Part shown: in pieces, positions 1 to 64,000 of the stretch
Numbering within the stretch: position 1 is the stretch's first letter
How the letters are laid out: each line of letters opens with the position of its first letter
NCBI RefSeq assembly: GCF_001644605.1
Contig: NZ_CP011388.1
Location: forward strand, 2,093,001 to 2,157,000
Direction of reading: 5' to 3'
Length of the DNA: 64,000 nt
Source of the DNA: Paenibacillus swuensis
GTDB taxonomy: Bacteria; Bacillota; Bacilli; Paenibacillales; DY6
The notes under the pieces: generated by a model
The model's input: the letters and a program-made list of their open reading frames with translations, nothing else
Databases searched by the model: none
Told to the model about the DNA's origin: nothing
Program-made: the position numbers and the translations under genes

Positions 1-1059
1 ATCAAACATGATCTTCAACTGCCCCACCATCCCGTTGACGGAAGAGGCGAGGGAGTCAATCTCATCATTCTTGGTTAGAGGGATAGGCTGAACCGTAAAG
101 TGACCGGCGGCAACCTTCTTCGTTACCTTGACAATGCCGCTGATTCGTTTAGTAAACCGTTGAATCATGAAGTAAATAACAGCGCAGAGCAGCAATTCGG
201 CGAACAGCACAGTCAACACCGTATTTTGCTGAAGTTTCCGCAAGGGGCTCATATACTGCTCCAAGGGAATGTTAGAAACCAATACCCAGTCCGTATCTTT
301 AATACGGGCAAAAAAAGCAATATCATCATGATGACGGGCTGACCCGGATAACTGGCTGGACATGACCGGCACTATGGCTTCGAATTTCTTCTTGACGGCC
401 GCGGAATCATCAGAACCGCGTGAAGAATACGTTTGCCGTTGATAAATTAATGTGCCGTCTTTCTTCATGATGTAGTGAGTACCCACACTTCCGCTCCGAA
501 AGCCGGTATACTTTCGAAACAGCTCGTCCACATATATAAAGGCGGCTATTACTCCCTTATACTCCTTATGCTCATCATAGACGGGGCCTTCGATCATAAA
601 TACTTTGTTGACCGCGCCTTGGAAAATGAAGAAAGGGTCGGAGAGTACATATTTCCCTTGGTGAACCTTAAGGAGTAAATCCGGATTCTGCTGTTCCAGC
701 GATACCATGTAACCGTTGGTGGTGGACATCATGGAGTCGTCTCGCGCGTACCCGAAGTTGCGAATTATATCCGGATCGGAAAAGATACGCTCATTGCGTA
801 AATAGTCCATGATCTCTGTCGCCGTTCCCGTTTGTAGGATGCCGGTATGACTAACCACCCGCAGTTCCGCTTGACGGGTATGCAGCCAGGATGCCAGATC
901 CCCGGCGGAGGACTGAACCTGAGCCCCGGCCTTCGTTTCCAGAGATTCCAGCATATGGCGCTTGGCTTCCTTGTAATTCACTGCGCCTACAAAGGACAGG
1001 GCCAGTGTCGTAATGACCAACATCCATATCAGAATCTGGTAACGAAGCGAGTCACGCAT
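1..1059 (-). CDS. dCache-HAMP membrane sensor protein (3' end cut by window)
   Basis: The reading frame starts at an ATG (1057-1059) with a GGAGGA ribosome site and runs off the left edge after 353 codons. An N-terminal membrane segment is followed by a long extracytoplasmic region of the double-Cache type, a second membrane segment near residues 275-300, and a HAMP-like linker ending in NDEIDSLASSVNGM. The output domain lies outside the window, so it could be a chemotaxis receptor, a histidine kinase or another signalling protein. It is the last visible gene of the transporter operon that begins at 8225, about 60 bp after the YesM-type kinase gene. Co-transcription is inferred from spacing and strand. 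A role in sensing an extracellular sugar is inferred only from context. Confidence 0.75.
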   Translation of the reverse strand, partial: MRDSLRYQILIWMLVITTLALSFVGAVNYKEAKRHMLESLETKAGAQVQSSAGDLASWLHTRQAELRVVSHTGILQTGTATEIMDYLRNERIFSDPDIIRNFGYARDDSMMSTTNGYMVSLEQQNPDLLLKVHQGKYVLSDPFFIFQGAVNKVFMIEGPVYDEHKEYKGVIAAFIYVDELFRKYTGFRSGSVGTHYIMKKDGTLIYQRQTYSSRGSDDSAAVKKKFEAIVPVMSSQLSGSARHHDDIAFFARIKDTDWVLVSNIPLEQYMSPLRKLQQNTVLTVLFAELLLCAVIYFMIQRFTKRISGIVKVTKKVAAGHFTVQPIPLTKNDEIDSLASSVNGMVGQLKIMFD

Positions 1060-1120
1060 AACCGTATCCTCCGAATGAACTAGTTTATAATAACTATATC
1101 GGACGCAGAGGATGTAGAAT

Positions 1121-2866
1121 TCACTGTTTTTTATGGGGTAAAGTCAGCTTTACCGTCGTTCCGATCCCTGGCCGGCTGTACATATGCACACCGTAGTCGG
1201 GTCCGTATTGGAGCTGAATTCGTTCTTCCACGTTTCGGATGCCGTACCCCGAAGGAATGCCTTGCGGCGTTAATCCCGCATGAAACCTAGCCGTATTCAT
1301 TCCGATTCCGTTATCGATAACTTTAATGATTACTTTTCCATCTTCCTGAGCGATGACGATGCGAATATGAATTCGTTCTTCAAACCAAGCATGCTTCAAT
1401 ACATTCTCCACGAAAGGCTGCAGAATAAGTTTAATGGTTTCACAACATAACAATTGTTCATCGATATCATATGAGGCTTCAAAGCGGTCTCCGTATTTAA
1501 TAGTTTGTATATCAATATAAGCCTTAACCTGCTGCAACTCTTTATCGAGCGAGATCAACATATTCCCGTCATTCAGGGTCAGTCTGTAGAACTTGGCCAA
1601 TCCGGAAACCATACGGCTTAAATTCTCGACCTCACCGAGATTTGCCAGGCTGTTTATGGAAGAAAGGGTGTTGTAGAGGAAATGAGGATTGATCTGAGCT
1701 TGCAGTGATTCCAATTCCGCTTCTTTCTTCTGAATGTTCTTCACGTAAACTTCCTGAATCAGTTCTTCTATATTTTGCGCCATCCCGTTAAAGGCTCCCG
1801 CAATGCTTGCGAATTCATCGTTACTGGTAAAGCGGACCCGCTTTCCGAATTCCCCGCCCTGAAACGACGTAATCAGAGAGACAAGCTTCCCCACCTTTCT
1901 TGCAAAATATCGCGCCACCAACAACCCCAGTCCCGCCATAACGATAAAGCTGACCGTACAGACAAGGATTGTGAAGTTGCGGATGGCCTGTACATCTTTC
2001 CTTAACTCCGCTTCGGGTACGACCGCGACAAGCTTCCAGGGAGTTCCCGGGAGCGGCTCCTTAATCGTCAATTGCCCCGGCATGGCCAGATGCGATGGTT
2101 CATCGCTTATAGCCTGCCGCATTTTGCTATAAAGCACCGAATCATCCGCCTCGAGCAGCACCATCACATTCGTACCTTCACTAAGCGTAAACGAATCCAC
2201 CGATTGAAACAGGTCCTTCAGCCCTGTCGTTATCCTCAGATAACCGATGGTAGCGCCGTATTTATCGAAGGATATTAATTTGCGCAATGTGGAAATATTC
2301 CCTCGCTCCTGGTCCGTGCCGATCTGGCTCCATTCCGTGCCCATATGTCCCTCTTCCAGCTTGAGATACCAAGGTTCGTTCACAATCCGGCTCATATGGT
2401 ATATGTTCAGTTGCTTGCCTTGGATAAAGGGGTCTTCAAGCGTTTCGGGCGAGTAGATTTCTTTCAGCTTCTCGTTCTGCACATATAAATTTAACCGGAT
2501 ATTGTTCACGGACAGCTTCAACGTCGATTCCAACTGTGGAAGCAGCGTGTTCACCGTATTATTGTAAATTTGATAGTCGCTCTCGTTACTTTGCAAGAGA
2601 CGCTGCAGGGTCAAGGAATTAAATAACTGCTCGGAAATGCGATCCATATCGCCGATTTGATATTCCGTATTATCCCGGATTTGCCGCAGCGTGCGTTCCA
2701 TGTTCGTCCGGATATACTCCTCTTTGGAATCAAGGGCGGCCGTGTACGAGAAATAGCCGATAAGCGCATCCGTAAGCAGCATCAGCAGCAGATAAGGAAC
2801 CATAATTTTATAGGCAAAAGGGACGTATAACCGCTTTCGGACAGAGAGCATCTGCATGAGCTTCAC
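1121..2866 (-). CDS. YesM-type sensor histidine kinase
   Basis: This 581-residue kinase has an N-terminal membrane segment, a long extracytoplasmic sensor region, a second membrane segment near residues 300-320 and a HAMP linker. The His_kinase domain carries QINPHFLYNTL (phospho-acceptor His about residue 395). The HATPase domain shows the N-box LILQPFVENVLKHAW and the G-box IDNGIGM followed by GYGIRNVEERI. This is the standard YesM/LytS-like architecture. Its start overlaps the stop of the response-regulator gene by 4 bp (ATGA), so the two are translationally coupled and surely form a pair. From context it should detect an extracellular oligosaccharide or a loaded binding protein and phosphorylate the partner regulator. 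The actual ligand cannot be read from the sequence. Confidence 0.93.
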   Translation of the reverse strand: MKLMQMLSVRKRLYVPFAYKIMVPYLLLMLLTDALIGYFSYTAALDSKEEYIRTNMERTLRQIRDNTEYQIGDMDRISEQLFNSLTLQRLLQSNESDYQIYNNTVNTLLPQLESTLKLSVNNIRLNLYVQNEKLKEIYSPETLEDPFIQGKQLNIYHMSRIVNEPWYLKLEEGHMGTEWSQIGTDQERGNISTLRKLISFDKYGATIGYLRITTGLKDLFQSVDSFTLSEGTNVMVLLEADDSVLYSKMRQAISDEPSHLAMPGQLTIKEPLPGTPWKLVAVVPEAELRKDVQAIRNFTILVCTVSFIVMAGLGLLVARYFARKVGKLVSLITSFQGGEFGKRVRFTSNDEFASIAGAFNGMAQNIEELIQEVYVKNIQKKEAELESLQAQINPHFLYNTLSSINSLANLGEVENLSRMVSGLAKFYRLTLNDGNMLISLDKELQQVKAYIDIQTIKYGDRFEASYDIDEQLLCCETIKLILQPFVENVLKHAWFEERIHIRIVIAQEDGKVIIKVIDNGIGMNTARFHAGLTPQGIPSGYGIRNVEERIQLQYGPDYGVHMYSRPGIGTTVKLTLPHKKQ

Positions 2867-4443
2867 ACCTTATGTTTCTTGCGGTAATCACTGGGTGTCA
2901 TACCGAATTGCTCTTTGAAATGCCTGTTGAAATAAATCATATTCTTATACCCGATTCGATCCGTAATTTCATAGATTTTCAACGACGGATCAAGCAACAG
3001 CTCGCAGGCTTTCTCCAGCCTTCGCTCCATCACATATTCGCTGAAATGAATACCTGTCTCTTCTTTAAATAAGAACCCCAGATAATTCGGTGAGAACGCG
3101 AATTGATGCGCCGTATTGCGCAACGTTATTTTACTTTCGATATGCAGATCAATATAAGCCTTGACGGCATGAATGATTTTGCGATCCCTGCCTTGGTGTT
3201 TTTTCAGGAGCAGCTCGGACAGTTCAAACAAACGGCGTCTCAGCCATGACTTCATATCATGCACCGTCTCGAATTGGTAGAGCACTTCGAATTGATCATA
3301 ATCCCACTGCAATATTTCATAAACGCTCTCGTTCATTTTTCGAAACTGCGCATCCAGCTTCGCAACCAGATGCATAACGAAATTATAAACGGATATCTTT
3401 GAATCCATATGGTTAACGAAGGCGAATAGCTCCTCTAAGCCGTCATCGATTTTCACAAGATCGTATTCGCGCATGGCATCCATTAAAGGCTCCAGTTTTT
3501 CTTCTAAATTTAAAGCGGTCTGTACATGCTGTTCTTTCTTGGCCTCATGGTAAGGGATCACACAACTCTTACCCACAAACAATTTATAGTCCAGCGCTTT
3601 CTTTGCCAACTGATAGGAGTCGGTCAACGGTTCCAGTCGGTATACTCTCGGTCCGAGACCAACCGTTATCGTTAAAGGGGTGTTTTTACGAATTAAATCA
3701 ATAGTCTCCATTAGTATCGTGTGAGCTTGAAGGTGTTCTGTAATTAATGTAATGCGGTGATGGGAGGATTTGAAATAATACCCCAGATGGTAATAATCGA
3801 AAGATTCCGTAATCAGGCGGATCGCTTGGTGCAGCAATTCCTGTTGTTTCTCCTTCGGATAATGCATTAATTTCCAATCCATATCATCCACTTCAAGTAT
3901 TGAAACCAATAAACCGTCCGGTCGCATGTGAATTCCCAATTTTTCCAGTTCTGATACGCTAAAGGCGGAGCTTGTATATCCCTCCAGCCATTGATGTATT
4001 AATTCATTTCGTACAAACGGCAGCGTCCGGCTTAATTGTTGCTGTTCATGCACTGTGATATGTTCTTGATCCAATTGATATACAACCGTCTTTAGAATGT
4101 CATGAAGCTCTTGATTCTCTACAGGCTTTAACACATAACCGACCGCGTTCAAGGAGATGGCCTGCTTGGCGTAATCAAAGTCCTCATGCCCGCTGATAAA
4201 GACAACTTTCATGTTCGGCACAAACTGTCTGGCTTTCTGCGCCAGTTCCAGTCCGGACATGATGGGCATCTTGATATCGGAAATAAGAATATCCACCGGG
4301 TTCTCTTCTATAAAGCGCAGCGCTGTAAACGCGCTGTTCGCGGTCGCGCTGATCGTAAGTCCCAGCTCTTCCCACGGCATGCGCCGTTTCAGCCATTCCA
4401 AATCCACACGTTCGTCATCCACCAACATGACACGGTATGCCAT
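2863..4443 (-). CDS. YesN-type response regulator (REC + AraC HTH)
   Basis: The receiver domain (residues 1-120) starts MAYRVMLVDDE and has the phospho-acceptor Asp56 in LISDIKMP. A central region of unknown fold follows. The C-terminus is an AraC/XylS DNA-binding domain with two helix-turn-helix units, ending GMTPSDYRKKHKV. I chose the ATG at 4443 because an AGGAGGTG ribosome site lies just upstream. A longer in-frame start at 4533 would add 30 unrelated residues and overlap the end of the binding-protein gene. It is the cognate regulator of the YesM-type kinase downstream and probably activates the importer operon and nearby secreted-enzyme genes. A motif shared by three local upstream regions is a candidate target. 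Confidence 0.93.
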   Translation of the reverse strand: MAYRVMLVDDERVDLEWLKRRMPWEELGLTISATANSAFTALRFIEENPVDILISDIKMPIMSGLELAQKARQFVPNMKVVFISGHEDFDYAKQAISLNAVGYVLKPVENQELHDILKTVVYQLDQEHITVHEQQQLSRTLPFVRNELIHQWLEGYTSSAFSVSELEKLGIHMRPDGLLVSILEVDDMDWKLMHYPKEKQQELLHQAIRLITESFDYYHLGYYFKSSHHRITLITEHLQAHTILMETIDLIRKNTPLTITVGLGPRVYRLEPLTDSYQLAKKALDYKLFVGKSCVIPYHEAKKEQHVQTALNLEEKLEPLMDAMREYDLVKIDDGLEELFAFVNHMDSKISVYNFVMHLVAKLDAQFRKMNESVYEILQWDYDQFEVLYQFETVHDMKSWLRRRLFELSELLLKKHQGRDRKIIHAVKAYIDLHIESKITLRNTAHQFAFSPNYLGFLFKEETGIHFSEYVMERRLEKACELLLDPSLKIYEITDRIGYKNMIYFNRHFKEQFGMTPSDYRKKHKV

Positions 4444-4537
4444 GGTTGTGCACCTCCTGCGTTCTTCTCCCGTATAGATAAAGAGGATATACCTAAGTAT
4501 ATCCCCTTCCTCCATGTATGCGCTATCTTTCAATCAT

Positions 4538-6259
4538 TTATAAACCCATCTTTTTGATATTCTCTTGCCAGACGCCCGTCATAAACTTAAGCAGCTTATC
4601 ATACCCCGCCTCATTAACGTTCTTCTTCGCTTCCTCGAAAGCCGCATTGAAATCAGCGTCGTTCTTGGCAAAGACCATCTTGGCCACAGCCTTCTCCATC
4701 ATTTGTTTCACCTGCGTAAACACCAGTTGTTCTTCTGAATTCGGCGTAAAGTTTTGAACATTATTAAACTGATCGTTACTGATATTAGACCACTTTCCAT
4801 AGAATAAATTAGCTTTCTCACTCCAGGTTTGCAGTGAAGGATCCTGTTTCAAGCGCGCATCGGAGAGTTCGCCCCAACGCGGTGACCCCTGCATATTGAA
4901 ATCCCCGATTTTGTCAGTGTTACGCTGATCCGGAGTTGAATTCTTGTAATTATCATTCGGTGTCGGCGCGCCGTTCGCGTCAAATCCTTCCCAGTATAAT
5001 CCAGGCGGCCCGTAGGCGGCTACAGCGGTTCCTTCCTTGCTCATTAACCAATCGAAGAAGGCGAAGATCGCTTCCGGGTTTTTGGCTGAAGTTGTAATCG
5101 TGTTTACGTTCCATCCCAGAGTTCCGTAACCGCCCGGCGATAATTTAGCGGGGTCTTGACCGGGTTTGTGAGGGAACGCCATAAAGTCATATCCGGCGTC
5201 CTTATCCTTCGTTTGCAGAATATCATTAGCTTTCTGAACATTGCCGGTCACATCATACACGGCCAACACCGCGATCTTGCCGTTATTTAACTTCTCCCCG
5301 AACTGTTCAAGCTTCTGGGTGAAAGCGTCCTGGGTCAGCAGTTTCTCTCTAAATAATTTATTGGTTAACTGGTAAGATTCTTTAAATGCCGGATCATCAA
5401 AGATGGAGGTGAATTCCTTCTTGGACATGTCCGGATAAGCGAATAAACCGTCGGTCTTTGTATACCAGGTTTGACGTTCTTCACCCATGCCGCCATAAAT
5501 AAAGTTCTGTACCTGAACGACCCCGCCGTTTGTATTGGCCGTATCTAACGGTACGACATCCGGGTACTTATCTTTCACCATATTTAAGTAAGCATACAGA
5601 TCATCGAAGGTTTCAAGCTTGGGAGAACCTAATTCTTTATAAATTTTGCGATTGATAGCCCATCCAGAGTTGTTCGTTCTTGCTCCCTTCGAATTTCCAA
5701 ACCAGTTCGGGATGCCGTATAATTTGCCGTCCTTGCTGCGCAGCATGTTCAGAGTGGCTTCATCTGCAATTTCTTTAAGATTCGGATATTTCTCCAGGTA
5801 CTCATCCAGCGCAACCAGCTTGCCTTCTTCAGCCAGCTTGTCGTAATCCGCCCCACGGTCCATCTGGATGACGTCCGGAAATTCATTGGAAGCAATCATC
5901 GTACCCAGTTTCTGCAACGCGTTCCCGTTAGCGCTGATTTCCTCAAAATTGACTTTCTTCTCATCTTGCATCCACTTTAGCGTAGGCGTCGTGGCGGAGC
6001 CAAAGCCTTTTGGCGCATACCAGTCGTAGTTGACATAGAAGCTGAATTTCAAGGGCTCTTTACCGATTTCAATAGGCCCTTCTGTTTTGGACTGGGCATT
6101 CTCGTTTGCGGATTCACCCGCTTTATTTTCCTCAATGCCATTCTTGTTTCCGTTCGCTTCCTTGTCCACATTGGCTGAGTTTGAGTTACAACCTGCCAGA
6201 ACCGCAGTTAAACCAAATATCAAAATGATTAACAGAATACCGACTTTGTTCCTTTTCAT
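4538..6259 (-). CDS. Extracellular sugar-binding lipoprotein (family 1, LplA-like)
   Basis: The 573-residue product begins with a lipoprotein signal (charged N-terminus, hydrophobic core, lipobox LAGC with Cys23) and then a Ser/Asn/Glu-rich spacer typical of Gram-positive lipoproteins. The body has the features of large family-1 solute-binding proteins (540-580 residues), for example YDWYAPKGFG, a FPDVIQMDRG segment and the late GGYGTLGWN and PEAIFAFFDWL segments. It should be anchored to the outer face of the membrane and deliver oligosaccharides to the two permeases encoded upstream. A ribosome site (GGGAAGGGG) precedes the ATG. The substrate is unknown; the adjacent glycosidases suggest plant cell-wall oligosaccharides. 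Confidence 0.92.
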   Translation of the reverse strand: MKRNKVGILLIILIFGLTAVLAGCNSNSANVDKEANGNKNGIEENKAGESANENAQSKTEGPIEIGKEPLKFSFYVNYDWYAPKGFGSATTPTLKWMQDEKKVNFEEISANGNALQKLGTMIASNEFPDVIQMDRGADYDKLAEEGKLVALDEYLEKYPNLKEIADEATLNMLRSKDGKLYGIPNWFGNSKGARTNNSGWAINRKIYKELGSPKLETFDDLYAYLNMVKDKYPDVVPLDTANTNGGVVQVQNFIYGGMGEERQTWYTKTDGLFAYPDMSKKEFTSIFDDPAFKESYQLTNKLFREKLLTQDAFTQKLEQFGEKLNNGKIAVLAVYDVTGNVQKANDILQTKDKDAGYDFMAFPHKPGQDPAKLSPGGYGTLGWNVNTITTSAKNPEAIFAFFDWLMSKEGTAVAAYGPPGLYWEGFDANGAPTPNDNYKNSTPDQRNTDKIGDFNMQGSPRWGELSDARLKQDPSLQTWSEKANLFYGKWSNISNDQFNNVQNFTPNSEEQLVFTQVKQMMEKAVAKMVFAKNDADFNAAFEEAKKNVNEAGYDKLLKFMTGVWQENIKKMGL

Positions 6260-6319
6260 CTTTGTACCCCTTCCCTTTTTTAGACTTACACTGACACTTC
6301 AAGCGATAGTTCATTATTT

Positions 6320-6335
6320 AAAAGCCTTGGCTCTT
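6320..6335 (-). promoter_or_regulatory. Intercistronic stem-loop between permease and binding-protein genes
   Basis: On the minus strand AAGAGCC and GGCTTTT can pair across a two-base loop (one G-U pair), just after the permease stop and before the binding-protein gene. Hairpins here often stabilise or partly terminate transcripts so that the binding protein is made in different amount from the permeases. That role is inference. Confidence 0.35.
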
Positions 6336-6347
6336 AAATCATAGGAA

Positions 6348-7253
6348 TTATTCTTTCAGGGAACCTACCAGGACGCCCTTCACGAAATATTTCTGGACAA
6401 AAGGGTAGACCATGATAATTGGAATCGTAGCCACCATTAACGTTGCCATCTGCAAGGATTTGGAGGTCACGGTTGATTTCATCCCTTGCACGTTAGTCGT
6501 TCCTGTCAGCTGCGCCATCTGCTCCGCGAACGAGTTGGAATTAATAACATTCATCAGGTAGGTCTGAATGGGAAGCAAGTTCTGATTGTTAATGTAAATC
6601 CCAGCGTAAAACCACTCATTCCAGAGATACACGGCCGTAAACAGGGACAAGGTGGCGAGCACAGGACCGGATACCGGAAGAACGATGCGGAAGAAAATAC
6701 CGAAATGGTTACATCCGTCGACTTTCGCGGACTCTTCCAAGCCCTCAGGCAACTCCGCGAAGAAAGTCCGGAAAACAATCATATTCCACACGCTGATTAG
6801 TCCCGGGATGATCAGGACCCAGAAATTGTTGAAAAGGTGGAGCTCACGCATCCATAGATAGGTCGGAATAAGTCCTCCGCTGAAGTACATGGTTATAACG
6901 GCTGTTACCATGTATCCGCTTCGGCCGATTAGTTCTTTCTTGGACATACTGTATGCGAATATGGCCGTAAAGAAGATGGAGAGCAATGTTCCGGACACCG
7001 CACGGGCTGCCGATATGAGCAGGGATTGAAAGAATTGATCGTTGCTGAATACGACTTTATAATTTTCCGTCGTAAACGCTCTTGGCCAGAACGTAATTCC
7101 TCCGAGCGATGTATCGGAACCAATGTTGAAAGACATGACGAGCGTATTCCAGAACGGATAGAACGTCACTAGAGCAAGCAGGAGCAATAAGAAATAATTA
7201 ATCATATTTAGCGATTTATCTTGCCAAGTCAGCTTCACGCCGGTGCACCCCAT
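6348..7253 (-). CDS. Carbohydrate ABC permease (YtcP/LplC-like)
   Basis: A 301-residue protein with about six hydrophobic segments. The binding-protein-dependent permease EAA loop is at residues 173-193 (EESAKVDGCN, ending IVLP). The C-terminus FVQKYFVKGVLVGSLKE is typical of the YtcP/LplC half of these importers. It pairs with the permease encoded just upstream, whose gene ends 6 bp before this start. The ATG at 7253 lacks a clear ribosome site. A GTG five codons inside (7238) has a GGGG-type site and is a possible alternative start. The ATP-hydrolysing subunit is not encoded nearby. Confidence 0.93.
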   Translation of the reverse strand: MGCTGVKLTWQDKSLNMINYFLLLLLALVTFYPFWNTLVMSFNIGSDTSLGGITFWPRAFTTENYKVVFSNDQFFQSLLISAARAVSGTLLSIFFTAIFAYSMSKKELIGRSGYMVTAVITMYFSGGLIPTYLWMRELHLFNNFWVLIIPGLISVWNMIVFRTFFAELPEGLEESAKVDGCNHFGIFFRIVLPVSGPVLATLSLFTAVYLWNEWFYAGIYINNQNLLPIQTYLMNVINSNSFAEQMAQLTGTTNVQGMKSTVTSKSLQMATLMVATIPIIMVYPFVQKYFVKGVLVGSLKE

Positions 7254-7259
7254 TTCGTT

Positions 7260-8225
7260 CTACCATAAAGATTGATTGCCCCACTTTCGGGCCGCCGCGT
7301 TCGCTGTAACCAATAAAATGACATTAATGAGAGATTTGAACAACCCGGCTGCCGTCGCGAAAGAATAACGCTGTTCGCCTATGCCGGTCCGGTATACATA
7401 AGTATCAATTACTTCAGACACGTCCGTCAAAATGGCATTATTACCGTTATTGGTCAGTACCAGAATATCTTCAAAGCCGGCATTCAGAATATTGCCGATC
7501 GCCAAAATCAGGAAGATGATAATCACCGGCGCGATGCTCGGAATGGTAATCGTGAAAATCTGCTTCACTCGGCTCGCCCCGTCTATTGAAGCTGCTTCAT
7601 ACAGGTGCGGATTTACGCCCGCGATGGCGGCAAGGTACACGATCGAGCCAAATCCGATTTCTTTCCATACCCCCGCGGATATCAAAATCGTACGGAAATA
7701 TTCCGGGATGGATAACCAGTTTACAGGCTCGGTAATCAGGTTCAACCGTATTAACAACCCATTCATGCTGCCTCCGTCCACAGCTAATATGGTGCTTACG
7801 AAGCCCGCCACGATAACCCAGGAGATGAAATGGGGCAGGTAGGTAACGGTTTGAATCACCCGCTTGAACGCCACATTACGTACTTCGTTAAACATCAGGG
7901 CGAGTAGGATCGGAGCCGGAAACACAAACAGCAGTTTCAGAAAGCTGATCAGCAGCGTATTCTTCATGACGAGCCAGAAATCGGGAGAGTTAAAGAACAT
8001 GTCAAAGTGTTTAAAGCCCACCCAGGGACTCCCCGAAATCCCGTCAAAAATATTGTAATCCTGAAACGCCATCACCAAGCCGTACATCGGCACGTAGCTG
8101 AAAATCAGAATAAACAGGACGGCAGGTATCGCCATCAGCTGAAGATCCCATTGTCTCAGCATACGTCCCGGCAAAGCCTGCTTCCCTCTTCGAGAGTGGA
8201 CGCTCGCGGGGATCGGTGTATTCAT
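7260..8225 (-). CDS. Carbohydrate ABC permease (LplB-like)
   Basis: This 321-residue permease has the LplB-family N-terminal pattern (YVPMYGLVMAFQDYN, then GSPWVGFKHF) and the EAA loop at residues 210-229 (EAASIDGAS, then TIPSIAP). Six membrane segments are visible. It is the first gene of importer module 1 and is followed by the second permease, the binding protein and the two-component pair. A cre-like site and a motif shared with two secreted-enzyme genes lie within 90 bp upstream, so catabolite control and induction are likely. A GGGTGGTG site precedes the ATG. Confidence 0.93.
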   Translation of the reverse strand: MNTPIPASVHSRRGKQALPGRMLRQWDLQLMAIPAVLFILIFSYVPMYGLVMAFQDYNIFDGISGSPWVGFKHFDMFFNSPDFWLVMKNTLLISFLKLLFVFPAPILLALMFNEVRNVAFKRVIQTVTYLPHFISWVIVAGFVSTILAVDGGSMNGLLIRLNLITEPVNWLSIPEYFRTILISAGVWKEIGFGSIVYLAAIAGVNPHLYEAASIDGASRVKQIFTITIPSIAPVIIIFLILAIGNILNAGFEDILVLTNNGNNAILTDVSEVIDTYVYRTGIGEQRYSFATAAGLFKSLINVILLVTANAAARKWGNQSLW

Positions 8226-8259
8226 ATAAGCACCACCCTTATCTTTGTTTGTGCTTATA

Positions 8260-8273
8260 TTGTAGCGCTTTCA
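8260..8273 (-). promoter_or_regulatory. cre-like CcpA site
   Basis: Read on the minus strand this is TGAAAGCGCTACAA, matching 13 of 14 positions of the Bacillus cre consensus TGWAARCGYTWNCW. It lies 35-48 bp upstream of the first permease gene of module 1. Glucose repression through CcpA is inferred. Confidence 0.6.
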
Positions 8274-8298
8274 AAGGACTTGTAGCTATTCATGTTTA

Positions 8299-8314
8299 CA
8301 ACGAAACCCTATAC
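8299..8314 (-). promoter_or_regulatory. Shared upstream motif CAACGAAACCCTATAC
   Basis: This 16-mer (plus-strand reading) matches the element at 10396-10411 in 15 of 16 positions. It lies 26 bp beyond the cre site upstream of importer module 1. It is a candidate binding site for the YesN-type regulator of that operon or for another AraC-type activator. Function is inferred from its repetition upstream of co-oriented genes. Confidence 0.4.
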
Positions 8315-8383
8315 TTTTTCAACGATTGCATAAGACAACCTTGCGCATAATGGGACATAAATTTCCAAACTCGCGGAACGATT

Positions 8384-8412
8384 AAAGAGCCGGCATGATG
8401 CGCCGGCTCTTC
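8384..8412 (-). terminator. Terminator after the 8417-10240 glycosidase gene
   Basis: On the minus strand AAGAGCCGGC pairs with GCCGGCTCTT across a short loop and is followed by a T-rich stretch. It lies just after the stop of the GH39-like gene and separates it from importer module 1. Confidence 0.75.
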
Positions 8413-8416
8413 CGCT

Positions 8417-10240
8417 TTAATTCTTGGTTAATTCCACATCATCAATATACACCGAATTTCCCGAGTTGGCTTTGGACCAGAAGCCCACTTCAATCTGTCC
8501 GTTCGTGATGTTTACATTGGGAATTGTAATTTGGGACCAGCCTCCTGCCGGAATGTTTACGAAAGCGGCGCTACCGCCATGGTTCTTCGTTTCCATTCTG
8601 GATTCGAATTGTCCTCCGCTTGATGTAACCCATGCTTTCAGTGTATAGGTTCCGTTTGTCAATCCGGTAATCGTCTGGTACGTATAAACGCCATAGTAAG
8701 CATTCTTCCAGTGAGTCAGATGAGCGCCGTCCCGGCCGCCGTATGTTTCCGTGTAATCCGCTGTATCATCGCCCGCCTGCAATGCCCATGTGCTCCAGCC
8801 TGTCATACCTGAATCGAACTTCGGATTCACGATATAATTCGTAGCCGCCGCAGCATAGGTTTTATTATTCTCATCGAGAATGAGCACGGTGACGGTATCG
8901 GATGGAAGGTTATAACCCGCCGATGAGGTCAGCACATCGTAACGAACGCTGTCATAGGTGACGCCCCAGCCATAAATGCGCTTTACCGTGAACAAGGTGT
9001 TCCCCGGAATCGAGGTGGACCATCCGCTGAAAGACACCTGTACCGTCTGATCCGTCTCGGCCCGGTTCACTAGCGCGAGTTTCTTCCAGCTGCCCCCAAA
9101 GGTGCCCATGATATCCACCTTGGTGCTGTTGTTATTCGTCGTCTCCGCAATGGTGCCGCCCATGTCGGTATTGAACAGATTGTAAAGGTGCGCGGACGCC
9201 CGCTTGTTATACGGAGCCCAGCCTTCCAATTTGCCGTACCACCCGTCCGATTCGTTCCATGCCATGGATCCGGTTGCGCCGGCCTTCGTAATCGACATTA
9301 AGGACAAGGCGTCATAGATCATGCCCTTCTCATTGTTCATCCTGCCGTCCGGCGGGTTCCAGCTGATGTTGTATTCATCGTGAAACGTTTCAATGGCGCG
9401 TGTTGTGTGGGACGCGATGATACTTTTGATACTAGTGGTGGTAGCCCCAAGCCCTTGTGCGCTGTTATAAAGTGTCGCATTCGTATCGCTTGTGCTTCCG
9501 CTGGTGTAGGTGTGATAGGAAATAAAGTCCAGCTTCGTATGTGCGTTGGCTACAAATGTATTCACTCTCGCGGTTAAATCAGGTCTGGCGAACGAGGGTC
9601 CACCGATCTTGATCGTGGAGCTCTTGGCCCGCATTGCGTCGTATGCTTTCTTATATATTGTGGCCATTTCCGCGATATTGTTGGCATAGATGTCATCCTT
9701 CTCATTCAATATCTCCCAATATTGAACATTCCGACCCTGATCGATATTCACAATCTGCACCAGCTTCGCGCAGAAGGCCGCATACGCGTCGTACATATTC
9801 GTCTTCAGCTTTCCTGTACCGTCATCCATATAGGCGGGCCAGTTCGTAATGTTGATCATGCGGACCGGGTTGTTGCTGAACGTATTGGAAAGCAGATTGC
9901 TAATTTTCGGCGCATCCCAATCGTAATTGGACGCACCCGGATTCTTCACCCAGCCTGACCCTGTAGAGGAGTCGCCCATCTGATCCGCGCGATGATACCG
10001 AATCATTCCCGGTTTCATGTAGGCCACATTATTCTTATAATCCGCATCCGCGGCTACGGTCCCTTCCTGCGCCTTATAGATGTTCAATCCATAACTGTAG
10101 CTGGTCGTTGAACCTTTCGCGCTGCCCCAATTGACCGTAGCGGTTACCGAAGCCGCAGAAGCCGGCACAGCAGTCCATATACCGGCCAATACAGCGGTTA
10201 CCGTCGCCAGAGCGGTCCACCTTTTCCAATGGTTTTTCAT
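8417..10240 (-). CDS. Secreted GH39-like (clan GH-A) glycosidase with C-terminal CBM
   Basis: The 607-residue product has a signal peptide cleaved near AVPASA-A. Residues 32-370 form a clan GH-A barrel. The acid/base Glu is probably E180 in YWEILNE and the nucleophile E289 in FHDEYNISW. A beta-sandwich follows to about residue 465. The C-terminal 140 residues (from NYIVNPKFDSGMTGWS) look like a CBM4/9-type jelly-roll carbohydrate-binding module. The catalytic part is a close relative of the neighbouring 805-residue protein and resembles GH39-like enzymes. The substrate cannot be assigned; plant or algal polysaccharide is possible. An AAAGGAGG site precedes the ATG, and a cre-like site and a shared motif lie upstream. 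A terminator follows the gene. Confidence 0.8.
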   Translation of the reverse strand: MKNHWKRWTALATVTAVLAGIWTAVPASAASVTATVNWGSAKGSTTSYSYGLNIYKAQEGTVAADADYKNNVAYMKPGMIRYHRADQMGDSSTGSGWVKNPGASNYDWDAPKISNLLSNTFSNNPVRMINITNWPAYMDDGTGKLKTNMYDAYAAFCAKLVQIVNIDQGRNVQYWEILNEKDDIYANNIAEMATIYKKAYDAMRAKSSTIKIGGPSFARPDLTARVNTFVANAHTKLDFISYHTYTSGSTSDTNATLYNSAQGLGATTTSIKSIIASHTTRAIETFHDEYNISWNPPDGRMNNEKGMIYDALSLMSITKAGATGSMAWNESDGWYGKLEGWAPYNKRASAHLYNLFNTDMGGTIAETTNNNSTKVDIMGTFGGSWKKLALVNRAETDQTVQVSFSGWSTSIPGNTLFTVKRIYGWGVTYDSVRYDVLTSSAGYNLPSDTVTVLILDENNKTYAAAATNYIVNPKFDSGMTGWSTWALQAGDDTADYTETYGGRDGAHLTHWKNAYYGVYTYQTITGLTNGTYTLKAWVTSSGGQFESRMETKNHGGSAAFVNIPAGGWSQITIPNVNITNGQIEVGFWSKANSGNSVYIDDVELTKN

Positions 10241-10325
10241 CTTTTTCCTCCTTCAAAATGTGGTGCTTTCAATGGTTCTCCTGTATTCCTGCGTTTGTGT
10301 TCAACTCACATCCTTCACCGGTTAT

Positions 10326-10339
10326 TGTAAGCGCTTTAC
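10326..10339 (-). promoter_or_regulatory. cre-like CcpA site
   Basis: TGTAAGCGCTTTAC on the plus strand, within TTGTAAGCGCTTTACAA, matches the central TGWAARCGYT of the cre consensus. It lies about 85 bp upstream of the 607-residue glycosidase gene. Carbon catabolite repression is inferred. Confidence 0.55.
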
Positions 10340-10375
10340 AATAGCTCACACTTCTACAATACTCCTGCTCATCTT

Positions 10376-10411
10376 GTATAGGCTATGGAGGAAATCAACG
10401 AAAACCTATAC
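10376..10411 (-). promoter_or_regulatory. Shared motif with inverted half GTATAGG-N22-CCTATAC
   Basis: Positions 10396-10411 repeat the motif found upstream of importer module 1 with one mismatch. An inverted copy of its end (GTATAGG at 10376-10382) faces CCTATAC at 10405-10411. It lies between the terminator of the preceding gene and the cre site of the 607-residue glycosidase gene, a sensible place for an activator site. Confidence 0.4.
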
Positions 10412-10422
10412 GAAATTAACAC

Positions 10423-10459
10423 AAACATCCCCGCTGATTTCTCATCAGCGGGGATGTTT
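10423..10459 (-). terminator. Terminator after the 10464-12881 gene
   Basis: ACATCCCCGCTGA and TCAGCGGGGATGT pair perfectly across a seven-base loop, immediately after the stop of the minus-strand 805-residue glycosidase gene. A T stretch follows the stem on the minus strand. Confidence 0.85.
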
Positions 10460-10463
10460 AAGT

Positions 10464-12881
10464 TTACTTTGGCGCCGTTGTCAAAGTCAACGATGTGCTT
10501 GCCGGCGAAACATTGCCTGCGGCATCCATGGCTTTAACGGTAATGGTGTAACTTCGGTTGGGTGCCAAATCGTGCAGATAATAGGTTCTTGTCGGCGCGG
10601 AAACCCATCCAGCATAAGAGCCGTCTTTGTAGATGATGTAGCCCGTCACCCCGACATGATCGACGGCTTCACCCCAGCTTATGGCGGCGGCATCGGAAGC
10701 GGGTTTTGTCATTTCGGCAAGCCCGCCTGGCGCCTCGGGCGGCACACGGTCAGGGATGGACAACGTTGCCCCTTGAAGCCACAGGCTGTTACCCCAATGG
10801 TTATAATTCATGACATAACTGATTTTCAGAGTCTGTCCTGGCGAATTAGCTTTGAAATGAATCACCACAGCTTTAGCTGTAGCCCCGCCGCTGCTGTTAA
10901 TGACCTCAGTAGAGCTGTCTTCGTAGGATGTGACATAGTCCGGAGCGCTGCCGTCGCTTAATTGCGCTGTCAGGACACCTTTGGCTCCCATGACACCCAG
11001 ATACACTTTTAACTGTTTAACCTCGGGATCCGCCGGTACCGTAAACGTGAACCCGGAACCGGTCCCTTCGGCAACAATGGCCGCGCTTGCCTTCTCGGCT
11101 GCCGCCCGCTCAGCCGGCTGTCCGTCCGTCCAGGAAGCATTGTGCGTTCCCCACCATTGCGGAGTATACGCATAAGTATGGCCATCACCGATCCGTTGCA
11201 CATCGCTAAACTGCTGTTGTGCTTGGTTTTTACGTGTTGCGGCAGCCGGGTTGGCTGGATCCGCACCCCACACAATCCAGTCCAAGGAGCCTTCCGAACT
11301 CATATCCACTTCCGAAGAACCGGTGACACGCCCGGACAGATTGGTGATTGCACCCGGATCACCCTCACCCGTGCCCGGTGGCGCGACCGGCGGCTTTAAC
11401 GGCGGCGGAGCCAGACTAGGCACCTTGGAGCTGTCGGTCCATACTGTGACAGAATGGGCAGGAACGGCCAATGTGCGTCCGTTCGCCTCGCTCCATTCGG
11501 TTGAGGTAATGGCATAACCCGCTTCGGAAATTTGGTGCCGCTGGATGGAGCCTCGATGCTTCTTCATTCCCAGGAATGCGGGTTGAACAAGCTGCACATC
11601 ACCCGAACGGTTGATAATCATGAGGGAATCAACTTGCGACTTCTTATCTTTTACCGCATAGCTGACTACTTTCGATTCATCCGCGGATAAGGCTAAGACC
11701 GTGTCGCCTGTGAAATAATTATTCAACAGTTGGTATACATGGGCGGATGGCCTGAACGCGAAGTCCCCTCCTGACATTTTGCCGTAAACACCGTCATATT
11801 CATTCCATGCCATCGTTCCGTCCGCCCCACTACGCTGTGCGTAAATCATGGAGATGGCATCGAACACCGCGCCTTTGTGATTGCTCATTCGCGGATCATT
11901 ATTGGTCCAGGACCAACTGACATTATACTCATCCATCCAGATCGGAATATGCCGCTTAGGACTCGCTTGGTCCACAATCGCGCGGATATCTTTCGTATGC
12001 TTCGCCAGGGAATTCACGGAAGCGTCCTTCGGGTTTACACGATCGTAGATGTATTCATCCGATTGCCCAAGATCGCCGCTGGCATAGAAGTGATACGAAA
12101 GGAAATCCAGTGTTCCTTCATTTATACTGCCTTGAACGAATCGGCGAACCTGATCATAGAGATCTCCTCGCGCGAAAGCCAAACCTCCGGTTTGAATATC
12201 AGGATCGACCGCCTTCATGGCTTTGGCTGTTACGTTGTAAATGTGAATAAGTTCATCCAGACGGTCCGGCTCCTGTTTGTTGTATAAATGCACATAGTAC
12301 GGGTCATCCCGCTCATTGGTCGGCTCCCAGTATTTCACTTTGAACTTATGCTCCACATTGACGATGCGCACCAGATCCGCACTGAAAGCGGCATAAGCTT
12401 CAACTTGGTCGTTGTCCAGATATCCGTCGTCGTCGGTATCCATCCAATCGGGCCAACCGGGGATATTAATGACCAAGGTCGGATGATTCCGGCTAAGCCC
12501 GGACAGAGCCTGTTTAATTTTGGCGGAATCCCATTGCTTATTAGCCGTATCGATCCAGCCGTTGCGGGTCGACTTGGAGTCGCCCATCATTTCCCAGCTA
12601 TGTAACCTCAGCAAACCCGGATTCATATAATCCAGATTGCGGTTATACAGCTCGTTGCCTGCCACATTCGGGTCAAACGTGTTAAATCCGTTTAATCCAT
12701 ACATGAAATCCGTGACCTTACCGGTTTCCTGCTTCCAGTCCACCTGGACGGGGATCGGAGCTTGAGCAGCAGACGATGCTGAGGTTGCACTTACAGCAGG
12801 CGCGCATAGGGTCGAAAATACTAAAGCCGCCGTAAGCAATACAGCCGTGAAAGCGGGTTTAAATCGAGAGCCGTACATCAT
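10464..12881 (-). CDS. Secreted multidomain GH39-like (clan GH-A) glycosidase
   Basis: The 805-residue protein has a signal peptide (cleavage near residue 32) and a clan GH-A barrel at about 45-390. The predicted acid/base is E190 in YWEPTNE and the nucleophile E318 in WMDEYNVSW. A beta domain reaches residue 490, and a Pro-rich linker follows at 493-510. Next is a jelly-roll-like domain at about 515-705 and a C-terminal FN3 domain at about 712-805. An EF-hand-like calcium loop (DTDDDGYLDNDQ, residues 148-159) is inserted in the barrel and is replaced by a shorter loop in the 607-residue relative. A GGAGGAAGG site precedes the tandem ATGATG. The substrate is unknown; it probably acts with its relative and the GH5-like enzyme. 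Confidence 0.78.
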   Translation of the reverse strand: MMYGSRFKPAFTAVLLTAALVFSTLCAPAVSATSASSAAQAPIPVQVDWKQETGKVTDFMYGLNGFNTFDPNVAGNELYNRNLDYMNPGLLRLHSWEMMGDSKSTRNGWIDTANKQWDSAKIKQALSGLSRNHPTLVINIPGWPDWMDTDDDGYLDNDQVEAYAAFSADLVRIVNVEHKFKVKYWEPTNERDDPYYVHLYNKQEPDRLDELIHIYNVTAKAMKAVDPDIQTGGLAFARGDLYDQVRRFVQGSINEGTLDFLSYHFYASGDLGQSDEYIYDRVNPKDASVNSLAKHTKDIRAIVDQASPKRHIPIWMDEYNVSWSWTNNDPRMSNHKGAVFDAISMIYAQRSGADGTMAWNEYDGVYGKMSGGDFAFRPSAHVYQLLNNYFTGDTVLALSADESKVVSYAVKDKKSQVDSLMIINRSGDVQLVQPAFLGMKKHRGSIQRHQISEAGYAITSTEWSEANGRTLAVPAHSVTVWTDSSKVPSLAPPPLKPPVAPPGTGEGDPGAITNLSGRVTGSSEVDMSSEGSLDWIVWGADPANPAAATRKNQAQQQFSDVQRIGDGHTYAYTPQWWGTHNASWTDGQPAERAAAEKASAAIVAEGTGSGFTFTVPADPEVKQLKVYLGVMGAKGVLTAQLSDGSAPDYVTSYEDSSTEVINSSGGATAKAVVIHFKANSPGQTLKISYVMNYNHWGNSLWLQGATLSIPDRVPPEAPGGLAEMTKPASDAAAISWGEAVDHVGVTGYIIYKDGSYAGWVSAPTRTYYLHDLAPNRSYTITVKAMDAAGNVSPASTSLTLTTAPK

Positions 12882-12909
12882 TGCCTTCCTCCTTCATTAG
12901 TTGGAATCC

Positions 12910-12950
12910 CTAAGAATATCTAAGGATATCTAAGGATACCTCAAGGATAA
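12910..12950 (-). repeat. Tandem 10-bp repeat in the leader of the 805-residue glycosidase gene
   Basis: Four near-identical 10-bp units (CTAAGAATAT, CTAAGGATAT, CTAAGGATAC, CTCAAGGATA) follow one another 30-70 bp upstream of the start codon. The period is close to one helical turn. It may be a regulatory array or a slippage product. Confidence 0.7.
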
Positions 12951-12958
12951 GACAATGA

Positions 12959-12972
12959 TGAAAGCACTTACA
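12959..12972 (-). promoter_or_regulatory. cre-like CcpA site
   Basis: TGAAAGCACTTACA (plus strand) resembles the cre consensus with CA in place of the central CG. It lies about 80 bp upstream of the 805-residue glycosidase gene. Confidence 0.45.
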
Positions 12973-12977
12973 ACTGC

Positions 12978-12998
12978 GGAAATCAATGAAATCTAATA
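12978..12998 (-). promoter_or_regulatory. Third copy of shared upstream motif
   Basis: This 21-mer beginning GGAAATCAATGAAA matches the corresponding segment at 10390-10410 in 17 of 21 positions, and like that copy it lies close to a cre-like site. It is a weaker copy of the candidate activator element. Confidence 0.35.
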
Positions 12999-13017
12999 TA
13001 TTATCAACTCTTTGTTG

Positions 13018-14499
13018 TTATTGAAGCACGATTTTGTCCATATTGAAATTTAATGAATGAGTACCGCTTCTTTTCAATTCAATGGTATTCGCACCGGCTT
13101 GCAAACCAACGGTTACATTGACGCTTCCCACGGTCCCCCATGAACCGGTTGCATTGAACGTCAACGTGTTGACCTTCGTATTGTTGACATACAGATCCAT
13201 AACTTTCGCCGTTGAATCCCCGTTCGCATAATGAACCTGCAGGCTGTGGTTACGGGTGGATGTTGCATTCACTCCATATCGTACGGCTGTATTCGGAGCA
13301 TTCCATAAGGAAACGCAGCCTCTTGCGGAATACGCTTCATAACCGGCTTCATTCGGATGCAGCGTGTACGATCCGGAAACGGTCGCATGCTCAGCCTCAT
13401 AACTGATGCTGTTGCTTGTAACTCTGCCCATTTCGGCATATTGGTTCATCAGATTGTTCAAGTGCGGCGCCACGTGATCCTTGGCAACCTGAACGCTGTT
13501 CTGGTCATTCCACGTCCATACCAGGTATCCCGCGTAGCCGTTTAGGTAGATTTTTTCCCCGATAGAGTAATGATTCTTAGGTGTGGTCGTGCCCGTATAT
13601 TGCGCGGCAGGATTGGCAAAAATCTCTCCGATAATCACAGGCTTATCCAAACCGAGACTGCTGGCAGGCGTAACCGTCGGGTCAAAATAAGGCGTGTACC
13701 AGTCATACCAATGGAAGTCGTAAAAATCCAGACCCAAACCGCTGTAGAAGTTGTACTCTTTGCCTACCCATTTCGCGGACGCGCTTCCCACGCTGATCGG
13801 CTGCGTCACATACGGGCGGATGAAATCGACGTTGTTTTTGATAAAGGTACGAAGCTGGCCCAGCGTAAACGCGGTTCTCGCTTGCGGTTGAGCCTGCGTG
13901 TTTCCGGCGCCGCCGCCGTCTTCATCGCGAACCATCCATTCGGGCTCGTTGATAATATCCCACCCCATAATTCCGTCGTGATTACCCAGGGCTTGGACAA
14001 TCGGTTTGATGGCGTTGTTGAAATAGCTGTTCTGAACCGTCGTATTGGAAACAATATCCTCATGATTCGACCATTGGTTCCACGCCATATCCATGTCATG
14101 CGCCACGAAGCAATAGTAGGCTTTCATCCCCTTGGAATGCAGGTAGTCGGTAGCTGTCACCATGTTCTGAACCCAGCCGTCAGGCAATCCGGTCACCGTG
14201 CTGCCCAGCCCGCTTCCGGAGAAGTTAGGCGCGGACATCATCCCGGCGAATACCCACCATCGAACTGTTTTGACACCCTTGGCTGCCATATCGTCAATTT
14301 GAGTCTTGATCGTGTTCCAGTTGGCATTGAAGCTGGCGTTGGAGAAATCATTGCCGTAATCATACCAGGCATAGTTGGTGCCCAGCGGGTAGTAGCTTTG
14401 ATTGCCTTTCCAAGCGACACTTTGCGCACTCGCCGTGAGGGGCAGCACGCTTGCAAGTAGAGTGATTAGCAGGGTGAACACAAGCCACGTCTTTTTCAT
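13018..14499 (-). CDS. Secreted GH5-like endo-glycanase with CBM6/35-like module
   Basis: The 493-residue protein has a signal peptide ending ASA-Q near residue 26. The clan GH-A catalytic domain covers about 30-355. The acid/base is E185 in WDIINEPEW and the nucleophile E292 in PVIIGEIF. The C-terminal 130 residues (from SYEAEHA to NFNMDKIVLQ) form a CBM6/CBM35-type beta-sandwich. GH5-like is the best guess; the hydrolysed polysaccharide (mannan, glucan or another hemicellulose) cannot be told from the sequence. A GGAGG site precedes the ATG, and a good cre-like site lies about 40 bp upstream. It may be co-transcribed with the 805-residue gene, since I see no terminator between them. Confidence 0.8.
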   Translation of the reverse strand: MKKTWLVFTLLITLLASVLPLTASAQSVAWKGNQSYYPLGTNYAWYDYGNDFSNASFNANWNTIKTQIDDMAAKGVKTVRWWVFAGMMSAPNFSGSGLGSTVTGLPDGWVQNMVTATDYLHSKGMKAYYCFVAHDMDMAWNQWSNHEDIVSNTTVQNSYFNNAIKPIVQALGNHDGIMGWDIINEPEWMVRDEDGGGAGNTQAQPQARTAFTLGQLRTFIKNNVDFIRPYVTQPISVGSASAKWVGKEYNFYSGLGLDFYDFHWYDWYTPYFDPTVTPASSLGLDKPVIIGEIFANPAAQYTGTTTPKNHYSIGEKIYLNGYAGYLVWTWNDQNSVQVAKDHVAPHLNNLMNQYAEMGRVTSNSISYEAEHATVSGSYTLHPNEAGYEAYSARGCVSLWNAPNTAVRYGVNATSTRNHSLQVHYANGDSTAKVMDLYVNNTKVNTLTFNATGSWGTVGSVNVTVGLQAGANTIELKRSGTHSLNFNMDKIVLQ

Positions 14500-14537
14500 T
14501 AATTTTAAACCTCCAATAGAGTAATATTCATAGCAAA

Positions 14538-14551
14538 ATTAAGCGCTTACA
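14538..14551 (-). promoter_or_regulatory. cre-like CcpA site
   Basis: On the minus strand TGTAAGCGCTTAAT matches 13 of 14 cre positions and lies 39-52 bp upstream of the GH5-like gene. Confidence 0.6.
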
Positions 14552-14696
14552 ACTCTAACCTCCTTGGTTCGCTAATTCCGGATGCTTGTGCTTGACCGGT
14601 AAACTCAGCATAGCAAATACAGGAAGAACGCATATATAGAAATGTATTAGTTTTCTAGCATTATGTAAGGGATAATATCAAAGCCCGTCGGAAAAC

Positions 14697-14886
14697 TTTC
14701 TAACGAATCGTAGTAACGCTTAAACGCTAAATAACACCTTTGTTAATTTCTAACGAATCGCAGGCATCCTTAGGCACGTATTTGTTGGTTATATTCCTCT
14801 TATATGCCCTCTAAGCGTCATACCGATTCGTTAGAAATTCAAATCATCGCAAATGCCCTTCTAAGCGTCCTTACGATTTGTTAGAA
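14697..14886. repeat. Cluster of four 28-bp repeats in head-to-head arrangement
   Basis: The gene-free stretch 14552-14908 contains four copies of a unit like TTTCTAACGAATCG followed by five variable bases and ACGCTTAG. Two are direct (14697-14723, 14747-14775) and two inverted (14809-14836, 14859-14886), so the block can fold into a long hairpin. It has no open frame and no palindromic spacer array, so it is not CRISPR. It looks like an interspersed intergenic repeat family. Confidence 0.85.
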
Positions 14887-14908
14887 TAAATGCAACGCTG
14901 TAAGACAC

Positions 14909-14955
14909 AAATAAGGACAAAGCATCAGATCCAATCTGATTGCTCTGTCCTTATT
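14909..14955 (-). terminator. Terminator after the GH105-like gene
   Basis: AATAAGGACA(A/G)AGC and its complement form a roughly 20-bp stem with one mismatch and one bulge. It lies about 90 bp after the stop of the minus-strand hydrolase gene. The T stretch is weak. Confidence 0.65.
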
Positions 14956-15042
14956 AAGACCGCTGATTCCGGCAAACTTCGGGATTATTGCCGGAAGTAG
15001 AAGCATCTATTACGGTCTGCATCTGCCGATGACTCACCCGAT

Positions 15043-16491
15043 CTAACGCATAACATTACCCGCGGGCAACTCCTCAACACGGGACAGCGCGCTCAGCAAC
15101 TGGGCGAACAATCCCATCCCCATCTGGGACATTACACGATAGGAGCCCGTCTGTAACTCCATGCCGCCCTTATTCCCCTGCGCTACTCCGGTGAGGATCC
15201 CGTCCGGTGTTAAATACCGGATTAGCGACTCCTTGGTTCGGATCAGCGCTGATGGATCCTCCAGACTGTACCAGCCTCCCGCTATGGCCATGGCCGCCGC
15301 GGCCGCAATGCCGGCGGAACCGGAGGTGTCAGGCACGGATCCAGGGTCATCTAAGAACACTCCCCACAGACCGTCTTCCCTCTGCCTGCTCATGACCACA
15401 TTCAGCGACCTGTTAAGCTCGGCCTCGAGTACCGCGGTGTCCTGCGCCTGGCCCAGAACGTTCATCGTTCGGACCAATCCCAGCAGATGCCACGCGTGAG
15501 CCCTGGCCCAATCTTTAAAGGAACGGCTGCCATCCTGTTCGAGACGCAGGTACAGCCCATCGTCTTGAACCAGCTTACGCGATCTTAAAGTAAGCTGCTG
15601 GACAGCAAGCTTTCTCCATTCCACACCGTACCATTGCGCCGACACAGCCATAGGATAAGCCACCGTATAGCTCCCCTCGGCGGATAGCATCGTTCCGTCC
15701 AATATATTTCCCTCTTCATCCCGCGTACCGTACCAGAAATGGAGGGCTTGTTCCACTAAGGGATGGCGGCCCCGCAATCGGGCGATCGCCGCGAACGGCA
15801 ACGTGCCTTCCATTCCGTAAATTTCATCATCCATCGGTTCGCTGCGCGGATTTTCATACGTTAAGCGTTCCTGTTTATCCAGGAACACCTGCAGATGGGC
15901 AGTAGCGGCCGTCCGGTAGCTTTCTTGTCCCGTCGTTTCCGCTAAATCCAGCAGACCGTCCAGCACACAGCCCTCCATCCAGCCGAAGGGATGAATGGAA
16001 GAAATGGAAGCCATCGTAGCATAGAAATTCTCTAGAGAATCGCCTTGAACCGCCTGTTCAAACATGAGGTGGGGCAACAGCAGCTCTCCTCCGGCAACCA
16101 GATGAGGCTCCGCTGAAATCAAGAACCAGAAGGGGACGCTGCCCTTTACCAGTCGTAAAGAAACGCCTTCCTTCATGACCGCATCCGTCTGCGGCTCCGT
16201 TAACGATAACTCATGAGGTTGAAACACATTCGCATAACGGACATCCAGATGTCCAAGGAGCTCCCCCGACTGAGCCAGCTTGACCTCAATCATCATCTCT
16301 TCCCGGATATCGATAGCCACCGTCAACCTTAGCCTGGACGGACCTTGCCCTTGAACAGGCGACCAGCCCAAAAAGATATCTTCGCCGTGTGGTACTAAGG
16401 CTCTCGCTTTCCAGCCTTTCGGCACTCTTTTTCCTGCCGGAATTTCAACGTTCCCCGCCTCAATCCTGCTGATAACCCGCCTTGCTTCCAT
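15043..16491 (-). CDS. GH105/GH88-like unsaturated glucuronyl/rhamnogalacturonyl hydrolase
   Basis: This 482-residue protein has no signal peptide, so it should act in the cytoplasm. Residues 1-130 form a beta-rich N-terminal extension. The rest looks like an (alpha/alpha)6 barrel of the GH105/GH88 type, with the typical helical motifs FGWMEGCVLDGLLDLAE, WARAHAWHLLGLVRTM, and DTSGSAGIAAAAAMAI near residues 390-405. Family members remove the unsaturated uronic acid left by polysaccharide lyases. The beta-helix, lyase-like protein encoded nearby would be a logical partner. A GGAAGG site precedes the ATG. The assignment to GH105 rather than GH88 is tentative because of the unusual N-terminal extension. 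Confidence 0.75.
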   Translation of the reverse strand: MEARRVISRIEAGNVEIPAGKRVPKGWKARALVPHGEDIFLGWSPVQGQGPSRLRLTVAIDIREEMMIEVKLAQSGELLGHLDVRYANVFQPHELSLTEPQTDAVMKEGVSLRLVKGSVPFWFLISAEPHLVAGGELLLPHLMFEQAVQGDSLENFYATMASISSIHPFGWMEGCVLDGLLDLAETTGQESYRTAATAHLQVFLDKQERLTYENPRSEPMDDEIYGMEGTLPFAAIARLRGRHPLVEQALHFWYGTRDEEGNILDGTMLSAEGSYTVAYPMAVSAQWYGVEWRKLAVQQLTLRSRKLVQDDGLYLRLEQDGSRSFKDWARAHAWHLLGLVRTMNVLGQAQDTAVLEAELNRSLNVVMSRQREDGLWGVFLDDPGSVPDTSGSAGIAAAAAMAIAGGWYSLEDPSALIRTKESLIRYLTPDGILTGVAQGNKGGMELQTGSYRVMSQMGMGLFAQLLSALSRVEELPAGNVMR

Positions 16492-16583
16492 GTAAGTTGC
16501 ACCTTCCCGCTATTTTATCCGTATCATATCCTACGAAAAAGTCAGCGTACATGCAGAATCGTGCGATTTAACTGGATTATTGT

Positions 16584-17348
16584 TTAATAATCGATAATGA
16601 TCATCTGATGGCAATCCAGTTTTGGCACGGTGTATTGCACTCTGTTCCCCTCTACCGTGTATGGGAGCGGCGTCATCTGCGGCGCCTAGTACACGTCTTT
16701 CACCTCGCGATTACCTATGTTCAGAGGGACGTTCACGTTATTGATCGGAATAATATCCTCGATGATTTCAATTCCGTTCCCCCGCTTAACAGGCGATGCA
16801 TGGAGTAAATGCTGGACATAGCGTTGTTCCTCTTCCTGATGTTGAAGCGTAATCACCCCTTGTGCCGGCAAGTTGGTAGACACCGTCTTCGCATCAGCCA
16901 ACAACCGATTCAACGCGTATAACACCGTCTCTTTCAGAATAAGGCTGCCCTTCGTCGCGTAATCCTCGAATACGTTCCAGGCCATATATACGCCATTGGC
17001 GCTTTCTACCATTCCCGGTCCGGCGCTGACAAGTGTGCTCGGACTGTGCAAATGGGAGCAGAATGTGAATACATCGCGATTAAAATACGAGTTCTCAACA
17101 TCCCCAAGTACAGAACCGCCATGAGTAACTTCCACCTGTTGCCCCTTTCCGTACATAACGAAGGAGGATTGACCCAGATTTTCCAGTTCAAAATGGGGCT
17201 TAAAATAACTTGGCCTGAAAGCATTCTCACCTTTCCATGTCACTCCTAAATCCAATGCGAATTCGGGTTTGTCCGAATAGAGCCCTGAAGTGCCGGTAGC
17301 TAGAATTCGCCCCCCTGAGCGCAGGTATGCTTCGAGTTTCGCCTCAAA
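16584..17348 (-). pseudogene. Decayed fragment of a glycosidase-like protein (trimerisation-domain family)
   Basis: The translated frame is about 70 percent identical, over its whole length, to the C-terminal 250 residues of the frame at 49063-50433 (shared segments include RPSYFKPHFELE, GDVENSYFNRD, LPAQGV and CHQM). A TAG at 16686-16688 stands where the other copy has Leu in VYLAPQM. Without it the frame would run to the natural TAA at 16584. The 5' part is missing: homology stops near 17348, and the frame meets a stop near 17400. The family resembles proteins with a beta-galactosidase trimerisation/GATase-like domain. It is non-functional by both criteria. Confidence 0.8.
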
Positions 17349-17387
17349 CCACTTACCGACATTGAATGGAGCCGTATAATTCAGCAG

Positions 17388-17930
17388 GGAACAGATGTTG
17401 ATTTGTTACCGCGTGAGCACGCCATGTTTTTGCCTAAATATATAGACGTGGAGGTTGCTGAACTCATTCCTGTGCTCCAGTCGATGCTTCGGATTCATAG
17501 TATGATTAACACCGGCAACGCTCTGCAATTGCATATTTACATGCTGGACTTCCTAAACAGGCTGCAGAAACAACTACAGCACTCTTTGAAAGTAACGCCA
17601 TCCATGAAATTAAACCACCAGATTAAGGAATATTTGTCAGTAAATTATAAGATACCGGTTAAAGCTCAGGATCTGGAAGAGGCGTTGCATTTTCACATTG
17701 ATTATCTGACGCGTTGCCTTAAGAAACACACGGGTTTGACGCCTCTGCAATATTTAAATTATTTAAGGGTAGAGGATGCCAAATCCTTATTAATTCATAC
17801 GGATAGCAAAATCTCGGTGATCGCGGCACAAGTTGGTATTGAGAATGACAACTATTTTATCAGGCTTTTCAAAAAGCACACAGGCTATAGTCCCGGTGAA
17901 TTTCGTAAGGGGAGGCAGGGCTCCGTTTAA
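17388..17930 (+). pseudogene. 5'-truncated AraC-family regulator
   Basis: The frame keeps the end of a sensor domain (LPREHAMFLPKYIDVE) and a complete C-terminal AraC DNA-binding domain, with two helix-turn-helix units ending KKHTGYSPGEF. A full member would have about 100 more N-terminal residues with a cupin fold. Upstream the sequence turns directly into the opposing glycosidase fragment, so both genes have lost their 5' ends. An internal ATG at 17424 could still give a DNA-binding fragment, but no good ribosome site is seen. Ancestrally it was probably the divergent regulator of the glycosidase gene (inference). Confidence 0.7.
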
Positions 17931-17943
17931 TTTGTAACAATAT

Positions 17944-17983
17944 AAAGACACCTAAAGCAGCGGATGCCGCTTCAGGTGTCTTT
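17944..17983. terminator. Bidirectional terminator
   Basis: AAAGACACCT...AAGC...CGG and CCGCTT.AGGTGTCTTT form a long stem between the converging AraC fragment (plus) and beta-helix gene (minus). A- and T-rich flanks on both sides fit use in both directions. Confidence 0.8.
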
Positions 17984-17998
17984 GGCATGGATCCTTGA

Positions 17999-20900
17999 CT
18001 AATATGCCGATAGATTGGAAGAGCCGATTACAGTAATGGTACTGATTCCCGGTCCGGTCCAGCCGACCGCGAGATTATCGCCGCCCGCTCCTTCTTTATG
18101 GAGCACTTCGAAGTAGTAAGACTGGCCCGCTGTAAGCGTAACAGCAGCGGATTGTTGAGATGAATGCTTATTCCATTCCCTGACGCCGGTATATTCGTAA
18201 ACGTTAGCGATCATGGATTTATTCGACGGGCTGTTGTTCGTGCTCAGGAACAATTGGTTCTCATCATCGCCGGAGATATAGAACGTATAGGAGCCGGTTG
18301 TCGTCGGCGTAATATATCCGCGGATTCGGGCACCATAGTTGTCGGCCCAGTTCGTAGGTCCTTCCAACGTGGTGAGCGTGGAAGTTCCGGACGGGGTGGT
18401 GCCGGTTGGAATGCTCGATACGGACGTACCGGCAATGCCGGTCCAGTACTCTCTTGTTACGCTGCCGGTGCCGCCTCCAGAAGCATTCGTCGTAACGTTC
18501 AGCGCGTTGCTCGCAGACGATACGTTGTTCGCCGCATCCTTGGCCTTGACCGTAAAGGTATAAGCCGTATTCGCGGTCAGACCGCTAACCGTGAACGTTG
18601 TTCCTGGCGCTGAACCGGCTAACGTGGATCCATTATAAACATCGTAACCGGTAACGCCGGTATTATCGGTCGATGCCGTCCAGGACAAGCTTACGCTTGT
18701 GCTGGTTTTTGACGGTGAAATCAAGCCCGTCGGCGCCGTAGGTGCTTGCGTATCGCCTCCGCCGCTGCCGCCCATGTTTACGTCGCAGGATTTGGCGGTG
18801 CCTGAGATTGGGTCGCCAAATGTGCTGTTGCTACAGTTGACCGAATTGGTAAACGTTCCGTAATTGTAGCTTCCGTTCGCGCCGTAACGCACTTCCTTCG
18901 TGCCGGTAAACGTGCAGGTACCGTTCTCGCCGGTGCAATACACCCAATTAGCGCCCGTTCCGGCATTCGTCGTGACGCTTAAGATGTTGCTTGCCGCGGA
19001 TACGTTGCCCGCCGCATCCTTCGCTTTCACCGTAAAGGTGTACGCTGTGTTAGCCGTAAGACCTGTCACTTGGAACGTCGTGGCGGAAGTTGTGGAACCG
19101 GCAAGCGTGGAACCTCTGTACACATCGTATCCGGTAACGCCAACGTTATCCGTTGAAGCCGTCCATGAGAGATTCACGCTGGTATCCGTCTTGGCAGGAG
19201 CCGTTAAGCCGGACGGAGCCGTTGGAGCCTGTGAATCGCCTCCGCCTCCGGTCCCGGCCAAATTAACTTCGCAAGACTTGTAGGCGCCAGGAGCCGGATC
19301 ACCAAATTGGTTCGTGGAACACATGACAGAATTCGTATATGTTCCATAGAAGTAGCTTCCGTTCGCACCGAAACGAACTTGCTTCGTCCCCGAGAAGCTG
19401 CACGTATTATTTTCGCCCGCGCAGAGAACCCAGTTGGCCAGAGGTTCTGTCGTTACCGAAACGGCATTGCTTGCGGCCGAAACGTTATTTGAGGCATCCT
19501 TCGCTTTAACCGTAAACGTATATGCCGTATTAGGCGCAAGTCCGCTAGCTGTAAAGTTTGTGGCGCTCGGGCCTGTTGTCGAACCGGCAAGGGTAGTTCC
19601 ATAGTAAACATTGTACCCCGTAACGCCTACATTGTCGGACGAAGCCGACCAAGACAAACTTACACTCGTATCCGTCTTCCCTGTCAATGCCAGGTTGGTC
19701 GGCGTCGTCGGAGCCTGCGTATCTCCGGCTGCCGTTGTGACGTTCAGTGTATTGCTGGCAACCGACACGTTGCTTGCCGCATCTTTCGCTTTGACTGTGA
19801 AGCTGTATGCCGTGCTCGGCGTAAGCCCCGTTGCTGTAAACGTAGTCGCGCCGGCACCGGATGTCGAACCTGCCAACGTACCATTCTTGTAAATGTCATA
19901 GCCGACAACGCCGACGTTATCGGTTGACCCGGACCAAGCGAGATCTACCGTAACATTGGACTTGGACGGGGATGTCAAAGCGGGTGCCGTCGGCGCCTGC
20001 GTATCAGGCGGTCCGGCATAAACATTGACGGTCTGCTCTTTCAAGCTTGCGCGTCCTTCGTTATCCCACACCACAAGTGTCACACGGTATGTGCCTGCTT
20101 TCTGGTACGTATATGTCGGGCTGACCGAATTCAACGGAGGACCTTCGCCCAGATCCCACAGATGTTCCGCTATCGATCCGTTATCCGTGGATGAATTGGT
20201 GAACGTTATCGGTTGCCCTAGCTGCACACTAAGCGGCGCGCTGAAGTTAGCTACCGGTTTTGGATTGCTGAACCCGCGGCTCGTCAGTTGCGTGTTCGTG
20301 CCATTGCCGCTTACGGTATTGTTGCTCCACTCCAGATGAGACGCGGAGGCCGGGTATTGATCAATGGAAGCTCCGCCGTTGCCGGTAATAATGTTATTAA
20401 TGAAGCTGAGACGGTCTACGCCGGCTGCATTCGTAATCTCGATTCCTTTCCGGCCGTTATTGATAATCTGGTTGCTGTCAAAAGTCAGGTTCTGTGAATT
20501 CCCGTGAATACGAACCGCGTTTCCGTCATATCCGGGATAAGCGGCGGCGGGATGTCCGGCCGCTCCGTTTCTAAATATATTTTTGTAAAAATACTGGAAT
20601 TGTTCGATCTCGCCGGTCCCTTCCCCTTGCAGCTGCATGCCCCACATCACCATGTTCTGAATGGTGTTATAGCCCCAGTATTGATATCCGGTGCCTGGCG
20701 ATTGCTGCATACCGACTTGCTGGCCGCCATCCACCAGATTATCGGTTGTCACGCCATGGTCGACCATGACTTCAAGTCCCATGCCTTGAACGGTACCGTC
20801 GGTGGTGTGCACCGTATTTCGTCTCACCGCTACATACGAGGAACGAACCGCGCTGATCCAGTGATCGGTGGTGTTGTCCTCAATTACGGAATTGTTACAG

Positions 20901-21652
20901 TTCGTATGGAGTTCAATCGCCAGTCCGTGTTCATGCAAACCTGATCCCATAACCGTATTGCCCTTAACTACAACGCCGCTGCAATTATCGTTGGCGAAGA
21001 TGCCCCCGCGACCGGTATTGGTGATCGTGTTCCGGAGAATTTGGGTATTGTTGGAGTTCCATCCCGCCCGAATCGCTCCTCCCCAAGTGGAATTGACACC
21101 GATGTTGGTGAATGTGTTATCCGCGATAATGGAGTTGTTTGTTGCGGATAATATGACGCCGAACGGTGCGAATCCGTCCGATTTGATCAAATCCTTGATC
21201 ACATTATGATGAATATTATGGTTACCGCCGGGCTCTCCCCAAATGCCTGAAACCACGTGCGTATTATTGTTTCCGTCGAGCGTCAGTTGAGCCACCTCAA
21301 CTCCCGTCGTATTGCTCAGCGTAATCATGTTGTTATCGGTCGTTCCGCTGTACTTAATGATGGTCGTGTCTTTATTCTGACCGATCAGCTTGATACCCGA
21401 TTTGGCCGCGATCGTTCCCGTAATATAGTAAGTTCCTGAAGGAAAATACACCGTATCCCCGCTGGCGGCAGCCGCAATCGCGTTTGTGATCCCTTGCTTG
21501 TCATCCGAGGTATCCCCTCCGTTTGCTCCGTAAGCGGTTACATTTAGAGTGGCGGCAGATACGGGCGATATTGGCAAAATGGGGAACAACATCGACATGG
21601 CCATCAATACACTGGCAATTCGCTTTCTCGGATTCATCCTTTTCCCATTCAT
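17999..21652 (-). CDS. Secreted right-handed beta-helix protein with PKD, FN3, Cys-module and PA14 domains
   Basis: The 1217-residue protein has a signal peptide (cut near residue 33). A pectate-lyase-3-like start follows (VTAYGANGGDTSDDKQGI), then a right-handed beta-helix to about residue 465 with many NNTI/NTITN coils. Next come a PKD domain (about 470-548), two FN3 domains (about 553-742), a Cys-containing module (WVLCAGENNTCSFSG), FN3, a second Cys module, FN3 and a C-terminal PA14 domain (about 1075-1217, with SGDDENQLFLS). The helix probably binds or cleaves a polysaccharide as a lyase or glycosidase; no catalytic set could be identified. PA14 and the Cys modules probably bind glycans. 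It is preceded by an AGGAG ribosome site. Confidence 0.8.
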   Translation of the reverse strand: MNGKRMNPRKRIASVLMAMSMLFPILPISPVSAATLNVTAYGANGGDTSDDKQGITNAIAAAASGDTVYFPSGTYYITGTIAAKSGIKLIGQNKDTTIIKYSGTTDNNMITLSNTTGVEVAQLTLDGNNNTHVVSGIWGEPGGNHNIHHNVIKDLIKSDGFAPFGVILSATNNSIIADNTFTNIGVNSTWGGAIRAGWNSNNTQILRNTITNTGRGGIFANDNCSGVVVKGNTVMGSGLHEHGLAIELHTNCNNSVIEDNTTDHWISAVRSSYVAVRRNTVHTTDGTVQGMGLEVMVDHGVTTDNLVDGGQQVGMQQSPGTGYQYWGYNTIQNMVMWGMQLQGEGTGEIEQFQYFYKNIFRNGAAGHPAAAYPGYDGNAVRIHGNSQNLTFDSNQIINNGRKGIEITNAAGVDRLSFINNIITGNGGASIDQYPASASHLEWSNNTVSGNGTNTQLTSRGFSNPKPVANFSAPLSVQLGQPITFTNSSTDNGSIAEHLWDLGEGPPLNSVSPTYTYQKAGTYRVTLVVWDNEGRASLKEQTVNVYAGPPDTQAPTAPALTSPSKSNVTVDLAWSGSTDNVGVVGYDIYKNGTLAGSTSGAGATTFTATGLTPSTAYSFTVKAKDAASNVSVASNTLNVTTAAGDTQAPTTPTNLALTGKTDTSVSLSWSASSDNVGVTGYNVYYGTTLAGSTTGPSATNFTASGLAPNTAYTFTVKAKDASNNVSAASNAVSVTTEPLANWVLCAGENNTCSFSGTKQVRFGANGSYFYGTYTNSVMCSTNQFGDPAPGAYKSCEVNLAGTGGGGDSQAPTAPSGLTAPAKTDTSVNLSWTASTDNVGVTGYDVYRGSTLAGSTTSATTFQVTGLTANTAYTFTVKAKDAAGNVSAASNILSVTTNAGTGANWVYCTGENGTCTFTGTKEVRYGANGSYNYGTFTNSVNCSNSTFGDPISGTAKSCDVNMGGSGGGDTQAPTAPTGLISPSKTSTSVSLSWTASTDNTGVTGYDVYNGSTLAGSAPGTTFTVSGLTANTAYTFTVKAKDAANNVSSASNALNVTTNASGGGTGSVTREYWTGIAGTSVSSIPTGTTPSGTSTLTTLEGPTNWADNYGARIRGYITPTTTGSYTFYISGDDENQLFLSTNNSPSNKSMIANVYEYTGVREWNKHSSQQSAAVTLTAGQSYYFEVLHKEGAGGDNLAVGWTGPGISTITVIGSSNLSAY

Positions 21653-21884
21653 TAATCTTCATCTCCTCGCTTTGTTTTAGTTCATCGCCTGCGAGTTCCT
21701 CCTGATGCCATTGATCTCAATGCCATGAGTCCGGTCTCTGCTTGATAAATGCCCTCGCCTCCTTTCACAGCTATATTCCCATGCAGAACCCACTGGGTCT
21801 ACTATGCATTTCGTGAAATCATCTGCTCTGAACTATGAATTATGCGAAATTGTCTAGTAAGCTTGCGGCATGTTCCTGTAAACG
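21653..21884. other. Leader and promoter region of the beta-helix gene; no gene seen
   Basis: This stretch has no credible coding frame. It holds the presumed promoter of the beta-helix gene on the minus strand and a short dyad (ATTTCGTGAAAT, near 21808). No cre site was recognised here, unlike upstream of the other secreted-enzyme genes. Confidence 0.4.
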
Positions 21885-21909
21885 AAAAAAGCCCTTACCC
21901 AGTAAGGAC
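21885..21909 (-). terminator. Terminator after the membrane AraC-type regulator gene
   Basis: GTCCTTAC pairs with GTAAGGGC (minus strand, loop TGG) and is followed by six T. It lies about 40 bp after the stop of the gene at 21948. Confidence 0.85.
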
Positions 21910-21947
21910 TTCTTCCGATGCAGTCGGAGAGACTATAAATTTACCGA

Positions 21948-24155
21948 CTAATTTCTTGTTATTAAAGCATAGTCCGAAGGAAGCATGCCCATCACTCTTT
22001 TGAAAGCGCGGCGGAAGGTGTGATCATTGTTATAGCCCACAGCATAGGCAATGTCCTTAATTGCTACACCGCCCTGACTTGATTCAATGCGTTTGCAGGC
22101 CTCACGGATCCTGTATTTTTCCAGATAATCAGCAAAGGTAGTTCCCACCTGTTCCCTGAATAACGTGTAAAGTGAGGATGAGACCACTTTGAATTCCGCA
22201 GCGAGATGATCGAGATTCATGCCTTCCTTGTTATATTGTCTGTGCAGGGATTCAAGTACCCGTTCAATCAACTCATGACGATCATTCTGCCGAAGCTCGT
22301 CCAGCCGGTTGAAGCCGCTGCGCATCGCTGTCTTCGTGTCCGCAACCAAGCTTTGTATGCTTACGGCGTTACGGATCGGTTCTAACAGGTCCACACTCTG
22401 CTCTTCGGGAAGCAAAGAATTCAAGCCTCTCAACACTGTTACTTTAAGCGAGAAGAGTAATTGCTCCAACATACTTGCGGACAAGGATCTTCTCTTCTGA
22501 TTCTCATCATATACCGTATGCAGCAGTGCGGTAGCCGTATCGGCATCACCTGATTTCATGGCGCTGATTAACCGAATTTCCAGATCAATCGGATAGTAGA
22601 ACATCTGATCTTCTTTAGGGATTTCGTGATAACACAGCACGGATTGCTCCGGTTTATAACGGAAATAATCGGCGGCTTGGCGCGCTTCATCGAACGAGCT
22701 CCCTGCATCGATTACCTTTCGTCTAAGACTTCCCACGGCAACTTGAATATAGATGCCGTAAGGGGAAAGTTGCTGCAACACGGCGTCGGTTGTTTCCTGA
22801 ATGCGCATCTGCAAATCCGTTTCTTCCCTGTCATAGAATGTAATCAGTCCAATTTTATTGTCACCCATATCATAGAACCATACCCGGTCGTCCCCCCCTG
22901 CTTTACTCCATTCCTTTTTTACTAGAACCCTGGCTACATCCGGGCTTTCCAACGAGACATCATTCCCTGTATTCTCATTCGGTTCTTCTGGATAGAACGA
23001 TATTAAAGCTGCGGCGAAGTCGGAGCAATCCACATTCATATGCAGCCTCAATTGTTCTTGCGCCAGTTCCGATTCATTCCGAAACTCTCCGTATAATAAC
23101 CGGCGGATGAATGCCGTCTGCAGGTAAGGCCGCTGCTCCTCCAACTCTCTTTTCATTTCCCGCAGCGGTCTCGAAGTTTTCCGGGCAAGTATGTAAATAA
23201 CGAACAGACCTACAAGAAGCACCAGAATAATGAACACGGATATGATCTCGCGAATATAGTTTACTTTGGCATACACCGATGAAGCCGGAACAGCGCTTAT
23301 GTAATTCCAACCGTTATATCTGGACACCGCTCTTGATACAATCAGCTCGCTTCCCTCAGAGGTTTGCACCCTCTTACCGCCGGTCAAAAGCTGCTCGAAA
23401 TCCTCCGTGGGCAACGTACGGGAATTTCCCGACAGAACCGTTACAGGTGTGCCTTCCCGATCCAATATGACGACAAATCCATCGTCACCGATACTTACTT
23501 TATTGAGCAAACCTTGCACCTGTTTGAGCTCAATCAGCAACAAGATCTTGGATTGATGTTGTTTAGCGGCGCCCAGAGGAAAAGACTGCACATAAGCCAA
23601 CAATTCACGGGCGTTATTCTTGTTTCCGACGGTGCCGAGCGGCACATATTGCCCGTTCTCCATGTCATTCCACAGCCGCTTCTGCCATTGATCATATGTA
23701 ACACCGGTGTAAGCAATATGTTCCTTATAGAAAAATTCCGCATTAATATATGACGTATCTGATGTAACAATCAGCTGATTTCCTTTGTAAAATACATAAA
23801 AATCAGAGGCGAAAGGATTCGTTATTTGAAATTGAGATAAATCATACAAGAAATCCCACACCGGATAGACCGGGGTTTTCTTACCGGATACAGCTGCCTT
23901 GTGTAAGGACAAGTTCTTAGCATTAATCGCTAACTGCTGCCCTTGTAACAGAATTTCGCTTAACCGCGCATCTACAATGTCCCGGCTTTGTTCGAGCATC
24001 GCTACATTGTTCTGACGGGCATCTTCACTCAAAGTTGAAATCGTGCGTTCATACATGATGTAACCGATTACAATTGGGATGAGAAAAACAAACAGATAGG
24101 AAAGCATAAATCTTGTAAACACCCGCTGGTCCGTATTCAACGATAGCCTTCTCAC
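21948..24155 (-). CDS. Membrane-anchored AraC-family regulator with Cache-like sensor
   Basis: A 735-residue one-component regulator. A membrane segment lies near residues 15-35, then an extracytoplasmic Cache-like region, and a second membrane segment at about 295-320. A cytoplasmic middle region follows, and the C-terminal 100 residues are an AraC DNA-binding domain (LAAEFKVVSSSLYTLFRE and IKDIAYAVGYNNDHTFRRAFK). It combines the sensing and DNA-binding roles split between YesM and YesN in the other modules. The start codon is GTG at 24155. It lies downstream of importer module 2 and is presumed to regulate it. A strong terminator separates it from the binding-protein gene, so its expression may depend on read-through or a weak promoter in the 60 bp between them. 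Confidence 0.9.
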   Translation of the reverse strand: MRRLSLNTDQRVFTRFMLSYLFVFLIPIVIGYIMYERTISTLSEDARQNNVAMLEQSRDIVDARLSEILLQGQQLAINAKNLSLHKAAVSGKKTPVYPVWDFLYDLSQFQITNPFASDFYVFYKGNQLIVTSDTSYINAEFFYKEHIAYTGVTYDQWQKRLWNDMENGQYVPLGTVGNKNNARELLAYVQSFPLGAAKQHQSKILLLIELKQVQGLLNKVSIGDDGFVVILDREGTPVTVLSGNSRTLPTEDFEQLLTGGKRVQTSEGSELIVSRAVSRYNGWNYISAVPASSVYAKVNYIREIISVFIILVLLVGLFVIYILARKTSRPLREMKRELEEQRPYLQTAFIRRLLYGEFRNESELAQEQLRLHMNVDCSDFAAALISFYPEEPNENTGNDVSLESPDVARVLVKKEWSKAGGDDRVWFYDMGDNKIGLITFYDREETDLQMRIQETTDAVLQQLSPYGIYIQVAVGSLRRKVIDAGSSFDEARQAADYFRYKPEQSVLCYHEIPKEDQMFYYPIDLEIRLISAMKSGDADTATALLHTVYDENQKRRSLSASMLEQLLFSLKVTVLRGLNSLLPEEQSVDLLEPIRNAVSIQSLVADTKTAMRSGFNRLDELRQNDRHELIERVLESLHRQYNKEGMNLDHLAAEFKVVSSSLYTLFREQVGTTFADYLEKYRIREACKRIESSQGGVAIKDIAYAVGYNNDHTFRRAFKRVMGMLPSDYALITRN

Positions 24156-24217
24156 TTTTAAACACCCCTCTTGTGCCTGGTTGCACTCTCTATTTTATCA
24201 CCAAAACAGGGACAGCG

Positions 24218-24271
24218 AAAATAAAATAACCTTTATCGCGGCCTCTTAGGGTGGAAGACCGCGTATAAAGG
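24218..24271 (-). terminator. Terminator or attenuator between binding-protein and regulator genes
   Basis: CCTTTAT.CGCGG and CCGCG.ATAAAGG form a strong stem on the minus strand followed by a T-rich run. It ends transcription after the binding-protein gene and before the AraC-type regulator gene. Confidence 0.85.
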
Positions 24272-24304
24272 CAATTTATTAAAATTTATCTACGGGGGAG
24301 TACT

Positions 24305-26017
24305 CTATTGCTTGTATTGTCTTTCATAGGCTGTCTGATAAATTTCAAGGAATCGGGTAAGTCCTAACTTGTCCAGATTGGATCGGTAAGATTCCCAATT
24401 ATTATCCAGGTACCCTTCCTCCGTGATGGAGCGTACGCGGAACTCCTCGATATATTTCTCCAGCTCCACTCTCACCGTCGACAACTCTTGGTTTTCTTCA
24501 GCTAACAGTTTGGTTGGCGGCATGACTTTAATGGATTGAGATGCTTTAGGCTCGTATTTATCCTTAGTATGAACATAAAGCAATTTCTCCGAAGCTTTAG
24601 GCGCCATAATATCTTCTTCTTGCGGAACGTTCTCCGCCAGACGGTAGTCTGCAGGGTAATATTCAATTCCCACACTGATCCATGTATCATTTTGGGCCTC
24701 TGTATTATAAGCCTTTAATGGTGTGAAGATCGCGTCCCTGCCGTCAAGACCCTTTTCGCCGGCTTCCGCCTTCCTCCAACCCTCGCCTTCGCTTCCCTTA
24801 TGTCTGCGCAATTGCACATCGAAATTCTTGCCATAGAAAAGGTCCGCCCATTTCGCGGCAATCTCCGCATGTTTGGAACTAGCCGAAATCAGGAATTCAC
24901 CGGGCTGTGCCAGATCATATTCGAATTTCGGAGTGGAGGCTGTTCCCGACGGGCCGGCTACAGGCGCGAGCATGTCAAATTGGCGGTACGTCTTCTCATT
25001 CGTGTTCGGATCAACATCAATTACGCTTGCACCTGAGGTGAATGATCCGACAATGGTCGGTTCGGAAGCCAACATTTGTTTCATCTGATCCTGCTTCTGT
25101 GTGAACGACGCTTCATAAATCAAGCCCTCATTGTAGAGTTTGTGAATATAAGCCAGCCCTTCTTTATACTCGGGTTCGTTCGCGGTTGACGTTACTTGCT
25201 CACCCTTTAAGGCCAATTTCGTCTTATTGTACATCCCCGGATCCATGATAAAAGCACTCATCAGCCATGGGTCCACATTCGCATTCCATCCGCCCTCATA
25301 AGCTCCCACCAGCGGAATCTCATCTTGCTTTCCGTTGCCGTTCGGATCCTTCTCTTTAAACGCTTTCAACACCTGGTAGAGCTCTTCCGTGGTTGTCGGT
25401 TCCTTTAAGTTCAATGTCTTCAACCAATCCATGTTCAACCAATAGCGTTGCTGATAGGTGCAATGGTAGCACTCATTGACGGATGGGAGAGCATAGATAT
25501 TGCCGTCTGTAGCTGTAATTTGACCTTTGATTCTCGGATAATCTTGCATGACCTGAGTGAAATTAGGCATATGTTTCTCGATGAGTTCATTTAACGGAAG
25601 GAAAACTTTCTGCGATACGCCGTAGGTCGCTTCCATATCATCCGGCACATCCAAGCCTAAGAAAATGTCAGGGAATTCACCCGATGCAAGAAGCAAATTT
25701 AAACTTTCCTTCTTCTTATCCGTAGGGACATATTGGAATTCAAGATGCACATTCGTCTGTTCTTCCATCCATTTCGTAAAGTTGTTCGTGGCAAAATCGA
25801 TGATGGCCGGATCCTGCGGCACAACCACTTTCAACGTGACTTTCTCATCTGTCAGCCAATACGGTTTGTCACTCTTCGCAGTAACTGTAGTGTTGTTCTG
25901 TGTTTTTTCCGCGTTTGTATTGTTGGATGCGTTCTCACTCGTTCCGCATGCGGTCATTGCTAACATGGCTGCCAGCATGATTGTAACGGTATTGGACCGT
26001 GATTTCTTTAACTTCAT
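24305..26017 (-). CDS. Extracellular sugar-binding lipoprotein (LplA-like)
   Basis: The 570-residue product has a lipoprotein signal peptide with the invariant Cys near residue 24 (AMTAC) and an Asn/Thr-rich spacer. The rest matches large family-1 binding proteins (EFPDIFLGLDVPDD, WLKTLNLKEPTTTEELYQVL, DPNGNGKQDEIPL). It belongs to importer module 2 with the two permeases encoded upstream. Such proteins usually capture di- or oligosaccharides released by secreted hydrolases. A GGGAGGG site precedes the ATG. Confidence 0.92.
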   Translation of the reverse strand: MKLKKSRSNTVTIMLAAMLAMTACGTSENASNNTNAEKTQNNTTVTAKSDKPYWLTDEKVTLKVVVPQDPAIIDFATNNFTKWMEEQTNVHLEFQYVPTDKKKESLNLLLASGEFPDIFLGLDVPDDMEATYGVSQKVFLPLNELIEKHMPNFTQVMQDYPRIKGQITATDGNIYALPSVNECYHCTYQQRYWLNMDWLKTLNLKEPTTTEELYQVLKAFKEKDPNGNGKQDEIPLVGAYEGGWNANVDPWLMSAFIMDPGMYNKTKLALKGEQVTSTANEPEYKEGLAYIHKLYNEGLIYEASFTQKQDQMKQMLASEPTIVGSFTSGASVIDVDPNTNEKTYRQFDMLAPVAGPSGTASTPKFEYDLAQPGEFLISASSKHAEIAAKWADLFYGKNFDVQLRRHKGSEGEGWRKAEAGEKGLDGRDAIFTPLKAYNTEAQNDTWISVGIEYYPADYRLAENVPQEEDIMAPKASEKLLYVHTKDKYEPKASQSIKVMPPTKLLAEENQELSTVRVELEKYIEEFRVRSITEEGYLDNNWESYRSNLDKLGLTRFLEIYQTAYERQYKQ

Positions 26018-26057
26018 CTTTAAACCCTCCCATAATTCTCATTGATCATAACACCGT

Positions 26058-26945
26058 TTAACCTTTTACTGAACCAATCATCATCCCTTTGACAAAATAA
26101 CGCTGAACGAACGGATAGATGGCGAACATCGGCGCGCTGGCTACAACGATTGTAGAGTATTTAAGCACCTCGACTAAGCCCTGCTTCCTCATCACAGCAT
26201 CGAAATCCTTAAGCATCATCGGATCTACCGTATTGGTAATCAGAATATTGCGTAATACAATCTGCAGAGGAAATAAATGTTGATCCCGAAGGTAGATTAG
26301 CGCATTAAAGTAGGAATTCCAATGATACACAGCATAATACAGACCCACGACTGCCAGAATGGGACCTGAAAGCGGCAGCACAATTTTGAATAAAAACTGA
26401 AAATCATTGCACCCGTCCATCTCGGCAGCTTCATAAAGCTCTGCAGGGAGGGTATTCTGCAAATAAGTACGCATGATAATCATGTTAAATACACTTAAGG
26501 CGACTGGCAAGATCAATGCCCAGCGCGAATCGTATAAACCTAAATCTTTAATGACAAGAAAAGTGGGAATCAGCCCGCCGTTGAAAATCATGGTAAAGAC
26601 AAACAATCCCATGAACCAATTTCTTCCGATTAAATTTTTCCTCGCCAAGGGATAGGCGGCCATCACGGTAAAGATCAGATTTACTGCCGTTCCCGCGATC
26701 ATATAGAATAGAGAATTTCGGAATCCATTCGTTAACTGGGGGTTATTGAACACAGCTTTGTAACCATCCAAGGTGAATTGTACCGGCCAGAACCATACTT
26801 TACCCGCAATGATGGCTGAGGGGGCACTAAAGGAAGCGCTGACAATATACACCAGCGGATATAAGATAATTAGGAAAAAGAACGTAAGAAACACAACATT
26901 AAAACTGTGAAACACGCGGTCACCCGGGGAACGGCCAATCTTCAT
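26058..26945 (-). CDS. Carbohydrate ABC permease (YtcP/LplC-like)
   Basis: A 295-residue permease with six hydrophobic segments, an EAA loop near residues 168-190 (YEAAEMDGCN, then KIVLPLSGP) and the C-terminal FVQRYFVKGMMIGSVKG signature. It is the second permease of importer module 2, located 40 bp before the binding-protein gene. AGGAGGGGGAG precedes the ATG. Confidence 0.93.
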   Translation of the reverse strand: MKIGRSPGDRVFHSFNVVFLTFFFLIILYPLVYIVSASFSAPSAIIAGKVWFWPVQFTLDGYKAVFNNPQLTNGFRNSLFYMIAGTAVNLIFTVMAAYPLARKNLIGRNWFMGLFVFTMIFNGGLIPTFLVIKDLGLYDSRWALILPVALSVFNMIIMRTYLQNTLPAELYEAAEMDGCNDFQFLFKIVLPLSGPILAVVGLYYAVYHWNSYFNALIYLRDQHLFPLQIVLRNILITNTVDPMMLKDFDAVMRKQGLVEVLKYSTIVVASAPMFAIYPFVQRYFVKGMMIGSVKG

Positions 26946-26998
26946 GCTCTCCCCCTCCTATCTTTATACATGTTTGTTCCTGTTGCTTTCGTTGAACG

Positions 26999-27949
26999 TT
27001 ACCACAAGCTGGAATCGCTGGTTCGGCGGGCGATGGCGTTAGCCGCAAGCAATATAACGAGATTAATAATGGAATTAAAGAGTCCGATCGCGGTGCCGAA
27101 GCTGAAGTTCGAAGCCTGTAGCCCGACTTTGTACACCCAGGTCGCAATAACTTCTGAACTTGACGCATTGAGTGAATTTTGCATCAGGTAGATTTTCTCG
27201 AATCCGATATTCATTACGTTGCCCAGACTTAAGATGAACAGAATAACGATGGTTGGCCGTATACCCGGCAGATCCACATTCCAAATTTTTTGTACCGTGG
27301 AAGCTCCGTCAATCGTGGCGGCTTCATGCAAGGAAGGGTCAATGCCGGACAAGGCTGCAAGATAAATAATCGCCGAGTATCCCGTGACCTGCCAAACCTC
27401 CGACCATACATAAATCGACTTGAAGTAGGAGGCCTCTCCCATAAAGTTGATGCTTTCCCCTCCAAACCATGTAATGATCTGGTTGATGATACCGATTCTG
27501 GGATCCAACACCTGCATAACCAGCCCCACCATGACTACCGTGGAGATAAAATAGGGCATATACGTCACCGTCTGGACGGCCTTCTTGAACCATCTCGACC
27601 GCAATTCGTTCAGACCCACGGCCAGCAGAATGGGAAACAGAAAGCCGGCAATTAAAGTGTAAGCATTAATGATTAAGGTGTTGCGAATGATGGTACCGAA
27701 GGACGGCGAATTGAAAAATTGTTCAAAATACTTGAGTCCGACCCAAGGGGATCCCCATATGCCTTTCATAACGTAGAAATCTTTAAACGCCAATTGTAAT
27801 CCAAGCATCGGTATGTAATGAAAAATAAATAACCAAACTACAGGAACAGACAAGATCAGAAGCAATCTCCATTGTTCCTTGGCTTTCTTTAGAGCAGAGT
27901 TACGTACCGGCTGCCGGTCCATCGACTTTACTAAGCTGGGATTGTTCAT
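26999..27949 (-). CDS. Carbohydrate ABC permease (LplB-like)
   Basis: A 316-residue LplB-type permease (YIPMLGLQLAFKDF, GSPWVGLKYFEQFF, EAA loop HEAATIDGAS near residue 208). It is the first gene of importer module 2. The ATG has a GGGGGTGA site, and a possible cre site lies about 50 bp upstream. Confidence 0.93.
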   Translation of the reverse strand: MNNPSLVKSMDRQPVRNSALKKAKEQWRLLLILSVPVVWLFIFHYIPMLGLQLAFKDFYVMKGIWGSPWVGLKYFEQFFNSPSFGTIIRNTLIINAYTLIAGFLFPILLAVGLNELRSRWFKKAVQTVTYMPYFISTVVMVGLVMQVLDPRIGIINQIITWFGGESINFMGEASYFKSIYVWSEVWQVTGYSAIIYLAALSGIDPSLHEAATIDGASTVQKIWNVDLPGIRPTIVILFILSLGNVMNIGFEKIYLMQNSLNASSSEVIATWVYKVGLQASNFSFGTAIGLFNSIINLVILLAANAIARRTSDSSLW

Positions 27950-27997
27950 GTGTCGTTCACCCCCTTTCGATTCCGTTTGCTTACTGCTTCCACTTTA

Positions 27998-28011
27998 CGA
28001 TACCGCTTACA
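27998..28011 (-). promoter_or_regulatory. Possible cre site
   Basis: On the minus strand TGTAAGCGGTATCG matches 12 of 14 cre positions, upstream of importer module 2. Confidence 0.4.
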
Positions 28012-28147
28012 TTTCCGAACAGGTACAATTTATGAACGTGACGGACGAATCCGCTTTCATGGCGAGGGGACCTTTTTCGATCCTGCGTACATTTCTCGAG
28101 AAACCGCGTGGTTATGCGGTTCTATGGCATGAGAGACAACAATAAAT

Positions 28148-28194
28148 AACCTTGGAACGCAGCCGCTCAGGAAGAGTGACAGCGTTCCAAGGTT
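28148..28194 (-). terminator. Terminator after the GH74-lectin reading frame
   Basis: AACCTTGGAACGC and GCGTTCCAAGGTT pair perfectly around a 21-base loop on the minus strand and are followed by a T-rich stretch. It lies directly after the stop at 28211 and marks the end of the cohesin-GH74 unit. Confidence 0.88.
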
Positions 28195-28210
28195 GATTCA
28201 TGATGCCAAA

Positions 28211-29839
28211 TTACAATCCCGTTACCGTAATATCATCAAAGTCTGAACCCGAGTATTCTACACCAACGGCAATGTTGCCGCCCGTTAACAGAGGGTCCGC
28301 CGGCGCTTCCGTCAGAGTTGACTCGGTTCCTTCATAAACAGATTTAACGTTAATTAATCCGTTAGACTTCGTTACAACATAGGTAATGTTCCACCATTCC
28401 CCGTAAGTCAGCGGCGCGGCGCCGAGCTCCGTTTCCACACCTTCAATCCTCTGCTTCAGCTTCATTCCGTTCAGATTGATCTCAACTACATAATAGTTCT
28501 GTTCATCCTTGTAGTTAAAGAACAATTTCGACTTGTTCGATTCATTCTGCCCTCCGTGCCGCACCAGTACACTATACCTGAATTGTTCAGGCAGCTGTGC
28601 AGAGGTGTATACGGATTGAGCCACACCGTTATTTCCCTTGAGATGGTCACCCGCAACTGTAATACCGTCGAGTGTCCACCCTGGGGCTGTACCCGAGTCG
28701 AAATTCTCCGCATAATTTACGAAGGTGGAAGGTGCGGATTTCAGACGCCTGACCTCAATATCATCGAAATCGGAAGCAGCCCAAGTAACACCAACCCCTA
28801 TCTTTCCTCCTCCCGCTGCGACGACAGGGATCTGATCGAAGTAAATCCGAGAATCGCCGTTGGATTCGCCTGTCACCTTGATTTTCCCGTCTTCTTTGCG
28901 AATCGTATAATACACAGTTTGCCATTCATGATAGGTAAGAGGCTGCTCAGGCGCCAGCTCCTGGGTAATCCCCTCACGCACACTCCGCAAGTGCAGCTTG
29001 GCATAAGAAATATCCAGTACATCGTAATTCTGTTCGTCCCGATAGTTAAACACCATTCTGGAGAATTGAGGTTCACCTACGCCGCCATGAACGACCTTCA
29101 TGCGGTACTCGTATTCGCTAGGCAATACCCCTCCATTATAGACTCCGATCGTTGCGAGCGGCCAATCTCCTTTAAGAAACCCGTTTTCGTTCATCAGTAT
29201 TCCGTTCAATGTCCAGCCTTGCGCGGTCTGATCATTGAAGTTCTCAGTGTATTCCTCCATGTACTCCAGATGAATCGGTCCTATGATGCTGTTGTCGAAT
29301 CTTGCCGCATTGTAACTGCTGCCGACCCCTGCTATACCGAATGTGATTCTGTCGTCATAGATGTCACCAATCACCGTTTCAAGGGTGCCTCCGGTTCCGG
29401 ACGAAACTTGAATATCCCCTTCATCCCGGCGAATCTCGTAACGTACGGTTGCATATTTCGGATGCTCGTGCGCAACCTCTCTTAATATCGTTTCCTTGTT
29501 ATGAAGTTTGCGGATGAGCCGCAGGTGTGAAGCGGTTAATTCAAGCGCGTAATGATTCGCTGCATCCAGATAATTAAAATAAAGATACGCCCGTTGCGAA
29601 TCATCTAACCCGGCTTGCTCCACATCCACGGACCATGCGAATGCGCCGTCCAGCACTCCGGAAGTGAATAGAGCCTTATTGTCCTCTTCCCATTCCATGC
29701 TAAGTCTTCCATCAACAACCCTCGTATGCTCCCCCAGCTGCCAACCGTCTGGCGCATTGGAATCGAAGCTCTCCGTTTCGTTCGTTAAGGTTGGACCGTA
29801 CAACTCCACTTCATATACAGTTGCCGTCCCTTCCCCTTG
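28211..29839 (-). pseudogene. Read-through remainder of the GH74 protein: three lectin-like domains
   Basis: The frame continues in phase from the GH74 gene after its TAA. The first residues (ATVYEVELYGP) complete the discoidin domain left unfinished upstream. Then come three repeats of about 170 residues (starting ESFDSNAPDGW, ENFNDQTAQGW and ENFDSGTAPGW), which look like concanavalin-A/laminin-G-like glycan-binding sandwiches; the second and third share FNY(R/K)DEQNY and S-DFDDI. There is no ribosome site at the first possible start (a GTG at 29809) and no signal peptide, so it is probably expressed only by stop-codon read-through, or not at all. Confidence 0.75.
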
Positions 29840-32800
29840 TTAAGTCGGGGCTGTAATGTACAACCGCACATAGCGGGACTTAAACGGATTTACCTTGCGG
29901 TCAGTTACTCCTTGCGTGTTATTCGTGACCGTATCCAGATCGCTCCAATGAACACCATCTGCACTCTGCTGCAATTGGAAGCTCTTCGTGTTCAATGAAG
30001 TATCCTCTCCTCCGGAAGAGGCATGCTTAACGACCCATCTGTCCAACGTATAGCTTGCGCCCAGATCAATGGACAGCCACTTGTCACCTGCGGAATTGTC
30101 ACTCCATTTGCTATTGTTGATCAGTTGACCGTCCACGGCTCTGGCAGCTTCATTAAACGGATTCGCCGCACTGGATTCCGCTTTCTTGTTCCATGCCAGA
30201 TTCCGCCCGTCTACTTTCTGTAACAGGGGAGGGGTCATAATTAATGTAGAAGCCGTAACTGTTGCGGATGGTTCGCTTTCACCGCCGGTTCCTGTTGAAG
30301 TAACATAATAACGATACGAATTTCCTTTAGTTACGGAACGATCCGTATAGGAAGCTGACTGTAAACCGGATGCCAGCAATTCTGGTTGCTCCGCATTCGC
30401 TTCGGTCCGGTATATGCTGTACGTACCCGACCCCTGAGACCACAGTATTTCTATCGCATCAGGCGATGGACTTGCAAATATAGCCGAAGGACCCGCCGCT
30501 GCCGGCATTGCCGTAACCGTTACCGTGCTCTGTTGCTTGCTGGTGTTCTCAACTTTGTACTCATAGGCAGTGCCGTTTATTACCTGTCGATCCACATAGG
30601 AGATGTTTGTAAGGTTCTCCGCAATTTTCGTCCATTCGCCGGCTGAACCTTCCCTTCTGTATACAGTGAAGGTATCCAGCGATCTTGCCGAGCCTTCCAG
30701 ATATAACCGGCTGCGAATGTCCATATCGGTTGCCGTAACTTGACGGTCTCCGTCCAGATCATAGGTGAGTCGTGTCTGCACCGGCACTTCCGACATTCCA
30801 TAGGTGGAGTGTCGCGCCAAGTCCGCCACATCCAGCAGCGTTTCTCTTCCGTTACCAAACCATTTCAACGTCACTTCACCGTTACCCGCTGCTGCTTTAA
30901 GCGGCTTGGAGTCATATGAAACCGATTCTCCGTACGGAGGAGCAATGCGCCAAAATCCGTAACATATGCTTCCCACATAAACGTACCGATTTTCCGGATG
31001 AACACGAATTCCCCATGCTTCCCTGCCCCCGTCTTTCCCAGTCTGAACCACGGATGCTCCGGGTTGTATCGTAAGATTCTCCCAAGTCTGGCCCGCATCG
31101 ACCGATCGGATCGTGGATACGGTTGCGTTATAGGTGTTCGCCGGTCCCGCCGCATAAACAATTTCGGGTTGCTTCGGATCGATCGCAATCGACCATAGGT
31201 GATGGTTTCCATACTGATCGGCAGGCGTCGTCGATGTCAGATCTTGAACCACTTTGGTTACTTGATTGAACTGAAACAACTTATTCTTGGTCACCGCGTA
31301 CACGAGCTTGTTCTTCCAGTCGTAGGCCACGTCGTTTACCGTACCGTCTACGCTGAATTCTTCTGTCCAGGTTTCCCCCTGATCCGCGGAGGAGACAATT
31401 TTATTCCCTTTCCCGCCGTACAATTCCTTCTTACCTTCCGGATCGAAATTATGGATGAATACGCCGTCCGCTCCCTCCATTTTGACCCAAGAATAACCCT
31501 GATCGGTACTTCTGTATTCATAGCAAAATAAGATGTTATCATCGTCTGGCGCCCCGTAGGACGTCTCCATTCCGTTGACAACCTTGTCTTTAAACCGGGT
31601 AAAGGATTTACCTCCGTCGCGGGTAATGTGAATCGTCTTGGCCATGCCGATATCCCAGTGCTTGGATGCGCCGAACATGACCTTGGGATTCACCATATAG
31701 GTGCCGTAGGTCCAGCCGCCCCACTCGAAATCCTGGACATTCGTATACTGCCAAGTAATGCCGCCGTCCGTGGTAAATGCTCCCGCATAATCCTGGGACC
31801 CGATGAACAGCAAATCCGGATCCTTCACATTAAAGTTAAAGTTTCCTCCAGGCATGACACCCGGGTTACCGTTATTGGCCCAGCTAAAGTGCAATCCTCC
31901 GTCAACACTCTTGGTAATGTAATCCCCGCCGATCGACAGAATCACATTCTCATCTGAAGGATGCCAAGCATATAAGGCAGGGCGGCCGTTGAAAGGCATG
32001 AAACTGTTCGTATTGTCCAGCACCGCCTTCGTCCAGGTTACACCCCCGTCATGGGATACGTATTTATCGAATCCATAGGCCCCGTCTGAGACCGTCGTCA
32101 TCATATAATCCGGGTTTGCCGGACTGACTTTAATGCCGTATTGTCCCCCTCTATCCCCTTCAAATAGTACCGGATACCGCGTCGTCTCTACCTTCTGGAA
32201 CGTATCGCCGCTATCTTCGGAGAGGTAGATATCCTGACCCGTAATATAATATACACGGTCAGGCGAAGTCGGGATGACATCCAGTCCGCTTAACGGATGC
32301 TCCGAAATCCGTGTAAAGGTGGCTCCTTCATCTTTACTGCGGAACAGTCCGTTACCGTTGGCAATATAAATATATCCCTTGGTAGGATGCACCTTCAGAA
32401 TACCATTGCCAAATTGGTTCGTATTGGGAAGCTCCGTCCAGGTTTCACCTCCGTCCGACGTACGATAGAGGGCCGGGTGTTCTGTCACATTCCCCCACTG
32501 TTGTTGTTCATCCGCCACTCTGAGCCAATAAGCGGTCTTCGTATAACCGGCAGTTTCATCAAAGCTGCTGATATCATAAGCCAACTGATCACGTACATCA
32601 CGGAATCCGCTGATTTCTGCTTTGTAAACATTCTTCCACGTTTGAGCCTGGTCTGTGGAGAGAAACAGACCGTGGTCCGGATGAGGTCCGGAATTGCCCC
32701 CGACTAACAGCACCCGGTTCGAATTCCTCGGATCAATGGCCAGCGCATTCCCGCCCCTTGAATTCAACTTGATATTCGCAGGTGCCCAGTTCTCTCCACC

Positions 32801-33034
32801 GTCCAGCGAACGTAATACTCCCCCCACATCCGTGGCCATCAGAGCAAACTCCCCGCTCTGGGAATCGATTGCCAAAGCTTGCGGCCACTGACTTACTTCG
32901 CCGCCCTGAAAGCCGTTGTTCAAAATTTTCTCGCTGACCCAGGGAACATGCTCCCAATGAAGCGCGGAAGCGGGCAACGCGGCGGATACCGAGAGGACAG
33001 CCGTTAAGAGCATACTGATGATCTTATTCTTCAA
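29840..33034 (-). CDS. GH74 endo-xyloglucanase with dockerin-like insertion, FN3 and cut discoidin domain
   Basis: The 1064-residue secreted protein (signal peptide cut near residue 25) has a two-lobed seven-blade-propeller GH74 catalytic region at about 26-700. It shows BNR-type Asp boxes (RTSDGGETW) and the conserved ATDVGG, whose Asp69 aligns with a catalytic Asp of the family. The family cuts xyloglucan backbones. From residue 705 an FN3 domain is split by a dockerin-like EF-hand pair (about 725-785; canonical loop D759-D770). A second FN3-like unit follows, then a discoidin (F5/8) domain that stops early at ITAPT-TAA. Translation starts at a TTG overlapping the TGA of the cohesin-SLH gene, with an AAGGAGGT site seven bases upstream. 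The stop looks like a CAA-to-TAA or similar nonsense change. Confidence 0.85.
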   Translation of the reverse strand: MKNKIISMLLTAVLSVSAALPASALHWEHVPWVSEKILNNGFQGGEVSQWPQALAIDSQSGEFALMATDVGGVLRSLDGGENWAPANIKLNSRGGNALAIDPRNSNRVLLVGGNSGPHPDHGLFLSTDQAQTWKNVYKAEISGFRDVRDQLAYDISSFDETAGYTKTAYWLRVADEQQQWGNVTEHPALYRTSDGGETWTELPNTNQFGNGILKVHPTKGYIYIANGNGLFRSKDEGATFTRISEHPLSGLDVIPTSPDRVYYITGQDIYLSEDSGDTFQKVETTRYPVLFEGDRGGQYGIKVSPANPDYMMTTVSDGAYGFDKYVSHDGGVTWTKAVLDNTNSFMPFNGRPALYAWHPSDENVILSIGGDYITKSVDGGLHFSWANNGNPGVMPGGNFNFNVKDPDLLFIGSQDYAGAFTTDGGITWQYTNVQDFEWGGWTYGTYMVNPKVMFGASKHWDIGMAKTIHITRDGGKSFTRFKDKVVNGMETSYGAPDDDNILFCYEYRSTDQGYSWVKMEGADGVFIHNFDPEGKKELYGGKGNKIVSSADQGETWTEEFSVDGTVNDVAYDWKNKLVYAVTKNKLFQFNQVTKVVQDLTSTTPADQYGNHHLWSIAIDPKQPEIVYAAGPANTYNATVSTIRSVDAGQTWENLTIQPGASVVQTGKDGGREAWGIRVHPENRYVYVGSICYGFWRIAPPYGESVSYDSKPLKAAAGNGEVTLKWFGNGRETLLDVADLARHSTYGMSEVPVQTRLTYDLDGDRQVTATDMDIRSRLYLEGSARSLDTFTVYRREGSAGEWTKIAENLTNISYVDRQVINGTAYEYKVENTSKQQSTVTVTAMPAAAGPSAIFASPSPDAIEILWSQGSGTYSIYRTEANAEQPELLASGLQSASYTDRSVTKGNSYRYYVTSTGTGGESEPSATVTASTLIMTPPLLQKVDGRNLAWNKKAESSAANPFNEAARAVDGQLINNSKWSDNSAGDKWLSIDLGASYTLDRWVVKHASSGGEDTSLNTKSFQLQQSADGVHWSDLDTVTNNTQGVTDRKVNPFKSRYVRLYITAPT

Positions 33035-35247
33035 GAGTGTAGACCTCCTTCTAATTGCTGAAGTAATCTAAAGAGGACAACTGCGCATTCTGCGCGTGTC
33101 AGCACTTTAGCTGGAGCAAATCGGCCGAAAGCATCTCCGGTTACTATGCCTGCTGCATGCAGCGTTTCGACGCTGGATTTCGTGTAGGTTGCAATGTCTT
33201 TATGATCTTTGAAAGCAGGGTATTCGTTGGTTGAAAGCGGGATGTGCATCGCTAGAATGGCTCGATGCAACATAACCGCCATCTCCTCTCGTGTCACCGG
33301 GGCGTTTGGCGCGAATCGAGTCGCGGTAACTCCTTCAACTGCGCCTGCTTCATGGGCCGCTGCTACAGCAGAGGTATACCAAGCATTCGTCGGTACATCC
33401 TCATATACTGAAGCCATCGGTTGTTGTTTACTTAGATTTAGAGTCTTAACCAGGAGGGAAACCCATTCCGCTCTGGTGACTTCTTGATGGGGCTCAAACT
33501 TGCCGTTGCCTTTGCCATGGACAATCCCTTTACCCGCAAGTGCGGACACAGGCAGCTTGGCGTAACCTTGTAGTACATCCTTGAAGGATGTCAGTCGCTG
33601 CATCAGTGCATATTGGCCAGATTGTTGTGGATACAGCGTAAATGTTCCGTGTCCTTTGTCAACATGACTCAACACCCATTCGGGAATTTCTGTAATTTCA
33701 TGGATAAGGAACACGCCCATGAGACCGGGATCCTGATGATCTTGTAACACATAAGGCAATTGGATTTCAAATTGACCGTATCCTCCCTTCATAAAGAGCG
33801 GCTGACCAGCTGACTTTAAATTGACTTGAAATGCTGCTGCCTTTGCGGGAAGCTTCTCATTAACCCCTTCAGAAAACTGCAGCTCGATATTCTCATCAGG
33901 AGAGACAGCAGCAAACAATTCGGTTCTAAATCGGAACAATGCAACCGGGGTCTGCACACGAATCCATGAGATCCCTTGCTCTTTAGCTTTCAACAACGAA
34001 GACGACCGAACCACGATGAACACATTCTCATCGTCTGATTTCATGCCTTCCGCTACAAGGTTGAGTTGCTTCTCTTCCTGCAAGGAAACACCCGCTAGTT
34101 CAAACTGGGTTTTCAGCGCTTGAAAGGTTGCATTCACTTGCTCTGTGAGCTGAAGCAATTTCTCATCGCTTAGGTTGACAGTCACTTTGCCTCCCGTTGA
34201 GTTGACGGCATCCAGGTGCAGCTTTACATCTTCTTTCAAAATCTTTCTTGCCAAAAGATTCAGTTTCTTTGCCTTATCGGCCTTTGTTAAAGACCTGTCC
34301 TGCGCGATCGAGCGAATTTCCTTTTGTGTACCTTCCACCAGATGTACATTGGTTCCCACCACAAGAGGGGGCTGATTGGCGTTGCTGGTGCCGGTGCCGG
34401 TACCGTTGCCGTTTCCGTTCCCATTGCCATTGCCGTTACCATTGCCATTACCGTTACCGGTACCGTTGCCATTGCCATTGCCATTGCCGGTACCGTTGCC
34501 ATTGCCGTTGCCATTGCCGTTACCGTTTCCATTGCCGGTACCGTTGCCGTTGCCGTTGCCATTGCCGGTACCGTTGCCATTGCCGGTACCGTTGCCATTG
34601 CCGTTGCCGGTACCGCTCCCATTGCCATTGCCATTGCCGTTGCCATTGCCGTTGCCGTTGCCGGTACCGCTCGCTTCATGTGGCGACTTCAGCATAACCG
34701 CCTGCGCTGAACCGGCCTGCAGCACTCCGTTCACCAGATGCACCTGCTCATGAATCCCCAAACTAACCTCTGTTCTCACTTTGGGGGCAAGAACTTCAAA
34801 TTTCATCTCAGCTGCATAAGTATGTCCTGCTGAATCTATCATTTCCTCTCCCATTCTGCTTAGGATGAATGTAAGCTCGCCTTCTGCTACGCGCCACGTT
34901 ATGTAGCCGCTAACCTTGCCGTTACCGTCTTTCCATAACCCACGATTCATTGAAACGCTTTCATAAGTCTCATCATCCAAAAATGAAGGCTTAACCAACG
35001 CTCCCTCCGTCATCGGCCTCAGAACATCCGCATCATAGTTTACATCAACTCGAAGCGAATACAGGCTCTCGATGGCAGACGTATGAAATTGAACAAGCAC
35101 CTCGCTGTTTTCGGCAGTGTCCACAATCACTTTATTTCCTTCTGGATTGATAGCGTTGGCGGAGCCCGAAGCGGGATATGCGTACGTAAGAAGAACGATG
35201 ACACTCAGTAACATCCACAGAACTCGTTTCATTTGAAATTTCCTCAT
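33031..35247 (-). CDS. Cell-surface cohesin-like protein with Gly/Asn linker and three SLH repeats
   Basis: I chose the ATG at 35247 (AAGGAG site six bases upstream), giving 738 residues; a longer start at 35337 adds 30 unlikely residues. A signal peptide ([16 protein letters not shown], cut near ASGSA) precedes a cohesin-like beta-sandwich at about 35-190 ([28 protein letters not shown]). A nearly pure Gly/Asn/Thr linker spans 193-288, then an unassigned beta-rich region to about 550 and three S-layer homology repeats at about 555-738 ([29 protein letters not shown]). SLH repeats bind pyruvylated secondary wall polymer, so the protein should sit on the cell surface. The layout parallels clostridial cohesin-linker-SLH anchoring proteins. 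It is translationally coupled to the dockerin-bearing GH74 gene. Confidence 0.82.
34383..34672. repeat. Tandem 6-bp repeat encoding the Gly/Asn linker
   Basis: About 48 units of a hexamer of the type CCGTTG/CCATTG, interrupted by GGTAC, run within the cohesin-SLH gene and encode the Gly-Asn/Gly-Thr linker. Such DNA is prone to slippage, so linker length may vary between strains. It also creates long false open frames in all other frames. Confidence 0.9.
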
Positions 35248-35294
35248 GAGATTCTCCTTTATATTCAGTATAGTTATCGGCCGGCGGCCAACAG

Positions 35295-35331
35295 AAAAGG
35301 GAGCCCGCCGCATGTACTCACGTTGACTCCC
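35295..35331 (-). terminator. Terminator after importer module 3
   Basis: GGGAGTC pairs with GGCTCCC (minus strand) around a 19-base loop and is followed by TTTTC. It lies between the binding-protein gene and the cohesin-SLH gene, so the latter probably has its own promoter or depends on read-through. Confidence 0.65.
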
Positions 35332-35367
35332 TCTCAAGCTTACTTTTTACCGATTACCCTTTACCGA

Positions 35368-36963
35368 TTACTGTTTACCGCTTGCTGCTCTCCATTCATC
35401 GTACTGCTTCTGCACCTCCGCCACATACTTATCTATGCCGGCTTTCTTCAATTTCTCTTTCAATTTCGGATAATACTTCTCTGGATCCACGGCTCCCCAC
35501 CATAACGCATTGTCAAACTCCTTGATGACGTTCTCAATATTAGCGAATTCCGTCTTCACTTTCTCATTATTGAATTGGAATCCGATGCCTTTGGCAGGTG
35601 TGGCACTGTTATTGAACGCTTCGAATTTCTTCCATTTCTCCGGATCTTCATTCGGCAATAAATAATTAATATATTGATTGGCGAGAATCCAGTTGTTGCT
35701 CACGAAAGGCCACTTGCGATCTTCCACGGGTTGAATAACTTCTTCGCTAACTTTCGTGTAATGCACACCTTCAATACCGAAGTTAAACAGGTTGTTCAGA
35801 TACTTATCCGTGTTGAGCAACTCCAGAAACATCATGGCTCTCTCCGGATTTTTTGAGGATTTGGATACCGCCATCATCGCGCCGGTAATATCATTAGCGC
35901 TGAATGTAGGCGGTGTAAGTTCAATTTGCGCCACTTCGCCGGCTATTCCATTCGCTTTAAGCGCAGCTTCTACTTCCTTGTCCTTGCCTGGTTTCAATTG
36001 TTCTGCCCAGATGAATACTTGACCTTTATTCGCATCGTCCTGGGCCGAGCCTTTATACGTTGCAATATCTTTACGAATATACCCTTTCTGATACCAATCT
36101 CTTAATACCTTAGGCTGTTCAGGAACTCCCTCTTTCCCCGGAGGCCCGAAGTGGGCAGCATATACCTTATTATCGTCCTTGTGATCCGACAGCGTGGAAT
36201 ATACAAGCGCATGTGGAGCAATAGTCGTTGTCCACTGGAGGATATCGGCCGGCAGTCGGCTGGCACCCAGCGGCGTAATCGTAGGTTCCTTCTCCTTAAT
36301 GGTCTTCAATAGAGGTTCAATGTCGTAAGGGCTCTTGATGGCGGACATATCGAAACCGTACTTATCGGCAAGATCCTTACGGTACAGATACCCGTAGCTG
36401 GCAGCTTTGTCTTTATTAACAGGTACTGCATACAAGTTCCCGTTTACTTTGGCACCGTCCAGAAACTCTTGTGTAAATAACGCCTTGGTTTTTGGAGCGT
36501 ACTTCTCCATCAGATCATCAATAGGCAGATAAGCTCCCTTAACCGCGTTAGCCCCGTAATTTTTCCAGAAGGCAGTAAAGATAATGTCAAAAGGTTCTTG
36601 GGAAGCCATCATTGCGTTTGATCTGCTGTCAAAGCTCCCCCAATCCAGCACCTTGAATTTAATGGTCGCATTAATTTTGTCTTTCAGATACTCGTTAGCA
36701 GCTTTCTCAATCTCTTCTGTATCTTTAGGCTGCTCCGGCCCGATGGTATACCAGGTAAGCTCGACCGGTTCCAGCACGGGGGTATCGTTCGTTGTGTTCT
36801 CCGTACCCGTTTCCGTCGCCGGAACTTGCTCGGTCTTCTCATTCGCGGGCTTCGTTTCATTGACTTCCTTAACACCGTTACCGTTGTTGTTAGCACACCC
36901 TGCGGTCGACACCAGAATCATGATCATGATGAGCAAGCTTAGCCATGTCTTTTGTAATCGCAT
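35368..36963 (-). CDS. Extracellular sugar-binding lipoprotein (LplA-like)
   Basis: The 531-residue protein begins with a lipoprotein signal peptide (lipobox TAGC, Cys23) and an Asn/Glu/Thr-rich spacer. It continues as a large family-1 solute-binding protein (LTWYTIGPEQPKDTEEIEKA, NLYAVPVNKDKAASYGYLYR, PERAMMFLELLNTDKYL). It is the last gene of importer module 3. Since a GH74 xyloglucanase is encoded just downstream, xyloglucan oligosaccharides are a reasonable guess for its ligand. A GGGGGAA site precedes the ATG. Confidence 0.92.
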   Translation of the reverse strand: MRLQKTWLSLLIMIMILVSTAGCANNNGNGVKEVNETKPANEKTEQVPATETGTENTTNDTPVLEPVELTWYTIGPEQPKDTEEIEKAANEYLKDKINATIKFKVLDWGSFDSRSNAMMASQEPFDIIFTAFWKNYGANAVKGAYLPIDDLMEKYAPKTKALFTQEFLDGAKVNGNLYAVPVNKDKAASYGYLYRKDLADKYGFDMSAIKSPYDIEPLLKTIKEKEPTITPLGASRLPADILQWTTTIAPHALVYSTLSDHKDDNKVYAAHFGPPGKEGVPEQPKVLRDWYQKGYIRKDIATYKGSAQDDANKGQVFIWAEQLKPGKDKEVEAALKANGIAGEVAQIELTPPTFSANDITGAMMAVSKSSKNPERAMMFLELLNTDKYLNNLFNFGIEGVHYTKVSEEVIQPVEDRKWPFVSNNWILANQYINYLLPNEDPEKWKKFEAFNNSATPAKGIGFQFNNEKVKTEFANIENVIKEFDNALWWGAVDPEKYYPKLKEKLKKAGIDKYVAEVQKQYDEWRAASGKQ

Positions 36964-37008
36964 ATCGTTCCCCCAATAAATTTATTTATGCTAACCGAGG
37001 ATCCGGAT

Positions 37009-37893
37009 TTAGCCTTTGATAGAACCAATCGTAAGTCCTTTAATGAAGTATTTCTGGAAGAACGGATACGTCAGGATAATAGGACCGATCGTGATGATGG
37101 CTAACGCCATTCTGGCTCCCTCTTGCGGGATGCCCGCCGCGCTTTGACTAATGTTCAGATTCAAGTTCTGTTGAAGGTATTGCAGATTGGAAAGCACTCT
37201 CCAGATCAAATATTGCAGATTGTACAACTTAGGATCGTCAATGAACATCAAGGAAAGATAGTAATCATTCCAATACCCTACGGAGCTGAAGATCGCGATG
37301 GTTGCAAGCCCGGGCAAGGACAAAGGAATAATAATCTGGAAGAACGTTCTCCACTCGCCGGACCCGTCAATTTTGGCGGATTCAATCAGTTCGGGAGGAA
37401 TGGTAGTCTGAAAAAACGTGCGTAAGATGATGACAAAGAACGAATTCATCACAGACGGAAGAATCAAGGCCCAGATGCTATTCTTCAGATCGAGGTATTG
37501 GGTACAGACGATATACCATGAAACCATGCCCCCGCCGAACAACATCGTGAAGAACAGGATAAACGCGAACCAGCCTCGAAGTTTGAGGTCCTTGCGGGAG
37601 AGCGGATAGGCATATAACGCGGCAACCATGACAGAAAGCAATGTTCCCGTCACGGTTACGAATATGGTTACCATATACGCGTTAACGATGCCCGAACCCA
37701 TCTGTTCGATGACCCGGTAGGCTTCAAAGCTGAATTGATTCGGAATTAACCGGTAACCATGACTTGCAATGGATTTCTCATCGGTTATGGATATCATGGC
37801 AATCAGAAGTAACGGCACCAGGCAGGCAAGAGTCAACACGATAAATACAAGGTGAAACAGGATATTGGTACTGCGGGAAATGCTGTTATGCAT
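37009..37893 (-). CDS. Carbohydrate ABC permease (YtcP/LplC-like)
   Basis: A 294-residue permease with the EAA loop near residues 168-192 (IESAKIDGSG, then IIIPLSLPG) and the C-terminal FFQKYFIKGLTIGSIKG. It lies 11 bp after the first permease gene of module 3 and 45 bp before the binding-protein gene. AGGAGG precedes the ATG. Confidence 0.93.
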   Translation of the reverse strand: MHNSISRSTNILFHLVFIVLTLACLVPLLLIAMISITDEKSIASHGYRLIPNQFSFEAYRVIEQMGSGIVNAYMVTIFVTVTGTLLSVMVAALYAYPLSRKDLKLRGWFAFILFFTMLFGGGMVSWYIVCTQYLDLKNSIWALILPSVMNSFFVIILRTFFQTTIPPELIESAKIDGSGEWRTFFQIIIPLSLPGLATIAIFSSVGYWNDYYLSLMFIDDPKLYNLQYLIWRVLSNLQYLQQNLNLNISQSAAGIPQEGARMALAIITIGPIILTYPFFQKYFIKGLTIGSIKG

Positions 37894-37904
37894 ACGAAAT
37901 CCTC

Positions 37905-38885
37905 CTAGAACAACGCGTTATCCTTATTGATTTTTCTGACAAAGTGGTTCACCGATAGGATCAGCACGAATCCAACCACCGACTGAAAGAAGCTTGCCGC
38001 AGAAGCCATACCAATATCACCCAGAGTCATTAAGGAATTATAGACATAGGTATCGAGTACTGCTGTCGTATTCCGAATTAAACCTTGATTCAAGGTTACA
38101 TTGAAGAACAATCCGAAATCAGCGCTAAAGATGCGGCCTAAAGAGAGAATCGTCAGAATAATCATTAAAGGCGCAAGCATAGGGATCGTAATATAGCGGA
38201 TTTGCCTCCACTTGCTGGCTCCGTCTATGGAAGCGGCTTCATAATAGGATGGGTCGATTCCGCTCAATGCGGCCAAGTACACAACCACACCGTTCCCTGT
38301 ATATTTCCATAGATTAAAGAAGGTCAGAATGTAAGGCCAATACTTGCTTTCCTGATACCAGAATACCGGGTCATAACCCAATGGCTCCAGAATCACTTTG
38401 TTGATAAATCCATGTTCAGGCGACAGGAACGCGTATACGACATAGCTGACGACTACCCAGGAAAGAATGAACGGCAGGAACATCGCGGTTTGATAGAATT
38501 TGGCCCATTTCTTATTCCATAATTCAAACAGGCAGATCGCTAAGGTTACGGTTACAGTCAACCCCAATACGATAAATAACAGATTGTACAGAACCGTATT
38601 GCGAATAATGGTATAAGCGTCTTGTGTCTTGAATAAATACTCAAAGTTGGCAAACCCTACCCACGGACTTCCAAAAATCCCGTCGGTATAATTCACATTC
38701 TTAAATGCGATGATAATGCCGAACATGGGCAGATAATTAAACGCCAGCAATAACAGCAATCCCGGCACAAACATGAGATAGAGGCTGTAATGAGCGCGCA
38801 GGTCCTTTCGCAACTCGCCGCGTTTACTGCGTTTCACAACCGTATGGTTCGCCGGGCTGCTGGATAATTCTGTGGATGTGTTCAA
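37905..38885 (-). CDS. Carbohydrate ABC permease (LplB-like)
   Basis: A 326-residue LplB-type permease (NYLPMFGIIIAFKNVNY, GSPWVGFANFEYLF, EAA loop YEAASIDGAS near residue 216). Translation starts at a TTG (38885) with GGAGG ten bases upstream. The roughly 100-bp gap to the response-regulator gene may carry a separate promoter, so the importer could be a unit of its own. Confidence 0.92.
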   Translation of the reverse strand: MNTSTELSSSPANHTVVKRSKRGELRKDLRAHYSLYLMFVPGLLLLLAFNYLPMFGIIIAFKNVNYTDGIFGSPWVGFANFEYLFKTQDAYTIIRNTVLYNLLFIVLGLTVTVTLAICLFELWNKKWAKFYQTAMFLPFILSWVVVSYVVYAFLSPEHGFINKVILEPLGYDPVFWYQESKYWPYILTFFNLWKYTGNGVVVYLAALSGIDPSYYEAASIDGASKWRQIRYITIPMLAPLMIILTILSLGRIFSADFGLFFNVTLNQGLIRNTTAVLDTYVYNSLMTLGDIGMASAASFFQSVVGFVLILSVNHFVRKINKDNALF

Positions 38886-38986
38886 GCAGGAATTTCCTCC
38901 AATCTGTTTCTACTGACCTCACACTTGATTCTATCGATAAAGGCCAGTCATTACAGGGACAATATTATATCTTCGCACCCCACATT

Positions 38987-40591
38987 CTAAACCTTGTGCC
39001 TGCCGGTCTCTTTCAACTGTTTAATGCCAAGCTTGTATTGCTGGAACGTCATGCCTTCCAATCTTTTGAAAATCTGATAGAAATACTTACTGTTGACATA
39101 CCCCGCTTCATGCAGAATATCCAGGATCTTACCTTGATCGCGCAGCACCATTCTCTTGACATTGTCAATCCGGATCTTATGTACATAATCATTGAAATGA
39201 ACGCCGGTTTCCTTCCTGAACAGCCTGCCCAAATAAGCGGGATTCATATAGAAAATACCTGCCATCATCTTTAAAGTTAAATCCTCATGATAGTGTTTCT
39301 CTATGTAGTCTTTAATTCTCACCACCACATCCGCGGAACGGTCCTCAAGCTGATGCAGAATGACAGAGCTTACCTCACGGCAGCACGATATCAACATCCG
39401 TTCCCAACCAGACGATGCGGTCCAATCGACAGTTCTTAGCCAATCTTGTTGATGGTTCGTGTTCCCTTGATGCTTCCTGACCAAGCGTTGGAGACCGTAG
39501 CGTATACTGTACATCATGCCTTGGCGCAAGGATTCTTGAGCCTGTTTCACCTGCAGCTCGGTCGACAACTTCATAATCTCCCGTTCGATCTCTATGATGT
39601 TCCCTTCCTCAATCGCCTTAAGCAAGAGTTCATAATCCCAGACGAGACCGATTTCCATACGCGCCAGATCTTCCTGTTGCCCGTAGAAGAGCAGCATGAA
39701 CGACTCCTCCTTCCAAGCAGGTCTCCGGTCCAGCGCCTGTTGGGCCTGCTTCTTGGAATGAACGAGTTGATCCGGCGTGTCGACAGGCAGCCCGAATCCT
39801 ACCGCAAGCTTCGCTCCGTAGTACTGAAACATGGTGGTACAAGCTTGCCTCATGCATTCGGAGACCGCTTCGCTGTGCAGTCGGGAGGAGGAGAGAATCA
39901 TGCCGAGCGCGTTGTCCGGATCTTCATATACAATGCCAAGATTATACCTTTGCAGGTATTCCTGCAGAATATTGCACAAACCGTATTGGATCACCCTTGC
40001 GTCATGCAGACTCCGATTGACAATGTGTTGATAATTCGTAAATTCGATTAAGCCGACAAGGTGCTTTCCGTCTGGAACCGTCAGAGCATCCAGTCCGAAT
40101 AAGACAGATTTACGATTTATTTCATGCTGGGGCACTTCTCCGCAAGTGAGTCGGAACAGAAAGTTGGTGCGAGCGGCCAATTGGGTTTCTCTTCGCCATG
40201 CCTGGTCCTGATAGAGGGTATCAAATTCATGACGAATCATCGTAATTTGTTCCGTGAGCTCCGCTTTATCCACAGGTTTAAGAAGATAGCCTTTAACGCC
40301 GTAGGCCACAGCCTGTTTGGCATAGGAGAAATCACCATAACCGCTGATAATGATATATTTCAGCAGAGGGTATTGATTTTTGGCATGCTTGATGAAGGCC
40401 AGGCCGTCCATCTCAGGCATTTTGATATCCGAAATAACCAAGTGGTATGTTCCTTCCTTTAAGCGTTGAAGCCCCTCCTCCCCGTTCCTTGCGACGGCCT
40501 TAATTCGGAAACCGTGTTGTTCCCAGTCCAGAATGTTCATGAGGTACTCGATTACCAAAGGCTCGTCTTCTGCGATAAGAAGGTTGTACAT
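38987..40591 (-). CDS. YesN-type response regulator (REC + AraC HTH)
   Basis: The 534-residue regulator has a receiver domain with Asp55 in VISDIKMPEMDG, a middle region, and a C-terminal AraC domain (LTLKMMAGIFYMNPAYLGRL and ILDILHEAGYVNSKYFYQIF). The ATG at 40591 has AAGGAG upstream and lies 40 bp inside the end of the kinase gene, showing tight coupling. It probably controls importer module 3 and possibly the cohesin-GH74 unit downstream. Confidence 0.93.
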   Translation of the reverse strand: MYNLLIAEDEPLVIEYLMNILDWEQHGFRIKAVARNGEEGLQRLKEGTYHLVISDIKMPEMDGLAFIKHAKNQYPLLKYIIISGYGDFSYAKQAVAYGVKGYLLKPVDKAELTEQITMIRHEFDTLYQDQAWRRETQLAARTNFLFRLTCGEVPQHEINRKSVLFGLDALTVPDGKHLVGLIEFTNYQHIVNRSLHDARVIQYGLCNILQEYLQRYNLGIVYEDPDNALGMILSSSRLHSEAVSECMRQACTTMFQYYGAKLAVGFGLPVDTPDQLVHSKKQAQQALDRRPAWKEESFMLLFYGQQEDLARMEIGLVWDYELLLKAIEEGNIIEIEREIMKLSTELQVKQAQESLRQGMMYSIRYGLQRLVRKHQGNTNHQQDWLRTVDWTASSGWERMLISCCREVSSVILHQLEDRSADVVVRIKDYIEKHYHEDLTLKMMAGIFYMNPAYLGRLFRKETGVHFNDYVHKIRIDNVKRMVLRDQGKILDILHEAGYVNSKYFYQIFKRLEGMTFQQYKLGIKQLKETGRHKV

Positions 40592-42405
40592 GTGGGATCA
40601 ACTCCTTCATTCTGACTTTCGTCCTCTTCCAAGATGAGCGGTAACCGAATATCCACAATCGTAAATCGATCAGGTTCACTCTCCATGGTTAATCCAAACT
40701 CGCCGCCGTAAGCCAGTTGAATACGCTGGTGTACGTTGCGCAGTCCCATGTGGCAACTCGGTCGATCTAAACCGGCGGCATTCATTTCTTTAGTCACTTG
40801 CGCCAACCGAATCTTCCCCATCCCGCCGCCGTTATCATAGATTCGAATCGTAAGTGTGTCTTCGATTAGGACCGCGGTCACCTCAATTGTTACGGAGCGT
40901 TGTAATGTTTCCAATCCGTGTTGAACGGCATTCTCCACTAACGGCTGGAGTATAAATTTAGGCATAATGCAGTTCACCGGCACCTGCTGTACATCAACAT
41001 GATACTGAAGACGTTCCTGGAATCGAAGCTTCTGGATGGCCAGATAATCTTTAGCAAGCTCCGCTTCACATGCCAAAGTTACCATATCGTTGTCCCATTC
41101 CAGACTGCGGCGGAACAGCCTTGCCAACCTTCCCACCATGTCGCTGGACAATTCGTCGCCCCCTTTCAGCAGATGACCTTGTATGGATTGCAGCGTATTG
41201 AACAGAAAGTGAGGATTGATTTGGCTCTGCAATGCTTTAATTTCCGCTTCCTTCTTGTGCACCTCTGCCGTGTACACTTCCGAAACCAGATAGTCCATTC
41301 GCTGAACCATATGGCGGAAGCTCCGGGACAACTCGCCGATTTCATCACCGGCTTGGTCTTGGACGAACACATGAAAGCGGCCTTCCCGAATGGTGGACAT
41401 GTTCCGTACCAATGCCTTCAGCCGCTTGGTCAGCTTACCGGAGAAATAGAACATCAAAACAACGGCAGCAAGAATACTTGTGCATACGACGGCAAGACTC
41501 TGCCGAACAAGGTCATAGAATGGATTCAGTGTCGTTCCCGGAGAGGAGATGGAGACAAGAGCCCATGGTTGATCCATCATGTGAGAGCCGAATTGCTGGT
41601 ATAGCAGTTGGTTCCCTGCGTGCTCAAATTCCGCGTGACTACGGTCTCCTAGAACCCTGCCGCCTTCCCATAGCTCCCCCAGTACCAATGAAGAACCTAT
41701 GGTTTCCCGCTCGGAAGCAGCTGAGAGCACTCGCCCATCACCGTCGATAAGGAAAATACGCTTATTGCGATTTTTTCCCTCTTCGGCAATTAAGGTGTGC
41801 AGCTCTTTTTCCGGGATATCCATACGAATAACTGTTGTGTACTTCTCCATAAAGGATATTTTGCGAACCAGGATGATGTGGGACTCCCCGTCGTTCTTCT
41901 GCAGGCCCCCTGTACTGATTTTTCCGTTGGCGGCAATGGCGCTGCGGTACCATGCTTCCGATTGGACGGTCTCGTTAATGTCATAAAAAACATGATCATC
42001 CTTGAGAATAGTCGGATTATTGCTGTAGAACCGCACCTTCACGTTCTTTCCCAAAGCATAAAATTGATTGGAGTATTCTGTGGCGAGATTCTTCAATTGC
42101 TTATATAGATCAAAAAAATCTGTAGTCTTCGGAAACTCTATAGATAAATAATCCATCAGCTGCTGATCAAAGAGGGTGCTGTCTGTAAATTTAATATAAG
42201 TTTCCAGTTCATTGGTCAGATTGGCTGTTGCCTGCTTAAAAGTGATTCGATTCTCATAGCGATGCTGTTCGACAACGATGCTCATCGTCCGTTGAACAAA
42301 TAAGTATCCGATCACAGCTACCGGAATCATGACGACAATACAATAGGAAAGCAGTAACTTATGCCGCATTTTTAGATTCATCGTAGAGAATATTCGTCTG
42401 CTCAT
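40552..42405 (-). CDS. YesM-type sensor histidine kinase
   Basis: A 617-residue kinase with membrane segments near residues 15-40 and 300-325, an extracytoplasmic Cache-like region, a HAMP linker and the YesM-type phospho-acceptor motif QINPHFLFNTLQSIQ (His about 399). The HATPase domain has LVENAVQHGLE and YDNGGGMG, then GLRNVHQRIQLAYG. A charged 25-residue C-terminal tail overlaps the response-regulator gene. Its start overlaps the stop of the AraC gene by 4 bp (ATGA), so three regulators are produced from one message. Confidence 0.93.
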   Translation of the reverse strand: MSRRIFSTMNLKMRHKLLLSYCIVVMIPVAVIGYLFVQRTMSIVVEQHRYENRITFKQATANLTNELETYIKFTDSTLFDQQLMDYLSIEFPKTTDFFDLYKQLKNLATEYSNQFYALGKNVKVRFYSNNPTILKDDHVFYDINETVQSEAWYRSAIAANGKISTGGLQKNDGESHIILVRKISFMEKYTTVIRMDIPEKELHTLIAEEGKNRNKRIFLIDGDGRVLSAASERETIGSSLVLGELWEGGRVLGDRSHAEFEHAGNQLLYQQFGSHMMDQPWALVSISSPGTTLNPFYDLVRQSLAVVCTSILAAVVLMFYFSGKLTKRLKALVRNMSTIREGRFHVFVQDQAGDEIGELSRSFRHMVQRMDYLVSEVYTAEVHKKEAEIKALQSQINPHFLFNTLQSIQGHLLKGGDELSSDMVGRLARLFRRSLEWDNDMVTLACEAELAKDYLAIQKLRFQERLQYHVDVQQVPVNCIMPKFILQPLVENAVQHGLETLQRSVTIEVTAVLIEDTLTIRIYDNGGGMGKIRLAQVTKEMNAAGLDRPSCHMGLRNVHQRIQLAYGGEFGLTMESEPDRFTIVDIRLPLILEEDESQNEGVDPTCTTFLSQKTSLW

Positions 42406-43304
42406 CGTTGAATCACCTGTGGAAAAGCGCCGTCTGCTGCCGAGTGAACGCGGCTCATCCGGTATGCTGTAGGCGTCATTCCGAATCTGGCCCTGAAGGC
42501 TTTACCGAAATAGCTGGCATTCTCGAACCCGCTGGTTACAGCCACTTCGCTGACCTGACGCTCTTCTTCTACTAACGCGCGTGCGGCTTGAGCCAGCTTC
42601 AGCTGTTGTACATACGACATGGGGGCAATGCCGAATCGCTTTTTGAACATCTGACACATATAAACTTTGGATAGATGGGCTACCTCGGCCATGCTGTCCA
42701 GACACAGTCGGGGATCCGTGTAATGAATGTCAATATATTGTTTAAGCAGATCCACGGAATCTTGACCTGACTCATGAGAAGGGAAATGCTCATTGTGCCC
42801 CGCCGGTTGGCTTTGTCTCAGCAACAGCAGGATCCATTCATATAAGCTGCAAGAAAGCGCATAAGGATCCTTTTTTTCGCCCAGGGATAGTTCAGCAAGC
42901 ATTTCCTTCATTCTGAGAATAGGTTCGGAATCCAGCGGCAAGGTTACAATATGCCCCCATTCGCGTATGAATCGGATCCAATACCGATAGGCATCGGCAC
43001 CGGACGCCTGAAGCCACAGGAAAGACCAATGGTCCGAGGTATCCAAATCCACGTAGTATTTCACGCGCTCCGGAAAGATCAGCATCATCGCTTCCCCCGG
43101 ATTAATCGTTCGAACGACTCCATCCTTTTCAAGTTTCCCTTGGCCTGACAATGTATATTGAAAAACTACACTTCGGTCCTTCCTAAGCAGGCCATCCCAC
43201 TGGTAAGTCCCGCACCGCTCTTCGGCGTATCCCATATATTCCAGCTGCATCCACCCCGCGGGCCATGAAGGATTGCGCAGATTATAGCTGACAGGTTCCA
43301 TCAT
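42402..43304 (-). CDS. AraC-family regulator with cupin-like sensor domain
   Basis: The 300-residue protein has an N-terminal cupin-like domain (residues 1-150; GQGKLEKDGVVRTINPGEAMML) and a C-terminal AraC domain (MAEVAHLSKVYMCQMFKKRFG and VSEVAVTSGFENASYFGKAFR). It is the first gene of the regulatory operon of module 3 and is divergent from the alpha-galactosidase gene with only about 56 bp between the starts. It probably senses an intracellular sugar and controls both directions. The kinase/regulator pair would add an extracellular signal. GGGGAGGA precedes the ATG. Confidence 0.92.
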   Translation of the reverse strand: MMEPVSYNLRNPSWPAGWMQLEYMGYAEERCGTYQWDGLLRKDRSVVFQYTLSGQGKLEKDGVVRTINPGEAMMLIFPERVKYYVDLDTSDHWSFLWLQASGADAYRYWIRFIREWGHIVTLPLDSEPILRMKEMLAELSLGEKKDPYALSCSLYEWILLLLRQSQPAGHNEHFPSHESGQDSVDLLKQYIDIHYTDPRLCLDSMAEVAHLSKVYMCQMFKKRFGIAPMSYVQQLKLAQAARALVEEERQVSEVAVTSGFENASYFGKAFRARFGMTPTAYRMSRVHSAADGAFPQVIQR

Positions 43305-43360
43305 AATGTACTATCCTCCCCATAAGAACTTACTATTGTCGCTCTTGTTGCCCTTGGGCT

Positions 43361-45505
43361 ATGCTGATTTTACACACTTTCAAGGAAGAGGCGAGGCTAT
43401 TGACACCGATCCAGTTCGGCAATGATCACGTAACGATTATTTTGTCAGATCATCATGAAGGTTTATGGGCTTACCGTGTTGCAGCTGAAGACATTACCAT
43501 TCCTGTATACGCGCCGCGGATTCAACTGAACGGCACCGATATCCAATGTGATGTTAAACAGTTTCAACTAAATAATAACGAACCCCTGCTTCTCCCCAAT
43601 GGATCCGTCGAATATCAGGTTACCGGCCCGGTTACAGTGCAGCCCTCCCTGTTCCTCACCATTACTTTCCGCATCGCTCCGACAAGTCCTGTAATCCGCT
43701 TCAAATACACCTTTAGCAGCACAGGGTTACTGCACATGACGAAGACGAACGGCTCCGATGAACTCGATTATTTCTCCTACAATTTGAAACATTTTCAACC
43801 TACGGAAATTCGGCTCTCGGACTATAACGAGCTTGTGCACAGCTACACTTTAAGCGAACATCGGGTTCAGCCAAGTTGGTTCAAGTATGAGCGGATGTTA
43901 ATGGGACCGCTGCTGGCTGCGGAGGATGGCAGCCATACCGTCTTGTCAGGTTACGAGCACGGTTCCCAGTACCCGGATATGTATACGGGATTTCAACTTC
44001 ATTCGGATTATACCGTGACTGTAAGCGCGAAGAAGGGCAATTATCCGAACTTGCATGCACTTCATCCGGAGGAATCCTATACTTCCATATGGTTTCAGTT
44101 CGCGGTCGTGCGGGGTTCCCTTAAAGAGATGGAACACTGTTACCGAACGTTCATCCTGGAGGATATCAGTCTGTGCAATGCATCCCGCAAGCCGTATATT
44201 TATTACAATACATGGGCTTATCAAGAACGTAACCGGCATTGGAACCGATCCAAGTATCTGGATTCCATGCATCTGGAACGGGTTCTGAATGAAATTGACA
44301 CGGCTGCCGGGTTAGGGGTTGAAGTCTATGTCATTGATACAGGATGGTATGAAAAGACCGGTGACTGGAACGTTGATTTGACCCGGTTTCCGGACGGTCT
44401 GCAAACCGTCAAGGCCCGATTGGACCAATACGGGATGCAGCTCGGACTGTGGTTTGATCCCAAGGTCGCGGCCGTCTCCAGCCAAATTCTGAAGGATCAT
44501 AAGCATTGCGCTGTTTCCAAAAATGGAATCGAACCACCTCCTTTCGCGGTATGGGAAACCGAACTCAGCCAGCGGATGTGTCTTGTCAGCGAATATGGGG
44601 ACGCCTTCGCCGACCATCTGATTCGGTTACATCAAGAATTAGGCGTAACCTACTTCAAGTGGGATGCGGTAGGTCAGTACGAATGTGACGCAGCCGGTCA
44701 CGGACACGGTTCATTGACTGATTCCTATGAAGAGCGGGAACAATCCTTCGCTTTCCGGTTGGCGACAAGGCTGGGTGAATTGGCCGAGAGAATTGCCCTC
44801 GCTTGTCCGGGAGCCATTATTGATCTTGATGTTACGGAAAGTTATCGCTCCTTCGGACTTTCCTTTCTCACGGCAGGCAAGTATTTCCTGGTGAATAACG
44901 GACCCTATTTCCCTAATTATAATGTTCCCGCCGATGAGAAGGACCCTTATTATAATTACAATCTTTTCTTTTATCCGGGTCCAGCAAGAGGATGGATCTG
45001 CAGAACACCGCTTACTTATGACAAATGGATACCTTCCGTACTGTTGCTGACCCATTATCTTCCTGATGATCCTGTAACCAACCAAACCGTTAATATAGCT
45101 TCGCTCATCTTGGGACAGAACGGACTCTGGGGCGATCTGCTTGGCATTTCTCAAGAAGGCGTATCGTATATCGCCTCCTTGCTGGGCATGTATAAGCAAA
45201 TCCGGGAGGATATGACCGCTGCCCCGTTGCTTCAAACCGGACAGCCCGGAACCAACCCGGAAGTCTATGAGAAGGTAAATCCCGTAAGCGGACGCGGCGC
45301 CGTGGTTCTGTTCGCTAACTCATTCGGACAGCCTTTTCATAAGGCTCGTAACGTTCAACATACTTACATCACCCGGAACATCGTTCACGAAGCGGTATGG
45401 TGTACACCCGGAGTGCTTGTGTCCATTCAGGAAGACGGATATGCCGTCATTCAAGCCGAGTTTAATGAGCCCGGCGCAGCCATCATATTCTTTGGCGTTC
45501 ATTAG
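43361..45505 (+). CDS. GH36-like alpha-galactosidase
   Basis: The 714-residue enzyme lacks a signal peptide, so it is cytoplasmic. After an N-terminal beta-sandwich domain, the (beta/alpha)8 barrel contains VYVIDTGWYEKTGDW and GMQLGLWFDP. The nucleophile is Asp435 in FKWDAVGQYECD. The second catalytic acid is probably Asp488 or Asp490 in IIDLDVTESYRS. This last region differs from classical GH36 enzymes, so specificity for alpha-galactosides is likely but unproven. The ATG at 43361 has no clear ribosome site. A TTG at 43400 preceded by AGGAAGAGG is an attractive alternative start that would remove 13 residues. It is divergent from the AraC regulator gene of module 3. Confidence 0.82.
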   Translation: MLILHTFKEEARLLTPIQFGNDHVTIILSDHHEGLWAYRVAAEDITIPVYAPRIQLNGTDIQCDVKQFQLNNNEPLLLPNGSVEYQVTGPVTVQPSLFLTITFRIAPTSPVIRFKYTFSSTGLLHMTKTNGSDELDYFSYNLKHFQPTEIRLSDYNELVHSYTLSEHRVQPSWFKYERMLMGPLLAAEDGSHTVLSGYEHGSQYPDMYTGFQLHSDYTVTVSAKKGNYPNLHALHPEESYTSIWFQFAVVRGSLKEMEHCYRTFILEDISLCNASRKPYIYYNTWAYQERNRHWNRSKYLDSMHLERVLNEIDTAAGLGVEVYVIDTGWYEKTGDWNVDLTRFPDGLQTVKARLDQYGMQLGLWFDPKVAAVSSQILKDHKHCAVSKNGIEPPPFAVWETELSQRMCLVSEYGDAFADHLIRLHQELGVTYFKWDAVGQYECDAAGHGHGSLTDSYEEREQSFAFRLATRLGELAERIALACPGAIIDLDVTESYRSFGLSFLTAGKYFLVNNGPYFPNYNVPADEKDPYYNYNLFFYPGPARGWICRTPLTYDKWIPSVLLLTHYLPDDPVTNQTVNIASLILGQNGLWGDLLGISQEGVSYIASLLGMYKQIREDMTAAPLLQTGQPGTNPEVYEKVNPVSGRGAVVLFANSFGQPFHKARNVQHTYITRNIVHEAVWCTPGVLVSIQEDGYAVIQAEFNEPGAAIIFFGVH

Positions 45506-45544
45506 CTGTGAAGCAGCGTCTGTTCCCGGTAAACAGAAAACAGA

Positions 45545-45563
45545 GTCCGCGCGGAGCGCGGAC
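45545..45563. terminator. Bidirectional terminator between GH36 and GH74 genes
   Basis: GTCCGCGC and GCGCGGAC form a GC-rich stem with a GGA loop between the converging genes. ACAG/CTGT flanks extend it. Confidence 0.75.
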
Positions 45564-45581
45564 CTGTCTGTAAGCGGCATT

Positions 45582-48479
45582 CTACAAGGTCGAATTGTGT
45601 GCAAATACATCTTTGATGGACCACCAGTTTCCGGCATTCCCCGTTTGGAGAATCCGGACATATCGGGCTTGTTGTAATGCGAAAGTAGCCGTAACATATT
45701 GACCGTTACCCGTACCTGTTGCTATCGCACTTCCCCAATTGGCACCGTCGCCCGAAACCATGATCTGATAACCTCGGGGATAATCTCCGGACGCGTTGGC
45801 TCCGGTGTCCAGAACCAATTTGTTCATCGAAACCGTTTGTTTCATATCCACGACAAACCACATACCGTTCGACATGGATGCCCCGCTCTGCCAGATATTA
45901 TCCGGTTTACCGTCAACCGCCTGCCAGGCGTCGCTGTTTCGGTGGGAAGCCGTGGCCGTCCATCCTGTACGATCCGCCAGCTGAAACGAGTCGGGCATAT
46001 AGACATTTAATTCACTGACCGTCCACCACCACCCTGTACTGCCGGTTTGTATCACCTTAATATACCTTGCTTTCTGCGCCGCGAATGTGATGGACGTCAT
46101 AGCCCCGTTGCCTGTGCCGGAAGCTACCTTCGTCCCCCATTGCGTACCGTTGACGGATACATACACTTCATAACCTCGCGGGTAATCGTTGTTGGAACTG
46201 CCTGTATCCAATACCAGTTGATTAAATCTCTTCTCTGATTTCATGTCGATCACCAAGCTGTGCCCGTTGGACTGGGAAGCACCGGACTGCCATGCCGTGC
46301 CGGCATTACCGTCTATGGCATTCCCCGCAGGATGGTAAGCTTCGGTAGGCGTCCCTGTAACTGTCCAGCCGGAACGATTCAGCGCGCTTGTTGCCGAGGA
46401 AGGTGCTGCGATTTTCCAGACACCATAACACACCGTACCAACCCAGGCTTCCCTCGTGAGAGGATGCACCCGAATTACATAAGCTTCATGACCGCCGTCT
46501 TTACCAAACTGCGTGTTGTTTAGCCTTTTGCTGCGGGTAAGTGTGGTCCAGGTTTCACCGCCGTCTGTGGAACGGACAACCGAAGTATCCGTTTGATAGG
46601 TGTTGGCGGCACCTGCCACATAAACAATGCTCGGATCCACAGGATCGACCGCAACCGACCGCATATGCCGGTTACCGAATTGATCCGCGGGCATATTCTC
46701 CTTTAATTCATCCAGTAAACCGGTATTCAGATCATACTTATACAAAGTACTCCACTCATTCACAATGTACAATTGGTTTCGGATGTGATCGTACGCCAAG
46801 TCCCGGATGTTAACATTGTTAAATGTATACAATGTTTGCCAAGTTGCTCCTTTATCGGTGGACCGCACAATGCCTGTTCCGTTCGTCCCGTACAATTCTT
46901 TGTTCCCGACAGGGCTATGCGTCAGAACACCAACACAATTCACCATGGGTGTCCAAGAGATACCACCGTCGGTGCTTCTGTGGTTCCAGGCGAAGAGAAT
47001 GTTGGCATCTGTCGGATCCCCGTAAGATGTATCGAGTCCGCTTAGTTGAATTCCCGTGTTAACCACAGTAGTTCCGCCGTTTCTGGTGATCTTGAGATAC
47101 TTGGGACCGCCGTAGTTATTTACATCAGGAACACCTCCGTAATAGATTTGTGCGGAAGCCGCATAACCGCCGTACACCCAGCCGCCCCAATATTCGCCCA
47201 GAAGACCCGATCTGGCCCAAGTCGCACCCCCGTCATTCGTAAGCATGCCGTCGTAATCCTGCGAACCAATATACAACAGATTCGGATTGAAGACGTTAAA
47301 GGCGAATTTTCCGCCGGTCATAATGCCTGTGTTGCCGTTGTTAGCCCAGGCCCAGTTAGCCCCGGAGTTGGTAGTCCGCATGATGAAATCACCGCCGAAT
47401 GACCATGCTTTGGCTGAATCAGTCGGATGCAGCGCGAGCACAACAGGACGGTTGTTATTCGGAATCCAACTGTTCGCTGCATCATCTGTGCCGACACTCC
47501 AATTAGCTCCCCCGTCTGTTGTGTAATACCTTTTCCAGTTATAGCTTCCCTGATCAGACCCGGTAATGAGCTTATTCGGGTCGGCTGAACTCGCTTTCAG
47601 ATTGAACGGACTTGGCGGGAACGATGCCGAATTTACCTTCGTAAATTGTTCGCCGCTGTTGGTTGATTTGTAGAGGCCATCGGATTTGGTCAAATAAACT
47701 ACATTTTCACTGCCGGTTTTATGGACAACATCCATCCCAGTAATCGCGCCACTCAACTTGATCGTGAACGTTAATCCTCCGTCGTTACTCTTATAGAATC
47801 CGTTTCCGTTGGCCGCATATACAGTTCCAGCCGAAGGATGAACACGGATGATTCCGCCGGCATAAGCCGCTGTACTCGCAAGCTCCTGCCAGTTCTGTCC
47901 TCCATCCGTTGATTTGTATATCGCAGGATGAATTTCGGGTGTCCCCCATTGAGGCGCATCGTTCTCAATCCTTGACCAGTACGCCGTCTTCGTATAGCCC
48001 AGATTAGCGTCGTAGCTGGCAGGGTCGTAGTCCAACTGATCACGGATATCACGGAAGCCGCTGATTTTGGCCCCTTTTACAAGGCTCCAGCTTTGCGCTT
48101 TGTCTGTTGATAAATACACGCCGTTCCAGTCCATCGGACCCGATCCCGCTCCGACGGCGAGCACCCGGTTCGCATTCGCGGGGTCAAAGGCGAAGGAAGA
48201 AGCCCCAACCGAATGTAATCCGATATTGGCCGGCTCCCATTGCCCGCCTCCGTTCGTACTTCGATAAACGCCGCCCACATCCGTACCGTACATCATAAAG
48301 TTGGGATCCGCTTTGGAAATCCCGATGGCTAACGGCCATTGTCCTCCTTCCCCGCCGGTATTGCCTGAGTTCAGTATCGCTTGGGAGACCATGGGCACCG
48401 CTTGCCAACTTTCGGCTGAAGCGCTTACAGGAAACAGAAACAGAAGCACTAAGGACATCAACCACTTGATCTTCCTCAA
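45582..48479 (-). CDS. Secreted GH74 endo-xyloglucanase with two discoidin domains
   Basis: The 965-residue protein has a signal peptide (cut near SASA-E, residue 22) and a GH74 double-propeller catalytic region at about 24-695. It carries Asp boxes such as KSTDGGQNW and VRSTDGGETW and the conserved YGTDVGGVYRS (Asp67, family catalytic position). Two discoidin (F5/8 C) domains of about 130 residues each follow (from SGWTVTG and TGWTATAS), which should bind glycans. There is no dockerin-like segment, unlike the other GH74 protein here, so this one should be freely secreted. The start codon is TTG with AGGAAG upstream. It converges on the GH36 gene and is about 45 percent identical to the other GH74 catalytic region (estimate by eye). 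Confidence 0.88.
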   Translation of the reverse strand: MRKIKWLMSLVLLFLFPVSASAESWQAVPMVSQAILNSGNTGGEGGQWPLAIGISKADPNFMMYGTDVGGVYRSTNGGGQWEPANIGLHSVGASSFAFDPANANRVLAVGAGSGPMDWNGVYLSTDKAQSWSLVKGAKISGFRDIRDQLDYDPASYDANLGYTKTAYWSRIENDAPQWGTPEIHPAIYKSTDGGQNWQELASTAAYAGGIIRVHPSAGTVYAANGNGFYKSNDGGLTFTIKLSGAITGMDVVHKTGSENVVYLTKSDGLYKSTNSGEQFTKVNSASFPPSPFNLKASSADPNKLITGSDQGSYNWKRYYTTDGGANWSVGTDDAANSWIPNNNRPVVLALHPTDSAKAWSFGGDFIMRTTNSGANWAWANNGNTGIMTGGKFAFNVFNPNLLYIGSQDYDGMLTNDGGATWARSGLLGEYWGGWVYGGYAASAQIYYGGVPDVNNYGGPKYLKITRNGGTTVVNTGIQLSGLDTSYGDPTDANILFAWNHRSTDGGISWTPMVNCVGVLTHSPVGNKELYGTNGTGIVRSTDKGATWQTLYTFNNVNIRDLAYDHIRNQLYIVNEWSTLYKYDLNTGLLDELKENMPADQFGNRHMRSVAVDPVDPSIVYVAGAANTYQTDTSVVRSTDGGETWTTLTRSKRLNNTQFGKDGGHEAYVIRVHPLTREAWVGTVCYGVWKIAAPSSATSALNRSGWTVTGTPTEAYHPAGNAIDGNAGTAWQSGASQSNGHSLVIDMKSEKRFNQLVLDTGSSNNDYPRGYEVYVSVNGTQWGTKVASGTGNGAMTSITFAAQKARYIKVIQTGSTGWWWTVSELNVYMPDSFQLADRTGWTATASHRNSDAWQAVDGKPDNIWQSGASMSNGMWFVVDMKQTVSMNKLVLDTGANASGDYPRGYQIMVSGDGANWGSAIATGTGNGQYVTATFALQQARYVRILQTGNAGNWWSIKDVFAHNSTL

Positions 48480-49012
48480 CCTGACATCTTCCTCTCCACA
48501 ATCAACTTTTTGTCAATCTGGATCACCTGACGTACAACCAACGTTATAAGTTCAATCCCCCTCTCATCCCAATCTGCCCTCTAGTACACGAGGGTTACTT
48601 TTATTGTATCTGCTGTATACCTCCAGTTCAGGTGCCTAACTGTACTTCGAGGACCGTAAATTACACCTGTTTACGCACGCATCGTCTTCATAAAATAACA
48701 TCTATCGAGGCCTGTCAGGATGGGCGACTGCGTATCATGTTGTTTGGTCAACTGCCACGTTATTACATGCATTTCAGCGCCGATGCTGGGTTATCCCGAA
48801 GAATCAGGTGGAAATAATTCAGTTCCGATGCTGGTTATCCCTATGAATATGGTGAAAATTATATTATTCTTCGATCACACCACTGAGCCTTCGGCCGCAA
48901 TCCAGTTTTTTCGATCACACCACGGAGCCTTCGGGATAACCCGGCATTCCAGTCCAAAATAAATATCACGACAACTCTAAAGAAGTGTAACTCTAGTTAA
49001 ATGTTAATAAAC
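48480..49012. other. Gene-free stretch with repeats and the GH74 promoter
   Basis: No frame here looks coding. The left part should hold the promoter of the minus-strand GH74 gene. The middle contains the repeats described at 48783-48947. No RNA gene was recognised. Confidence 0.5.
48783..48947. repeat. Inverted and direct repeats in a gene-free stretch
   Basis: ATGCTGGGTTATCCCGAAG (48783-48801) recurs inverted at 48929-48947 with one mismatch. Two direct copies of TTCGATCACACCAC(T/G)GAGCC lie at 48870-48894 and 48910-48934. A partial extra copy (CCGATGCTGGTTATCCC) is near 48825. The arrangement suggests a small repeat element, possibly partly duplicated. Confidence 0.75.
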
Positions 49013-49055
49013 CGAAAAGCTCCATACTAAAGTAACTTCACTTTAATACGGAGCC
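49013..49055 (-). terminator. Terminator after the truncated glycosidase fragment
   Basis: GGCTCCGTATTAAAG and CTTTAGTATGGAGC pair on the minus strand (one G-U pair) and are followed by TTTTCGG. It survives just after the stop of the pseudogene. Confidence 0.85.
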
Positions 49056-49062
49056 GACAGTT

Positions 49063-50433
49063 CTAGTATTCGATCACGATCATCTGATGACATTCCATAC
49101 TCGGCACGGTGTAACTCACATAATTACCGCTTACCTTGTACGGAAGCTTAATCATCTGCGGGGCAAGATAGACCTCCTTTACGTCAACGGAGCCTACTTT
49201 AACGGCCGCTTTCACATTATAGATCGGGACGATATCCTCAATAATCTCCACACCGTTTCCACGCTTTACAGGAGAGGCATAAAGTAAATGCTGTACATAA
49301 CGTTGATGCTCTTCCTGATGCTGCAACGTGGTCACGCCTTGCGCGGGCAAGTTCGTTGTCACTGTAATCTCATCCGATAACATCCGTTTCAATGCATATA
49401 ACACAATTTCCTTCAATACGAGACTGCCCTTTGTAGCGTAATCCTCAAACACATTCCAGGCCAGATAAATGCCGTTGCTGCTTTCAACCATCCCCGGACC
49501 TGCGCTGTTAAGCGTGCTTGGGCTATGCTGATGCGAACAGAAGGTGAATATATCCCGGTTAAAATACGAATTCTCAACATCTCCCAGCACCGTTCCGCTT
49601 TCAGTTCGTTCCACATTCTGCCCTTTTCCATACATAACGAAGGAGGATTTCCCCAAACTTTCCAGTTCAAAATAGGGCTTGAAGTAGCTCGGTCTATATT
49701 GATTTTCGCCCAGCCGTTTGACGCCAAGATCCAAAGCGAGTTCTTGTCCGTCCGTCCGAAGACCCGATGCGCCGGAAGCCAGAATTTTGCCGCCTGCCGA
49801 TAGGTAAGGGGTTAACTTTGCTTCCAGAACCGGCGTGATTTGGATTCCGTCAGGTAGGATGAGCACCTTATAGTTACTAAAATCGGCTTCCAGATCAAGC
49901 ACATCAAATAAAATGTTTCCTTCCAGCAGGATTCGTACAGCTCCTGAATCGGATTCACTTGTATACTCGGCCTGCGTTTCAGGAGTATGTATGCCGGCCG
50001 CTTCAACGGATAACAAGCCCACATCCGCGACATTCTTTACGTTCTCGCACCATGGTTCCTTCTCCGCCACCTCGCTGTAAGCCTTCCCAATGAGTGTATA
50101 GGTTGCCTCATCCATTAATCCTAGGGGATGAAGCTGATCGCCTATCGAGCATCGGGCACCATTGGCTAAGCTTAAAGAAGTCTCATAGCGCAGGGCATTC
50201 GGATGCTTGTAACCTCCGAATTCACCCCAGAAGGTATGAAATTTCCCCGTCATCCCCAGGAAGTCCATGCCGAGCCGTTGAGCGTAACGAGCCGACAACG
50301 GAAAGTGGTCATACCCCCACCCCCCGGTTGGTAAGGATTCCAGCTCGAGATGCGTATTTAAATGTGCAAGGTCGCGTCTGCCTCTGCGAATGTGTCCTCC
50401 GTTATGAAATAGCTCGCTAACCGGCAGGTACTT
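49063..50433 (-). pseudogene. 5'-truncated glycosidase-like protein (trimerisation-domain family)
   Basis: The frame encodes about 455 residues from LFHNGGHIRRG to CHQMIVIEY, with no start codon in front other than a TTG at 50298 well inside the conserved part. The sequence HLELESLPTGGWGYDHFPL and GKFHTFWGEFGGYKHPN belongs to large putative glycoside hydrolases with a beta-galactosidase trimerisation/GATase-like middle domain, usually near 690 residues. About the first third is missing. Upstream the sequence changes directly into an opposing serine-hydrolase fragment. The remaining 3' part has no internal stop and retains its terminator. Confidence 0.72.
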
Positions 50434-50439
50434 AAACAG

Positions 50440-51336
50440 GCGGACGGACCGCTCGACGAAACCGTGCCCGCACGGCGGCCGATCACCGTTCGAGATCTGC
50501 TGACCTCCACGTTCGGGCTAGGTTTGGATCACGCAGCGATTGGCACCCCGATTATGACCGCGATCTTGGAGCAGGGGATCTTCCCGGGTTTGGCGGAGGT
50601 GCCCGAACAGGACGAATGGATGCGCCGCCTAGGCACACTCCCATTGACCCACCAGCCCGGAGAGCGCTGGCAGTATCACATCAGTAACGACCTGCTATGT
50701 GTGCTCGTCTCCAGGGTCACCGGTCAGACGTATGAGTCCTTCCTGCGTGAACGCATCCTGGATCCACTAGGGATGAAGGACACCGGCTTATATGTGCCTG
50801 AGAGTAAGATCGATCGGCTGCCACCTAGCTACTACCCCGACCCTCAAACCGGGCAGTTCCATCTATGGGATGAGGCAGCAGGGGGACGCTATAGTAAGCT
50901 TCCGGCGTTACAGTCAAGTGATCTGGTTTCGACCGTCGACGATTATCAAGTGTATTTCCAAATGCTGCTGAGCCAAGGAATGCATGGAAGTGAGCGAATT
51001 CTTTCTCGGCCTGCCGTCCAGCTGATGACTACCAACCGACTCATGCCCGAGCAACAGGCAGCCCGAACCGCCATGGCCACCAACAACGTCCATGTGTCAT
51101 TCGGCCAAGGACAGCAAGGAGGTTGGGGCATGGGAATGGCAGTACGTACCTACCGCGGAGACTATGCGCCTATAGGCCAGTTCGGTTGGGATGGAGGAAC
51201 AGGCACTACGGCGTATGCCGACCCGGAACATAATCTCTTTGGAGTCCTGCTCACTCAGGTTGGGATGTCCACGCCGGCTTCGGCAAGGGTAATCCAAGAT
51301 TTCTGGACTACAATTTATCAGGTCATAGAGGACTAA
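50440..51336 (+). pseudogene. 5'-truncated beta-lactamase-family serine hydrolase
   Basis: The frame begins in DGPLDETVPARRPITVRDLL, a segment that lies about 80 residues into class C beta-lactamase-like serine hydrolases. It continues to the natural C-terminus with YHISNDLLCVLVSRVTG and FGWDGGTGTTAYADP (the HxG-type region). The SxxK motif carrying the catalytic serine would be upstream and is absent, so the product cannot be an active hydrolase. The GTG at 50464 has no proper ribosome site. The head-to-head contact with the glycosidase fragment near 50435 marks a deletion or recombination joint. Confidence 0.72.
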
Positions 51337-51357
51337 TTATAGAGCAGCACAACGGAA

Positions 51358-51385
51358 ACCGGGGGAGAATCCCTCGGTTTTTTTT
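51358..51385 (+). terminator. Terminator after the serine-hydrolase fragment
   Basis: ACCGGGGGA and TCCCTCGGT pair (one G-U) around GAA and are followed by eight T on the plus strand. Confidence 0.88.
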
Positions 51386-51509
51386 ACTGTGTGCGCAGCT
51401 CCTTTCAGTAAGAGCGATAGGAAAATGGTTAGATACCTGGAGAACATCATCGCCTAGGAGGTGATACAAAACCCCCTCAAAAAAAATCTAATAATTTTGT
51501 TTTTAGGTG

Positions 51510-51538
51510 TTGACATTAAAAGAATGATCAGATATAGT
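51510..51538 (+). promoter_or_regulatory. Sigma-A promoter of the TetR operon
   Basis: TTGACA (51510-51515), a 17-bp spacer and TATAGT (51533-51538) form a near-consensus promoter, immediately followed by the palindromic operator at 51544. Confidence 0.8.
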
Positions 51539-51543
51539 TGTTA

Positions 51544-51562
51544 CATACCAACCGAATGTATG
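51544..51562 (+). promoter_or_regulatory. TetR-type operator 1 (autoregulation)
   Basis: CATACCAACCGAATGTATG lies between the -10 box and the ribosome site of the TetR gene. Its reverse complement matches operator 2 at 52276-52294 in 18 of 19 positions. A repressor bound here would block its own transcription. Confidence 0.7.
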
Positions 51563-51576
51563 AAAGGAGAAAGCAA

Positions 51577-52242
51577 ATGGCCAGGAATAAATATCCTGAA
51601 GAAACAGTCAACCAGATTCTAACCGTATCTCTTAACCTGTTCATCCAGAAGGGATACGAGCAAACCTCCATTCAGGATATCATCAACGAGTTAGGCGGGC
51701 TGACCAAAGGGGCAGTTTACCATCACTTCAAGTCGAAAGAGGAAATCTTACAGGCCGTCACTGAGCATTTGTTCAAAGGTGTTGACGAGATGCTGTCCGG
51801 TGTTCGGGACGACAATGGGCTGACCGGTTTGGAAAAGCTGCGCAAGATTTCCCAGGTCTCACTCGACAATCCCGCCCATGACGAAATGGCATCGGCGGCG
51901 CCGAACCTCTTACGCAATCCGAAGCTATTGGCGGCACAGATCGAGAACATCATTGAAAAAGCCGTACCCCTGTATATCCAGCCCATCATCGAGCAGGGGA
52001 TGCGAGACGGTTCGATCCGAACCGACTATCCAAGGGAGCTTAGCGAAGCGTTGATGATTCTCACCAACATCTGGCTAAACCCGATGGTTATCCCTGCTTC
52101 GCCCGAGGCGGTGCTGCGAAAGTTAAGATTTTTCAACGAAATATTGAAAGGTCTGGGGCTTGAGCTGTTCGAAGAGCAAATGTTTCAACGATACGAGAAA
52201 CTGCTACGTATGTCAGCTAGTAAAGTCAGCATAGAAAACTAA
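51577..52242 (+). CDS. TetR/AcrR-family repressor
   Basis: I chose the ATG at 51577 (AAAGGAG site), giving 221 residues; an earlier ATG at 51538 overlaps the promoter. The N-terminal DNA-binding domain contains TSIQDIINELGGLTKGAVYH, then HFKSKEEIL. The C-terminal ligand-binding half is variable, as usual. Two matching palindromes, one upstream of this gene and one upstream of the pentapeptide gene, suggest it represses both itself and the exporter operon and is released by a toxic compound. Confidence 0.93.
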   Translation: MARNKYPEETVNQILTVSLNLFIQKGYEQTSIQDIINELGGLTKGAVYHHFKSKEEILQAVTEHLFKGVDEMLSGVRDDNGLTGLEKLRKISQVSLDNPAHDEMASAAPNLLRNPKLLAAQIENIIEKAVPLYIQPIIEQGMRDGSIRTDYPRELSEALMILTNIWLNPMVIPASPEAVLRKLRFFNEILKGLGLELFEEQMFQRYEKLLRMSASKVSIEN

Positions 52243-52270
52243 ACTGCCGAGAGGCAGCTTATTTTTAAAA

Positions 52271-52299
52271 CTATTCATACCATCGGTTGGTATGAATAG
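52271..52299 (+). promoter_or_regulatory. TetR-type operator 2
   Basis: CTATTCATACC and GGTATGAATAG form a perfect inverted repeat around a seven-base centre, about 50 bp before the pentapeptide gene. The core is nearly the same as operator 1. Confidence 0.75.
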
Positions 52300-52347
52300 T
52301 AGATCCAAGTTCAAAGAGCATGTCAAAAAAACTTATTATGAGGAGAA

Positions 52348-53028
52348 GTGAATATGATGAATAAGAAAATGAACACCCGCTCAATGGAGCAGCAAGTTGT
52401 GACTAACTTTAGCGGCAGTAACCTGGTAAATAGCGACCTTGGGGGCGTTAAGGCTCATAAAGGACAGTTTAATCACAGCGCGCTGCATAGCTCCGACTTT
52501 TCTGGCGCGGATTTGACGGGAAGTTCGTTTAAGAGCAGCGATGTACGCAATGCCAACTTTGACGGCGCGAATCTGACGGACTGCAGCTTCTTAGCACTGG
52601 ACCTTTCGAAAGCAAGCTTTAATAAGTCGATACTTGTAAGAACCAATTTCAACAGCTCCCAGCTTGACGGAGCTACATTCACGGGAGTTAGACTGAAAGA
52701 CGTCACGTTAACGACGACCGATCTGAAAACAACGAAATTCAAAGACTGTTTATTTGATGGGGTTGACTTCAAGTACGCCGATCTGAGCGGGCAGCGTTTC
52801 GACGGACAGACGTTTATCGGGGTGAAGTTTGACCGAGCAGCATTAAGCAACACTTCGTTCAAGGGCGCCACATTAAGCAATGTTTCTTTCCACCCAGGGT
52901 TTACTTTGACTAAAAAGTACTATCGCTTAATCAAAACGATCTGCTTTGACGGGGCGACGATGGATAAGCTGACCTATGCTGCGCTCAAAGGCATGGAAGC
53001 CAATTTGTCAAAAGTTACAGTTAACTAA
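52348..53028 (+). CDS. Pentapeptide-repeat protein
   Basis: This 226-residue protein is made almost entirely of A(D/N)LXX-type pentapeptide units (SDFSGADLTGSSF, ANFDGANLTDCSF, ADLSGQRFDGQTF), giving a right-handed quadrilateral helix. Qnr-like members mimic DNA and protect gyrase; others have unknown roles. The ATG at 52354 (second Met) or 52348 could both serve. It sits 18 bp before the exporter ATPase gene under TetR control, so a role in resistance to a drug that the exporter also removes is plausible. Confidence 0.9.
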   Translation: MNMMNKKMNTRSMEQQVVTNFSGSNLVNSDLGGVKAHKGQFNHSALHSSDFSGADLTGSSFKSSDVRNANFDGANLTDCSFLALDLSKASFNKSILVRTNFNSSQLDGATFTGVRLKDVTLTTTDLKTTKFKDCLFDGVDFKYADLSGQRFDGQTFIGVKFDRAALSNTSFKGATLSNVSFHPGFTLTKKYYRLIKTICFDGATMDKLTYAALKGMEANLSKVTVN

Positions 53029-53046
53029 TATAAGGGAGGTATTCAA

Positions 53047-53817
53047 ATGAAAACCGTGCAAACCAAGTCCATTCAAGTAAAAGGCTTGCAAAAAACCTAC
53101 AAGCAGCTTCATGTCCTGAAGGGCGTAGATTTTGAAGTGGAAAAGGGCAGTATTTTCGCCCTGCTCGGCTCTAACGGGGCTGGCAAGACAACGATTGTCA
53201 AAATCCTCACTACGCTGCTCAAATCGGACAGCGGAACCGCGATCGTTAACGGCTTTGATGTTGCATCAAAGCCGGACCATGTGCGGCAGTCGATCAGTTT
53301 GACCGGGCAATTCGCCGCGGTTGACGAGATTCTGACCGGACGGGAAAATCTGATCATGCTTGCCAAGCTGCGTCATCTCCAACATCCACGTCAGGTTGCG
53401 GACGATATGCTTCAACGCTTCGGCTTGACGGATGCCGCGGACCGAAAGGCATCTACTTATTCGGGCGGAATGCGCCGCAGGCTCGACATCGCGCTGAGCC
53501 TTGTGGGAAATCCGCAGATCGTGTTCCTTGACGAGCCGACAACCGGGCTTGACCCTGAGGCTCGAATCGAGGTTTGGAAGATCGTTAAGGAGCTTGCTGA
53601 TGGCGGTACGACGATCTTTCTTACCACGCAGTATCTGGAGGAGGCCGAGCAACTTGCCGACCGAATTGCCATTTTGCATGAGGGTAGAATTATTGCTAAC
53701 GGCACGCTTTCGGAATTGAAAAAACGGTTCCCGCCAGCCAAGGCAGAGTACGTTGAGAAACAAGCGACATTAGAGGAAATCTTCCTCGCCATCATTGACA
53801 ATAAGGAGGCAATGTAA
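53047..53817 (+). CDS. ABC exporter ATPase (DrrA-like)
   Basis: The 256-residue ATPase has Walker A LLGSNGAGKTT, the signature YSGGMRRRLDIA, Walker B IVFLDEPTTGLDP and the switch region TTQYLEEAEQLADR. The short C-terminal extension resembles DrrA-type drug-exporter ATPases. It ends one base before the start of the permease gene, so the two form a transporter. AAGGGAGG precedes the ATG. Confidence 0.94.
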   Translation: MKTVQTKSIQVKGLQKTYKQLHVLKGVDFEVEKGSIFALLGSNGAGKTTIVKILTTLLKSDSGTAIVNGFDVASKPDHVRQSISLTGQFAAVDEILTGRENLIMLAKLRHLQHPRQVADDMLQRFGLTDAADRKASTYSGGMRRRLDIALSLVGNPQIVFLDEPTTGLDPEARIEVWKIVKELADGGTTIFLTTQYLEEAEQLADRIAILHEGRIIANGTLSELKKRFPPAKAEYVEKQATLEEIFLAIIDNKEAM

Positions 53818-54585
53818 ATGGATACGGTAAAGAAACATTTTGTCAGCGATATGGGTGTTATGCTCGGACGTTCTATGCGCCATATTTTCCGTAGCATGGA
53901 CACCATCGTCACGGTCTGCGTCACTCCGATCGCCATGATGCTGCTATTCGTGTATGTGTTCGGCGGCGCCATTCAAACCGGCACGGATAACTACGTGAAC
54001 TATTTATTGCCCGGCATCCTGTTGATTGCGATTGCCAGCAGTGTTGCTTATACGGCTTACCGCCTGTTTCTGGATAAGCAACGGGGCATCATTGAGCGGT
54101 TCCATACGATGCCGATTACGCGTTCCGCCGTGCTGTGGGGGCATGTGCTGACCTCGGTGGTATCCAATGTCCTATCTCTTGTCATTATCGTTCTCGTAGC
54201 ACTATTGATGGGCTTCCGCTCATCGGCGGGTGTACTGCCTTGGCTTGCCGTTGCCGGCATTCTCGTGCTGTTCACTCTGGCCTTGACTTGGGTCGCGGCG
54301 ATTGCCGGACTGTCCGCGAGCTCGGTAGAAGGTGCAAGCGCGTTTTCCTATCCGCTGATCTTCCTGCCGTTTATCAGCTCGGCCTTTGTGCCGACGGATT
54401 CGATGCCGAAGGTCGTTCGCGCTTTTGCCGATAACCAGCCGGTAACTTCGATCGTGGAAGCCATTCGCGCACTGCTGTCGAATCAGCCGGTGGGCAATGA
54501 TATATGGATCGCACTTGCGTGGTGCATCGGGATTATGATTGTGGCCTATGTCTTTGCCATGCGGGCGTATAATAAGCGGGTGTGA
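53818..54585 (+). CDS. ABC exporter permease (DrrB/ABC-2 type)
   Basis: The 255-residue membrane protein has six hydrophobic segments and the ABC-2 motifs YVNYLLPGILL and SAFVPTDSMPKVVRAFADNQPVTSIVEAIRAL (C-terminal conserved part). It forms an exporter with the adjacent ATPase. The ATG is preceded by AAGGAGG within the end of the ATPase gene. Confidence 0.93.
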   Translation: MDTVKKHFVSDMGVMLGRSMRHIFRSMDTIVTVCVTPIAMMLLFVYVFGGAIQTGTDNYVNYLLPGILLIAIASSVAYTAYRLFLDKQRGIIERFHTMPITRSAVLWGHVLTSVVSNVLSLVIIVLVALLMGFRSSAGVLPWLAVAGILVLFTLALTWVAAIAGLSASSVEGASAFSYPLIFLPFISSAFVPTDSMPKVVRAFADNQPVTSIVEAIRALLSNQPVGNDIWIALAWCIGIMIVAYVFAMRAYNKRV

Positions 54586-54614
54586 GGGGCGACAGCTTCA
54601 GAATTTAAGCAACC

Positions 54615-54650
54615 ACAAGAGAGCTGCCTCGGCAGCTCTCTTGTCTTTTT
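54615..54650 (+). terminator. Terminator of the TetR-exporter operon
   Basis: ACAAGAGAGCTGC and GCAGCTCTCTTGT pair perfectly and are followed by CTTTTTC on the plus strand. Confidence 0.92.
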
Positions 54651-54736
54651 CGGGAGGTCTCGGACTAGGTTACGCCGGCTATGGACAATCAGGAAGGGAT
54701 TGAGCTCAAAGCATACCCCCATTGGTCCCTCTATCA

Positions 54737-55684
54737 CTACCGATATTGCGCCATTAGTTTGTCCAGCATTTCTCTCATAACATGGATCAGCTCGTCTGGC
54801 GCATTTACCTTTGCATCCATACCCAATCCAATAAAATATTGGCCGAAAAATGGAAGGCTGCTCGCGTGGATTGGATCGTCCATCCATCCTGTGCCGTCTT
54901 CTCGGACATGGATTTGCATTTTGTGCGCAGGCCACAGTACGGACTCGCATCTCTGCACCCCTGTTGCAGTAAGCTCAACGTAAAGTTCCATAACCGGACC
55001 TTCCTCCTCCATGTAAGATTCCCAGTTTCCTGTATGCACTTGCGTCAAATCGACCGCTTTCAGTTCGGACAGCTCAACAGACCTAACCCGGTCACAGCGA
55101 AACAAGCGAATATCTCGGCGGTAGAAGCAATAGGCCGGACAATACCAGAACCCGTTACTTGCATAAATTCCAATCGGCTGAATATCTCTTGATTGCTTAT
55201 TTTGTTTCGATTCGTATTCCACCCGCACCACGTTCTGATCGATCGCTGCATCCAGCAACAAGCTCAAATAAGGCGTGCTTGTATGTCTCATCGGCGTTAC
55301 CAGATCAAATCGTTTACGCATTTGGTCGATACGGTTCCGAATATCTTCCGGCATATAAGAGTAAAATTTCCGCAACACTGAATATGTTTCCGCCTCAAAC
55401 GGGAGGTCCTCGTAGTGCCTCAATGCATGGCTGGCAAAAAAAACAGCAAGCGCTTCGCCTTCCGTAAATGCAACTGGGGGCAGCATTCTCTCGTTAATCA
55501 TCTTATATCCCCCATGCTGACCGACCTCCGAATAAAAAGGAACCCCCAGCGCGCTCAATTCCTGCATATCCCGTATAATTGTCCGTGTGGAAACTCCGAA
55601 TTCACTGGCAAGCTCTTTGGCGTTGAAAGATTTTTTTTTGTTGACGGCCATCATAATTTCAATCAGTCTTTTGGACTTTGCCAT
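54737..55684 (-). CDS. WYL-domain regulator (YafY-like)
   Basis: With the ATG at 55684 (GGGAG six bases upstream) the protein has 315 residues. The N-terminal DeoR-type helix-turn-helix (FNAKELASEFGVSTRTIIRDM) is followed by a WYL sensor domain (residues about 135-215, with IQPIGIYASNGFWYCPAYC) and a WCX-type C-terminal region. It is divergent from the VOC gene, and a 13-bp palindrome lies between them. Many such regulators control the gene next to them in response to an unknown ligand. An in-frame ORF extends to 55816 but has no support. Confidence 0.9.
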   Translation of the reverse strand: MAKSKRLIEIMMAVNKKKSFNAKELASEFGVSTRTIIRDMQELSALGVPFYSEVGQHGGYKMINERMLPPVAFTEGEALAVFFASHALRHYEDLPFEAETYSVLRKFYSYMPEDIRNRIDQMRKRFDLVTPMRHTSTPYLSLLLDAAIDQNVVRVEYESKQNKQSRDIQPIGIYASNGFWYCPAYCFYRRDIRLFRCDRVRSVELSELKAVDLTQVHTGNWESYMEEEGPVMELYVELTATGVQRCESVLWPAHKMQIHVREDGTGWMDDPIHASSLPFFGQYFIGLGMDAKVNAPDELIHVMREMLDKLMAQYR

Positions 55685-55708
55685 CATAAACTCCCTTTCA
55701 TGTATTAA

Positions 55709-55721
55709 GACAAATATTGTC
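55709..55721. promoter_or_regulatory. Palindrome in the WYL/VOC divergent region
   Basis: GACAAATATTGTC is a nearly perfect palindrome, 25 bp upstream of the WYL gene start. It is a candidate operator for that regulator. Confidence 0.45.
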
Positions 55722-55797
55722 ACTATTGTACGATATGATGCTAATGAAGTCCAAAAAATAACAATTGGATCATTCAATTGAAAAGGAGATTGATGAA

Positions 55798-56229
55798 ATG
55801 ACAATGCGCTCAACATCGTTCATTATCCTGGATGGGCAAGCTGCGGAAGCTATTGAGTTTTACAGGGAAGCGTTGAACTCAGAACTACTGTACAAAACTA
55901 CGTACGGGGAAGGTAAGGATGCCGACCATTTGCCTGAAGAATGGAGAACCCGTATTTCCCATGCCGTGTTGCAAACCGGTGAGAATGATATGATGGTAGT
56001 TGACCTCTTTCCGGGGCAACCTTATGTTATCGGAAATCAGGTGAATATTTGCATTACAGCGACGCAACAAAGTGAGATTGAAGCAATGTACAATAAATTT
56101 AGGGAAAAAGGGCAAGTGTTGTTCCCGTTGCAGGAAACTGAATTCAGTCCTTGCTTCGGAATCGTGAAGGACCATTATAACATTACGTTCCAATTCTATA
56201 TGAATGATACAACAAGCAGTTGGAGCTGA
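55798..56229 (+). CDS. VOC-family (PhnB/glyoxalase-like) protein
   Basis: The 143-residue protein has the paired beta-alpha-beta-beta-beta units of the VOC superfamily (FIILDGQAAEAIEFYREALN at the start, GIVKDHYNITFQFYMN near the end). Its metal site is incomplete compared with true glyoxalases, which is common in the PhnB-like group. I chose the ATG at 55798 (AAGGAG nine bases upstream). It is divergent from, and probably controlled by, the WYL regulator. Its biochemical role is unknown. Confidence 0.85.
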   Translation: MTMRSTSFIILDGQAAEAIEFYREALNSELLYKTTYGEGKDADHLPEEWRTRISHAVLQTGENDMMVVDLFPGQPYVIGNQVNICITATQQSEIEAMYNKFREKGQVLFPLQETEFSPCFGIVKDHYNITFQFYMNDTTSSWS

Positions 56230-56284
56230 GTATAAAAGGCCACACGGGATGGAAACCCTGGTTCTTTTATGAACCATATTAAAG

Positions 56285-56328
56285 GAGGGCGTCCCTCAGC
56301 CATTTTTCATGGCTTTTGGGACACCCTC
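56285..56328. terminator. Bidirectional terminator
   Basis: GAGGG.GTCCC and GGGAC.CCCTC form a stem, with AGCCAT/ATGGCT above it, between the converging VOC gene and GyrI-like gene. T runs are present on both sides. Confidence 0.85.
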
Positions 56329-56353
56329 TTTTTGTTCCCGCCAGCACGGGCTC

Positions 56354-56830
56354 TTATTTCCTAACCACAGGCACCCAAAATTCACCGTAGAATGTGCCGT
56401 CGCCGTTATCTTTGCGATAAGTCGCATTGGGACCGCCGATATAAGCATAGTCGGTGATTACGGCTAAGACTTCGCCGAAAGCACGGTAGGTTAGTTGATC
56501 AAACAGAGCTTCCTTGTCGCCACTTCCTGAGACCACGATATAGTCGCTATCGGGAAACTCGATGAATCTCGTTGCGTCAGCCACGGATTTCCCAGCTTCT
56601 ACAGCGAAATAATTCCACGGTTTACCTTGATAAACCTCATTGACTGACCATTCGCGATCATCCTTTGCGGCCTCTTTGAGCTTATCAAAACGCCCGTCAG
56701 CTTTGAGTTTGCTCCAAAACTCGGCTTTTTCCTTTAGCATAGCCGGCATGTCTTGAAAATTTGACTGGATTGAGAACCCATAAGCTGTCAATGTGAATGA
56801 TTTTTTGTGCTGAAGCGTGTAATCTGCCAT
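56354..56830 (-). CDS. GyrI-like effector-binding-domain protein
   Basis: The 158-residue protein has the pattern of GyrI-like small-molecule-binding proteins (FTLTAYGFSI, FIEFPDSDYIVVSGSG, GTFYGEFWVPV). No DNA-binding domain is present. The neighbouring protein is about 35 percent identical (estimated by eye), so the two probably arose by tandem duplication. The gene follows its relative by 25 bp and should share its promoter. The ligand is unknown. Confidence 0.82.
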   Translation of the reverse strand: MADYTLQHKKSFTLTAYGFSIQSNFQDMPAMLKEKAEFWSKLKADGRFDKLKEAAKDDREWSVNEVYQGKPWNYFAVEAGKSVADATRFIEFPDSDYIVVSGSGDKEALFDQLTYRAFGEVLAVITDYAYIGGPNATYRKDNGDGTFYGEFWVPVVRK

Positions 56831-56855
56831 GGGTATGCTCCTTTTATCTCAGAGA

Positions 56856-57335
56856 TTAGACTTCAACTTTTTTGGCACGAAGCCACATTTCGCCATAGAA
56901 GGTACCGTTGTCCGCTGCTTTGACGAATGTTGAGTTACCAGGTCCAACGTATTTATAGTCCTTGATTTCTTGCAACAAGCCGCCAAAAACTTTGCCCGTG
57001 ATCTCGTCCGCAAGACGGTCCTTGTCAGTGCCTGTGCCTGACACGATGAGGTAGTCGCCAGCAAGGAAATTCAGGACAACCGCGTCTTCCACGTCGAACT
57101 CCCCCAATACGCCGAATCCCCGCCAAGCCTTGCCGTCTATGACGTAGTTGATTTGATATTCTTGCCCGTCAGCGAGCGAGAGTAGTTCAGCAAGCTTGCC
57201 GTTTTCCGTGATTTCCGCTTTTTTCTCTGCAGTTTTTGCCGCATTACCTACCCAGTCGTTATAATCATCAAGTGTAACACCGAAAGCCGTCATTTTGTAA
57301 TTTTCCGAGATTGTTTTGATGGAGTAGTTAGACAT
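56856..57335 (-). CDS. GyrI-like effector-binding-domain protein
   Basis: I chose the ATG at 57335 (AAAGGAGAG upstream), giving 159 residues; the longer frame to 57443 runs into the divergent gene. The C-terminal half has YLIVSGTGTDKDRL and NGTFYGEMWLRAK, matching the neighbouring relative. It is the first gene of a two-gene unit opposite the WYL regulator gene. The 106-bp divergent region carries a palindrome, so regulation by that WYL protein is likely. Confidence 0.85.
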   Translation of the reverse strand: MSNYSIKTISENYKMTAFGVTLDDYNDWVGNAAKTAEKKAEITENGKLAELLSLADGQEYQINYVIDGKAWRGFGVLGEFDVEDAVVLNFLAGDYLIVSGTGTDKDRLADEITGKVFGGLLQEIKDYKYVGPGNSTFVKAADNGTFYGEMWLRAKKVEV

Positions 57336-57391
57336 ATGATTCTCTCCTTTAGTGGATTTATTTCTTACAAGACTGATTCTATTTCCTAAAT

Positions 57392-57408
57392 GTATCAAAA
57401 AATGATAC
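57392..57408. promoter_or_regulatory. Palindromic operator GTATCA-N5-TGATAC
   Basis: A perfect 6-bp inverted repeat around five A in the divergent region between the GyrI-like genes and the WYL regulator gene. It is a likely binding site for that regulator, overlapping the promoter of the minus-strand genes. Confidence 0.55.
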
Positions 57409-57429
57409 TCTTTTTTTCTGCATTTTAGA

Positions 57430-57435
57430 TATAAT
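57430..57435 (+). promoter_or_regulatory. -10 box (TATAAT) of the WYL regulator gene
   Basis: A perfect TATAAT lies six bases before the ATG at 57442. There is no good -35 box and no ribosome site between it and the start, so the message would be leaderless or nearly so. Confidence 0.5.
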
Positions 57436-57441
57436 AATGTC

Positions 57442-58428
57442 ATGAAGAAAACAGAGCGAGTGAACCTGATTATGCGCTACATTAATAATCGTGCGCAGTT
57501 TACAATTGCCGAGATTCAGAAGGAGTTCAAGATTTCCCGTGCGACGGCAATCCGCGACATTAACGAGATTCAGGCGATGGGCTTTCCGCTAACGACTGAG
57601 CTTGGACGCGGCGGCGGTTACCATGTCCTGCAAAATCAGTATCTGCCCGCCACCCGCTTTACGCCGGATGAGCTCAAAGCCATATTTATCAGCTTTATGG
57701 CCTCGAAAAATTCGCAGCTGCCTTATCTGCAGAACCGCCGTTCCATCACTGAAAAACTCATCGGGATCGCGTCGCAAACCCAGCAAGACGAGCTGATTGA
57801 GCTGAATAATATCTTGCTTTTTGAGAACACAAATCCGGGTAACCCGCATGTATTGGAACTCGATGATGCGGCGCCTGCGGAGCTGAATAAGCTGATTTCG
57901 CTTGCTGTACGGGACAAGCATTTGCGCATGACATATGAGCTGAATATTGGCTGGCCGCAACTGTTGGATGTTTATCTGCTGCATATTTTTAACTCGAACG
58001 CTCAGTGGTTGGTCGAGGTATATGATTTGGATACGGATGAGTTTCGCTATTTGCCGGTTGAAATGCTCCGTGATTCGGCCATTTCTGAGCGGGAGATGAA
58101 ATGGTCGGAACAAGAAATATTAAGTAAAAAACGAGATCGAGCCCGTGAATCTAATCTTGTTGTCAAGCTTGATACAATAGGGATTCAACGTTTTAAGCGT
58201 ATGCATCCGCCGGGGATTATTTTGTACCTTACAGGGATGTTTCAGTCGAGCGGGATGTTCAATGTTCAGCTGGATGTGACGGATGTTGAGGAGCTTTCAT
58301 ATTATGCGGATTGGCTTTTGTTTCTGGGGAAAGGGGTCGAGTTTGAACGGATACCCGATGAGCTTCTCGTCCTATTTAAGGAGCGTTCTAGCATTATAGA
58401 AACAATGGTAAAGGACCGTAAAGACTGA
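57442..58428 (+). CDS. WYL-domain regulator (YafY-like)
   Basis: The 328-residue protein has an N-terminal DeoR-type helix-turn-helix (FTIAEIQKEFKISRATAIRDI) and GRGGGYHV. A WYL sensor domain (residues about 160-230) is degenerate: the WYL triplet reads WLVEVYDLD. A C-terminal region of the WCX type follows. It is divergent from the two GyrI-like genes. The ATG at 57442 has no visible Shine-Dalgarno site, while a TATAAT sits just upstream, suggesting leaderless translation. Confidence 0.87.
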   Translation: MKKTERVNLIMRYINNRAQFTIAEIQKEFKISRATAIRDINEIQAMGFPLTTELGRGGGYHVLQNQYLPATRFTPDELKAIFISFMASKNSQLPYLQNRRSITEKLIGIASQTQQDELIELNNILLFENTNPGNPHVLELDDAAPAELNKLISLAVRDKHLRMTYELNIGWPQLLDVYLLHIFNSNAQWLVEVYDLDTDEFRYLPVEMLRDSAISEREMKWSEQEILSKKRDRARESNLVVKLDTIGIQRFKRMHPPGIILYLTGMFQSSGMFNVQLDVTDVEELSYYADWLLFLGKGVEFERIPDELLVLFKERSSIIETMVKDRKD

Positions 58429-58440
58429 GTATTGACATGA

Positions 58441-58488
58441 AACAACGACAGCGTAGGAGAAGAAAATAAAGTCCTAAACTGTCGTTTA
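58441..58488. terminator. Imperfect long stem between converging genes
   Basis: AACGACAG and CTGTCGTT, with TAGGA/TCCTA inside, can form an interrupted stem between the WYL gene and the small membrane-protein gene. T runs are short, so terminator function is uncertain. Confidence 0.45.
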
Positions 58489-58498
58489 CTTGTCAGGA

Positions 58499-58930
58499 TT
58501 ACATCTCTTTAAAGTACTTGTAACGGTAATAAGAGTTATATCCAAGGATAATCATATAGGCAAAAACCAATAGCAATACCACGATAATGTCTATCCCCAT
58601 CAAGGAAATGGATAAAATTAAGGCACCAAGGACGAACACCATCATGTCATATGCTTTTGCTTTGGCTCGATTGGCAATGGCCTGGTTACGCTCATCTTTC
58701 TCGTCAATCTCTAGCTGCTTCGCCGCGGCGGGAGCTCTCTTCTTAGCGCTTCGGATGAGTATTTCTCCAGTACCGTGACCGAACATACCACAGCCAAGCC
58801 CAACACAGAGATAAGGCAACGCTCGAAGTATACCTTGCGGATCATCAACTGTTTTGATGAAATACACACCAACGGCTAGTAGTCCTACGCCTACAACGGT
58901 GATAAAGAAAGCCGAAACCGTTTTGTTCAT
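58499..58930 (-). CDS. Small membrane protein with four predicted helices
   Basis: The 143-residue protein has hydrophobic segments near residues 5-25, 38-55, 93-112 and 114-130. A charged loop in the middle holds IDEKDERNQAIANRAKAKAYD, a pattern seen in small uncharacterised membrane proteins encoded next to XRE regulators. Its start overlaps the stop of the regulator gene by 4 bp (ATGA). The function is unknown; the regulator and membrane protein may act together in a signal or stress response. Confidence 0.7.
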   Translation of the reverse strand: MNKTVSAFFITVVGVGLLAVGVYFIKTVDDPQGILRALPYLCVGLGCGMFGHGTGEILIRSAKKRAPAAAKQLEIDEKDERNQAIANRAKAKAYDMMVFVLGALILSISLMGIDIIVVLLLVFAYMIILGYNSYYRYKYFKEM

Positions 58931-59154
58931 ACCTGATCCTCCTCCTCATAAATAAAGATCTCTTCAATATTCATATTAAAAAAACGTGCGATCTTAAACG
59001 CTAGTAGGATCGACGGATTATAACGTCCGTTTTCCAACGAACCGATCGTTTGTCTTGACACTTCAAGAGCCGCTGCTAATTCTTCTTGCTTCATTCCGCG
59101 TTGCTTGCGGATTTCTTCTAAACGGTTGTTCAAGGCGTTTACCCTCCTACTCAT
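58927..59154 (-). CDS. XRE-family small DNA-binding regulator
   Basis: The 75-residue protein is almost entirely an XRE helix-turn-helix (MKQEELAAALEVSRQTIGSL, then GRYNPSILLAFKIARFF). Proteins of this type usually repress their own operon. It is translationally coupled to the membrane-protein gene downstream and has a near-consensus promoter upstream. Confidence 0.93.
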   Translation of the reverse strand: MSRRVNALNNRLEEIRKQRGMKQEELAAALEVSRQTIGSLENGRYNPSILLAFKIARFFNMNIEEIFIYEEEDQV

Positions 59155-59178
59155 GGAAAGCTAACTTCCCATGACGAA

Positions 59179-59207
59179 AGCATATCGTGCAATATAAACA
59201 ATGTCAA
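59179..59207 (-). promoter_or_regulatory. Sigma-A promoter of the XRE operon
   Basis: On the minus strand TTGACA, a 17-bp spacer and TATGCT give a near-consensus promoter 25-53 bp upstream of the XRE gene. Confidence 0.82.
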
Positions 59208-59340
59208 GCACACTTTCCATATTGGAGTATATAAGTAGGGCAGAATTGGGTGATACTGAGAGCAGTTGTAGTTGGTTGTAAACCGTGTTACTCTAACAAC
59301 GGTAAACGTCACAAATTCGGTTATAAAGAAAGGCAATACG

Positions 59341-61080
59341 ATGATAAACGTTGAACAATTATCTTTCTCATTTCCAAATAAAGAACTATATAATAACATT
59401 TCATTTACGTTAGAAGAGGGACAACATTGTGCTTTTATAGGAACAAGCGGCAGTGGGAAAAGTACTTTGATCGATATACTGATGGATCCGGAAAGATATA
59501 TGTTCGAGGGCAAGTTAGAGATTGATCCGACTTGGAAACTCGGCCATGTGAGCCAATTTTCTCAACTAGACAAGACGAAGGAAACCACTGTTTTTGAATA
59601 TATAGCAGAAGAATTTATGAAGCTGCAGCATGAAATCACATCGATCTTTACGGAAATGGAAACATCTTCGGATATGGATGCGTTATTAGAAAAGTATCAA
59701 CTAGCGTTGGACGCATTAGAGTCGATCGGTGGGGATGATTTTGAAAGCAGCATTCATAAGAAACTATATCTGGCAGACCTCACGAGGCTTAAAGATCATA
59801 GGGTAACCGACCTAAGCGGCGGAGAATTCAAGCTTATTCAAGTGATCAAGGAAATGCTTCGTCGTCCAGACTTCATGATTATGGATGAACCGGATGTATT
59901 TTTGGATTTTGAAAACCTCAATGCGCTTAAGAATCTTATCAATTCTCACAAAGGAACGATGCTGGTCGTTACGCATAACCGATATCTATTGAATCATTGT
60001 TTCAACAAAATTTTACACCTGGAAAACACGGAGATCCAGGAGTTTGATGGGCGATATATAGATTATAATTTCTCCTTACTTCAGACCAAGGTCGAGTTAC
60101 AAGAACTCACAGTCGCTGAGGAAGAAGAAGTGAAGAGAAACGAGAAAATTATCGATAATCTAAGAGTGATTGCAACTTATAATTCAGAAGCCTCTAGAGG
60201 CAGAGCTTTAAAGGCCAGAGTGAGGTTTCAGGCGAGATTGGAAGCGCGTAGACTTAAGGCGCCATTCGTTGATATTAAGCAGCCGACGATCCGTTTCGAT
60301 GTTGATAAGGAAATTAAAAAAAGCACGGTTATAAAGGTCCGTGATTATAGTGTTGCCTTTGATGAGCTGCTTTTGCAAAATGTTAATTTCCAGATCAGAT
60401 CTAAGGATAAAGTAGCTATAATTGGTCCAAATGGCACTGGGAAAACGACGCTGCTTCGAGATATCTTCAACAATAGCCGCGATTCCATTGAAATACATGC
60501 TGATGTTAAAGTGGCTTATTTATCTCAGATCCAAGGCGAGATGCTTAACGATTCTAATACCATATTAGAAGAATTCATCGATGCTGGTTTTAACACTTAT
60601 GATGAGGTTAGATCGTATATTTCAAACTATGGCTTTGAAGGGGAAACTGTTGATCAGAAGATTGGCTCTTTGTCCGGCGGGGAGAAAAATATGCTCCAGT
60701 TGGCTAAAGTTGCTGCCAGTAAAGCAAATGTATTGCTTCTGGATGAACCGACAAGCCATTTGGACACCTATACGCAACTAGCACTAGAGAAAGCCATTAT
60801 AGACTACAAAGGCGCGATTCTCATGATTTCGCATGATTTCTATTCTGTTGTAAATGGTATGGACTATGTGCTGATCATTGACGATAAGACGATTACCAAA
60901 ATGAGCATGGAAGAATTCAGAGAGATGATTTATGCTCGTCATTTTGATAAAGACTATTTGGCCATGGAGCAAAACAAAAAAGCATTGGAAATGAAAATAG
61001 AGTTGGCATTAAAAGATACGAATTTCGAGCTTGCCAAAGGTTTGGTTGATGAGCTGGAAGCGGTAATCAAACTACTCTAG
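59341..61080 (+). CDS. ABC-F family ATPase (ribosome-protection type)
   Basis: With the ATG at 59341 the protein has 579 residues and two ATPase domains in one chain without membrane segments, as in ABC-F proteins. Domain 1 has GTSGSGKST, DLSGGEFKLIQ and IMDEPDVFLD. Domain 2 has GPNGTGKTT, SLSGGEKNMLQ and LLDEPTSHLD. A charged linker of about 80 residues joins them. ABC-F proteins bind the ribosomal E site and give antibiotic resistance or assist translation. No membrane subunit is encoded nearby. The leader contains an imperfect ACCGTGTT/AACAACGGT dyad that might control expression, but this is weak. A longer in-frame start at 59272 is less likely. Confidence 0.9.
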   Translation: MINVEQLSFSFPNKELYNNISFTLEEGQHCAFIGTSGSGKSTLIDILMDPERYMFEGKLEIDPTWKLGHVSQFSQLDKTKETTVFEYIAEEFMKLQHEITSIFTEMETSSDMDALLEKYQLALDALESIGGDDFESSIHKKLYLADLTRLKDHRVTDLSGGEFKLIQVIKEMLRRPDFMIMDEPDVFLDFENLNALKNLINSHKGTMLVVTHNRYLLNHCFNKILHLENTEIQEFDGRYIDYNFSLLQTKVELQELTVAEEEEVKRNEKIIDNLRVIATYNSEASRGRALKARVRFQARLEARRLKAPFVDIKQPTIRFDVDKEIKKSTVIKVRDYSVAFDELLLQNVNFQIRSKDKVAIIGPNGTGKTTLLRDIFNNSRDSIEIHADVKVAYLSQIQGEMLNDSNTILEEFIDAGFNTYDEVRSYISNYGFEGETVDQKIGSLSGGEKNMLQLAKVAASKANVLLLDEPTSHLDTYTQLALEKAIIDYKGAILMISHDFYSVVNGMDYVLIIDDKTITKMSMEEFREMIYARHFDKDYLAMEQNKKALEMKIELALKDTNFELAKGLVDELEAVIKLL

Positions 61081-61223
61081 AAGTAAAGTTCCAAAAACGA
61101 GTATCTATCAGGTATCAGGGCGCTCTTTTTTGCTGATCGAATGAATGAAGTTGCCTAGGGGTATCATAACACCGTTCTTTACATACCACGCATCATTATT
61201 TCATTACAATTAGAGGTGAAAGA

Positions 61224-63536
61224 ATGCAAAGGTTGTTTAAGGTAGACGGGTGGAAAATTATCGAAACGGAGCTTCACAAGGAAGACTTTCGACTAGCCGA
61301 AAGCATGATGTGTCTCGGCAACGGTCACATGGGGATGCGTGGCAATTTTGAGGAATTGTACTCCGGCGATTTCCATCGGGGATCGTACGTGGCGGGAATC
61401 TGGTTTCCGGACAAAACGCGCGTCGGTTGGTGGAAGAACGGATATCCTCATTATTTTGGCAAGGTGATTAACTCAACTAACTATATTGGCATACGGGTGC
61501 TCATTGACGGCGAGGAAATGGATCTGAATCATGCGACGGTTCACAATTATTATCGCGAACTCGATATGCAGCATGGTGTATTGACACGTAAATTTACCCT
61601 CATTCAGGACGGCAAGGAAACCGAAGTAACGGCCGTTCGCTTTCTGTCTGTGGCAGAGAAAGAGCTGGCCGTCATCCGTTATTCTGTAACGGCGATCAAT
61701 TACAGCGGCCAAGTTACATTCATTCCTTACTTGGACGGAGATATCCGTAACGAGGACTCCAACTATGATGAGGACTTCTGGGTGGCGATAGACGTGGATG
61801 CCTCAGCCTATGAAGCAAGCCTGACCATGAAGACGAAGAGCAATCCATTCGGTACGCCTGAATTCCAGGTTGCACACGTGATGAAAGTTGTCGTGGAAGG
61901 TGCAGAAGCGAGGGTGGCCTTCGCGAAACAAGAAGAGTATGTAGAGAATACAATTCAAATCTCATTGGAGCAAGGCCGTCAAGTCACGCTCAACAAGTAC
62001 GTAGCCGTCACGACGGACCGTGATTATGAGGCCAACGAGCTAACTATTAAAGGCAAGGCTGTGTTGGCAAGAGCGGAAGCTAAAGGTTATGCAAAGCTTC
62101 TTAATGAACATAAGGAAGTCTGGTTGAAGCGCTGGGAGATTGCGGACGTCGAGATTCAAGGCGATGAAGAGGCACAGCAAGGCATCCGCTTCAACCTGTT
62201 CCAGCTCTTCTGCACTTATTATGGGGAAGATGCGAGGCTGAACATTGGGCCCAAAGGGTTAACAGGCGAGAAGTACGGCGGAGCTACTTATTGGGACACG
62301 GAAGCGTATGCAATTCCGCTATACCTGTCTACAGCCCAGCCTGAGGTTGCCCGCAATCTTCTCATATACCGTCACGAACAGCTTGAGGGCGCGTACCACA
62401 ATGCCAGTCAGCAAGGGTTGAAAGGCGCACTCTATCCGATGGTTACCTTCAACGGCGTGGAATGCCATAATGAATGGGAAATCACATTCGAAGAAATTCA
62501 TCGGAACGGCGCAATTGCCTATGCAATCTATAATTACGTGAATTACACAGGAGACCAAGATTATCTCCATGAGTACGGTATCGACGTCTTGACGGGCATT
62601 TCTCGTTTCTGGGCAGACCGGGTGCATTATCATGCGGGCACAAAGAAGTATATGATGCACGGCGTTACGGGCCCTAACGAATATGAGAACAACGTGAACA
62701 ACAACTGGTACACCAACACGATTGCTGCCTGGACACTCAGGTATACGCTACAGGTTGTTGACCAGCTCAAGAGTCTAGGGCACGATAAACCTCTCCAGGA
62801 CCTGCAAATTACGGCGGATGAAACCGCCAAGTGGCAGGATATTGTCGATAACATGTACTATCCATACAGTGAAGAGCTCCAAGTATTCGTTCAGCACGAC
62901 ACGTTCCTCGACAAGGATCTTAGGACGGCTGATACGCTGGCACCGGAAGAACGTCCGCTCAATCAGAAGTGGTCTTGGGATCGTATCTTGCGCAGCTGCT
63001 TCATCAAGCAAGCGGATGTACTTCAAGGGATTTACTTCCTGAATGATGAGTATACGATGGAGGAGAAACGCCGTAATTTCGAATTCTACGAGCCCATGAC
63101 CGTTCATGAATCGTCGCTATCACCGTGCATTCACTCCATTTTGGCGTCGGAGCTCGGCATGGAAGTGAAAGCTTATGAGATGTACAACCGTACAGCGCGT
63201 CTGGACTTGGACAACTACAACAATGATACGGAAGACGGCTTGCACATTACTTCAATGACGGGATCATGGTTAGCTATCGTCCAGGGTTTTGCCGGAATGA
63301 GGACAGCGAACGAATCGCTTTCCTTCGCGCCTTTCATTCCCCAGCAATGGGAACAGTACACGTTCAAGATCGTATACCGCGGACATTATGTGAAGGTCTT
63401 GGTGGACAAGAAACAGGTCACGATATCTCAAGAAGGGCCGGAGCTGTCCATTGGCGTGTACAATACCCGGTACAGCCTTCCCCCTAACGGCGAAGTAACG
63501 GTAGAGATCAGACAGACCGAGAGGATAGCTGAATGA
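61224..63536 (+). CDS. GH65 maltose-phosphorylase-like enzyme
   Basis: The 770-residue cytoplasmic protein is a full-length GH65 phosphorylase. The N-terminal beta-sandwich domain begins [19 protein letters not shown]. The (alpha/alpha)6 barrel has [18 protein letters not shown] and the general acid Glu486 in [10 protein letters not shown], and a C-terminal beta domain follows. GH65 enzymes of this kind cleave maltose (or kojibiose or trehalose) with phosphate to give glucose and beta-glucose 1-phosphate. Maltose is the most likely substrate because of the linked beta-phosphoglucomutase gene, which would use the product. AGAGGTGAAAG precedes the ATG. It is not near a transporter in this window. 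Confidence 0.87.
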
Positions 63537-64000
63537 GTAAACCATTGAAAGCTTTCATATTTGACTTGGACGGCGTCATCACAGAGTCGGCGGAATATCA
63601 TTATCTAGCCTGGAAGGCGCTGGCTGAGGAACTGGACATATCCTTCACCCGAGAATTCAACGAAGAGCTGAAAGGCATCTCGAGAATGGATTCTCTGGAC
63701 AAAATACTAACGCGCGGCGGTAGAATGAACGATTTCACGCAGGAAGAGAAAGACTCGCTAGCCACCAAGAAGAATGAGCATTATCGCACATTCATTAAGA
63801 AGATCACTCCCGATGATGTGTTGCCGGGCATTGAGCCACTGCTTGCAGAGATTCGCTCGCGCGGTTTGAAGATCGGGTTGGCCTCGGTAAGCAAGAATGC
63901 TGCGGACGTTATGAATTCCCTTAGACTGACCGAGGAATTCGACGTCATCGTAGACGCAGCAACCATCAGCAAAAGCAAGCCCGATCCGGAGATCTTCCTG
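63533..64000 (+). CDS. pgmB: Beta-phosphoglucomutase (3' end cut by window)
   Basis: The visible 156 residues start [20 protein letters not shown]. They contain the HAD nucleophile Asp11 and general acid/base Asp13, the family sequence [10 protein letters not shown] and the second HAD motif LASVSKNA. The enzyme converts beta-glucose 1-phosphate, the product of the GH65 enzyme, to glucose 6-phosphate. Its ATG overlaps the TGA of the GH65 gene (ATGA), a common arrangement for this pair. The last third is outside the window. Confidence 0.92.

Follow-up and report, generated by a model that had tools for sequence, protein, structure and literature searches.

The window, the whole stretch of 64,000 nucleotides of the Paenibacillus swuensis chromosome that was analysed, contains a block of repeats between two minus-strand genes, one for a CBM6/CBM13-like module protein (13018–14499), whose start faces the block, and one for a glycosyl hydrolase family 88-like (GH88-like) protein (15043–16491), whose end precedes it. 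The block is a complete "quartet" of four ∼36-bp sites, two in direct and two in inverted orientation, and measures 185 bp motif to motif (14700–14884, no strand assigned), from the CTAACG of site A to the CGTTAG of site D, with distances of 50 bp between A and B, 85 bp between B and C, and 50 bp between C and D. The outer site A (14698–14735, plus strand) carries TTCTAACGAATCGTAGTAACGCTTA together with an A/T patch, its extent being taken from information profiles; the inner sites B (14748–14785, plus strand) and C (14799–14836, minus strand, inverted) were placed by motif position and spacing, and the outer inverted site D (14849–14886, minus strand) has one mismatch and reads TTCTAACAAATCG. 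The plus-strand copies of CTAACG start at 14700 and 14750, the minus-strand copies at 14834 and 14884, the last of them reading CTAACA; these are steps of 50, 85 and 50 bp, the direct copies within each arm being spaced exactly 50 bp apart. A separate inverted repeat with 15-nt arms (93%), just to the right of the element at 14910–14955, was not called as a terminator.

The 13-mer TTCTAACGAATCG occurs in the window at 14698–14710 (plus), 14748–14760 (plus) and 14824–14836 (minus), with a one-mismatch copy at 14874–14886 (minus). At up to two mismatches the window holds five matches, four of them in the block, against 1.85 expected, and 4 of 100 shuffles reach five. The initial annotation had described two direct and two inverted copies of a 28-bp unit; this arrangement is real, and the unit is longer, about 36 bp, with the A/T patch at site positions 30–33 and a second half that depends on class, being either ACGCTTAG-like or ACGCTATT-like. 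Conservation, which the same annotation ascribed to the 28-bp repeat, is a property of the four-site element.

Across the 5.01-Mb P. swuensis genome the 13-mer is found 17 times exactly and 23 times with one mismatch, compared with 3 occurrences of a backwards-pattern control, so that the unit is not confined to a single locus. An element model built without structure from 14 aligned copies finds 45 elements in this genome, 8 of them partial, and the family extends to other genera, which bears out the earlier suggestion of an interspersed repeat family conserved outside genes. The window quartet (2107697–2107888 in genome coordinates) matches this model with an E-value of 4.4e-33. Model rows weaker than E 1.6e-7 were left out (411905, 689645–689743, 725552, 1204371, 2231183, 54527 and 2426795); three of them resemble the other halves of elements split by insertion sequences (IS). 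The model-found elements contain all 17 exact 13-mers and 32 of the 40 overall, 8 lying outside, as judged by comparing coordinates by eye.

The geometry is nearly fixed. Among the 37 near-full-length P. swuensis elements the A–B distance is 50 bp in 36 and the C–D distance 50 bp in 33 (otherwise 49 or 51), and the central distance is 85 bp in 29, 84 in 6, 83 in one and 89 in one; despite this 50/85/50 spacing, the sequence between the sites is mostly unrelated among copies. Site statistics refer to 32 elements, five near-duplicate tandem copies of the 37 having been left out, and the division into CTTAG and CTTATT/CTAT classes follows a rough rule by which at least one element (1348733) is put in the wrong class. 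Near-identical quartets also stand in tandem, two or three together and 257–347 bp from start to start, at 411031–411895, 674069–674550, 1204537–1204984 and 2230660–2231111.

A dialect-free pattern search of named genomes, with spans of 176–202 bp allowed, found at least 119 stretches, and all of the 80 titles among the matches listed refer to Paenibacillus, Cohnella, Saccharibacillus, Fontibacillus, Gorillibacterium or a Paenibacillaceae bin. Spans among 132 listed matches are 184 bp (11), 185 bp (93), 186 bp (2), 194 bp (3) and 195 bp (23), and thus fall into two modes, 184–186 bp (106) and 194–195 bp (26), with nothing else in the allowed range; the two modes differ by one helical turn. In a survey of 149 genomes of the order, at up to three mismatches, the 185-bp form is present in 46 genomes and 19 of the 38 sampled genera, and the 195-bp form in 26 genomes and 3 genera. 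The highest count is 137 matches in one genome, and the backwards-pattern control gave one match in one genome. Presence is patchy within genera, and dialect and length mode are genome-specific; the strict pattern is blind to other dialects, as in G009, which matches the element model and not the pattern. Viral contigs gave zero matches to the quartet pattern. No published description of the element was found in the open-access literature; subscription journals and preprints were outside this search, so an earlier report is possible. The P. vortex genome paper counts repeats generically. We conclude that a family of rigid four-site chromosomal elements of 185–195 bases, apparently undescribed, is widespread in Paenibacillus relatives.

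The initial annotation proposed that the repeat acts in RNA or DNA structure, or is mobile. A role in DNA structure gains indirect support from the fixed spacing, from the one-turn difference in length and from a 10-bp A/T rhythm. Counted from each quartet end, A/T peaks lie near positions 2, 21, 31, 42, 52, 71, 81 and 92, and additional peaks near 7, 47–48 and 57 fall off the ∼10-bp grid. When positions −2 to 25 of every site are masked, which removes the half-sites and leaves the A/T patch at 30–33 in, the A/T period is 10.0–10.1 bp; of 1000 permutations, none matches this in any of the three sets, which comprise 64, 91 and 24 elements. The final A/T peak of the 185-bp form falls on the centre of symmetry, and the 195-bp form has one more period. 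A 10-bp A/T rhythm is the expected pattern of wrapped DNA, and suggests that the quartet may itself be wrapped.

A structured RNA or hairpin element, whether terminator, sRNA or 3′ UTR structure, is very improbable. Such an element would be expected to fold well, as a single quartet element does (z −7.9), to show double changes, of which at least one is present in 15 of 35 consensus pairs, and to prefer gene ends, as quartets do. Quartets lie outside called ORFs in 119 of the 132 matches listed, and among 96 listed intergenic quartets with both neighbours the genes are convergent in 42, tandem in 43 and divergent in 11 (16, 26 and 2 respectively of 44 quartets in P. swuensis). A hairpin, however, predicts that A should most resemble D, and B most resemble C. 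In the variable middle it is the same-arm neighbours A–B and C–D that are most alike, A–D and B–C being less so and B–C at background, so that site-to-site similarity gives no sign of a hairpin under pairing constraint and the RNA reading is disfavoured. The double changes can be ascribed to the sharing of a class by sites within one element, and the covariation term is only −0.7. The Rfam covariance models have no match in the window at the gathering threshold, no terminator-like site was scored at the window quartet, and fixed spacing with an A/T rhythm is also at odds with an RNA element. This candidate was rejected, despite the good single-sequence fold, on arm similarity and weak covariation.

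Three related g15 genomes yielded 77 quartets at 76 fetched loci, 73 of them with 50/94–95/50 spacing. In 30 orthologous pairs with both flanks aligned, core length is identical in 27, and substitutions amount to 7.2% in CTAACGAATC and 8.9% in the second half-site, as against 26–28% in the spacers and 34% in the 60-bp flanks. The 18 G031–G034 pairs have 8 gap columns in the core against 234 in the 60-bp flanks, the flank figure being too high because alignment ends were forced; among the 12 pairs that include G028, cores have 0–35 gap columns and 11 pairs keep their length. Sites and length are thus largely kept in orthologous quartets and spacers and flanks drift, a conservation that is partly built in because each pair consists of two loci fetched as model matches.

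Losses are also seen. When 11 G034 elements whose flanks matched a predicted stretch of G031 were checked there, six had no quartet (L276, L279, L282, L295, L301 and L304), two were shortened remnants (L284 and L285), and three were assigned to neither group (L274, L296 and L298); at the six quartet-less loci the differences extend past the element bounds. Neither a clean empty site nor a target duplication was found in the few comparable loci, nine "empty-like" cases being unclean; recent insertion gains no support from these loci, where the differences are larger than the element or leave shortened remnants. Many copies, moreover, sit at orthologous places, and the proposal of mobility is so far unsupported. 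In one genome, G038 (L089–L108), quartets lie inside a longer, recently amplified repeat whose inverted ends read GAGGCTGTCC, many copies being 92–95% identical across ∼220 bp. Were quartets relics of ordinary MITE or IS ends, this is the organisation that would be expected; G038 is its sole example and the quartet there is a passenger, the spacers and flanks of P. swuensis elements are unrelated between most copies, and the geometry is retained across copies, all of which makes this origin hardly credible.

Comparison of the ORFs near elements identified a family of ∼218-aa proteins that recurs right beside quartets in several genera. Among 911 ORFs at 119 listed loci, the distances of the large clusters are scattered and this family is the sole multi-genus adjoining group, so that a shared neighbouring function was rejected. 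The P. swuensis gene (410175–410810) is followed by three quartets. When the best match in each of 30 genomes is taken, a quartet lies within 1.5 kb at 21 of the 30 gene loci, compared with 0 of 90 shuffled loci. A CTAACG-free finder, which also picks up simple tandem repeats (L341) and finds nothing at L363, adds five further gene loci, of which L333 is weak and L355 has an unusual central distance; four loci have none. Close homologs (E≤1e-70, a threshold set by us) occur in 63 of the 149 genomes, and four or more quartets are found in 44 of these 63 against 9 of the 86 without the gene (p=3e-14); in genus g15 the 13 genomes that carry the gene have a median of 25 quartets, and the 13 that lack it a median of 2. 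Exceptions occur both ways: 15 of the 63 genomes have a close gene and zero quartets by the strict pattern, and gene-less G138 has 71 model matches (E≤1e-3), against 71 in gene-bearing G031 and 73 in G028 (E≤1e-5). The link is therefore strong over the order and not tight in each genome.

The ∼218-aa family is likely to be the partner of the quartets, and adjacency and co-occurrence suggest that its product may bind them. The window copy falls in the CTTAG class and the array adjoining the P. swuensis partner gene in the CTTATT/CTAT class, so that this gene is a putative partner of the window copy. Searches of viral contigs and phage records found no relative of the partner protein; of 72,556 plasmid records one, a 2.7-Mb replicon, has a relative.

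The C-terminus of the partner family is winged-helix-like; the quartet-side proteins give only weak HTH-type matches, and several P. swuensis paralogs have HTH-like C-termini. From sequence comparison the family is possibly nuclease-like. Quartet-side proteins have zero matches to nuclease families up to E=1, no partner-family protein passes curated family cut-offs, and the PD-(D/E)XK profile is not matched. Below threshold, three P. swuensis paralogs are similar to DUF559 and two to the MTES_1575 (REase_MTES_1575) nuclease domain, and the nuclease-like stretch has a D, an E and an H that do not vary in alignments A2/A3; it is from homology to these paralogs and the conserved D/E/H stretch, and not from matches of their own, that the quartet-side proteins appear nuclease-like. 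The resemblance to DUF559/MTES_1575 is thus a sub-threshold one, and the family differs in its extra winged-helix-like C-terminus and its adjoining site arrays. An AlphaFold model made with five sequences has a pLDDT of 55.8 and is confident in the C-terminal part only, and a sequence search of the PDB gave no credible relative, the two matches having E 0.84.

P. swuensis has six family members, and all six lie beside iterated DNA, of a different type in each case. The paralog at 410175–410810 adjoins the 50/85/50 quartets, that at 1709030 a ∼40/70/40 quartet with other simple repeats nearby, and that at 4772599, whose reading frame has an internal stop, a quartet of palindromic sites spaced 51/∼61/51. 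The paralogs at 2919172 and 3141783 adjoin 40-bp and 51-bp tandem repeats respectively, and that at 2392564 has inverted sites in a duplicated block, which the quartet finder missed; the five other than the first correspond to loci L359–L363.

Quartets are concentrated in the chromosome half around the origin of replication. With dnaA at 1.544 Mb, the origin-proximal half of the P. swuensis chromosome holds 32 of 35 loci (merged at 5 kb). Over five genomes the corresponding half holds 113 of 125 loci; positions for G028, G031 and G034 are those of the best-scoring rows only, and G035 adds one locus from the pattern survey. This bias may reflect better retention in the more conserved half. The six partner-family genes are not limited to the origin (0.16–1.78 Mb).

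BIME/REP-type elements of enterobacteria are intergenic, composite and built of inverted units, as quartets are, but differ in sequence, geometry and partner, and P. swuensis has no RAYT. REPIN/RAYT systems, known from Pseudomonas and E. coli (PMC3116915), comprise dispersed repeats with a distinct cluster beside each trans-acting gene and several flavours per genome. The quartet system likewise has dispersed extragenic repeats beside a trans-acting gene (at 21 of 30 loci, as above) and several types per genome, but the gene belongs to an unrelated family, and the element has four sites, fixed spacing and no hairpin constraint. RAYT (Y1_Tnp) is absent from P. swuensis G000 (one contig, 99.97% complete) and from G002–G005, G008, G009 and G011, all of which match the element model. 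Membership of REPIN/RAYT was rejected on this absence, and, given the different architecture, the quartets are similar to that system in layout only. The ram sites of RacA are short inverted repeats. In Bacillus subtilis they are dense near the origin, with others elsewhere (PMC6593407). Quartets resemble them in clustering around oriC, with best rows only for three of the five genomes, and the likeness is one of site distribution; a quartet differs in its ∼190-bp length, its four sites and its patchiness within genera.

Because the quartets are not a REPIN/RAYT member and have a ram-like origin bias, we propose that they form a wrapped nucleoprotein landmark, with a selfish replicator as the main rival. 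A small DNA-binding protein, probably of nuclease-like fold (410175–410810 in P. swuensis), would bind each site, and the fixed helical phasing would hold about 190 bp as a single wrapped nucleoprotein complex. The dispersed quartets would be passed on by vertical descent and retained for a benefit that the bound complex confers at its own locus, the likeliest being service as a landmark in organising or segregating the chromosome's origin half. That the window block is a copy of such an element, vertically kept, partner-bound and wrapped, marking the origin half, is the reading we tentatively favour, with a confidence slightly below even. A host function as origin-half landmark, taken by itself, is doubtful.

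The gene beside quartets, at times in arrays of two or three, its co-occurrence with the elements, the repeat type peculiar to each P. swuensis paralog (as in REPIN/RAYT, PMC3116915), the genome-specific dialects and length modes and the frequent loss between G034 and G031 would all be expected of selfish REPIN-like replicators, copied or moved by the partner from its array without gain to the host, with a geometry set by the transposition complex. This is quite possible, at a chance well under even. Such replicators fit less well with the differences between loci, which in the few that are comparable exceed the element or leave remnants and include no clean empty site or target duplication, with the retention of sites and length in old copies (in pairs chosen by model match), or with the near absence of relatives on mobile replicons, none of phage or viral type and one of plasmid type. 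An addiction or sink arrangement, in which the free partner is a toxic nuclease that quartets keep inert and copies are retained while the gene is present, would account for the conservation of every copy and for the gene link, and the invariant D, E and H would suit it; the putative nuclease activity, however, derives from the weak similarity of paralogs, and selection is not significantly relaxed in gene-less genomes, where the ratio is 0.37 versus 0.31 with overlapping intervals (indels, p=0.26). For relaxed selection after gene loss, 6 pairs give a ratio of 0.59 (interval 0.32–1.24), which is suggestive only and not significant, and the idea was set aside. We regard the sink as improbable.

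With up to 137 matches per genome, presence in 19 of 38 sampled genera for the 185-bp form alone, many copies at conserved places, an origin bias and a linked, unnamed protein family, the quartets would represent a whole unnamed genetic system, and a second independent case, beside REPIN/RAYT, in which dispersed repeats go together with a trans-acting gene. They raise testable questions as to the binder, the real wrapping of ∼190 bp, and the marking of the origin half by sequence. On a wider and rather unlikely reading, the paralogs belong to an unrecognised class of two-part systems, in which nuclease-fold winged-helix proteins, several to a genome, each recognise and wrap their own ∼40/50-bp-phased element and the quartet paralog would mark the origin half as an ori-domain organiser in many Paenibacillales; the paralog-wrapped elements would then be likened to a sequence-programmed particle, by analogy with a bacterial nucleosome.

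Some further observations concern individual loci. In two gene-less genomes the quartets L389 (G066) and L420 (G070) are apparently short of about one 50-bp unit. At P. swuensis 576776, 1464718 and 1529374 (L034, L031 and L049) quartets adjoin an apparent 5S rRNA, identified by reading, and a terminator-like hairpin. One end of an IS110-family insertion sequence joins a site inside a quartet at 727351, 1202654, 1582763 and 2232982 (L111, L118, L030 and L121). All four places found for its end, at up to one mismatch, are quartet junctions, the other end being read in L118 only; the L118 copy encodes a DEDD transposase, and this insertion sequence seems to target the quartet element.
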